DNA of 35,604 nt, taken from the NCBI GenBank assembly GCA_947038195.1, contig CAMQVI010000014.1:1-35604 (forward strand). Direction: 5' to 3'. Below the pieces are notes generated by a model. The model was not told the DNA's origin. It worked only from the letters and a program-made list of their open reading frames with translations, and did not search any database. Position numbers and translations under genes: made by a program. Positions 1 to 35,604 of this stretch are shown here, piece after piece. Origin of the DNA: an uncultured Brevinema sp. GTDB taxonomy: Bacteria > Spirochaetota > Brevinematia > Brevinematales > Brevinemataceae. Within the stretch, counting starts at the first letter, position 1. Each line of letters starts with the position of its first letter.

Positions 1-728
1 CAAGCAGATATAATATTATTTAACTCTGGATTTACAAGGTGTTCTTGAGAGACATCTTTAGAATGCGAAACAGAGTAGGTATTGCCATTTTTTTGCCAAA
101 TAAAAGATCCTTCGCTTAGTCTGTATTTTTTGTGGATAAAAATATTTTTACTATTTTGTAATTCTTTTAGCTGTTTTTGGGTTTCAATTTTTTGAGCTAA
201 AACAGGAGTTTTAAATTCTGTTACTACATTGGGAATAAACTTATAATTTTTTTTATAGTCATAGTTAGGAACACTATTTAAATGGTGGATATAGTACACA
301 TACTTCACTTCAGACTTGGAAATAGTATAAAAACCTTGCTCATCTTTAGCTACCAATCCCCCTATTTCTGGGAGAATTTCTTTATCTATTCTAGGATCGT
401 TAATAATAGCTTTTAGTTTTTCTTCTGAGTCTATATAATCTCTTTTTTCTATCTCTACAATATAATAATTGGGAGTAAACTGATAATCATTATATTCATA
501 GGGAAAAATATTGGACACTATTAAGATTAGAAAAGTCCCTATAGCTACAAAAATAGCAAAGCCTGTATAATATAATATATCCCATTTATATAAAACATTG
601 GTTACCATATATCTAGCAGAAATACTAGTTATATCTTTAGTGGTATCAACAACATCCTGTCTTTCATTATAATAGAGAGATTCAATTAAATCTTCATATA
701 TTTTGACTTCATATTTTTCATTATGCAT
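1..728 (-). CDS. Hypothetical single-pass membrane protein (3' end outside window)
   Basis: An open frame runs without a stop from the ATG at 726-728 to the window edge, giving about 242 residues beginning MHNEKYEVKIYEDLIESLYY. The ATG is preceded by a strong ribosome site (GGAGGTGG) about 9 bases upstream. Residues 1-50 are charged and Tyr-rich. One hydrophobic segment (about residues 52-72, GFAIFVAIGTFLILIVSNIF) should span the membrane. The rest is a polar, Lys/Tyr-rich region that would lie outside the cytoplasm if the N-terminus is inside. I do not recognise a family. It lies 66 bases downstream of the lactate-permease-like gene in the same direction with no clear terminator between, so the two could share a transcript. 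The C-terminus is missing because the gene leaves the window. Confidence 0.75.
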   Translation of the reverse strand, partial: MHNEKYEVKIYEDLIESLYYNERQDVVDTTKDITSISARYMVTNVLYKWDILYYTGFAIFVAIGTFLILIVSNIFPYEYNDYQFTPNYYIVEIEKRDYIDSEEKLKAIINDPRIDKEILPEIGGLVAKDEQGFYTISKSEVKYVYYIHHLNSVPNYDYKKNYKFIPNVVTEFKTPVLAQKIETQKQLKELQNSKNIFIHKKYRLSEGSFIWQKNGNTYSVSHSKDVSQEHLVNPELNNIISA

Positions 729-794
729 AAAAACTTCCACCTCCATATTTTACTCTATAAATATCATATAATTAAGTAACTAAATAAATTTACG

Positions 795-2285
795 CTACAT
801 AAATTTAACACCAACCCATGAAACAATCATCAGTATAAAAAGGTATAACATAAGCATCTTTGATATAAATCTTATGATATTGCCTTCTTCCTCTGAAGAG
901 CCCAATGCTGCCAATACAATAGCCACACTATGAGGTGCCAACATCTTAGCTCCCGATGCTCCAGAAGCATTAAGCGCCACCAACCAAGAGGGGGAAATAT
1001 TTAAAAGAACACCCATTTCGGCTTGAAGGGCACCCATTAAGATACCAGATGATGCTACACTTCCTGTAACAAGCGTCCCTATAGCCCCTAAAATTGGGGA
1101 TATTAAAGGATAAAACTCTCCCACAGAATAAGCAATCCCTTGAGATAAGGAATCTATCATGCCACTATAAGTCATTATCTTAGCCATAGCAAGAATCGAT
1201 ACTAAAATTATTAAGGTGTTTTTTAATTGTAAGCTTGTTTTTTTTAAATTTTGTATAATTTGGGGAACTTTTAAACCTTGGAAATAAGCTCCTATCACCC
1301 CGGCTAGCAAGAGAAACACCCCTGCATCCATAAACCATCGAAAAACGAGAGGCTTCCCTTCTGGAAAAATGGTTATTTTAGTAACCGCATTGCTCAATAG
1401 AGAATTTATAAAAGGCACTAAAGGTCCTGTTATTAAAATTAATGAAATAGCTATCGTAAATGGTAATAAAGTATTCCACGCTTCTTTCCAATTTATTTTT
1501 TGATTAGATCTTAGATGAGGATAGAAAAAATATACTGCCCCAATACCGCCTCCTAGATTCATCATCCCAGACAATAATGCTATCATAGCAACACTATTAA
1601 TAGGGAGCATCAAGCCTAAACCTTGTCCCAATCCAGCACACAAAGGTACCCAAAAAATTTCTCTTGTTTTTTTCCAAGAGCCCGCTATCACCCTTACAAT
1701 AATAAAAGGCATCATAAGAGAGGGTATAAACAACTGCCAAGAAACATATTTCGCAATCAAATCTAGAGGCTGACTAGAGGCATCAACTAATGCTGTTAAA
1801 CCTATTCCTACTCCACCATAAGTGGTAGGAACACTATTGGCTAGTAAAGCAACAATCCCAGCCTTTAAGGGGCTTACACCCATTACGGTAAGAATAGAAA
1901 TCGGTAAAGCTAGACCAGAACCGAAACCAGCTATGGCTTCTAAAAAACTTTCTAATCCCCAAGCTACCAATACTACCATAATACGGATATCACTAGATAC
2001 AGATCCAACTAATCCTTCTATTTTTTTAACCGATCCTGTCTCAAGCATGAGATTGGATAAGCTAATAGAACCAAAAATAATAATCCCTATAGGCCATAAA
2101 CCATAAATCGCCCCTTCTAAGGCAGCTAAACCCAAAAGATGGCTATCCATATTCCACAAAAACAGGGCTAATATCACTGTGATACTTAAAGTCACAGGAG
2201 CTACCACTATCGCAGGCTTTTTAAATATTGTTAATAAAACAATTAGCACTAAAATAGGAAGCAAGGCTAAAAAAGATAAAATCAT
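795..2285 (-). CDS. lctP: L-lactate permease family transporter (LctP/LldP)
   Basis: This 496-residue inner-membrane protein has 12 or more hydrophobic segments. It carries the LctP-family signature around residues 112-125 (ESFLEAIAGFGSGLALP) and a second conserved block near residues 415-450 (TGSVASSGILMGAL, then NASGASGAKMLAPHSVA). Family members move L-lactate, D-lactate or glycolate with protons. The protein is somewhat shorter than the usual 530-560 residues, but both signature halves are present. The start is supported by AGAGG six to ten bases upstream and by a near-consensus promoter just beyond. It has its own promoter and is separated from the upstream glycerol kinase gene by a strong terminator. 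The exact substrate cannot be read from the sequence. Confidence 0.85.
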   Translation of the reverse strand: MILSFLALLPILVLIVLLTIFKKPAIVVAPVTLSITVILALFLWNMDSHLLGLAALEGAIYGLWPIGIIIFGSISLSNLMLETGSVKKIEGLVGSVSSDIRIMVVLVAWGLESFLEAIAGFGSGLALPISILTVMGVSPLKAGIVALLANSVPTTYGGVGIGLTALVDASSQPLDLIAKYVSWQLFIPSLMMPFIIVRVIAGSWKKTREIFWVPLCAGLGQGLGLMLPINSVAMIALLSGMMNLGGGIGAVYFFYPHLRSNQKINWKEAWNTLLPFTIAISLILITGPLVPFINSLLSNAVTKITIFPEGKPLVFRWFMDAGVFLLLAGVIGAYFQGLKVPQIIQNLKKTSLQLKNTLIILVSILAMAKIMTYSGMIDSLSQGIAYSVGEFYPLISPILGAIGTLVTGSVASSGILMGALQAEMGVLLNISPSWLVALNASGASGAKMLAPHSVAIVLAALGSSEEEGNIIRFISKMLMLYLFILMIVSWVGVKFM

Positions 2286-2315
2286 AATCCTCTCTACGTT
2301 AATTTATTTATATAT

Positions 2316-2344
2316 ATGATACCCTTTTATCTTCTCTATGTCAA
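2316..2344 (-). promoter_or_regulatory. Sigma-70-type promoter for the lactate permease gene
   Basis: On the minus strand there is a perfect TTGACA (2339-2344), a 17-base spacer and TATCAT (2316-2321). This places the transcript start about 20 bases before the ATG at 2285. The promoter lies between the glpK terminator and the permease gene, so the permease is probably transcribed independently. Confidence 0.7.
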
Positions 2345-2352
2345 GTTATCTA

Positions 2353-2387
2353 AAAATACCCCCCTCAAAATATGAGGGGGGTATTTT
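2353..2387. terminator. Rho-independent terminator after glpK
   Basis: A perfect 15-bp inverted repeat (AAAATACCCCCCTCA at 2353-2367 with TGAGGGGGGTATTTT at 2373-2387) has a five-base loop and T-runs on both sides. It ends the leftward glpK transcript and could also work rightwards. Confidence 0.85.
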
Positions 2388-2401
2388 GATTTTTTATTCT
2401 T

Positions 2402-3889
2402 CTATTCTTCTATCCATTTAAGTGCTCTTTGGGTAGCTCTTAACCAACCAAGATGTAAGCGTTTTTGTTCGTCACTTTTCATTTTACAGTCAAAGGAATT
2501 TGCAATTTTCCAAGAAGCTTTAATTTCATCTCTACTTTTCCATACTCCTGTGGCTAAACCAGCTAAGAAAGCAGCACCTAGGGCTGTAGTTTCTTTATTG
2601 GTAGGCACTTGTACAGGAACACCTAAAATATCAGCTTGGAATTGCATAAGGAATTTATTAGCAGCAGCTCCACCGTCAGCTCTCAAAGCTTTCATTTGGA
2701 TACCAGAATCAACTTGCATTACTTCTAATACGTCTTTGGTTTGGTAGGCAATAGATTCTAGAGTAGCTCTAATAATATGATTTCTACCAGAACCTCTTGT
2801 TAGTCCTATAATAGTACCACGAGCATACATATCCCAGTGAGGAGCGCCCAAACCTACGAAGGCAGGAACTACATAAACACCACCAGTATTTTCTACTTTA
2901 CTAGCAAAATATTCACTGTCTTCTGCTTTATCAATAAATTTCATTTCGTCTCTGAGCCATTGAATACTTGCCCCAGCAACAAAAATACTACCTTCTAAAG
3001 CATATTCTGTTTTTCCATTTATTCCTATACCAATAGTAGTAAGAAGTCCATTTTGGGAGGCAATAGGTTTTTCTCCAGTGTTCATAAGCATGAAACAACC
3101 TGTTCCATAGGTATTTTTAGCTTCTCCAGCGTTGAAACAAGTTTGTCCGAAGAGAGCAGATTGTTGGTCACCAGCAATACCTGCAATAGGAATATTAACA
3201 TCACTATTAGGAACTTGGAAATGTCCATAAATTTCAGAACTATCTCTTACATCAGCTAACATAGAACGAGGGATATTAAGCTCTTTAAGCATTTTTTCAT
3301 CCCATTCTAGGGTGTGAATATTATAAATCATGGTACGGGAAGCATTAGTTTTATCAGTAACAAATACTTTACCACCTGTTAATTTCCAAATAAGCCATGT
3401 ATCAATAGTACCAAATAAAAGATCGCCTTTTTCTGCTCTAGCTCTAGCACCTTCTACATTATCAAGAATCCATTTAATTTTAGTACCTGAGAAATAAGCA
3501 TCTAAAACTAGTCCTGTAGTTTTTTGAACATAGTCCGCTAGTCCTTTTTCTTTTAGTTTTTCGCATATATCTGCTGTACGTCTACATTGCCATACAATAG
3601 CATTATACACAGGCTCGCCTGTATTTTTATCCCAAACAACGGTGGTTTCTCTTTGGTTGGTAATCCCTACCCCTTTAATATCTTTAGGGTCTATATTAGC
3701 TTTACCTAAAGCTTCTAAAAGGACTCCGTATTGAGTAGCCCATATTTCGTTAGGGTCATGCTCTACCCAGCCTTCTTGGGGGTAAATTTGAGTAAATTCT
3801 TTTTGCGCTACACTAACCATATTTTGGTCTTTATCGAAAACGATGACTCTTGAACTGGTAGTACCTTGGTCTATTGCTAAAATATACAT
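2402..3889 (-). CDS. glpK: Glycerol kinase
   Basis: This 495-residue cytosolic enzyme of the FGGY kinase family phosphorylates glycerol to sn-glycerol-3-phosphate with ATP. The N-terminal phosphate-binding motif is [10 protein letters not shown] (residues 4-13). Also seen are the glycerol-binding region [15 protein letters not shown] and [14 protein letters not shown], and the C-terminal family signature [18 protein letters not shown]. An ATG lies in frame 20 codons earlier, but AGGAG sits seven bases before the ATG at 3887-3889 and the protein then starts MYILAIDQG as in other glycerol kinases, so I use that start. Length is typical. No glycerol facilitator or GlpD is adjacent. A promoter lies about 85-110 bases upstream and a strong terminator follows the stop. 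Confidence 0.96.
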
Positions 3890-3971
3890 CTTGTTCTCCT
3901 CAATAATTTTTATTGTTCTATTTATTATAAATAATGCATATAAATGCAAAAATTATTTATATACTATACTT

Positions 3972-3999
3972 ATTATAACCCATGTTTCATTTTTATCAA
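3972..3999 (-). promoter_or_regulatory. Sigma-70-type promoter for glpK
   Basis: The minus strand reads TTGATA (3994-3999), a 16-base spacer, then a perfect TATAAT (3972-3977). The transcript would have a leader of about 75 bases before the chosen glpK start, which argues further for the downstream ATG. Confidence 0.55.
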
Positions 4000-4052
4000 T
4001 TCTTTATACTTTATGTGACTATTAATTTTTAATTGCTTATGGTACAATAAAT

Positions 4053-4082
4053 AAAAAAGACTCGATTGAACAAGTCTTTTTT
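4053..4082. terminator. Bidirectional terminator downstream of the HxlR-family gene
   Basis: AAAAAAGACT (4053-4062) pairs with AGTCTTTTTT (4073-4082) across a ten-base loop, with A/T runs at both ends. It is the first hairpin downstream of the leftward regulator gene. The roughly 95 bases between it and the regulator stop hold nothing else I recognise. Confidence 0.7.
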
Positions 4083-4176
4083 AATATATTTTATACAACA
4101 ATAGCAAAACTCTAAATAAGTGATGCCTTAAAACCGTTTATGGGGGTAATTTAATCCCTTCCCTAAAACAAAAAAA

Positions 4177-4530
4177 CTAGGCTTCTTTATCAACTTCATT
4201 TTTGAAATATGTTCCTTGGGCTAATAACTCTTGTCCTACTTTTTGGAATATTTCTAAACCTCTAAGAATATCCTCTCCGAGAGGAGTCAAGGTATAGGTA
4301 ACAACAGGAGGATAGCTATTATTGGACGCTCTAGAGACAAAGCCACAATCTGCCAATTCCGTAATATGCTCTATAAACATTTTTTCATTAATGCCCTTGA
4401 TATCTCTATAAAGCTCCGTATAACGCTGTGTCCCTAAACGAAGCCTCCATAAAATAATCGTCTTCCATTTCCCAGAAATCATATCTATTATTAATTCTAC
4501 AGGACAGGTAAAAACTTCTCTTATTTTCAT
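4177..4530 (-). CDS. HxlR-family winged-helix transcriptional regulator
   Basis: This DNA-binding protein has 117 residues from the start used here. It matches the HxlR/YodB/YtfH family: an N-terminal Cys in FTCPVEL, then GKWKTIILWRL, IKGINEKMFIEHITEL and VVTYTLTPLGEDI, which make up the winged helix-turn-helix. In several family members that Cys senses redox or electrophile stress. An ATG 24 bases further upstream (4552-4554) overlaps the -10 box of the promoter, so transcripts could not include it. The ATG at 4528-4530 has GGAAG five bases upstream. The gene is divergent from manA with about 125 bases between the two starts, so it may regulate manA or itself. The ligand is unknown. Confidence 0.85.
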   Translation of the reverse strand: MKIREVFTCPVELIIDMISGKWKTIILWRLRLGTQRYTELYRDIKGINEKMFIEHITELADCGFVSRASNNSYPPVVTYTLTPLGEDILRGLEIFQKVGQELLAQGTYFKNEVDKEA

Positions 4531-4552
4531 AATATCTTCCTTAATATGATTC

Positions 4553-4582
4553 ATTGTACTATGATTTCTTTGATTTTGTCAA
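4553..4582 (-). promoter_or_regulatory. Promoter for the HxlR-family gene
   Basis: The minus strand has TTGACA (4577-4582), an 18-base spacer and TACAAT (4553-4558). The predicted transcript start falls between the two candidate start codons, so it decides in favour of the downstream one. Confidence 0.65.
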
Positions 4583-4599
4583 TATCATAAAAGGGCTAC

Positions 4600-4628
4600 T
4601 AGACAAAGACCCTTATCCATAGTATAAT
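4600..4628 (+). promoter_or_regulatory. Promoter for manA
   Basis: TAGACA (4600-4605), a 17-base spacer and TATAAT (4623-4628) lie just upstream of manA. The spacer and flank contain a small inverted repeat, AAGGG (4591-4595) with CCCTT, which is a possible but weak operator. Confidence 0.6.
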
Positions 4629-4655
4629 ATTATAATAAATTAAGGAGCTAATAAT

Positions 4656-5615
4656 ATGACTTATTATCCTATGCAATTTTCTTCCGTATTCAAAGAAAAA
4701 GTCTGGGGAGGACGTGCTCTCAAAAATATCTTAGATAAAAATCTACCCACAGAAGATTTATATGGAGAAAGCTGGGAAGCCTCTGCTCATCCTAATGGAC
4801 TAGGTACCGTACTCAATGGGACATTCCAAGGGCTAACGATTCCTGAATTGTTAAAAGAACATGGAGAAGGGATTTTAGGAAAAGAAATCTTTCAAAAGTA
4901 CGAAGGGATGTTTCCTCTCTTATTGAAATTTCTCGATATTAATGATAAACTATCTATACAAGTACACCCTGATGATCTTTACTCTATTCCTATAGAGAAA
5001 TCCTTTGGGAAGGCTGAATGCTGGTATGTTATTTCTACTAGTGATGACGCAAAACTTGTCATGGGTATGAAAGAAGGTGTGAGCCGTGAAGAGTACACCA
5101 AAAAAGCTAATAAGAATGATTTTACCGATTTATTCGAAGAGATATCTGTGAAAGAAGGGGATTTGGTGGTTATTAAACCCGGTATGGTACATGCTAGTTT
5201 AGAGGGTTCTATCCTCATCTGTGAACTTCAACAAAACTCCGATATTACCTACCGTATCTATGATTTTGATCGTTTGGAAAATGGTGTCAAACGTCCTCTT
5301 CATATTGCCAAATCAGCCGATGTTATTGATTTCAATGCGAAAGCAGATGTGAGACATTTTGGGGGTAAAAACTCTCCTGAGGTGGAATTGTTGGATTGGG
5401 AATATTTTACTTTGAATAAATTAATCCTTAAAGATACCATAAAAAGAGAAGCTCATCCTAGCATGAAGTTATACTCCATTTTAGAAGGGGAGCTTACTCT
5501 CCAGTCCTCAGATACGACGCTAAGTCTTAAAAAGGGTGATGGGCTTTTACTCCCTGCTAATCTAGCGATTACTCTTCAAGGGAATGCTACTCTTTTAGAG
5601 GCTTATCCAAAATAG
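4656..5615 (+). CDS. manA: Mannose-6-phosphate isomerase, class I short form
   Basis: This 319-residue cupin metalloenzyme interconverts mannose-6-phosphate and fructose-6-phosphate. Its length matches the Bacillus-type short ManA. The zinc-ligand set is visible: Gln102 and His104 in QVHPDD, Glu121 in KAECWYV and His179 in MVHASLEG. The N-terminal VWGG block and the GESWEAS motif are also typical. AAGGAG lies eight bases upstream of the ATG. The gene is monocistronic, with its own promoter and terminator, and diverges from an HxlR-type regulator. It could feed mannose from host glycans into glycolysis or supply mannose-6-phosphate for surface sugars. Confidence 0.93.
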   Translation: MTYYPMQFSSVFKEKVWGGRALKNILDKNLPTEDLYGESWEASAHPNGLGTVLNGTFQGLTIPELLKEHGEGILGKEIFQKYEGMFPLLLKFLDINDKLSIQVHPDDLYSIPIEKSFGKAECWYVISTSDDAKLVMGMKEGVSREEYTKKANKNDFTDLFEEISVKEGDLVVIKPGMVHASLEGSILICELQQNSDITYRIYDFDRLENGVKRPLHIAKSADVIDFNAKADVRHFGGKNSPEVELLDWEYFTLNKLILKDTIKREAHPSMKLYSILEGELTLQSSDTTLSLKKGDGLLLPANLAITLQGNATLLEAYPK

Positions 5616-5647
5616 TTTTCTATAAATTTTATATATTTTATATAATA

Positions 5648-5677
5648 AAGCCCTCACTGATTTTAGTGGGGGTTTTT
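5648..5677 (+). terminator. Terminator after manA
   Basis: An eight-pair stem (CCCTCACT with AGTGGGGG, one G-T pair) with a six-base loop is followed by TTTTTGTTTT. It begins about 33 bases after the manA stop. Confidence 0.75.
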
Positions 5678-5702
5678 GTTTTATAGATTTTCTACAAATA
5701 AT

Positions 5703-5722
5703 TTTAACAATAGCTATCTATA
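5703..5722 (+). repeat. 20-bp dispersed repeat, copy 1
   Basis: TTTAACAATAGCTATCTATA occurs here and, identically, at 6029-6048. A partial copy (AATAGCTATCTAT) lies near 15886-15900. This copy supplies the stop codon of the possible gene remnant on the minus strand. Confidence 0.75.
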
Positions 5723-5911
5723 ATTTTCATACATAGTATTTAAACAATATATACACCCAATTATGAAAAGATAATACGGGAACGGGCGAACCGCTATTAA
5801 TAGTATTTCAAGATGAAATCTCAACGGACTCTCTTCTCTGAAAAGAACAGTTGCTTCATCTAGAGGGTAACTATTTATATTTAAAATTATTTCGACAATA
5901 CAACCCCACAT
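5714..5911 (-). pseudogene. Possible remnant of a membrane protein gene cut by a repeat
   Basis: A 65-codon frame encodes a hydrophobic, protein-like sequence (MWGCIVEIIL near the start and YYLFIIGCIYCLNTM near the end). The frame stays open for 24 more codons upstream (5912-5983, including LLNLLKNYFLGIIY), but no ribosome site precedes the ATG. The stop lies inside the 20-bp dispersed repeat at 5703-5722. I do not recognise a family. It may be the decayed end of a polytopic membrane protein gene, or chance coding in AT-rich DNA. Confidence 0.3.
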
Positions 5912-6028
5912 AAAATATGTAGAATAAATTATCCCAAGAAAATAGTTTTTTAATAAATTTAATAGAAAAACCCCATAGTATTTTTATTTAATTATCTACT
6001 TAAAAACATTATACTATAGAATAATAAA

Positions 6029-6048
6029 TTTAACAATAGCTATCTATA
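6029..6048 (+). repeat. 20-bp dispersed repeat, copy 2
   Basis: Identical to 5703-5722. Here it is followed after 12 bases by the 32-bp repeat at 6061-6092. In the region 15782-15904 the same two motifs also occur together, but in the opposite order. Confidence 0.75.
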
Positions 6049-6060
6049 TACAAAAAATAG

Positions 6061-6092
6061 TTTTGAGGTACCCCTTTTCATAGGGGGTTTGC
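6061..6092 (+). repeat. 32-bp G/C-tract dispersed repeat, copy 1
   Basis: This differs at a single base from 15782-15813. It begins TTTTGAGGTACCCC and ends TAGGGGGTTTGC, and it contains an imperfect ACCCC / GGGGT hairpin. It is followed by further C-runs (CCCCCT, CCCCCC) and GGGG. Confidence 0.8.
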
Positions 6093-6205
6093 TTGCAAAA
6101 ACCCCCTATAACCCCCCTTGCACTTAAGGGGATTTTCAAGATATGCAGTAAGATATTTTTTAGAATGTAGAACACTTTAATAACTGCATAAGAACTAAAT
6201 CTCGC

Positions 6206-6245
6206 TAGTTATACTAGCTCGTTAGCTTGCACCCTGTGGGTTATT
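6206..6245 (+). repeat. 40-bp dispersed repeat, copy 1
   Basis: This 40-base stretch, from TAGTTATACTAGC to CACCCTGTGGGTTATT, is repeated identically at 7051-7090. An inverted and diverged copy lies at about 6831-6855. Confidence 0.85.
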
Positions 6246-6311
6246 TCTAAAAATCCCCCTAAGAACCCCCTTGCATCAGTAGCGAAAGCGAAGTATAAGA
6301 GATGTCCTAAT

Positions 6312-6333
6312 AAAATAATTATTGATAGTTATA
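6312..6333 (+). repeat. 22-bp dispersed repeat, copy 1
   Basis: The motif AAAATAATTATTGATAG plus TTATA is identical at 7037-7058, where it overlaps the start of the second 40-bp repeat. Here it is not followed by that repeat, so the blocks are shuffled relative to one another. Confidence 0.65.
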
Positions 6334-6345
6334 TATAAAAAAAAT

Positions 6346-6404
6346 AAGTAGATAGACAGACTTCCCAATTCCATCCCACATATCCATGATCTGCCTATCT
6401 ACTT
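6346..6404 (-). ncRNA. Candidate small structured RNA or terminator hairpin
   Basis: Fifteen-base arms (6346-6360 and 6390-6404) pair with one mismatch and enclose a 29-base loop. On the minus strand the hairpin is followed by TTATTTTTTTTA, as in a terminator or the end of a small RNA. The minus-strand loop is purine-rich and carries four G-tracts (GG, GGG, GG, GGG), while the plus strand of the loop has almost no G. No coding gene lies upstream on the minus strand for more than 700 bases. Expression is unproven. Confidence 0.35.
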
Positions 6405-6484
6405 TAAATAAAAAAATCTCACAATCTACTATGAGTTATTTTTTGTTCTGTTGACAATACAAAAAAGCTCATAGAGTTTGTATT

Positions 6485-6751
6485 GCAATAAAATTCAAAG
6501 ACCAGTCTTAAATATCTCTATCTAATACTTCGCACCGAAAATTTACAAACTGCTATGAGCAATTATAATAAATATACTTCAGTGCGAAGTATTAAAACAA
6601 ATGTCTAGTACAAAAGCCATGATACGAGAAACACATGGTCTTACTATCAGCACACTTTAAAACAAAAAAAGAATTGTATACAACAATCCTCTACTTTTAT
6701 TTCAAAGCATGAGATAGGATAAGATTATTTCTAATCTTTGAATTTTATTGC
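6485..6751. mobile_element. MITE-like element with 17-bp perfect inverted ends
   Basis: GCAATAAAATTCAAAGA (6485-6501) and its exact reverse complement (6735-6751) bound 267 bases with no coding capacity. Inside is a second inverted pair, TAATACTTCGCAC (6523-6535) with GTGCGAAGTATTA (6582-6594). Similarity extends a few bases outside the arms (TATT / TAAT type), but I see no clear target duplication. It resembles a non-autonomous transposable element or a structured RNA. No transposase is present in the window. Confidence 0.45.
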
Positions 6752-6812
6752 ATTATTAGTATAACATAGTATGTTTTTTTGTCAATAGTTATATCGTATT
6801 TTTAATTATTTT

Positions 6813-7026
6813 ATGCTACGGGGGTTCTTACCCACAGGGTGCAAAGCTAGCGAGACAGTCACTTTGGACTTTTACAGTTTTCCCAAATAGGATTTGAAAC
6901 AATACTATTTGGGAAAACTGTAAATATTAACATCCCCCCTAAGTCGATCGGGGGTGCTTCGCGAGAGGGGATATCGACAGATCCCCCCTATAAAAATGGA
7001 CACTTCTAAAATCTCTTTATTTTTAG
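6813..7026 (+). repeat. Long dispersed repeat, copy 1 (with perfect hairpin)
   Basis: About 214 bases align with 14865-15087. The best-conserved parts are a 37-base identical block (6867-6903) and the segment with CCCCCCTAAGTCGAT, then GATATCGACAGATCCCCCCT (to 6990). This copy has a perfect 20-bp hairpin (arms 6871-6890 and 6905-6924, containing ACAGTTTTCCCAAATAG) that has lost its right arm in the other copy. Its left part also contains an inverted, diverged piece of the 40-bp repeat (CCCACAGGGTGCAAAGCTAGC). Confidence 0.75.
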
Positions 7027-7036
7027 AAAATTTCTG

Positions 7037-7058
7037 AAAATAATTATTGATAGTTATA
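7037..7058 (+). repeat. 22-bp dispersed repeat, copy 2
   Basis: Identical to 6312-6333. It overlaps the first eight bases of the 40-bp repeat copy that starts at 7051. Confidence 0.65.
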
Positions 7059-7090
7059 CTAGCTCGTTAGCTTGCACCCTGTGGGTTATT
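7051..7090 (+). repeat. 40-bp dispersed repeat, copy 2
   Basis: Identical over 40 bases to 6206-6245, with further similarity for about nine bases downstream. It ends about 30 bases before the galM terminator. Confidence 0.85.
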
Positions 7091-7118
7091 TATAAAAATA
7101 TTATTAAAAAATCTATAT

Positions 7119-7153
7119 AAAAAAACACCTCTATTACAGGGAGGTGTTTTTTT
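7119..7153. terminator. Terminator after galM
   Basis: AAAAAAACACCTC (7119-7131) pairs with GAGGTGTTTTTTT (7141-7153). It lies 28 bases past the galM stop for leftward transcription. Stem and flanks closely resemble the terminator at 15910-15942. Confidence 0.85.
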
Positions 7154-7180
7154 AATTAATTATTATCTTTATCAAATGAT

Positions 7181-8218
7181 TTAAGATTTCTCACAAGAAA
7201 AAATCCATGTATTTTTTTGAATATACTCTTCTTCGGGAGAAATGATTACATAATTTTTATAGTCTTCCATGTTAATGGCATTGGGGGGATTTTGAGTTTC
7301 GAGACAAATCCCTAAATGTTTTTCACCGATTTTTTGAGCGTTGACTATTCCCACTTTTTCGTCTAAAAAATTACCTGAATAAAAAACACAGGTGGATTGA
7401 TCCGTTTTTATTTCTAATTTCCTACCTGAATTGGGGTCTTTTAAGATTATAGGGGTGGGAGATTTGGCATCCAATAAAAAGGGATGGTCATAGCCTCCAC
7501 CTATACGAAGCTGTTCATTTGATTGATGGATGTCTTTTTTAATAGCTTTACTAATACGGAAATCAAAAGGGGTATTAGTCACGGGTAAAAGTACGCCTGT
7601 GGGGATTAAAGATTCTTTTAATTCAAAGAAATAATCACTAGCTATCATAAGCTCTTGACTTATGCCTGAATTTTTTAAGCCTGATAAATTAAAATAGCTG
7701 TGATTCGTCAAATTAATAATCGTTTTTTTATTGGTTTTGGCGTTCACAGACCAGTGTAATTGGTTGTTTTCTAGGTGGTATGTTAGCACAAATTTTACAA
7801 TACCTGGGTAGTTTTCTTCTAAATCTTCAGAAATATAAGATAAAACAAGCCTTGTATCTGTGAATTTTTCTTCTTTCCATATTTTTTTATCTAAACCTTC
7901 TCTGCCTCCGTGGAGATGAGTCCCTGAGGGATTGGTGTGTAATTGATATTTTTTATCATCAAGAGTGAATATACCGTCTTCAATTCGTCCTGCCGTTCTT
8001 CCTATCACTGCCCCAAAATGAGGGAGATTTTCTTCATAATTTTCAATATTATCATAGCCTAAAACAATATTATCAATAATACCTAGTGAATCGGACATTA
8101 AAATTTCTTGAATAATACACCCACAATTTAGGATAGATACGCTCAAAAAATCATTTTTCAAGGTGTATTTGTGTATTGTTTCTTGGTTTTTAGTAGTTCC
8201 AAAAGTATCTTTAATCAT
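7181..8218 (-). CDS. galM: Aldose 1-epimerase (galactose mutarotase)
   Basis: This 345-residue cytosolic enzyme interconverts alpha and beta anomers of galactose, supplying the anomer that GalK uses. The general-acid histidine motif is NLTNHSYFNLSG, with HLHGGREGLDK upstream. The catalytic glutamate is in CLETQNPPNAIN, and GAVIGRTAGRI is the sugar-binding block. An earlier in-frame ATG (8234-8236) lies inside galT without a ribosome site. The ATG at 8216-8218 has GAGGGG about six bases upstream and starts MIKDTFGTT, so I use it. It begins two bases after the galT stop, which indicates translational coupling as the last gene of galK-galT-galM. Confidence 0.93.
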   Translation of the reverse strand: MIKDTFGTTKNQETIHKYTLKNDFLSVSILNCGCIIQEILMSDSLGIIDNIVLGYDNIENYEENLPHFGAVIGRTAGRIEDGIFTLDDKKYQLHTNPSGTHLHGGREGLDKKIWKEEKFTDTRLVLSYISEDLEENYPGIVKFVLTYHLENNQLHWSVNAKTNKKTIINLTNHSYFNLSGLKNSGISQELMIASDYFFELKESLIPTGVLLPVTNTPFDFRISKAIKKDIHQSNEQLRIGGGYDHPFLLDAKSPTPIILKDPNSGRKLEIKTDQSTCVFYSGNFLDEKVGIVNAQKIGEKHLGICLETQNPPNAINMEDYKNYVIISPEEEYIQKNTWIFSCEKS

Positions 8219-8220
8219 AT

Positions 8221-9684
8221 TTACCCCTCTTTCCATTCTTGAAAAAATAAATCAAAGTCTTCAAATGATTTGAATACTCCACAATCTTCCAACACTCTAG
8301 AAAATACTTTTCCTATTTCTTCTCTTAATATGCTTTGAATATTTTCGGCTGTTATTGTGTTTTGTGTTTTTAGTAGGTCGAGCCATGGTAGATGAGTATC
8401 AAGCTCTGGAGCACTGGTGCCCTTTAACAAATACTCTTCCATGAGTTTTATTTCATTTTCTAAACGCCCCGGTAAAATCGCTAATCCCATGACTTCTATT
8501 AAACCAATGTTTTCTTTTTTTATATGGTGATACTCTTGATGAGGGTGATATAGTCCTAAAGGGTGTTCTGAGGTGGTGAAATTATTTCGAAGGGTCAAAT
8601 CCAACTCGTAATAATCTCCATTTTTACGAGCAATAGGAGTAATGGTATTATGCCTTACTCCACCCGTATGAGAAAATATGTTTAGAGGGGCATTATTATA
8701 ATTTTCCCAAAAATTCGAGAGTGATACGGCACTCTTAATAATAAGACCTGAATTTTTTGAGGATAATCTTATCACATTTAAGGGCCATTTTAAAAGAGAA
8801 AATTTAATACCCTCATCTTTACTGTGATAACTTTTAAGGATTTTAGCATGATTAATAGGGAATATATGAGCTCCAGCTTGGTAGTGATTATGAGATAGAA
8901 TAGATCCTCCCACAATGGGGAGGTCAGCATTAGAACCAATAAAATAATGGGGAAATAGATCTAAAAATGCACATAGATTTTTGAAAGTATCTTTATTGAT
9001 AAGCATATTTTCATGTTGTTCGGAGAGAACTATACTATGATGATTGTAGTAAATATAAGGGGAATATTGGAAATACCAAGGTTTATCGTTTAGAGTCAAG
9101 GAAATCAAGCGTAGATTTTGTCGTGCTGGATGGGAAATATGCCCAAAAAAACCTTCATTTTCTTTACATAGGACACATAAAGGGTAATTGGTGCTTTGAT
9201 TGTTTTTTTGTGCTGCAATAGCTAGAGGATCTTTTTCTGGTTTGGATAAATTAATAGTGATTTCTAAATCACCGTATGGGGAAGAATGTTTCCATTGTAT
9301 ATTTTTGTTAATTCTGTTCATTCTAATATAGTTAACATCTATATTATATTGATAAAACCAATCCGTCGCTTGTTTAGGGGAGATAGCATATAAATGGTCG
9401 AAATGATTTTGGATAGCACTGGGTTTATCACAAAAAACGCCCATGATATGAGAATCTAATAAATCAGCAAAATCAGGATGAAGGGATGTCAGCATGCCTT
9501 TTTTATGAGCTTCTTGTAATAAAGGATAGAGAAGATCATCAATATTATCAATAGTAGCTTCTGCTATTTTATCACTATCTACTGGTACTTGTAAGATACC
9601 TGCTAATTGATTGGCGATATAATCTCTGTCTCTTTCTGTAATAAGATTTTTGTCGATTCCATATTGGATAATTTCTTGTAACAT
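8221..9684 (-). CDS. galT: UDP-glucose:hexose-1-phosphate uridylyltransferase, class II
   Basis: This 487-residue enzyme exchanges UMP between UDP-glucose and galactose-1-phosphate in the Leloir pathway. It belongs to the long class II GalT family best known from Firmicutes, not the roughly 350-residue E. coli class. Markers are an N-terminal helical region, PYGDLEITINLSKPEKDP, LCKENEGFFGH, and the catalytic-region motif GGSILSHNHYQAGAH. Class II proteins I remember read SHDHFQGG or SHDHYQGG here, so D to N and G to A changes may be present, but both His and the Gln remain. A ribosome site (TTAGGA) precedes the start. It begins 13 bases after galK and ends two bases before galM. No galE is in the window. 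Confidence 0.93.
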   Translation of the reverse strand: MLQEIIQYGIDKNLITERDRDYIANQLAGILQVPVDSDKIAEATIDNIDDLLYPLLQEAHKKGMLTSLHPDFADLLDSHIMGVFCDKPSAIQNHFDHLYAISPKQATDWFYQYNIDVNYIRMNRINKNIQWKHSSPYGDLEITINLSKPEKDPLAIAAQKNNQSTNYPLCVLCKENEGFFGHISHPARQNLRLISLTLNDKPWYFQYSPYIYYNHHSIVLSEQHENMLINKDTFKNLCAFLDLFPHYFIGSNADLPIVGGSILSHNHYQAGAHIFPINHAKILKSYHSKDEGIKFSLLKWPLNVIRLSSKNSGLIIKSAVSLSNFWENYNNAPLNIFSHTGGVRHNTITPIARKNGDYYELDLTLRNNFTTSEHPLGLYHPHQEYHHIKKENIGLIEVMGLAILPGRLENEIKLMEEYLLKGTSAPELDTHLPWLDLLKTQNTITAENIQSILREEIGKVFSRVLEDCGVFKSFEDFDLFFQEWKEG

Positions 9685-9697
9685 ATTTGATCCTAAG

Positions 9698-10864
9698 TTA
9701 AAAATGTCGAACGCCGTCTTCTACCATTACTTGGTAAAATTCTGCGTTAAGATGATAATTTTTTTGTACATGAGTAATAAAATCCTCTACAGTATCAGAG
9801 GGCACAAGGGCAATACAACAGCCACCAAAACCAGCTCCTGTCATTCTTGATCCTAAAACTCCTGTATAATTTCGAGCAATATCTGTAAGAGAATCTAGCT
9901 CCATACCCGTTACTTCGTAATCATCCCTTAAAGAATAATGAGATTCGTTGAGTAGTATTCCTAGATGTTCAATATCATTTTTTTCAAGGCATGCTAAGGC
10001 TTTTAGGGTGCGTTGATTTTCGGTAACAGCATGTTTGGCTCTTTTTAGCAGAATAGGATCTGGGATATTGTGTTTATACTGTTCAAATTGTTCTTCTGTT
10101 AATTCTCCTAGGGTTTTAATAGCAATTTCTTTTTGTAAATATTCTACTGCTTTTTCGCACTCTGCTCTTCTTTCGTTATATTTGGAGTCTTGGAGCTGAC
10201 GTTGTTTTTTAGAATCCATAATCACTAAGGTATATTTTCCAAGATTTAAAGGCACATAGGTATAGTCCAAAGTATTACAATCTAATAAAATCCCATGATC
10301 TTTTTTTCCCATAGCAGAAGCGAATTGATCCATAATACCACAGTTTACACCCACAAGATGCTCTGCTTTTTGAGCTATTTTAACAAGCTCTATTTTATCT
10401 AATTGACAATGAAATAAACTATCAAAAGCATAAGCGAGAGAAACGCATACGGATGCCGAAGAAGATAATCCTGCCCCATCTGGAATATTTCCAAAAAGGA
10501 GAATATCAAAACCATGCTCAAAATGAATATTTTTTTCGACCTGAAAAGCTCTAATAATACCAACAAGATATTTAGCCCATCCTGAAGCGTCTTCTTTAGC
10601 ATCAATGGATAAAGTGCAAATGCCTTCTTCTGGGAAATTCATAGAATAAGCTCTCACTTGCTTATCTGATCTGGGAGAAAGTACTAAAAAAGAACCTATA
10701 TCAATCGCTACAGGGAAAACATTCCCTCCGTTGTAGTCTGTATGTTCTCCTATAATATTCACACGACCTGGGGCAAAAGTAAAAGATAAATTATTTTTAT
10801 GATTGAAGACTGTTTCAAACTCTTGTAGCAATCGCTCTTTTATCGTAGAAAAATCAATGCCCAT
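9698..10864 (-). CDS. galK: Galactokinase
   Basis: This 388-residue GHMP-family kinase makes galactose-1-phosphate from galactose and ATP. All three family motifs are present: the galactokinase signature GEHTDYNGG (residues 39-47), the ATP loop DGAGLSSSASV and the C-terminal GSRMTGAGFGGC. An earlier in-frame ATG lies 13 codons upstream but lacks a ribosome site. AGGAG lies seven bases before the ATG at 10862-10864, giving the normal family length. It is the first gene of galK-galT-galM and diverges from mglB. A promoter and a palindromic operator candidate lie in the 270 bases between. Confidence 0.96.
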   Translation of the reverse strand: MGIDFSTIKERLLQEFETVFNHKNNLSFTFAPGRVNIIGEHTDYNGGNVFPVAIDIGSFLVLSPRSDKQVRAYSMNFPEEGICTLSIDAKEDASGWAKYLVGIIRAFQVEKNIHFEHGFDILLFGNIPDGAGLSSSASVCVSLAYAFDSLFHCQLDKIELVKIAQKAEHLVGVNCGIMDQFASAMGKKDHGILLDCNTLDYTYVPLNLGKYTLVIMDSKKQRQLQDSKYNERRAECEKAVEYLQKEIAIKTLGELTEEQFEQYKHNIPDPILLKRAKHAVTENQRTLKALACLEKNDIEHLGILLNESHYSLRDDYEVTGMELDSLTDIARNYTGVLGSRMTGAGFGGCCIALVPSDTVEDFITHVQKNYHLNAEFYQVMVEDGVRHF

Positions 10865-10961
10865 AGATGACTCCTTTATTTGTATCTTCTTGATTATTAT
10901 CATAATAGCAAAGCATACAAACTATTTATTACCTATTAATTAACGAGAGAATAATACATAT

Positions 10962-10989
10962 ATTATAGTTTATTATAAGAAAAAATCAA
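10962..10989 (-). promoter_or_regulatory. Promoter of galK-galT-galM
   Basis: The minus strand has TTGATT (10984-10989), a 16-base spacer and TATAAT (10962-10967), about 100 bases upstream of the galK start. The palindrome at 10992-11008 ends three bases upstream of the -35 box. Confidence 0.5.
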
Positions 10990-10991
10990 TA

Positions 10992-11008
10992 CTACAATTA
11001 AATTGTAG
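10992..11008. promoter_or_regulatory. Candidate operator between the gal and mgl operons
   Basis: CTACAATTAAATTGTAG is a perfect 8-bp inverted repeat around a single central base. It lies directly upstream of the gal -35 box and about 65 bases upstream of the mglB -35 box. The position suits a regulator controlling both divergent galactose operons. No regulator gene is nearby. Confidence 0.45.
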
Positions 11009-11074
11009 GACAAATCCCTTAACTAGCTATAATAAAATGAAATGAACATAGCGAGTTTTAGAATAAAATATTCC

Positions 11075-11102
11075 TTGACAAAAAATGTAAACAAGCCATA
11101 AT
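11075..11102 (+). promoter_or_regulatory. Promoter of mglB-mglA-mglC
   Basis: A perfect TTGACA (11075-11080), a 16-base spacer and CATAAT (11097-11102) lie about 30 bases before the mglB ATG. Confidence 0.6.
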
Positions 11103-11133
11103 TAAAGTAATAATATTGTTTTAGGAGACTTTT

Positions 11134-12135
11134 ATGAAAAGAATAGGAAGCTTACTTATTTTTGTGGCAGCATTATCAGCTTGTGGTGCAGACACAGAGG
11201 GTAAAGACAAATTCGGAATTACTTTGTATAAGTTTGACGATACCTTTATTTCTAGTGTAAGAAGTGCTATGGAAGATCACAACAAAGATAAGGCATTTTT
11301 AAATTTCGCTGATGGTCAAAGTCAACAGCCTACTCAAAATGACTCTATTGATACTTTCATTGTAGAAGGATATGATGGATTAGGTGTTAATATGGTAGAT
11401 CGTACTGCCGCATCTGTTATTATCGGCAAAGCAAAAGAAGCTGATATCCCTATTGTATTTTTCAATAGAGAACCAACAGCTAAAGATATGAATTCTTGGG
11501 ATAAACTCTACTATGTAGGCGCAAAAGCAGAAGAATCTGGACGTATTCAAGGGGAAATTTTAGCAAAATATTTCAAAGAAAACCCCAAAGCTGATAAAAA
11601 TGGTGATGGTATATTACAATATGTCATGCTTACAGGAGAACCTGGACACCAAGATGCTATCTTAAGAACAGAACATTCCGTAAAAGCTCTAAAAAACGCT
11701 GGACTTTCCGTACAACAACTTGCAACTGATACAGGTATGTGGCAAAGAGTCAATGGTCAAGAAAAAATGGCTGCATGGCTTTCTGCTTATGGAGATGACA
11801 TTGAAGCTGTTTTAGCTAATAATGATGATATGGCATTAGGTGCTATCGAAGCCCTTAAAGCTCAAAACTACTTTCAAGGCGATAAAATGATGCCTGTTCT
11901 AGGTGTGGATGCTTCTGCTCCTGCTATAGACTCTTTGAAAGAAGGATTCCTTTATGCTACTGTGTTAAATGACAGTGTAGGGCAAGGTTCTGCTGTTTTA
12001 GATATCTTAACAGAATTACAAAAAGAGACCCCTGACTTAAGTTCTTTACCTCATACATTTACAGATACTAAATATGTATGGATTCCTTATGTTCCTGTTA
12101 CTCAAGATAATTACAAAGATTTCATGAAAAAATAA
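11134..12135 (+). CDS. mglB: Galactose/methylgalactoside-binding lipoprotein
   Basis: This 333-residue solute-binding protein of the MglBAC galactose importer closely follows E. coli MglB by eye: GITLYKFDDTFISSVR, VNMVDRTAASVIIGKA, IPIVFFNREPTAKDMNSWDK, GEPGHQDAILR, AWLSAYGDDIEAVLANNDDMA and VPYVPVTQDN. The loop NPKADKNGDGILQ keeps the calcium-site pattern of E. coli MglB. The N-terminus has a lipobox (LSAC, Cys17), so it is expected to be a lipoprotein tethered to a membrane, as spirochaetal MglB is, not a soluble periplasmic protein. TAGGAG lies nine bases before the ATG. It is the first gene of mglBAC, and a strong hairpin follows it. Confidence 0.95.
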   Translation: MKRIGSLLIFVAALSACGADTEGKDKFGITLYKFDDTFISSVRSAMEDHNKDKAFLNFADGQSQQPTQNDSIDTFIVEGYDGLGVNMVDRTAASVIIGKAKEADIPIVFFNREPTAKDMNSWDKLYYVGAKAEESGRIQGEILAKYFKENPKADKNGDGILQYVMLTGEPGHQDAILRTEHSVKALKNAGLSVQQLATDTGMWQRVNGQEKMAAWLSAYGDDIEAVLANNDDMALGAIEALKAQNYFQGDKMMPVLGVDASAPAIDSLKEGFLYATVLNDSVGQGSAVLDILTELQKETPDLSSLPHTFTDTKYVWIPYVPVTQDNYKDFMKK

Positions 12136-12159
12136 CATTATAAAGTTATTAGTAAAACA

Positions 12160-12192
12160 AACAAATACCTAGTATATTACTAGGTATTTGTT
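12160..12192 (+). terminator. Intercistronic hairpin between mglB and mglA
   Basis: A perfect 15-bp stem (AACAAATACCTAGTA at 12160-12174, TACTAGGTATTTGTT at 12178-12192) has a three-base loop and is followed by the weak T-tract GTTTATT. It sits inside the operon, so it probably acts as a partial terminator or as a 3' stabiliser that keeps mglB mRNA more abundant than mglA-mglC. Confidence 0.7.
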
Positions 12193-12228
12193 GTTTATTC
12201 GGAAAAATCTTATGGGGGAGGAGCTCTA

Positions 12229-13734
12229 ATGACTGACGTTCTATGTTTAGAAGTTAAAGATATACATAAATCATTCCCAGGAGTCAAAGCACTAGATGGG
12301 GTTAATCTTCAATTAGGTATAGGGGAAGTCCATGCCTTAGTAGGTGAAAATGGGGCTGGAAAATCTACCTTAATGAAATGCTTATTTGGAATTGAGCAAC
12401 CTTCTTCTGGAGAAATCTTTATTGATGGCTCAAAAATATCCATTAAAAATAGTAAAGAAGCTATGGAACATGGGATAGCAATGATACACCAAGAATTGCA
12501 TCCTATTCCTCATATGACTGTTGGAGAAAATATATGGTTAGGACGATATCCTACTGTTAAATTTCCTTTTTTAGTAGATCATCAAACACTCTACCAAGAA
12601 ACAAAAAAATTATTTGAATCACTGAATATAGATATTGATCCCAAAAAAAAGGTTTTTGAGCTCTCTGTTTCTCAAGTTCAAATGTTAGAAATTGCCAAAG
12701 CTGTTTCTAGTAAGGCAAAAATTATCTTTATGGATGAACCGACTTCTTCTTTGACAGATAATGAAGTTATCCATCTATTTAATATTATTAAAAAATTAAA
12801 AAATTTTGGTGTTTCTATCGTATATGTATCTCATAAGATGGAAGAGATTAAAGAAATATGTGATAAAATAACTATTTTGAGAGATGGCAAATATATAGGT
12901 CAATGGAATACGGAAGATCTCTCTATTGAAGAAATTATCGCTAATATGGTCGGGAGAAAATTAGACAATCGATTCCCTGAAAAAACATATACACCTAGTC
13001 CAGAAGTAATCATGGAAGTGAAAAACTTCACTTCTCTCTTGCCTAATTCTTTTAAAGGGATTAATTTTGAACTTAAAAAAGGCGAAATACTAGGCGTGGG
13101 TGGTCTTGTAGGGGCTCAGCGAACAGAATTAATGGAAAGTATTTTTGGTCTCAGACCTGTAGAAGGTGAAGTGTTTATTCATGGGAAAAAAACATCTCTT
13201 CGTTCTCCTATCGAAGCTAAAATAGCTAAAATAGCATTATTAACAGAAGATAGACGGACTAGTGGTATTGTAGGGTGTTTGCCCGTAACTAATAATATAC
13301 TATTAGCTTCTTATCCAAAGTTTGCTAAATTTAATTATATTACGAATCAAGCACAAAATAATGGTATTGCTCAAGAGTATGTGAAAAAACTAAATATTAA
13401 AACAGCCTCTATCCAAACTGCGATAGGTACTTTATCAGGTGGGAATCAACAAAAGGCTCTCATTGCTCGTTGGTTACTCACAGAGCCTGATATTTTAATA
13501 TTAGATGAGCCTACAAGAGGAATTGATGTAGGGGCGAAATTTGAAGTTTATCAACTTATTTATGAATTAGCCAGTGCTGGAAAAGCAATTATTATGATTT
13601 CTTCTGAGATGCCAGAATTAATTGGTATTTCCGATAGAATTATGGTTATGAGTAATGGGTATTTAAGTGGTATTCTCAATCCTGAAGAGTTCCAACAAGA
13701 AAAAATCATGAGTTTAGCGACAGAGTTTTTATAG
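12229..13734 (+). CDS. mglA: Galactose/methylgalactoside ABC transporter, ATP-binding protein
   Basis: This 501-residue protein has two ABC ATPase domains, as in MglA/RbsA/XylG. In the first, Walker A is GENGAGKST (39-47), the signature is the degenerate LSVSQ (145-149) usual for MglA, and Walker B ends IIFMDEP (165-171). The second domain has a degenerate P-loop (GGLVGAQRTELMESIFG), also usual for the family, an intact signature LSGGNQQKALIARWL (from residue 402) and Walker B ILILDEPTRGIDVG. It powers galactose uptake with MglC and MglB. A very strong ribosome site (GGGGGAGGAG) precedes the ATG. The mglC gene starts nine bases after its stop. Confidence 0.96.
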   Translation: MTDVLCLEVKDIHKSFPGVKALDGVNLQLGIGEVHALVGENGAGKSTLMKCLFGIEQPSSGEIFIDGSKISIKNSKEAMEHGIAMIHQELHPIPHMTVGENIWLGRYPTVKFPFLVDHQTLYQETKKLFESLNIDIDPKKKVFELSVSQVQMLEIAKAVSSKAKIIFMDEPTSSLTDNEVIHLFNIIKKLKNFGVSIVYVSHKMEEIKEICDKITILRDGKYIGQWNTEDLSIEEIIANMVGRKLDNRFPEKTYTPSPEVIMEVKNFTSLLPNSFKGINFELKKGEILGVGGLVGAQRTELMESIFGLRPVEGEVFIHGKKTSLRSPIEAKIAKIALLTEDRRTSGIVGCLPVTNNILLASYPKFAKFNYITNQAQNNGIAQEYVKKLNIKTASIQTAIGTLSGGNQQKALIARWLLTEPDILILDEPTRGIDVGAKFEVYQLIYELASAGKAIIMISSEMPELIGISDRIMVMSNGYLSGILNPEEFQQEKIMSLATEFL

Positions 13735-13743
13735 GGGTGTAAC

Positions 13744-14727
13744 ATGAATAAAGCTGCAACAAATAAATTTTATACTATTTTTCAAAATGGAGGAATCTAT
13801 TTGGTCTTATTACTATTAGTTATTAGTATAGGACTTATTAAACCTTCTTTTTTAACTTTACCAAATCTTCTCAACATTTTAAGAATATCTTCTGTGAGAG
13901 CTATTATAGCTCTTGGAGTCGGGTGTATTCTCATTACAAGAGGTACGGATTTGTCTTCTGGACGTATTGTAGGACTAACAGCTTGTATTGCTGCCTCCTT
14001 AATGCAAAATGCAGATTATGCCGACAAAATGTTCCCTAATCTTCCTTTGCTTCCTTTAATTATGCCTTTTATTGCTGTATTGGCGGTAGGTACTTTTATA
14101 GGAATGATGAATGGGCTTATTATTACTACTTTTAAAATTCCTCCTTTTATTGCGACATTAGGAATGATGATTATAGTGTATGGTTTAGCCTCTATTTATA
14201 CAGATGCTAAACCTATAGGTGGTCTAAGACAAGATTTTATTGGTTTAGGTACAGGATCCACCCTATCTATCCCTAATTTGATTTTATTTGCTGGTGGTAT
14301 TGTTTTTATAATATGGTTCCTTTTAGATAAAACAATATTAGGTAAGTATATTTATGCTATTGGGGGAAATCCTACTGCTACCTTAGTATCAGGGATCAAC
14401 ATCAATTTTACCCTCATTAAAACATATGCTATCGCTGGCGCTCTTTATGGATTAGCAGGATTATTATTAGCCGCCCGTACAGGAGGAGCTACCAACAATT
14501 ACGCAAACATGTATGAGTTAGATGCTATCGCCGCTTGTACCATAGGGGGAGTCTCTACTACGGGTGGTATTGGTCGAGTTAGTGGGATAATTACAGGGGT
14601 ATTGATTTTTGAGGTGCTGAGTAATGGACTTGTTATCCTTGGGGTTTCTCCTTACTTACAACAAATTATCAAAGGGGTGATAATTATTGTCGCTATTGCC
14701 TTTGATATGAGAAAAAATAAAGCGTAA
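13744..14727 (+). CDS. mglC: Galactose/methylgalactoside ABC transporter permease
   Basis: This 327-residue polytopic inner-membrane protein of the branched-chain amino acid/ribose permease family has eight to ten hydrophobic segments. Family blocks seen are NILRISSVRAIIALGVGCILITRGTDLSSGR, with its characteristic TDLSSG, then NGLIITTFKIPPFIATLGM, YAIGGNPTATLVSGIN, and LDAIAACTIGGVSTTGGIGRVSG near the C-terminus. It forms the channel for galactose with MglA. GGGGTG lies before the ATG, nine bases after mglA. A strong terminator starts 68 bases after the stop. Confidence 0.95.
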   Translation: MNKAATNKFYTIFQNGGIYLVLLLLVISIGLIKPSFLTLPNLLNILRISSVRAIIALGVGCILITRGTDLSSGRIVGLTACIAASLMQNADYADKMFPNLPLLPLIMPFIAVLAVGTFIGMMNGLIITTFKIPPFIATLGMMIIVYGLASIYTDAKPIGGLRQDFIGLGTGSTLSIPNLILFAGGIVFIIWFLLDKTILGKYIYAIGGNPTATLVSGININFTLIKTYAIAGALYGLAGLLLAARTGGATNNYANMYELDAIAACTIGGVSTTGGIGRVSGIITGVLIFEVLSNGLVILGVSPYLQQIIKGVIIIVAIAFDMRKNKA

Positions 14728-14794
14728 ATCAAAAAAATTGCTATACTTTCTCATTAAAACATATTTTTTGATTATCTCTTATTGATTATAATAC

Positions 14795-14830
14795 AAAAAA
14801 CACCACCTTATTATTAGGGTGGTGTTTTTT
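14795..14830. terminator. Terminator of the mgl operon
   Basis: AAAAAACACCACC (14795-14807) pairs perfectly with GGTGGTGTTTTTT (14818-14830), with a ten-base loop and T-run. Confidence 0.85.
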
Positions 14831-14864
14831 GAGTTATTTCGTTTTTGTCAAATCATTCTATCTC

Positions 14865-15087
14865 ATGCTTCGCAGGGGGTTCTTAGGGGGAAGAGTTAGA
14901 CAAAAGCGAGACAGTTTATCTGTCGACACTTTTGACTTTTACAGTTTTCCCAAATAGGATTTGAAACAATTTAATCTCACTGTAAATATTAACGTTCCCC
15001 CTTAAGTCGATTGGGGGTTATAGGGGGGATATCGACAGATCCCCCCTAAAGAAAGGAATACTTCAAAATTCTCTTTTTGTTTTATAG
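14865..15087 (+). repeat. Long dispersed repeat, copy 2
   Basis: About 223 bases align with 6813-7026: an ATGCT(T/A)CG start, GCGAGACAGT, the identical 37-base block at 14934-14970, CCCCCTTAAGTCGATTGGGGG, GATATCGACAGATCCCCCCT and a diverged AT-rich tail. The right arm of the hairpin is degraded here. It fills the 413-base space between mglC and the next gene, together with the mgl terminator. Confidence 0.75.
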
Positions 15088-15140
15088 TATTTTTAATTGT
15101 TTTATGGTATGATGAAATAGGACTTAGGGAGGAGAAAAAT

Positions 15141-15878
15141 ATGAATAAAAAAGGCTTTTTTATTGGTGTCGTCGTCGTACTAGGAGCTATGTTTTTTGTA
15201 CGATATTTATTATCTAACACTAGCTTAAATGATATAAGTATAGCAGGAAGTGTAACAGCTTGTATTTCATTTTGGGGTTTGACTATTGCTCATCGTAAGA
15301 TGAAACACTGGGAACTAGAACAGTGTCAAGAATTGGGAAAAACATTGAAAAATTATAGAGATATAAAAAATGAAACGGTTGAAAAATGGAATAATGATTT
15401 AAGTGCTTTTTCATCTGAGTACACAGACATATCAGCTAACATATTAAATTTTTGGGAAGATATTGCTCTTAACGAGCAAAAATCCTATTTAGATAGAGAT
15501 TTACTGTATAATATATTTACATTAGCTCTTATAGAAGATTTAGAAAAAGGATTATATGATAAGTATCAAGAGCAACATGAAAAAAATAAAACTGCTTATT
15601 GCCATATGAGAAAACTCTATATCAAATGGAAAAAAAGACTTAAAAAAGAACAGCATAAAAAACATCTCTCAAAAGACTGGGATACAGTACAAGGATTAAT
15701 CACAGAGGCAAGAGAGAGTAACCCAGAGTTAGCAAAAAGAGCACACACAACGATAGCTTATATAGAAAAAGCTATCTCTAATTTTGAGGTGCCCCTTTTC
15801 ATAGGGGGTTTGCATAAGAAAACAATGTCGTTCTCTATGTTCTCTCGTTGTTTTCTAAAGAACCCCCTCGCCTTATAA
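15141..15878 (+). CDS. Hypothetical membrane-anchored helical protein with a repeat-derived tail
   Basis: This 245-residue protein has no family I recognise. Two hydrophobic segments near the N-terminus (about residues 5-24 and 34-51) are followed by a long, charged, Lys/Glu-rich region (52-215) that is probably helical or coiled-coil in the cytoplasm. GGGAGGAG lies seven bases before the ATG. From about residue 214 the frame enters the 32-bp G/C-tract repeat (15782-15813). The last 30 or so residues (EVPLFIGGLHKKTMSF onward, ending FLKNPLAL) are therefore encoded by repeat DNA and probably replaced the original C-terminus. The N-terminal part looks genuinely coding. The gene is bounded by repeats on both sides. 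Confidence 0.65.
   Translation: MNKKGFFIGVVVVLGAMFFVRYLLSNTSLNDISIAGSVTACISFWGLTIAHRKMKHWELEQCQELGKTLKNYRDIKNETVEKWNNDLSAFSSEYTDISANILNFWEDIALNEQKSYLDRDLLYNIFTLALIEDLEKGLYDKYQEQHEKNKTAYCHMRKLYIKWKKRLKKEQHKKHLSKDWDTVQGLITEARESNPELAKRAHTTIAYIEKAISNFEVPLFIGGLHKKTMSFSMFSRCFLKNPLAL
15782..15813 (+). repeat. 32-bp G/C-tract dispersed repeat, copy 2 (inside a gene)
   Basis: One mismatch to 6061-6092. It encodes part of the C-terminus of the 15141-15878 protein. It is followed by an inverted structure (GAAAACAA with TTGTTTTC, and GGGGGTTT with AACCCCC) that ends at about 15869. A partial copy of the 20-bp repeat (AATAGCTATCTAT) follows near 15886-15900. Confidence 0.75.
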
Positions 15879-15909
15879 GAATCAAAATAGCTATCTATTA
15901 TACAATATA

Positions 15910-15942
15910 CAAAAAACACCTCTATTACGGAGGTGTTTTTTT
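15910..15942. terminator. Bidirectional terminator between convergent genes
   Basis: AAAAAACACCTC (15911-15922) pairs with GAGGTGTTTTTT across TATTACG. It serves the rightward hypothetical gene and the leftward acyl-CoA ligase gene, and closely resembles the galM terminator at 7119-7153. Confidence 0.85.
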
Positions 15943-15965
15943 TAGATTTATTGATTATTATATGA

Positions 15966-17702
15966 TTATTTATTTTGGATGAAGCTATCTTTGAGAAGAT
16001 AACGATAATAACTTCCTTTATACTCAAAACGCTTAATTTTACGAGTAGAGTTTTTATGTAGTTCTTCCGTTCTAATCTCATAACCACGGATTTTTTGGTA
16101 GGTTTGGAGTTTAGAGTTTACGGCTCTAACATGGGCATCTATATCGCTTTTGATTTTGGGGTCTTCTGATTCAATCCCTAATTCTTCTAGTTTTAAAATG
16201 TCTAAGACAATTAAAGCACAAGGGGTCTCACTCAAATCTTTATCAGAAGAGGTAACGCCTACAACAATAGATTCTAAAACATAAGGGTGGTCGTTAACAA
16301 ATTCTTCAACTTCTTCTGGGTAAACGTTCTTGCCTCCCCCTGTAACAATAATATTTTTATAACGTCCTGTAATATAAAGAAGCTCTCTTCCCCAACGAGT
16401 CCCAATATAGCCCATATCGCCTGTTTTAAGCCAACCATCATGGGTCATTACGGCTTGGGTGGCTTCGGGGTTTTCGTAATAACCTAGCATAATAGAATCA
16501 CCCTTAACCCCTATTTCCCCTACTCCTTCGAGATTAGCATCTAAAATTTTCCACTGCAAATGAGGAATGGCGTGTCCTGCGGATTTGTTATCTATATTCC
16601 CATTGGGGTGCCCTACAGAAATTACAGGGGACGCTTCGGTGAGACCATAGCCATTAGATAGATTGAAACCTAAAATAGCATAGCCTGTAGAAACAGCCTG
16701 TGATAAAGGGGCTGCTCCAGAAATCATAAAACGTACAGATCCCAGTCCTGCTTTTTTTCTAAGAAAAGCAAATAGTTTTTCCCCTACATAACGTTGTCCT
16801 GTTATCATATATCCTAATTCTGATATTTTTAGTAATACTTGAACAATTTGTTTTATGGGGGGTTTTAGGGTATTAAGGTTTCTGTGGATACCTTCTAAAA
16901 TTTTAGCATATAGTGCGGGGATTCCTATCATAAGAGTGACTTCTGTAGATTTTATAGCATCTATAAGCCGAGTAGGTTTAATTGAATCTGCATAAGTCAT
17001 ACTTCCCCCTACCCCTATTACGGTAAGCTCAATAGAAAATTGGAAGGTATGGTGTAAAGGAAGAACACTGAGAACAATGTCTTTTTCTGTTACTCGAGCA
17101 GCTAACCAAAGATTGTTGGTTTGTTGCATTAAATTACCATTAGAAAGCATTACAGCCTTAGGCGCTCCTGTAGTCCCAGAGGTATAAATAAGAGAAGCTA
17201 CATCACTTCTTTTTAGTTCATTTTTTTGGAGCTCTCCTCTGTATTTGAAGACTTGTTTAAAGGTAGTGAGATTGGATTCTTTTAGAGTGGTATGAGAATC
17301 AAAGATGATCCAATCTTCGATAATCTCCATAATTTCAGGATCTATTTTAAGTTTATCGTAGATCCCTAGGGATACTCCCATAATTTTCACCCCAGAGCTT
17401 TTGATGAGATTTTTTATTTCTTCAGGAGAAAGCATAGCATCAAAAGGTACTGCTATAATACCATTGTATACAATACCAAAATACATCATCATCCACTCTG
17501 GTCTATTTTCCGACATAATAGCGACTTTATCGCCTTTTTGGAGGGATTTTTTTTGTTGGAGATAAGTGGCAATAGAGAGAACAGACTTGTAAAGAGCTAT
17601 ATATTTCGTAGACACGTAACGTTCTCCATCAAACATTTTGGCGTAAGTACTATCCTCTCTATACTCAAAAGACTCTACGAGGTGTTGAAAATGTAAATAC
17701 AT
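15966..17702 (-). CDS. AMP-forming acyl-CoA synthetase (long-chain type)
   Basis: This 578-residue member of the ANL adenylating superfamily activates a fatty acid to acyl-AMP and then acyl-CoA. Motifs in order: the P-loop YTSGTTGAPKAVMLSNGN (about residues 172-189), LPLHHTFQ, the acyl-site motif NGYGLTEASPVIS, the hinge region GWLKTGDMGYI then LLYITGRYKNIIVTGGGKNVYPEEVE, and the C-terminal STRKIKRFEYK with the likely catalytic lysine. It lacks a signal peptide and is probably soluble or peripheral. In lipid-scavenging spirochaetes such enzymes prime imported fatty acids for phospholipid synthesis. AGGAAG lies before the ATG. The substrate chain length is not readable. It is monocistronic. 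Confidence 0.9.
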   Translation of the reverse strand: MYLHFQHLVESFEYREDSTYAKMFDGERYVSTKYIALYKSVLSIATYLQQKKSLQKGDKVAIMSENRPEWMMMYFGIVYNGIIAVPFDAMLSPEEIKNLIKSSGVKIMGVSLGIYDKLKIDPEIMEIIEDWIIFDSHTTLKESNLTTFKQVFKYRGELQKNELKRSDVASLIYTSGTTGAPKAVMLSNGNLMQQTNNLWLAARVTEKDIVLSVLPLHHTFQFSIELTVIGVGGSMTYADSIKPTRLIDAIKSTEVTLMIGIPALYAKILEGIHRNLNTLKPPIKQIVQVLLKISELGYMITGQRYVGEKLFAFLRKKAGLGSVRFMISGAAPLSQAVSTGYAILGFNLSNGYGLTEASPVISVGHPNGNIDNKSAGHAIPHLQWKILDANLEGVGEIGVKGDSIMLGYYENPEATQAVMTHDGWLKTGDMGYIGTRWGRELLYITGRYKNIIVTGGGKNVYPEEVEEFVNDHPYVLESIVVGVTSSDKDLSETPCALIVLDILKLEELGIESEDPKIKSDIDAHVRAVNSKLQTYQKIRGYEIRTEELHKNSTRKIKRFEYKGSYYRYLLKDSFIQNK

Positions 17703-17908
17703 TGTTACTTCCTTATTACTTTATTATAATAGAATTTAATTAATTATCTATAAGTATCGCTATTATTTTAACATTATTTAATTTTTTTTTCAAGTTCAAA
17801 AGATTTATTTAGGGTGAAGTTTATTTGTCTAAACATTGAATCAACTCTATAAATCAGTTAAACTATATAAACAATAAATTATATTATATCTATACATAGG
17901 AGAAAATT

Positions 17909-19450
17909 ATGTCAAAAAATGGTTCAGGATTTGCTATCATGCAAAAACTAGGTCAAGCGTTAATGTTGCCTGTAGCGGTATTACCTGTTGCTGGTCTTTT
18001 ATTAGGAATAGGTGCTGGTGTTCCCGCAGCTCTTGCAGCACAAGGAACAGAAATATCACCCCTATTACAGAATATTTTTAGTGTTATGGGAACAGCTGGT
18101 GATACTATCTTTAGTGTTCTTCCTTTATTATTTGCCATTGCAACTGCTATCGCCTTTACCAATAATGATGGCACGGCAGCTCTAGCTACCTTAGTTGGTT
18201 ATGTTGTGTTTTTAGGTACTGTTGGTGCTATCGCAAATATCAATGGTATTGCTACAAAACCTATTTTGAATATTCAATCTCTTGATATGGGCGCCTTTGG
18301 AGGATTGTTAGTAGGTGGATTGTCTGCCTTTGTTTTTAATAGAACCTATAATGTCCAATTACCTGAGTTTTTAGGATTTTTTGGTGGAAAAAGATTTGTC
18401 CTTATTGCAAATGCTCTATCTTGTCTCCTTTTAGGGCTCGTAATGGTGTTTATCTGGGGTCCTATTGGAGGAGTAATTCAGTCCTTTTCAAACTGGGCAG
18501 CTTATGAAAATCCAAATATCGCTTTCCCTATGTATGGATTCATTGAAAGATTGTTAGTACCTCTTGGCGTACACCATGTATGGAACGTTCCTTTCTTCTT
18601 TGAAATCGGTAATTTTGATAAAGCTAATTTAGTCAATGTCCAAAATGAAATTGCTTATTTAGCTCAAAATGCTTCTGATGTCCTTGCTGGTACTGCTCTT
18701 CCTGCTGAATTGGTAAAAGGTGAAATTCCTCGTTATCTTTCAGGAGATCCTACTGCTGGAAATTTAGCTCCCTCCTATTTATTCAAAATGTGGGGACTTC
18801 CTGCTGCTGCTATTGCCATGGGTCTTAGTGCAAAACCTGAAAATCGCAAAGCTATAATGGGATTAATGATTTCAGCAGCCTTAACATCTTTTTTAACTGG
18901 GATTACAGAACCTATTGAATTCTCATTTATGTTCATTGCTCCTTTACTTTATCTAGTCCATGCTGGTTTAGTATGTTTAGCATATATTGTCGTAACTCCT
19001 ATGGATATTCGTCATGGCACGACTTTTTCCCACGGACTCATCGATTTCTCTCTTCTTTATGGATTAGGACAGAATCAACATATGCTCATTCTTTTGGGTC
19101 TCGTATGGGCTGTATTATATTTTGTAGTATTTTATTTTTCTATTAAAATTTTCAATATCCAAACTCCAGGACGTGGAGAAGACTTAACTGATTCTGTACA
19201 AAGTGTAAATATTGATGAGATTGCCGAAGTACTCGTTCTTGCTTATGGCGGTGCTGATAATATTACTACAACAGACGCTTGTATTACAAGATTAAGAATT
19301 TCTGTTAAAGATGCTGCTCTTGTCAATCAAGATAAATTAAAAGAATTGGGTGCAAAAGCAGTTATTGTTTCTGGAAATGGAACACAAGCTATTTTTGGTA
19401 CTAAATCTGATATCTACAAAAATGAAATGAATAAATTTATGAACAAGTAA
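17909..19450 (+). CDS. ptsG: PTS glucose-type transporter, IICB component
   Basis: This 513-residue membrane protein fuses an IIC channel (about residues 1-410) to an IIB phosphotransfer domain (about 435-513). It follows E. coli PtsG closely: LGQALMLPVAVLPVAGLLLGIG, FTNNDGTAALATLVGY, PEFLGFFGGKRFV, YGFIERLLVPLGVHHVWNVPF and LTGITEPIEFSFMFIAP. The IIB phospho-Cys is Cys458 in TTDACITRLRISV. NagE- and MalX-type proteins are relatives, but the closest match by eye is glucose. A loop before RYLSGDPTAG (about residues 238-270) is some 20 residues longer than in E. coli. It has no IIA domain; the separate IIA at 26324-26803 would serve it. TAGGAG lies before the ATG. Confidence 0.9.
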   Translation: MSKNGSGFAIMQKLGQALMLPVAVLPVAGLLLGIGAGVPAALAAQGTEISPLLQNIFSVMGTAGDTIFSVLPLLFAIATAIAFTNNDGTAALATLVGYVVFLGTVGAIANINGIATKPILNIQSLDMGAFGGLLVGGLSAFVFNRTYNVQLPEFLGFFGGKRFVLIANALSCLLLGLVMVFIWGPIGGVIQSFSNWAAYENPNIAFPMYGFIERLLVPLGVHHVWNVPFFFEIGNFDKANLVNVQNEIAYLAQNASDVLAGTALPAELVKGEIPRYLSGDPTAGNLAPSYLFKMWGLPAAAIAMGLSAKPENRKAIMGLMISAALTSFLTGITEPIEFSFMFIAPLLYLVHAGLVCLAYIVVTPMDIRHGTTFSHGLIDFSLLYGLGQNQHMLILLGLVWAVLYFVVFYFSIKIFNIQTPGRGEDLTDSVQSVNIDEIAEVLVLAYGGADNITTTDACITRLRISVKDAALVNQDKLKELGAKAVIVSGNGTQAIFGTKSDIYKNEMNKFMNK

Positions 19451-19475
19451 GCTAAGTTATTTTCTAAAAATCCTC

Positions 19476-19507
19476 TAGTATATCTAGGGGATTTTTTAGT
19501 GTTATCT
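19476..19507 (+). terminator. Terminator after ptsG
   Basis: AAAAATCCTCTAG (19476-19488) pairs with CTAGGGGATTTTT (19494-19506), with one T-G pair and a five-base loop. Confidence 0.8.
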
Positions 19508-19557
19508 AATGTAATAACAAAGGATAATGATAAAAAACTTTTTTTATTTGACAATAC

Positions 19558-19587
19558 CTTTATAATGCGTTTATACTATTTCATAAG
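19558..19587 (+). promoter_or_regulatory. Promoter of the MATE transporter gene
   Basis: A perfect TTGACA (19558-19563), an 18-base spacer and TATACT (19582-19587) lie immediately before the start. The predicted transcript has almost no leader beyond the ribosome site AAGGAT. Confidence 0.5.
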
Positions 19588-19596
19588 GATATTTAA

Positions 19597-20958
19597 ATGC
19601 CCAATTATAAAACGCTAACCCGTAAAATCACCCCTCTCGTATTAGCGATAGGAATCCCAGCTAGTTTTCGCTCCCTTTCTCTTTATATACAACAAATTAT
19701 TGATACGATGTATATTGGTCAATACAGTAGCGATAGTTTACTTGCCCTCTCCTCTGTCGTTGTTCCTTTTTGGATGTTTGAATCTTTTTGGATCGGTATT
19801 GCTTCAGCAACTACGGTGATGATAGCACAACGTATAGGGGCAAAAAATAAAAATTCCGCCACTAAAGTCGCTCAAATGACTTTTTTACTAGGGATCGTTC
19901 TCTCTTTATCTTATTTTGTTTTTTGGCAAATACTGAGTCCAACAGTAGCAAGATTGATGAATTTAACAGGAATCCCTGCAGATAACGCTATTATCTACAT
20001 TAGAACCGTATCCTTTGTGTATTTATTTAGATTTGTTGGAATAGGAGCTCCTGCTTCTATTTTAGAAGCCTTGGGGAATACAAGAATGATTATGTGGGCG
20101 ACTCTTGCTCAAAGTGCTACCAATATTATTTTAGACCCTATTTTTATCTGGGGCTTAGGCCCTATCCCAGAATTAGGGATTCAAGGAGCAGCTATTGCTA
20201 CTGTATTGGCAGAGCTTGTGGCTGTAATAATTTTAAGTGTTTATTTTTGGAAACACAATTATCTTAATATTAAAACAAATAAAATCACCCCTCTACAAGG
20301 GGATGTTAAAGAAAGACTGTCGCTTGGAATGCCTATTACCATAGAAATTATGATCTGGAGTTTATCTACTTCTACAATTATTTCTATGATGAATAATAAA
20401 TTTCCTTTAGGTGGGGCTCTCTTTAATGTAGGTTTTTTACTAAGTGATATGTGCTATCGACTTTTATATGGATTTGATATTGCGAATATGTCCCTCATAG
20501 GTAGAGCATTTGGAGCAAAACGAAAAGACAGAATGGTGGCAACGCTGAGATCCGTAACAAGAAGTAAATGGATAGCTGGTATCACTATCATGGTAATTTT
20601 TTATATACTCAGATTTCCTATTGTACGATTATTTTCTAATGACCAAATAATTATCCAAACTACTTTAGATAATTATTTATGGATTCTTAGTATAGCTCTC
20701 ATCACCTTATCAGTAGGAATTAATATGAGCACCCTAAATGGTATGGGTTATGCCCGTTACTGCCTCTATGTGAGTTTAGTCGCCATTCCTTTACGAGTTA
20801 TTTTGGCTTATTGGGTCTTATATCATACAGAATTTGGTATTGCAGGAATTTGGGCGGCAACTATCGTCGAAGAAGTGGTGAGAATTGGATTAACTTATAT
20901 TATTCGAAATCATATGTTAGACAAATATTGGAGTAAGTGGACTGTTGCAAAAGTCTAG
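19597..20958 (+). CDS. MATE-family multidrug/metabolite exporter
   Basis: This 453-residue inner-membrane protein with about 12 transmembrane helices belongs to the MATE branch of the MOP flippase superfamily, which exports cationic drugs or metabolites against H+ or Na+. Characteristic features are the N-terminal PLVLAIGIPASFRSL, IIDTMYIGQY (the usual VDTxFVG block), GIASATTVMIAQRIGA, EALGNTRMIMWATL and the second-half equivalent LSDMCYRLLYGFDIANMSLIGRAFGAK. AAGGAT precedes the ATG. It is probably monocistronic. The substrate cannot be assigned. Confidence 0.9.
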   Translation: MPNYKTLTRKITPLVLAIGIPASFRSLSLYIQQIIDTMYIGQYSSDSLLALSSVVVPFWMFESFWIGIASATTVMIAQRIGAKNKNSATKVAQMTFLLGIVLSLSYFVFWQILSPTVARLMNLTGIPADNAIIYIRTVSFVYLFRFVGIGAPASILEALGNTRMIMWATLAQSATNIILDPIFIWGLGPIPELGIQGAAIATVLAELVAVIILSVYFWKHNYLNIKTNKITPLQGDVKERLSLGMPITIEIMIWSLSTSTIISMMNNKFPLGGALFNVGFLLSDMCYRLLYGFDIANMSLIGRAFGAKRKDRMVATLRSVTRSKWIAGITIMVIFYILRFPIVRLFSNDQIIIQTTLDNYLWILSIALITLSVGINMSTLNGMGYARYCLYVSLVAIPLRVILAYWVLYHTEFGIAGIWAATIVEEVVRIGLTYIIRNHMLDKYWSKWTVAKV

Positions 20959-20966
20959 GCTTTTCA

Positions 20967-21000
20967 GTATCACTCCTATCTATATCTATGGCAGTGATAC
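20967..21000 (+). other. Hairpin downstream of the MATE gene
   Basis: GTATCACT (20967-20974) and AGTGATAC (20993-21000) form a perfect 8-bp inverted repeat with an 18-base loop and no T-run. It starts nine bases after the stop and may be a 3' stability element. The rest of the 374-base interval holds the terminator at 21050-21077, about 220 bases of AT-rich DNA in which I see nothing, and the ptsH terminator. Confidence 0.4.
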
Positions 21001-21049
21001 CCTTGGCACACAACTATTCTCATTAAAATAAGTACAATCTGCAGATAAC

Positions 21050-21077
21050 AAAAAACAGGTCTTAGTGCCTGTTTTTT
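21050..21077 (+). terminator. Terminator after the MATE gene
   Basis: AAAAAACAGG (21050-21059) pairs with CCTGTTTTTT (21068-21077), followed by more T. Confidence 0.8.
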
Positions 21078-21297
21078 TGTATTTAAAGAAAATTTCAAAT
21101 AAGTATAAAATTAGAATAGAAACTAAATAGTAAGAATAGGTAAGGCAAGGTTTAGAGGGGATTTGAGTTAGGTGGATTTATTGAAGTGTATTAGATTAAT
21201 GACACTTTCTTTATTTTACTATTAGTAAAATAGCTAGGACAATCTATAAAAATATCAAGTGAGTAGAATATAGCAGAAAAATCTTTAAAAACAAAAT

Positions 21298-21323
21298 AAC
21301 CCCCTTCGATTAAGAAGAGGGTA
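21298..21323 (-). terminator. Terminator of the nag-pts operon
   Basis: ACCCCCTTC pairs with GAAGAGGGT (one mismatch). On the minus strand a TTATTTTGTTTTT tail follows. It lies about ten bases after the ptsH stop. Confidence 0.65.
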
Positions 21324-21332
21324 TTGCGTTTA

Positions 21333-21596
21333 TTAGTCTTTTAGACTTGCAAAAAATTCTTCGAATTTTTTTGCTGCTCCATCTTCGTCTTTACCGTCGA
21401 TGTGGATTTTAATGGTATCACCTTTTTTAACGCCTAAAGACATTATTTGTAAAAGAGAAGCTGCGCGAATTTTTTTATCGCCTTTTTCAATTTCTACAGT
21501 GGTACCTTCTAAAGATTTTACGAATTTTACCAATTCGTTTCCAGGTCTTGTGTGCAAGCCTGTTTCATTTTTGATAGTGATTTCTATACATTTCAT
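21333..21596 (-). CDS. ptsH: PTS phosphocarrier protein HPr
   Basis: This 87-residue soluble protein passes phosphate from enzyme I to the sugar-specific IIA. The active-site His15 lies in NETGLHTRPG. The regulatory-serine region is RAASLLQIMSLGVKKGD, with Ser47 equivalent to Ser46, the HPr-kinase target in Gram-positives. The residues after the His-site Pro are unusual (GNELVKF instead of the common AAxFV). The length is normal. GGAG lies before the ATG. It is the last gene of the nag-pts operon, 30 bases after ptsI. Confidence 0.95.
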   Translation of the reverse strand: MKCIEITIKNETGLHTRPGNELVKFVKSLEGTTVEIEKGDKKIRAASLLQIMSLGVKKGDTIKIHIDGKDEDGAAKKFEEFFASLKD

Positions 21597-21626
21597 AACA
21601 TTCTCCTTGTTTGTTGTATTTATCTT

Positions 21627-23366
21627 TTATCTATTTAATACTTTTTCTACAGATTCTGTAAGGAATTTTTTAATTTCTGCTCCAGAACCTATCGTTAAGA
21701 CTTTTTGGGCTATTTCTTTGGCCTCAGTCATCGTCGTAGCACGGACTATTTCTTTTACTTTAGGGATACTAATAGCACTCATACTAAGCTCTTTTATTCC
21801 AATACCCATAAGGAATAGCGTGGCAAGATGATTACCTCCTAATTCTCCACAAACGCCTACCCAAACTCCTTTAGCATTGGCAGCAGCCGTAGCTTGTGCC
21901 ATAAGTCTAAGGACAGCTGGATGGAAAGAGTCGTATAACTTTTCTATATGGGAATTACCACGATCTACCGCTAAGGTATACTGGGTAAGATCGTTAGTAC
22001 CATAACTAAAGAAATCGACAATATCTGCTAATTCATTAGCCATCATTGCTGCAGCAGGTGTTTCTATCATTACTCCTTTTTGGATATTAGGGTCAAAGGC
22101 AATCCCTTCTGCTGTTAATTCTTTTTTACACTCTTCTAAAATTTCATTAGCTTTTATTACTTCTTCTACAGATATTACCATAGGATACATAATTCCCGCT
22201 TTTCCACTAGCAGAAGAACGAAGGATAGAACGTAATTGAGTTTTAAAAATATCTACTTTATCAAGACATACTCTTAAAGCTCTCCAACCAAGGAAAGGAT
22301 TTTCTTCGTGAGGAAAAGCAAAATAATCTAAGCTCTTATCTCCTCCAATATCTAAAGTACGAATAATGACAAGATCTCCATCAAAAGCACGCACTACATT
22401 AGAATAAGCTATGGTTTGTTCTTCTTCTGAAGGCCAATTGGATCTATCCATGTAGAGAAATTCACTACGATAAAGCCCTACCCCTTTAGCACCTTGATCT
22501 AAAGCTGGTTTAGCGTCTATATCTGTACCAACATTAGCACAAAGATCCATATGCACTCCGTCTTTGGTGACAGCTGGTAACTCTTTTAGAGAAGCTAAAC
22601 GTGCTACTTCTTTTTGGTGAGCCTCTAATTTAGCTTTGTATATTTTTTCTTGTTCTTTATCTGGGTCAACAATAATATCCCCTGCAATAGCATCTAAGAT
22701 TATTTCTTGTCCATCTTGAACAAGGTTTAGAACACCTTTCGCTCCAACAATAGCAGGAATTACAAGGGTACGAGACATAATTGCCACATGGGAGGTCGCT
22801 CCACCTTCTGCTGTAACAAATCCTAAAACTTTTTGTTTGTCCATTTGTGCAGTATCAGAGGGTGTCAAATCAAAAGCAATGACAACAGATGGCTCTTCTA
22901 TTTCGGATAACTGGGGAATATGTATTCCTAAGATATTGGCAAGTAAACGTCTGAAAATATCTTTCATATCAGCAGATCTTTCTCTCATGTAAGCATCTTC
23001 CATAGTAGCAAACATTTCTCTGTATTGCTCACCTACTAGATAAGCCGCTTTATCAGCATACATAAGCTCATCTTTAATAAGGGTTCTGATTTCATCTTCC
23101 ACCCCTTCGTCAAGGAGAATTTCTAAATGTCCTTCAAAAATAGCAGCTTCATTAGGACCTATATTTTTCAAAGTGATCGCTTGAATTTTTTCTAGCTGTA
23201 GTTTAGCTTGTGCTCTTCCATCAATAAATAATTGTATTTCTCTTTCTACATCGGAAGTCTCAATATTTTCTTCGTTAATAACAATTTCTGGTTGAGCAAA
23301 GATAAAAGCCTTTCCTGAAACAACACCTGGACATGCTGAAATTCCTTTGATAACTTGCATACTCAT
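21627..23366 (-). CDS. ptsI: PTS enzyme I (phosphoenolpyruvate-protein phosphotransferase)
   Basis: This 579-residue cytosolic enzyme autophosphorylates from phosphoenolpyruvate and hands the phosphate to HPr. The phospho-histidine is His193 in EGGATSHVAIMSR. The PEP-binding C-terminal barrel shows GVGLYRSEFLYMDR, IIRTLDIGGDK, ENPFLGWRALR and FFSYGTNDLTQY, and the catalytic-Cys motif is VGVCGELGGN (usually CGELAGD). A GTG lies two codons upstream inside the ribosome site AAGGAG; the ATG at 23364-23366 is correctly spaced from it, so I use that start. It is 20 bases downstream of the NagB-NagA fusion, so EI and HPr synthesis is tied to the amino-sugar genes. Confidence 0.95.
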   Translation of the reverse strand: MSMQVIKGISACPGVVSGKAFIFAQPEIVINEENIETSDVEREIQLFIDGRAQAKLQLEKIQAITLKNIGPNEAAIFEGHLEILLDEGVEDEIRTLIKDELMYADKAAYLVGEQYREMFATMEDAYMRERSADMKDIFRRLLANILGIHIPQLSEIEEPSVVIAFDLTPSDTAQMDKQKVLGFVTAEGGATSHVAIMSRTLVIPAIVGAKGVLNLVQDGQEIILDAIAGDIIVDPDKEQEKIYKAKLEAHQKEVARLASLKELPAVTKDGVHMDLCANVGTDIDAKPALDQGAKGVGLYRSEFLYMDRSNWPSEEEQTIAYSNVVRAFDGDLVIIRTLDIGGDKSLDYFAFPHEENPFLGWRALRVCLDKVDIFKTQLRSILRSSASGKAGIMYPMVISVEEVIKANEILEECKKELTAEGIAFDPNIQKGVMIETPAAAMMANELADIVDFFSYGTNDLTQYTLAVDRGNSHIEKLYDSFHPAVLRLMAQATAAANAKGVWVGVCGELGGNHLATLFLMGIGIKELSMSAISIPKVKEIVRATTMTEAKEIAQKVLTIGSGAEIKKFLTESVEKVLNR

Positions 23367-23386
23367 TTCCACTCCTTGGATTTTTT

Positions 23387-25363
23387 TTATTTTTTTATTT
23401 CTTGATCTTCATAAGAGATATATTCTCCATTAACTACTACACCTTGAACGTATAGTTCTTGGTCAAGGATAGTAATATTAGCTTTATAGCCTTCTTTTAA
23501 ATAACCATATTCATCATCTTTTTTAATCGCACGGGCAGGGTAAAGAGATGCCATTCTAAAAGCATCTTCTAAGGGGACTTTGACATGATTTACAATATTT
23601 CTAACACATACGTCCATAAGTACAGCTACTCCAGCAAGAGTGCCATCTGCTGCGACACATTTACCATCTCTATGGTAGATTTTACGTCCACCAAACTCAA
23701 ATTCTTCTATGTCTGTACCTGCTGGTGCTGCTGCATCACTAACGAGAAAGAGATGATCGCCTAATGTTTTATAAGCTACATCGACAGAAGCATAGTTAAT
23801 ATGGATTCCATCCACAATAATTCCAGCATACATATTATCACTATCTAATACCGCACCTACCGCTCCAGGCTCTCTAGAGTCCATAGGGCTCATAGCATTA
23901 TATAAATGAGTCGCCATCACGACTCCATGAGGAATTTTTTCTTTTAATTGAGCATGAGTACCATTAGTATGTCCCATAGAAACAATAACACCAGCATCTG
24001 CTAATTTTTTGATGTCTTCTGCTGTGTTTTCTTCTGGTGCTAAGGTAACAATTTTCCTGTCTATTTTAGCATTAATAATAGCGTCTAACATCTCTTGAGA
24101 AGGTTTTCTAATATGTTCTATAGCATGGATACCTTTTTTCATTTTAGAAAGGTAAGGCCCTTCAAAATGCCAACAGATAATCCCTAAAACATCTTTATTT
24201 TCTATATGAGAAATAAGATTTATAGCTTCTAGGATTTTTTCATCGCTATTCGTGATGAAGGTAGGTGCATAACTAGTAACCCCATGTTTAAGATTAGTAT
24301 CGGACATTACTTGGAGAGCATCAAGGGATATATCATAATTAATATCAGCACCCCCACAACCGTTGACTTGAAGATCTATATAACCAGGAACAATAATTTT
24401 TCCTTTCATATCGATCTTAGTCATTACATCATCTGGTGATAACTCTAACTCTATAGATTTAATTCTATCATTTTCTATAATTACCGCAGCATTGTCAAGG
24501 AATTTTTCTCCATCAAATACCTTGGCATTAATGAGGGCATAGTAGGATTTATAAAGTCCCTTGACTAATATTTTAGGGTGAAGACTTTTAGCTTCAACTT
24601 CTTTATGATATCTATAAGTCCTTACTCTTATATCAGCAACAGCATCTTCATCAACAACAAAAGTAGCTTTTTTATGAAGCTGCATAGCGGAAGCAGGATA
24701 AATATGATTTATCCCCTCTTCTATACTAAGCTGCAAAGCTCGAGATTTACTCGCCCCTTGTACTAATACAAGGATTTCTCTTCCTTCCAAAAGAGTCCCT
24801 ATGCCTACTGTTAATGCTCTTGTAGGAACTAAATTAATGTCCCCATTAAAGAATTTAGCATTAGCTACACGGGTTTCAAAAGTTAGTTCTTTATCTCTTG
24901 TATGAGAACGAAGAGAGGAACCTGGTTCGTTGAAGGCTAAATGGGCATCATCACCCAATCCACAAACCCACAAATCAACACCACCATAAGACTTAATAAG
25001 CTCCTCATAGTCCGTACCTTCTTGTTTAACATTACTCGTTAGAGGATTTAATAAATGAATATTTTGAGCTTTAGCATCTACCCAATTAAAAAAACTAGCA
25101 TTAACAATGGAATGAAAGCTATGAATATTGGTCGTATCTATTCCTAGATATTCACCTGTATTAAAAAATACTACATTTTCAAAAGAAAGCACACCGTCTT
25201 TGTGAAATTCTACAAGGCGTTTGTACATAGGCTGTGCGGTTCCACCACCGGGGATACCTAAAACAAAAGGTTTTTCTTTAGTGGGGGCAAAATCTAGTAT
25301 TTTTTTTGCTATATAATAAGCAGCCCAATCTCCAACATGCTCTTCTGTAATAATTAGTCTCAT
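23387..25363 (-). CDS. Fused glucosamine-6-phosphate deaminase and N-acetylglucosamine-6-phosphate deacetylase
   Basis: This 658-residue protein joins NagB (about residues 1-250) to NagA (about 270-655). The order in the protein (deaminase then deacetylase) is opposite to the order of the reactions: GlcNAc-6-P to GlcN-6-P plus acetate, then to fructose-6-P plus ammonia. The NagA half looks complete: GYIDLQVNGCGGAD, metal ligands Glu401 (HFEGP), His465 (MGHTNGT) and His486 (THLYNAM), His521, and catalytic Asp543 (SDAAAPAG). In the NagB half, Asp139, His141 and Glu146 match E. coli Asp141, His143 and Glu148, but Gly70 (NTGEY) replaces catalytic Asp72. Arg156 and Lys158 of the allosteric site remain; Glu159 replaces Thr161. 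AGGAT precedes the ATG. A frameshift artefact is excluded because both halves share one uninterrupted frame. Whether the deaminase half is active is uncertain. Confidence 0.9.
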   Translation of the reverse strand: MRLIITEEHVGDWAAYYIAKKILDFAPTKEKPFVLGIPGGGTAQPMYKRLVEFHKDGVLSFENVVFFNTGEYLGIDTTNIHSFHSIVNASFFNWVDAKAQNIHLLNPLTSNVKQEGTDYEELIKSYGGVDLWVCGLGDDAHLAFNEPGSSLRSHTRDKELTFETRVANAKFFNGDINLVPTRALTVGIGTLLEGREILVLVQGASKSRALQLSIEEGINHIYPASAMQLHKKATFVVDEDAVADIRVRTYRYHKEVEAKSLHPKILVKGLYKSYYALINAKVFDGEKFLDNAAVIIENDRIKSIELELSPDDVMTKIDMKGKIIVPGYIDLQVNGCGGADINYDISLDALQVMSDTNLKHGVTSYAPTFITNSDEKILEAINLISHIENKDVLGIICWHFEGPYLSKMKKGIHAIEHIRKPSQEMLDAIINAKIDRKIVTLAPEENTAEDIKKLADAGVIVSMGHTNGTHAQLKEKIPHGVVMATHLYNAMSPMDSREPGAVGAVLDSDNMYAGIIVDGIHINYASVDVAYKTLGDHLFLVSDAAAPAGTDIEEFEFGGRKIYHRDGKCVAADGTLAGVAVLMDVCVRNIVNHVKVPLEDAFRMASLYPARAIKKDDEYGYLKEGYKANITILDQELYVQGVVVNGEYISYEDQEIKK

Positions 25364-25390
25364 ATTATTTATCCTTTATTACAATCTTTT

Positions 25391-26161
25391 TTAATTTTCA
25401 TAATGATTTATAGAAATCGCTTTACTCAATAATCGCCCTGCAACCTTATCTGCTAAAAAAACAGTGTTCCCATGAAGTTGAAAAATAGAGGCAGGATTCA
25501 TCTCTGATACACTTTCTTCTAAACAAGCTTTTAAGGCAAAAGCTTTTTGAACACCGTACACAACAATAAGCACCATTTTAGCATCAAAAATAGTCCCTAC
25601 GCCCATGGTGACGGCTTGGTGGGGGACAAGGGAAATATTATCCCCAAAAAAACGAGCATCGGCTTTGAGAGTTTCTGAGGTTAGGGTTTTCAAACGGGTG
25701 CGGGACTGGAGAGAAGAACCTGGCTCGTTAAAAGCTAAAGCTCCCGTAGTTCCTAGAGAACCCACAAAAAGATCCATTCCCCCATAACTATTAATTTTTT
25801 CTTCGTATAAATCACATTCTTTTACAGGATCTTCCACATTCCCATCAAGAGTAAATATATTATTTGGGTCAATATCTACTTTAGAGATGAATATTTCTTG
25901 TAAGAGGTTAAAGTAGTATTGCTTTGTTTTTTTAGAAAAACCTATATACTCTCCAGCATAAAAAATAACAACATTTTTTAAAGAAACCTCTCCTTTTTGC
26001 ACAAAAGTAACTAGAGCCTCACACACACTAAGCACCGTCGCACCTGTGGATAAACCCAATACAAAAATATTATCTTTAGGGTGGTCATTGATTTTTCGGA
26101 CAATTACTGCTACTGCGTTTTCAATGATTTCTGTTCTTTGAGATAGTACTTGAATTTTCAC
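25391..26161 (-). CDS. NagB-like protein lacking catalytic residues (putative pseudoenzyme)
   Basis: This 256-residue protein aligns end to end with glucosamine-6-phosphate deaminase: VLGLSTGATVLSV (phosphate loop), YEEKINSYGGMDLFVGSLG, AFNEPGSSLQSRTRLKTLTSET, ADARFFGDN and QAVTMGVGTIFDAK. Relative to E. coli NagB, catalytic Asp72 is Gly70, Asp141 is Thr139 and His143 is Ala141; only Glu148 (Glu146) remains. In contrast, the residues matching the GlcNAc-6-P allosteric site (Ser151, Ser152, Arg158, Lys160, Thr161) are all kept, as are the phosphate-binding Arg172 and Lys208 equivalents. The start is GTG, with AAGGAG five bases upstream. It is the first gene of the operon, 27 bases before the fusion. 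A sensing or regulatory subunit is the best inference; a changed enzyme activity is the alternative. Confidence 0.85.
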   Translation of the reverse strand: MKIQVLSQRTEIIENAVAVIVRKINDHPKDNIFVLGLSTGATVLSVCEALVTFVQKGEVSLKNVVIFYAGEYIGFSKKTKQYYFNLLQEIFISKVDIDPNNIFTLDGNVEDPVKECDLYEEKINSYGGMDLFVGSLGTTGALAFNEPGSSLQSRTRLKTLTSETLKADARFFGDNISLVPHQAVTMGVGTIFDAKMVLIVVYGVQKAFALKACLEESVSEMNPASIFQLHGNTVFLADKVAGRLLSKAISINHYEN

Positions 26162-26189
26162 TGAAACTCCTTTTAATAAACACTCTTAT

Positions 26190-26217
26190 ATTATATTACG
26201 CTATCATATTTTTGCAA
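26190..26217 (-). promoter_or_regulatory. Promoter of the nag-pts operon
   Basis: The minus strand has TTGCAA (26212-26217), a 16-base spacer and TATAAT (26190-26195), about 30 bases before the GTG start. It is back to back with the promoter of the IIA gene, with 41 bases between the two -35 boxes. Confidence 0.5.
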
Positions 26218-26221
26218 CTAT

Positions 26222-26253
26222 AAAATGGTAAAAAGTGAAAATATCTACATTTT
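26222..26253. promoter_or_regulatory. Inverted repeat between the divergent nag and IIA promoters
   Basis: AAAATG (26222-26227) and CATTTT (26248-26253) form inverted arms 20 bases apart, between the two -35 boxes. A regulator bound here could control both directions. The arms are short and AT-rich, so this is weak. Confidence 0.2.
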
Positions 26254-26258
26254 AAGTA

Positions 26259-26287
26259 TTGACGTACTTTAAATAAAGAGATATAAT
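26259..26287 (+). promoter_or_regulatory. Promoter of the IIA-Glc gene
   Basis: TTGACG (26259-26264), a 17-base spacer and a perfect TATAAT (26282-26287) lie about 37 bases before the ATG. An imperfect palindrome, TTTAAGTA with TACTTTAAA, surrounds the -35 box. Confidence 0.65.
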
Positions 26288-26323
26288 AACTTTATAGAAT
26301 ATAAAATTTAAGCGAGGTCATTT

Positions 26324-26803
26324 ATGTTTAATCTATTTAAAAAATCTCCCAAAGAGATAGAAATTTACGCACCCTTTGATGGAGAACTAGCGCCTTTATC
26401 ATCTTCCCCAGATGCAGCTTTTGCCGAAGGAATGATGGGGGAAGGTCTTTGTATGACACCTAGTAGTAATACCGTTTTTGCTCCTTTCGAATGTACGGTA
26501 GATATTTTTCATACCTTACACGCTGTAGGCTGTAGCAATGGTACCATAGAGGCTATCGTCCATGTGGGAATGGATACCGTTTCTCTTAAAGGAGAAGGAT
26601 TTACAGCTCTAGCTCCCTTACAAGGTAAGGTAGATACTAAAACCCCTCTTATATCTTTTGATAAAGAAGTCTTATTATCTAAGGTAAGCACTCTTATCAC
26701 CCCTATTATCATCACAGATAAACCTGATTCAGCAAAATTAGAAATCATTAAAACTTCTGGTTCTGTTAAACAGGGAGATCTTATTATGAAAGTTATCCTA
26801 TAA
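26324..26803 (+). CDS. crr: PTS glucose-type IIA protein (IIA-Glc)
   Basis: This 159-residue soluble phosphocarrier accepts phosphate from HPr and donates it to a IICB permease. Family features: IYAPFDGELAPL, DAAFAEGMMGEGLCMTPSSN, active-site His80 in IVHVGMDTVSLKGEGF and the supporting His66 in HTLHAVG. It stands alone and is not fused to a permease, and is the natural partner of the IICB at 17909-19450. It is transcribed divergently from the nag-pts operon that makes HPr and EI. A weak ribosome site (GCGAGG) precedes the ATG. IIA-Glc also regulates transporters in some bacteria; nothing here shows this. Confidence 0.94.
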   Translation: MFNLFKKSPKEIEIYAPFDGELAPLSSSPDAAFAEGMMGEGLCMTPSSNTVFAPFECTVDIFHTLHAVGCSNGTIEAIVHVGMDTVSLKGEGFTALAPLQGKVDTKTPLISFDKEVLLSKVSTLITPIIITDKPDSAKLEIIKTSGSVKQGDLIMKVIL

Positions 26804-26859
26804 ACTATAGAAAGTAAATCTATAACTATTAATCATCTTTATAATATCACAAAATCATC

Positions 26860-26890
26860 AAAAAACACTCTATATGTTAGAGTGTTTTTT
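26860..26890. terminator. Bidirectional terminator between convergent genes
   Basis: AAAAAACACTCT (26860-26871) and AGAGTGTTTTTT (26879-26890) form a perfect 12-bp stem with a seven-base loop. It serves crr on the plus strand and the hypothetical gene on the minus strand. Confidence 0.85.
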
Positions 26891-26897
26891 ATTGTTT

Positions 26898-28382
26898 TTA
26901 CTTACCACTTCTACGCCAAACTTGTTCTTTTTCCCAGAGTTGATTATAGTAATAGCCTTTTTTACTGAGATTTTCTTTATTTTCATCAGGAAGAGGAACA
27001 TAACGCCAAAATACATAACGACAATCTTGTTCGAGTTTTTGTACCCCTTGAGTTTCTTTTGCCATCCATGTAAGGTAATCGCTAATGAACATAAGCCTCA
27101 AGTCTCCCTTTAGCTTAGCAGCTAGAGAGTATTCATAGTAATTTCCTGTAAGACCTTCTTCCATCCAATAGTAAGACGCCATTTCTTTAGCTGCTTGCCA
27201 ACGAATATCCCCAATAGCTGTAAGAAGAGATAAATCTGGAGATTTAGTGAAAATAGGTAAGGTAATTCGACCACGTCCAAATTGTTTATTGTTCGAATCT
27301 AAAGGCTCCCAACAAGATCCTGTTGCACCATAGCCAGGAACTAAAATCATATAAGGCATAATGTGCATTTCTTCGCCTTTGTAAATACGAGTAAAAGCCT
27401 GAGGGTCTAAAGTAAGCCATTTGTTTAATTTATTTTTTACCATCTCTCTAAAAAGATAGTCTTTTGTTTCTCTAGGCATAAAACCAGAGGTGAGGAAGGG
27501 AAAGGCATTGCCTTGACGGCCTACAGTCATTTTAGCCATTTGTCTTATATTTAGGACTTCACTAGCCACACCCTCTCTATTGGTAGGGGCTCCATAAGAG
27601 ACATCCCCCTCCCCACTACTGCGACCAGAAGCCTCAGCCTCTTGTTCTCTAATATCGTCGAGGGTTTGTTGTGCTTTAAACATCGTGCGAGCACAGGCTA
27701 GCATCTCTTTATTATATTTTTTAATTTCTTTATGTTGAAATACTATCTCGTCTAAGGATTTAAGTTGTGTGTTATCGGGAATTACATAACCCATTTCGAC
27801 ATCTTCGATTTCTTCTTTTAAATGGCTAGCACATTGTATTATTCGTTCTATACTTTCATCACGAGATTGTTTAAAAGAATAATATCTACCTTTTTCTACA
27901 CTTATAGTGGCAACGTATTTTTCTTGTTTAGCAGTAATTTCGTGAGCCTCTGGTGCCTTAGTTTTAGCCCCACCTCCTCCTGTTTCATCTCCAGCAGAAG
28001 CTTTGATTTTCCCCATAGATATCCCCTGCAACCACTCATCGGCATAAAAAATCGTCTCATTTTCGTAATCCACAGGAGCACTGGGTTGATTGAGGATAAA
28101 TTTTTGGTCTTCAGGGCTGAGATTTCGAAGGTCTGTTAAGCCATAACGGAGAAAAAGGCGTTTTGCCATGCTCATTTCAGGACCTATCACCTTAGCAACC
28201 ATTCCATACAGTTCCCAAAAAAGATTGGTAAGTTTATCCCTACTGAATCTTTTTTCCTCTTTATCTTTAGCTGTTTCATAGTCTTTTTTAGTGCTAAGAA
28301 ATCTCTCTACAAAAGCCTCATCTATACCTATCAGTAATTTTTTAATATAACCATTTTCTGGCAATTCATCATATAAACTCAT
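26898..28382 (-). CDS. Uncharacterised large cytosolic protein
   Basis: This 494-residue protein has no signal peptide or membrane segment. I do not recognise its family. The N-terminal 130 residues are charged and helical (for example KKDYETAKDKEEKRFSRDK). A Gly-rich linker, ASAGDETGGGGAKTKAPE, at about 129-146 separates them from a helical middle (150-260), which ends in a second low-complexity stretch (EAEASGRSSGEGD). The C-terminal half (270-494) is rich in aromatic residues and looks folded: NAFPFLTSGFMPRETKDYLF, MHIMPYMILVPGYGATGSCWEP and IRWQAAKEMASYYWMEE. AAGGA lies eight bases before the ATG. The gene is monocistronic, convergent with crr and divergent from the surA-like gene. It could be a structural or regulatory protein specific to its lineage. 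Confidence 0.8.
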   Translation of the reverse strand: MSLYDELPENGYIKKLLIGIDEAFVERFLSTKKDYETAKDKEEKRFSRDKLTNLFWELYGMVAKVIGPEMSMAKRLFLRYGLTDLRNLSPEDQKFILNQPSAPVDYENETIFYADEWLQGISMGKIKASAGDETGGGGAKTKAPEAHEITAKQEKYVATISVEKGRYYSFKQSRDESIERIIQCASHLKEEIEDVEMGYVIPDNTQLKSLDEIVFQHKEIKKYNKEMLACARTMFKAQQTLDDIREQEAEASGRSSGEGDVSYGAPTNREGVASEVLNIRQMAKMTVGRQGNAFPFLTSGFMPRETKDYLFREMVKNKLNKWLTLDPQAFTRIYKGEEMHIMPYMILVPGYGATGSCWEPLDSNNKQFGRGRITLPIFTKSPDLSLLTAIGDIRWQAAKEMASYYWMEEGLTGNYYEYSLAAKLKGDLRLMFISDYLTWMAKETQGVQKLEQDCRYVFWRYVPLPDENKENLSKKGYYYNQLWEKEQVWRRSGK

Positions 28383-28694
28383 ACTGTCTGTCCTTATAAT
28401 AATATTTCACAAAAAAAGAATCATGTCTTGTAAAAATAAGCATAATCGTGTATAATATACGCATAACAATATAATCGGATATTCTTTAGAATCTCTTTAT
28501 ATTTTACAAAGTTAAGATATTTTCTATAAATAATTAATAATTGTTACTTCCTATTTTGTTAAAACGTACTTATATTATATAAGATTATAACTCAATATTC
28601 AAGCATCTACTACATAATTATCTTAACACCCTTTAACAACGATAAATCTAAAATGACATAAAAAACTAATATATTTATTTGACTAGGAGTATTT
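28383..28694. other. Intergenic leader region
   Basis: 312 bases of very AT-rich DNA between two divergent starts. It contains the candidate rightward promoter at 28428-28456 and, if that is used, a leader of about 230 bases for the surA-like gene. I see no riboswitch signature, strong hairpin or ORF in it. Confidence 0.6.
28428..28456 (+). promoter_or_regulatory. Candidate promoter of the surA-like/nusB/mazG/recG operon
   Basis: TTGTAA (28428-28433), a 17-base spacer and a perfect TATAAT (28451-28456). It lies far upstream (about 238 bases) of the first ATG, so a closer, weaker promoter is possible. Confidence 0.4.
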
Positions 28695-29747
28695 ATGAAA
28701 AAATTTCTTTTACTAACTGTTTTACTTGCTACCCCTTTAATAAATCAAGCAGCTGTCGTTAATAAAGTCGTTGTCAGTGTGGGACGCATGGCGATTACCA
28801 CTTACGATATAGATAGAATGCGTGCCTTTGAATCAGAAATATCCCCTAAAAAACCTAGTACCACAGAAGCGCTAAGAAAATTGATTAATATGTCTTCTTT
28901 ATTAGTAATTGCAGAAGATTCTCCTGAGTATTATATGGATGAAGCAGAATTAAGAAAGCATATTAATGCTATGACGAACAATCCTTCAGACCCTAATGTA
29001 GAACAAAGAAAAGCCCTCTATGAAAAATATAGTGACTTATATAGAATGGTTATTCGTTCTGATAAAGTTAAGCGGGGCTTAAGTATGACTGACCCTCAGG
29101 TTAAAGTAACAGTCGGTCAGCCTATCAGTGAAAAAGAATCTTTTGCTTTTTACAAAAAAAATAAAAAACAATTTGTAGATTCTCCTTTCCCTAAGTTTAA
29201 TCTTATTATTTTTGCTATTGAGTCTTCACCTCGTTGGTCTTTATCTGAATTATCAGAAGTAGAAGGGAAAATGGCTCAATTAGCGGTAGATCTTGATACT
29301 TCTAGTGATTATAATGCTCTCCGTAAAAAATACTCTTCTCTTCGTTTTACCTCTTATTCTGGCGCTACAGGACTTTTTGCCCCCGATGTTCTCATTCTCC
29401 AAAAAAAGATTCCTGATGAGATTTTAGGTATTGCTTTAGAAAAAAATCTTAACTTGGGAGCTACTAGTATCCCTATTAAAAAAAATAAAGGCATCTTCAT
29501 CCCTCAACCTATTCCTTTTAGAAATACAGGAAAACCTACTTATTTAACGATGAAAATCTTAGACGTTGTTCAGCCTATCCAATTAAGCTATGAAGAAGCA
29601 CTTGTTTATATAGAAGAAAGAATACGCAGCGACAAAGCTGCTAAGGCTGTAGATGACCTCATTAAACAAAGAATTAAAGATGGTCAAATCACCCTCACCC
29701 CTGCAGAGGGCTCTCACGATGCTCTATTTAAAGAATTTAATCAATAA
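28695..29747 (+). CDS. SurA-like periplasmic chaperone / peptidyl-prolyl isomerase family protein
   Basis: This 350-residue secreted protein has a signal peptide (MKKFLLLTVLLATPLINQA, with likely cleavage after Ala19). The mature N-terminus VVNKVVVSVGRMAITTYDIDRM matches the SurA/PpiC N-terminal domain pattern (VDKVVAVVNxxxIxxxDV). A helical region follows, and residues about 145-300 may be a diverged parvulin domain (PISEKESFAFYKKNKKQF, then FNLIIFAI). I do not see the parvulin active-site motifs clearly, so it may act as a chaperone without isomerase activity. AGGAG precedes the ATG. It heads a tight cluster with nusB, mazG and recG. A periplasmic or outer-membrane protein-folding role is inferred from the family. 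Confidence 0.7.
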   Translation: MKKFLLLTVLLATPLINQAAVVNKVVVSVGRMAITTYDIDRMRAFESEISPKKPSTTEALRKLINMSSLLVIAEDSPEYYMDEAELRKHINAMTNNPSDPNVEQRKALYEKYSDLYRMVIRSDKVKRGLSMTDPQVKVTVGQPISEKESFAFYKKNKKQFVDSPFPKFNLIIFAIESSPRWSLSELSEVEGKMAQLAVDLDTSSDYNALRKKYSSLRFTSYSGATGLFAPDVLILQKKIPDEILGIALEKNLNLGATSIPIKKNKGIFIPQPIPFRNTGKPTYLTMKILDVVQPIQLSYEEALVYIEERIRSDKAAKAVDDLIKQRIKDGQITLTPAEGSHDALFKEFNQ

Positions 29748-29771
29748 GCACTTCATTAAAAAGGATAAAAA

Positions 29772-30287
29772 ATGGATAACACAAAAATAAGTTCTTGGAG
29801 ATATGGGCGACTGTTAGCTGTATTATACCTTAGAGAAAATAGCTTAGATGATCCCAAATTCCCTACTTTACCTATTTATATCGCTCAGTTACCTGTGTTT
29901 TTAGATAGATTCCACAGTCTCCCTACTGCTGTCCAGCATAAAATAATTAATTGCGCTACCCATATTCTACAAAGACTCCACGAAGACCAGTTGTCCCTTA
30001 TTCAATCTATTAATTCAGTTAGTCGTAATAGAAAGTGGGAGAACTTTGAAGCACTGGATAAATCTTTATTATTAATAGGGTGCTCCGAATTACAGCATAC
30101 TAAAACTCTTCCTATCATCATAAAAGAAATGCTCATCGTTAGTGATATGTTGGGGAATCAACAAGCTGCCCCTTATATATCAGGTATCCTCAAAAGCCTT
30201 GCCTATGGAGACCAGACCCCCGATTTAGCTAAGAAAAAAGGTAAAATTCGCTTAAAAGATCCTTCTAAGGATATTACTCATGATTAA
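29772..30287 (+). CDS. nusB: NusB-family transcription antitermination factor
   Basis: This 171-residue all-helical RNA-binding protein acts with NusE (S10) at boxA to aid rRNA transcription. The C-terminal half fits NusB: NRKWENFEALDKSLLLIGCSELQHTKTLPIIIKEMLIVSDMLGNQQAAPYISGILKSLA. The N-terminal half is diverged but keeps SSWRYGRLLAVLYLRE in place of the usual RxxARxxALQxLYQ. AAAGGA precedes the ATG. It starts 24 bases after the surA-like gene, and mazG starts within its last codons (8-base overlap), which indicates translational coupling. Confidence 0.8.
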   Translation: MDNTKISSWRYGRLLAVLYLRENSLDDPKFPTLPIYIAQLPVFLDRFHSLPTAVQHKIINCATHILQRLHEDQLSLIQSINSVSRNRKWENFEALDKSLLLIGCSELQHTKTLPIIIKEMLIVSDMLGNQQAAPYISGILKSLAYGDQTPDLAKKKGKIRLKDPSKDITHD

Positions 30288-30897
30288 ATCTCTTGAATCT
30301 CTCTACAAGGTCGTTCAAACCCTCCGCTCCGAGGATGGGTGTCCTTGGGATAAAGCTCAAACCTTAGAAAGTTTAGATAGATTGTTTTTAGAAGAATGTT
30401 TTGAATTATCCGAAGCTATTCAGGATAAAGATCCCGTTCATATCACGGAAGAGTTAGGAGATGTTTCTTTTATGCTCTTTCTTATGACTTATGTGGCAGA
30501 ACAAGATAAGATCCTCGATATAAAAGAGGTTTACAAAAAAGCTGAAGAAAAATTGATTTTTAGACATCCTCACGTTTTTGGGGATTTAGATATCAGCTCT
30601 CCAGAAGAAGTTTTAGCCAATTGGGAAGAATTAAAGAAAAAAGAAAAAGCCGATAGAAAGAGTACTTTTGACGGAATCCCTAAAACCTTGCCTCCTATGA
30701 TGCGTTTTGATAAACTAATGAGAAAACTTACTAATCATAATCAAGAGCTAATCGACTATAAAAGCTCTAAAAATGATCTTTCTAGTCAGTTAAAAAATCT
30801 TCTTTTAGATTATGCTATTAAAGGAGAGGATCTTAGTTCCATGCTCCAAAAAATCAACCTTGAAATAGAACAAGAAGCCCGTCAAAAAGGTTTATAA
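30280..30897 (+). CDS. mazG: Nucleoside triphosphate pyrophosphohydrolase MazG
   Basis: This 205-residue protein hydrolyses (d)NTPs to monophosphates plus pyrophosphate, removing aberrant nucleotides and in E. coli affecting ppGpp. The N-terminal MazG domain is clear: LRSEDGCPWDKAQTLESL, the metal-binding LEECFELSEAI and EELGDVSFMLFL, then KLIFRHPHVFGD. E. coli MazG (about 263 residues) has a second complete domain; here the C-terminal part (after about residue 130) is short and lacks a second EExxE set, so it is a single-domain form with a helical tail. AAGGAT lies eight bases before the ATG, inside the end of nusB. recG follows after six bases. Confidence 0.92.
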   Translation: MIKSLESLYKVVQTLRSEDGCPWDKAQTLESLDRLFLEECFELSEAIQDKDPVHITEELGDVSFMLFLMTYVAEQDKILDIKEVYKKAEEKLIFRHPHVFGDLDISSPEEVLANWEELKKKEKADRKSTFDGIPKTLPPMMRFDKLMRKLTNHNQELIDYKSSKNDLSSQLKNLLLDYAIKGEDLSSMLQKINLEIEQEARQKGL

Positions 30898-30903
30898 AAT
30901 TCT

Positions 30904-32961
30904 ATGAAAATCCCTGAATTAACCCCTATTCTCATCTCTAAGCATTACACAGATAGACAAACTTTTCTCCTAAAAAAAATGGGCATAGAAACGATAGAAG
31001 ACCTTATGTGTTATTTTCCTTTTCGCTATGAAGACAGATCTAAAATAAGCACTTTAGCAGATTTGATTCTTTCTCAAGAAACGGGGCTTATCAAGGCTAC
31101 TGTCACAGCACATGAGGCTTTTTTTTGGCAGAATAAAAGACAATCAAAAATCCTCATTCAAGATCATTCTGCTGGAGCAGAATTAGTCCCTTTTCATATT
31201 AGAGCAATAGATAAAATGATGCCCATAGGTCAAGAATTTTACATCTATGGTAAATTTGAATTTCGTTTTAATAAGATCCAATCTTCTAATTTTGAATTTG
31301 AAACTCTTGATAAATTTTCTTCACCTCTCTCTTCTTTGGGGAAATTGCTCCCTATCTACCGTTTAACAGAAGGGATGAGATTAAAAGAATTCCATAAAAT
31401 CCTTAAAAAAGCCTTTGATCTCTATGAAAAAGATATTATTGACCCTATTCCTCCTTACTTTATTAAAAGTAGAAATCTTCTTTCCAAACAAGAGTGCCTT
31501 CAACAATTACACTATCCCGAAAATATCGCTCAAACAGAAAAAGCTAGAGTGCGCGGTGCTTATGAAGAATTTTTATGCACGCGTATGGCTTTAGAATTGA
31601 AAAGAGAACAAGAAACTAAAATACTAAAAAATCATACTTATGATTCTTCTTCTATATTAGAAGAGTTTTATAAAACCCTTCCTTTCAAGATGACAGGGGC
31701 TCAAGAAAGAGTAATTCAAGAAATTTCAAAAGACCTTAGCACACCTACTTCTATGCATAGGTTGGTACAGGGTGATGTAGGGTCTGGTAAAACGACAGTA
31801 GCTTTGGCTGCTATGCTCTTAGCCGCGCATAATGGGTATCAGGCTGCTTTTTTAGCCCCCACAGAAGTTTTAGCGTTTCAGCATTATAAAAAAATCCTCC
31901 CCGTCGCAGACCTATTACAGATTCCTTGTGCTTTATTAACAGGGAGTTTTAGTGCTAAAAATAGAAAACCTATCTTAGAAGGTATACAAAAAGGGACTCT
32001 TCCTCTTATTATAGGAACTCATGCCCTTTTTCAAGAAGAAGTCCTCTACCACAATCTCTCTCTCGTCGTTATTGATGAACAACATAAATTTGGTGTAGAA
32101 CAAAGAGGGATGATGATTAGGAAAGGAGAAAATCCTGATATTTTAGTCATGACAGCCACCCCTATTCCTAGAACAATAACCCTTGCTCTTTATGGGGATT
32201 TAGATATATCTATCATTGATGAATTACCTGCAGGTAGACAACAAATTATAACCAAACAAATTCGTAAAAATCAATACCCTAAAATGCTAGAAACCCTCCA
32301 AAGAGAAATAATCGCAGGTCGACAAGTATTTATTGTATGTCCTTTAATAGAAGAGAGTGAAAAATTAGAGAACCTTCGTTCTGCAGAACAAGTCCACCAA
32401 GATTATAAAAAACTCTTCCCTCAATATAATATTAGCCTTATTCATGGACGTATGAGCCAAGAAGAAAAAGACCTCATTATGAAAGATTTTTCCGATAATA
32501 AAACTCAAATATTAGTCGCTACCACCGTTATAGAAGTAGGTATTGATATTCCTAACGCTACGGTAATTGTTGTTGAAAATGCAGAACGCTTTGGGCTCGC
32601 TCAATTACACCAATTAAGAGGACGGGTAGGACGAGGCTCTCACAAGTCTTATTGTTTTGCGGTAAATCAAGGCTATGAAGCTGATCAACGTCTAGATATT
32701 TTTTGTTCTACTACGGACGGTTTTATAATTGCAGAAGAAGATCTCAAAATCCGAGGTCCAGGAGAAATCCTAGGCACAAGACAAACAGGAGTCCCTGTTT
32801 TCAAATTAGCTAATTTTGCAAGAGATCAACATATCCTTCAAACAGCTACTGGAGATGCTCAATTAATATTTTCTCAAGATTCTCACCTAAATCTCCCCAA
32901 TCATTTGTCTTTAAAAAAATTCTTATCCCTAGATCAAGAATTTCGTGTTTTTTCAGGTTAA
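30904..32961 (+). CDS. recG: ATP-dependent DNA helicase RecG
   Basis: This 685-residue helicase reverses stalled replication forks and processes branched DNA. An N-terminal wedge/OB region includes LMCYFPFRYEDRS (about 34-46). Superfamily 2 motifs follow: motif I QGDVGSGKTTVALAA, motif Ia APTEVLAFQHY, motif II VIDEQHKFGVEQR (DEQH), motif III VMTATPIPRT, motif V TTVIEVGIDIPNAT and motif VI QLHQLRGRVGRGSHKSYC, then the RecG C-terminal IAEEDLKIRGPGEILGTRQTG. Length is normal. Only a weak ribosome site (AAAGG) precedes the ATG, six bases after mazG, so translation is probably coupled. The last 30 codons lie in a 90-bp segment that is repeated, diverged, just downstream. Confidence 0.96.
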   Translation: MKIPELTPILISKHYTDRQTFLLKKMGIETIEDLMCYFPFRYEDRSKISTLADLILSQETGLIKATVTAHEAFFWQNKRQSKILIQDHSAGAELVPFHIRAIDKMMPIGQEFYIYGKFEFRFNKIQSSNFEFETLDKFSSPLSSLGKLLPIYRLTEGMRLKEFHKILKKAFDLYEKDIIDPIPPYFIKSRNLLSKQECLQQLHYPENIAQTEKARVRGAYEEFLCTRMALELKREQETKILKNHTYDSSSILEEFYKTLPFKMTGAQERVIQEISKDLSTPTSMHRLVQGDVGSGKTTVALAAMLLAAHNGYQAAFLAPTEVLAFQHYKKILPVADLLQIPCALLTGSFSAKNRKPILEGIQKGTLPLIIGTHALFQEEVLYHNLSLVVIDEQHKFGVEQRGMMIRKGENPDILVMTATPIPRTITLALYGDLDISIIDELPAGRQQIITKQIRKNQYPKMLETLQREIIAGRQVFIVCPLIEESEKLENLRSAEQVHQDYKKLFPQYNISLIHGRMSQEEKDLIMKDFSDNKTQILVATTVIEVGIDIPNATVIVVENAERFGLAQLHQLRGRVGRGSHKSYCFAVNQGYEADQRLDIFCSTTDGFIIAEEDLKIRGPGEILGTRQTGVPVFKLANFARDQHILQTATGDAQLIFSQDSHLNLPNHLSLKKFLSLDQEFRVFSG

Positions 32962-33088
32962 GCAGGTAGATCAGCTTAAGTAGTTTATCTCTGTTGCCCA
33001 AGATTTTCACCTAAATATCTCTAATCATTCGTCTTTTAAAAAATTCTTATCCCTAGATCAAGAAATTTACATTTTTTCAGGCTAAGCA
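32875..33088 (+). repeat. Diverged tandem duplication of the recG 3' end
   Basis: Bases 32875-32964 (end of recG plus the stop) align without gaps to 32999-33088, with most positions identical, including the core TTCTTATCCCTAGATCAAGA and the TTTTTTCAGG(T/C)TAAGCA end with its stop codon. The two 90-base units are offset by 124 bases. The second has no start and is not expected to be translated; it has drifted at about 15 positions, mostly scattered single changes. Confidence 0.85.
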
Positions 33089-33108
33089 TTATCAATACTC
33101 CTATATCT

Positions 33109-33145
33109 AAACATCTTTACTATAAAAAGTAAGGATGTTTTTTAT
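33109..33145 (+). terminator. Terminator of the recG operon
   Basis: AAACATCTTTACT (33109-33121) pairs with AGTAAGGATGTTT (33128-33140, one T-G pair), followed by TTTATTTT. It lies just beyond the duplicated recG end. Confidence 0.8.
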
Positions 33146-33173
33146 TTTAAATATAAAGTTTTGAAATATCATT

Positions 33174-33202
33174 CAAGTTTGAATAATCCTAGCTCCGATA
33201 CA
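33174..33202 (+). promoter_or_regulatory. Possible flagellar sigma-28-type promoter upstream of the first flaB
   Basis: TCAAGTTT, 13 bases, then TCCGATAC loosely resembles the sigma-28 pattern TAAAGTTT-N11-GCCGATAA. The spacing is longer than usual and the start would be about 185 bases before the ATG, so this is tentative. A sigma-70-like TATAAT also occurs at 33299-33304 without a good -35 box. Confidence 0.2.
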
Positions 33203-33388
33203 TTTATATATAAAATATATATATATAAAATTACGGATAGAATACAGATAGTGGAGGTATACAGAGTTAGTGCTTAAGAGGAAAAAAAAGTGCCTAACTA
33301 TAATAAATCTCTTATTAACGGGGTAAGAGATTATTAAGAATAATTAAGAATCTTAGAAAAAAATGGTCAATGAATCAAGGAGGATATC

Positions 33389-34249
33389 ATGATTATCAAT
33401 AACAACATAAGTGCGATTTTTGGAAATCGTCAGTTATCTATTGATGCTCTTCAGACAGAAAGAAACATGGAAAAACTTTCTTCTGGAATGAGAATTAACA
33501 GAGCAGGAGACGACGCATCTGGACTCGCTGTTTCTGAAAAAATGCGAACACAAATTCGTGGTTTGAATCAAGCGTTAAGAAACACCCAGGACGGCGTGTC
33601 TTTCATCCAAACAACAGAGGGATACTTGCAAGAAGTAAACACCGCTCTTCAACGTGTTCGTGAATTGGCAGTACAAGGTGCCAACGGAATTTACTCAGAC
33701 GAAGACCGTGGATATATTCAAGTAGAAGTAGAACAAATGGTAGCTGAAATCGATCGTATAGGATCTCATGCACAATTTAATGGACTAAAAATGCTTAACG
33801 GCATGTTTGCAGAACCTTCCGCAGATTCCACACCACCATCAGAAATGTTCCTTCACATTGGTGCCAATATGGACGAAAGAGTTCAAGTATATATTGGAAC
33901 CATGACATCCACTTCTTTAGGATTGAAAGCTGCTGGAACAGGAGAAATAGTCTCTGTTTCTAATCAAAATAGTGCCAATTTAACTATCGGTACTATCGAT
34001 CAAGCCCTAACCCGAATCAACTCCCAAAGAGCTGACTTAGGTGCTTATCAAAACAGACTCGAATCTTCTACTCGTAGTATTATGATAGGGTCTGAAAATC
34101 TTCAAGCTGCCGAATCCCGTATTCGCGATACCAATATGGCTAAAGAATCTAGCTTGTTAGCTAAAAACCAAGTGCTAACACAAGCTGCTACAGCAATGTT
34201 AGCTCAAGCTAATCAACAGCCACAAAACGTATTACAGCTCTTAAGATAG
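33389..34249 (+). CDS. flaB: Flagellin core protein FlaB, copy 1
   Basis: This 286-residue flagellin forms the core of spirochaetal periplasmic flagella. Both conserved ends of the family are present: N-terminal MIINNNISAIFGNRQL, EKLSSGMRINRAGDDASGLAVSEKMRTQIRGL and FIQTTEGYLQEVN; C-terminal GAYQNRLESS, AESRIRDTNMAKESSLLAKNQVLTQAATAMLAQANQQPQNVLQLL. The central variable domain is very short, as in other spirochaete FlaBs. A perfect ribosome site (AAGGAGG) lies before the ATG. Codon choice looks less AT-biased than in neighbouring genes, as expected for a very abundant protein. A second flaB follows after a hairpin. Confidence 0.96.
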   Translation: MIINNNISAIFGNRQLSIDALQTERNMEKLSSGMRINRAGDDASGLAVSEKMRTQIRGLNQALRNTQDGVSFIQTTEGYLQEVNTALQRVRELAVQGANGIYSDEDRGYIQVEVEQMVAEIDRIGSHAQFNGLKMLNGMFAEPSADSTPPSEMFLHIGANMDERVQVYIGTMTSTSLGLKAAGTGEIVSVSNQNSANLTIGTIDQALTRINSQRADLGAYQNRLESSTRSIMIGSENLQAAESRIRDTNMAKESSLLAKNQVLTQAATAMLAQANQQPQNVLQLLR

Positions 34250-34261
34250 TAATTATCAAGC

Positions 34262-34296
34262 AATATTTCCCTAGTTGAATAAACTAGGGAAATATT
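34262..34296 (+). terminator. Hairpin between the two flaB genes
   Basis: AATATTTCCCTAGTT (34262-34276) and AACTAGGGAAATATT (34282-34296) form a perfect 15-bp stem with a five-base loop, followed by CTTATTT. The T-tract is weak, so it may be a partial terminator or an mRNA stabiliser. Confidence 0.65.
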
Positions 34297-34423
34297 CTTA
34301 TTTAATCAAAGTCAAGAACTTTTTGAATATCCAATCTGCAATTATCTAATTTAATAAAAAAATTAGGAAGAGACTCTACTCTTTAATTCAAGGATGGATA
34401 TATTTTCAAGGAGGATCTAACTT

Positions 34424-35347
34424 ATGATTATAAACAACAATATTAGCTCTATTTTCGCGAATAGACAAGCTAGTCTTATTGATAGCAAAGTATCGAAAGA
34501 TATGGCGCGATTATCATCTGGAATGCGTATTAATAGCGGAGCAGACGACGCCTCAGGGCTAGCTGTTTCTGAAAAAATGCGTACTCAAATTCGTGGTTTG
34601 AATCAAGCCATGAGAAACACCCAAGATGCGACTTCTTTTATTCAAACAGCAGAAGGTTATTTACAAGAAGTAACCAGCTCACTTCAAAGAGTAAGAGAAC
34701 TATCAATTCAAGGGGCAAACGGTATCTACACTGATGAAGATCGTGGATACTTAGATCTAGAAATTTCTCTATTAGTAGAGGAAATAGATCGAATAGCAGA
34801 TTCTGCACAATTTAATACAATGACAATGCTTAACGGACGTTTCGCCCAACCAGGAGTGGTACCAGCAGCTGTCGCCGTCGAAGGTGATGCCGTCGCTACT
34901 CAAAATGTTGCTCCCCCTGCCACAGGTAATACTGGAGCGGGATTGCTACTTCATATAGGTTCTAATCAAGATGAGAATGTTCAATTGTATATAAAACAAT
35001 TGAGTGCTCAAGGTTTAGGATTGAAAGATGCAGATGGTAACATTACTGTAGGAACAGGAACGGCAGATCAAGCTAATCTTTCTATTGGACGAATAGATTC
35101 TGCACTCAGTGAAGTTATTAGTCAAAGAACAGAACTCGGGGCCTACCAAAATAGATTTGAAAGCTTATATCAAGGCTTATACATCGCTTATGAAAATACT
35201 AGTGCTGCTGAATCTCGTATTCGGGACACTAATATGGCTAGAGGAGTCAGTGATCTTGTTAAGAATCAAATTCTTCAACAAGCTTCTGTCTCTATGATAG
35301 CTCAAGCAAATATGCAACCCCAAATGATTCTCTCTTTACTAAGTTAA
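34424..35347 (+). CDS. flaB: Flagellin core protein FlaB, copy 2
   Basis: This 307-residue paralogue of the preceding flagellin is near-identical in the N-terminal block (SSGMRIN, GADDASGLAVSEKMRTQIRGLNQAMRNTQDA) and similar at the C-terminus (AESRIRDTNMARGVSDLVKNQILQQASVSMIAQANMQPQMILSLL). It differs by an insertion of about 20 residues after the NGRFAQPG block (about 147-172), rich in Ala, Val and Pro (VPAAVAVEGDAVATQNVAPP). AAGGAGG lies ten bases before the ATG. The two are probably co-assembled filament subunits. Confidence 0.96.
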   Translation: MIINNNISSIFANRQASLIDSKVSKDMARLSSGMRINSGADDASGLAVSEKMRTQIRGLNQAMRNTQDATSFIQTAEGYLQEVTSSLQRVRELSIQGANGIYTDEDRGYLDLEISLLVEEIDRIADSAQFNTMTMLNGRFAQPGVVPAAVAVEGDAVATQNVAPPATGNTGAGLLLHIGSNQDENVQLYIKQLSAQGLGLKDADGNITVGTGTADQANLSIGRIDSALSEVISQRTELGAYQNRFESLYQGLYIAYENTSAAESRIRDTNMARGVSDLVKNQILQQASVSMIAQANMQPQMILSLLS

Positions 35348-35380
35348 TTAGCTCAAATGGAGCTAGAGTCTCTTTCGAAT

Positions 35381-35411
35381 TAAAAACTCCCTCATTTAGT
35401 GGGGGAGTTTT
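35381..35411 (+). terminator. Terminator after the second flaB
   Basis: AAAAACTCCCTCA (35381-35393) pairs with TGGGGGAGTTTTT (35399-35411), with one T-G pair. A smaller hairpin, TAGCTC with GAGCTA (35348-35364), lies between the stop and this terminator. Confidence 0.85.
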
Positions 35412-35420
35412 TCATGGTCT

Positions 35421-35450
35421 ATTGACATAGCACTTTCATTTATAGTACAA
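35421..35450 (+). promoter_or_regulatory. Promoter of the last, partial gene
   Basis: A perfect TTGACA (35421-35426), an 18-base spacer and TACAAT (35445-35450), about 33 bases before the ATG. Confidence 0.65.
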
Positions 35451-35483
35451 TATCATTACTATATCATTATTAGGATAATACCC

Positions 35484-35604
35484 ATGAAATCATTTTCAAA
35501 AAACGTTTTACTTCCAGCTTTTGCTCTTTTTTCTTATCTTTTTTATCTATTTTGGAGTGCCCCTCTTGATCTCATTTTACAAATGTATGCTATCAATGAT
35601 CTCT
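35484..35604 (+). CDS. Start of a membrane or secreted protein (3' part outside window)
   Basis: About 40 codons are present, starting MKSFSKNVLLPAFALFSYLF. A short basic N-terminus is followed by a hydrophobic stretch (about residues 8-24), indicating a signal or first membrane helix. AGGATA lies about eight bases before the ATG and a good promoter precedes it. Too little is present to assign a family. Confidence 0.65.
   Translation, partial: MKSFSKNVLLPAFALFSYLFYLFWSAPLDLILQMYAINDL

Follow-up and report, generated by a model that had tools for sequence, protein, structure and literature searches.

The deaminase NagB of Escherichia coli is a textbook allosteric enzyme, in which we take Asp72 to be essential for deamination, as established knowledge of NagB holds, and in which we also count Ser152 and Thr161 among the effector-site residues (E. 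coli numbering is used unless stated otherwise). Its effector cleft is built from two subunits, face A of one and face NC of its neighbor, with face A supplying most of the contacts to GlcNAc-6-P and face NC contributing the N-terminal amine and Tyr254 (PMC4008608). The residues that contact GlcNAc-6-P are Tyr121, Asp141, Glu148, Ser151, Arg158, Lys160, and Tyr254 (PMC4281351), and the C-terminal helix separates hexameric from monomeric NagBs (PMC9812318). The locus described here lies in a 35,604-nucleotide stretch of DNA from an uncultured Brevinema sp. (assembly GCA_947038195.1, contig CAMQVI010000014.1; hereafter the window), and it encodes in tandem a standalone pseudo-NagB of 256 aa, which we refer to as S, and a NagB-NagA fusion of 658 aa, which we refer to as F.

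With the allosteric hexameric NagBs (E. coli, Borrelia 3hn6, and human GNPDA1), the pair shares the fold (TM 0.91), an identity of ~41%, and the face A residues, and F also shares the N-terminus and Tyr254. Unlike these enzymes, both S and F have lost Asp72, S has also lost His143 and is without Tyr254 and the usual C-terminal helix, and in place of a homo-hexamer there are two tandem paralogues. The monomer-type NagBs (those of B. subtilis and S. mutans and, here, a further NagB of the Brevinema genome) belong to the same family and lack the C-terminal helix, as S largely does, but they are otherwise the opposite of S, with the active site intact and the effector residues gone (0/5).

Two other kinds of system are comparable in part. 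CggR is a NagB-like phospho-sugar sensor (Doan 2008, as cited in PMC8167557). What the CggR/SorC effector domains have in common with S and F is a NagB-fold domain that possibly binds a sugar phosphate without catalysis; unlike CggR and SorC, S and F contain no SorC/CggR-type N-terminal DNA-binding domain detectable by domain search, descend from a true NagB recently enough to retain 40% identity, and have NagA as their partner. Dead paralogues that modulate a relative in a mixed oligomer are exemplified by the small and large subunits of plant ADP-glucose pyrophosphorylase and by trypanosome AdoMetDC with its prozyme. The S-F pair differs from these in that the homologous domain of the partner also appears to be dead, and the live activity would be that of the appended, unrelated NagA. 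NagB-fold sensors such as CggR and dead regulatory paralogues are already known. In the literature searched, however, we found no description of two dead allosteric NagBs in tandem with NagA fused to one of them, and no paper dealing with NagB pseudoenzymes or with the present fusion of NagB to NagA.

The Standalone NagB Paralogue S

S is encoded by an intact open reading frame with a GTG start (positions 25391 to 26161 of the window, minus strand). Direct reading bears out the strong ribosome site reported in the initial annotation, an AGGAG located 5 nt before the start codon (26167 to 26171, minus strand), and a candidate sigma-70 promoter, TTGCAA-16-TATAAT, lies farther upstream as a match to the consensus (26190 to 26217, minus strand). 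Membership in the NagB family is indicated by Pfam Glucosamine_iso (PF01182, 2e-13), by a TIGR00502 score over the cut-off, and by matches to solved NagBs down to 2.7e-57. The AF2 model of S (pLDDT 86) has the NagB fold, with Borrelia NagB 3hn6 as the best PDB match (TM 0.91) and CggR effector domains as remote structural matches (CggR TM 0.50). A 6-phosphogluconolactonase assignment was rejected on score (TIGR01198, 48.8 bits versus a cut-off of 124.45).

Residue-by-residue alignment to E. coli NagB confirmed every one of the catalytic substitutions first noted by eye, with Asp72, Asp141, and His143 being Gly70, Thr139, and Ala141 in S, and likewise the retention of Ser151, Ser152, Arg158, Lys160, and Thr161 (S149, S150, R156, K158, and T159 in S); Glu148 and Tyr121 are retained as well. 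Because position 141 is Asn in 7/7 of the canonical third-copy NagBs discussed below, the change to Thr alone is not diagnostic and was set aside as a sign of a dead enzyme. The telling losses in S are, by alignment, those of Asp72 and His143, and both recur in orthologues from the same genus, the same family, and the Brachyspiraceae.

The proposal that the effector site was kept holds for face A but not for the other half of the cleft, where the Tyr254 position is Asn252; the C-terminal helix of S is short or diverged. Similarly, the phosphate contacts Arg172 and Lys208 are kept in S as R170 and K206, as had been stated, but are gone from the Brachyspiraceae orthologues, so that the core conserved across the aligned orthologues is Ser151, Ser152, Arg158, and Lys160, not Arg172 and Lys208.

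The NagB-NagA Fusion F

F starts 27 nt after the stop codon of S (23387-25363, minus strand). Alignment places its NagB-derived N-terminal domain at residues 1 to ~262 (24578 to 25363, minus strand), and a conserved linker, SLHPKILVKGLYK, which is the signature of the fusion (24548 to 24586, minus strand), connects it to a NagA (GlcNAc-6-P deacetylase) domain (23417 to 24541, minus strand). The HFEGPY, GHTNGT, THLYNAM, DGIH, and SDA motifs of the latter are intact, and F scores 370 bits against the NagA profile TIGR00221 (cut-off 225.65). Within these motifs, E401, H465, H486, H521, and D543 are the presumable metal-binding and catalytic residues. Because they are invariant in eight fusions, and because four of the searched genomes (G003, G026, G038, and G049) have no NagA over the cut-off other than the fusion, F is very probably a working deacetylase. 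The Brevinema source genome has three NagAs including the fusion, with free-standing NagA genes over the cut-off at C80:5498-6601 and C1:76696-77820.

According to the alignment, the NagB domain of Brevinema F carries the changes D72>G70, T41G, Y85F, R172K, and T161E, the first of which had been missed in the initial annotation, and it retains M1, R2, D141, H143 (H141 in F), E148, S151, S152, R158, K160, K208, and Y254. Since the NagB half of F has also lost Asp72, both members of the pair are, by their substitutions, NagBs that are dead or nearly so. The original suggestion of a pseudoenzyme that senses an amino-sugar phosphate, or that partners the fusion, is still the best kind of explanation, with the correction that F does not qualify as an ordinary deaminase for S to partner: its NagB domain is without Asp72 everywhere and without most of the active site in the Brachyspiraceae. 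Structural evidence was taken from the model of S alone, the prediction for the whole fusion (mean pLDDT 55.5) having been set aside.

The NagB-deacetylase-like fusion PRK02122 (NF002557) resembles F in that its NagB domain forms part of a longer protein, but differs by score, S and F reaching 179-180 bits versus its cut-off of 384, and F carries NagA. NagB-like frames of ~785 aa were also observed in other spirochetes, and these may belong to PRK02122.

Distribution, Origin, and Selection

The S-F pair was found in two more Brevinema species, in one more genus of the Brevinemataceae, and in the Brachyspiraceae, which belong to another class. A scan of 84,980 genomes for the fusion linker gave matches in uncultured Brevinema and in Brachyspira (B. 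hampsonii, B. alvinipulli, B. pilosicoli, B. innocens, B. catarrhinii, and other species) and none outside of these, using a linker pattern that would miss fusions with a different linker. The spacing between S and F is 9-48 nt in 16 loci. No S is present beside the intact F of Brachyspira catarrhinii (L095) and of G049, and in Brachyspira sp. G79 (L084:3521-4298) the S frame is interrupted after approximately residue 38. At all of these loci F keeps its full set of effector residues, which suggests that F can do without S. With S missing or broken in these few Brachyspira, it is unlikely that the two proteins depend strictly on a mixed oligomer.

In a tree of 49 proteins, the S sequences group together irrespective of family (96/92), and so do the F sequences (95/92). 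The resulting S and F clades are sisters at 72/88, a relation that is suggestive only, and are placed beside the E. coli-type NagBs, far from the third copy. The simplest history would be one duplication of an allosteric NagB, after which one copy was fused to NagA. S is under purifying selection, with dN/dS values of 0.15-0.27 in the Brevinemataceae and a median of 0.10 among close Brachyspiraceae, and the values for F are lower still. Given the intact frames, the dN/dS well below 1, and the conservation in two families, a pseudogene status of S was rejected in most lineages, in agreement with the earlier judgment that the gene is unlikely to be decaying; pseudogene status was accepted for Brachyspira sp. 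G79 alone, with its broken frame.

Residues Lost and Retained in the Two Families

Asp72 is lost in all S and all F. His143 is lost in all S, being replaced by A, E, E, or N in the Brevinemataceae and by T or I in the Brachyspiraceae, and is lost in Brachyspira F too. Little of the active site is left in either Brachyspira protein: F has lost the phosphate loop, His143, Glu148, and Lys208, and nonetheless the fusion persists; Tyr121 is lost in S and F alike; and the former active site of S is variable, with S, Y, N, or D at position 172 and Y, D, N, or E at position 43. Ser151, Ser152, Arg158, and Lys160, on the other hand, are present in every S and F at 25-45% identity, with the exception of one S that has Ala at 152.

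Retention was quantified over 99 sites at which eight canonical NagBs of the E. coli type do not vary, comprising 9 active-site, 5 face A, and 85 other sites. Mean retention of active-site, face A, and other sites, respectively, was 62, 96, and 64% for S in the Brevinemataceae and 24, 100, and 36% in the Brachyspiraceae; the corresponding values for F were 56, 80, and 70% and 12, 80, and 43%. Near-complete retention in the S of both families was observed at 5/5 face A sites, 0/9 active-site positions, and 18/85 other sites (enrichment p = 0.0005), and across all S and F at 4/5, 0/9, and 10/85 (p = 0.001), where the p-values assume site independence and, with few independent sites, are indicative only. 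The underlying totals, 26 S and 24 F, are a little too high, since a few Brachyspiraceae rows are fragments of the same gene. Within the Brevinemataceae alone, the 99-site test gave no significant enrichment of face A. The pattern is reversed in the third-copy monomer-type NagBs (face A 0/5, active site 8/9).

A Proposed Split Effector Cleft and Its Possible Role

The two halves of the E. coli-type effector cleft are distributed unequally over S and F. The face A residues S151, S152, R158, K160, and T161 are all kept in the S of all clades, bar one S152A, and four of them are kept in F, where position 161 carries E, K, or R. As for face NC, Met1, Arg2, and Tyr254 occur in 28/28 F sequences, but no S retains Tyr254, which is replaced by N, T, M, or A or falls in a gap. 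The S and F halves look complementary: a cleft formed by face A of S and face NC of F would be complete, whereas an S-S cleft would not. Since only the phosphate-gripping part is universal, with Tyr121 lost from both Brachyspira proteins and Glu148 from Brachyspira F, the ligand may not be GlcNAc-6-P, and in Brachyspira it may be another sugar phosphate.

Judging from these sequence patterns, the S-F pair probably has a sensing or regulatory function in place of deamination. Our preferred reading, to which we assign a probability of roughly 0.45, is that a non-catalytic, sugar-phosphate-binding NagB module is attached to NagA and that S is the partner subunit completing its cleft. The components of this reading differ in strength. 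Deaminase activity has very likely been lost, ligand binding has somewhat better than even odds, and a complex between S and F is favored to a similar, modest degree; these three, and regulation of NagA by the S-F module as well, are inferences from sequence. What the data show directly are the residues lost and retained, the conservation of S and F as closely spaced genes, their common origin, the purifying selection, and the intact motifs of NagA.

Under the preferred reading, S and the NagB domain of F would be two ancient paralogues of the E. coli-type, GlcNAc-6-P-activated NagB that have given up deamination, leaving it to the monomer-type NagB elsewhere in the genome. F would assemble via its NagB domain, like allosteric NagB, and face A of S (Ser149, Ser150, Arg156, Lys158, and Thr159) would dock on face NC of F (Met1, Arg2, and Tyr252). 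Binding of GlcNAc-6-P, or of a similar sugar phosphate, in the S-F cleft would shift the assembly, and the shifted assembly would tune or localize NagA, whose activity uses up this metabolite, with a possible link in Brevinema between NagA activity and the PTS proteins of the same operon. A more specific version, which we offer tentatively, is a metabolite sensor made from two dead NagBs with complementary half-sites, the phosphate-gripping face of S and the N-terminus/Tyr254 face of F, in which a sugar phosphate bound at the junction would control the deacetylase of F. Several considerations weigh against the preferred reading: F keeps its effector residues where S is missing or broken, Tyr121 and Glu148 are lost in Brachyspira F, a three-fold trimer is unable to alternate S and F strictly, and Brevinema F keeps D141, H143, E148, and K208, which makes weak activity conceivable.

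The dead NagB domains might instead be a scaffold only, holding NagA in a defined oligomer, with Ser151, Ser152, Arg158, and Lys160 kept as residues of the inter-subunit cleft and no ligand bound. Such a role would fit the loss of these four residues from the monomer-type NagBs, and also the loss from Brachyspira F of Tyr121, a sugar contact, and Glu148, a coupling residue. Nevertheless, retention at 25-45% identity is concentrated on the phosphate-binding Ser, Ser, Arg, and Lys, while most other canonical invariant sites have changed, and we consider a ligand-free scaffold somewhat unlikely.

The PTS Neighborhood

In the window, F is followed by ptsI, encoding PTS enzyme I (21627 to 23372, minus strand), and by ptsH, the last gene of the operon (21333 to 21596, minus strand), whose HPr-like product of 87 aa has an LHTRPGNE motif on direct reading and is matched by orthologues in the corresponding position of L033 and L034. 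A terminator-like hairpin comes after ptsH (21299 to 21322, minus strand), and crr, encoding PTS EIIA (Glc type), is the divergent neighbor upstream of S (26324 to 26803, plus strand). The order S-F-ptsI-ptsH with a divergent crr was found in the Brevinemataceae genomes read. At positions 26898-28382 (minus strand) the window encodes a 494-aa protein with no Pfam match, a clear homologue of which adjoins crr in another Brevinema genome (L033:2331-3794).

This arrangement would fit a role of S/F as a signaling partner that senses GlcNAc-6-P or the state of the PTS and, instead of NagA, controls another protein such as HPr, EI, EIIA, or the canonical NagB. The binding of NagB by HPr in E. coli (PMC8167557) points the same way, as does the NagB-like domain of CggR, a known phospho-sugar sensor that is among the structural matches. 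However, the flanks of S-F at the Brachyspiraceae loci are unrelated to those of the Brevinemataceae and include no PTS neighbors, so the pair persists without its neighbors, and its constant partner is NagA. The PTS neighborhood is thereby weakened as the defining partner, and control of PTS proteins or of the canonical NagB by S/F appears unlikely. In both Brachyspiraceae genera examined, a gene for a lipoprotein-like product of ~920 aa lies directly upstream of S-F (L036:971-3724 and L039:5723-8500).

A Third, Canonical NagB and Its Annotation

The Brevinema genome (2.03 Mb, 89% complete) encodes a third NagB on a separate contig (L003:1486-2235), which is canonical at D72, H143, and E148 and is missing all effector residues, the monomer-type pattern. 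A canonical NagB (LDEY, GPNGH, and FNEP type) was found in the pair-bearing genomes checked; in G001 (79% complete), S and F alone were found. Abundant NagA and NagB proteins, the latter possibly from any of the NagB copies, have been reported in one study of a Brachyspira proteome (PMC4955376). Against the NCBIfam nagB model, with a cut-off of 236.9, S scores 247.6, F 288.1, and the canonical third NagB 224.0. Automatic annotation of the Brevinema NagBs is thus likely inverted, with S and F labelled nagB and the canonical NagB just below the cut-off.

The score of Brevinema F above this cut-off, together with its D141, H143, E148, and K208, might be read as a sign that deamination survives in F, in Brevinema at least, through a substitute for Asp72. 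F would then be a bifunctional enzyme converting GlcNAc-6-P to Fru-6-P with S as its regulatory subunit, in line with the regulatory subunit suggested in the initial annotation. We find this improbable, as every F has D72>G, T41G, Y85F, and R172K are changed besides, the fusion persists in Brachyspira without the phosphate loop, H143, E148, and K208, and a canonical NagB is present. Recruitment of the pair for a different sugar-phosphate reaction, for which purifying selection and the inclusion of 6-phosphogluconolactonases in the fold family could be cited, is very hard to credit, since the residues of the former active site vary without constraint both from one family to the other and inside each, unlike a new active site, and the sequences of the two families revealed no newly invariant cluster of polar residues at that place.

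Implications

Pathway reconstructions of Brevinema likely assign deamination to the wrong genes, and the same check is deserved for Brachyspira. If the more specific reading of complementary half-sites in S and F is true, the S-F pair would be a heteromeric regulatory module whose allosteric site is split between duplicated, catalytically dead NagBs. The locus is an apparent natural experiment, in which the active site was deleted in two paralogues, the effector site was kept, and the module was joined to NagA, which acts one step earlier in the pathway. Should binding be demonstrated, the locus would provide a clean system for studying how an allosteric site outlives catalysis and comes to be shared between two paralogues.
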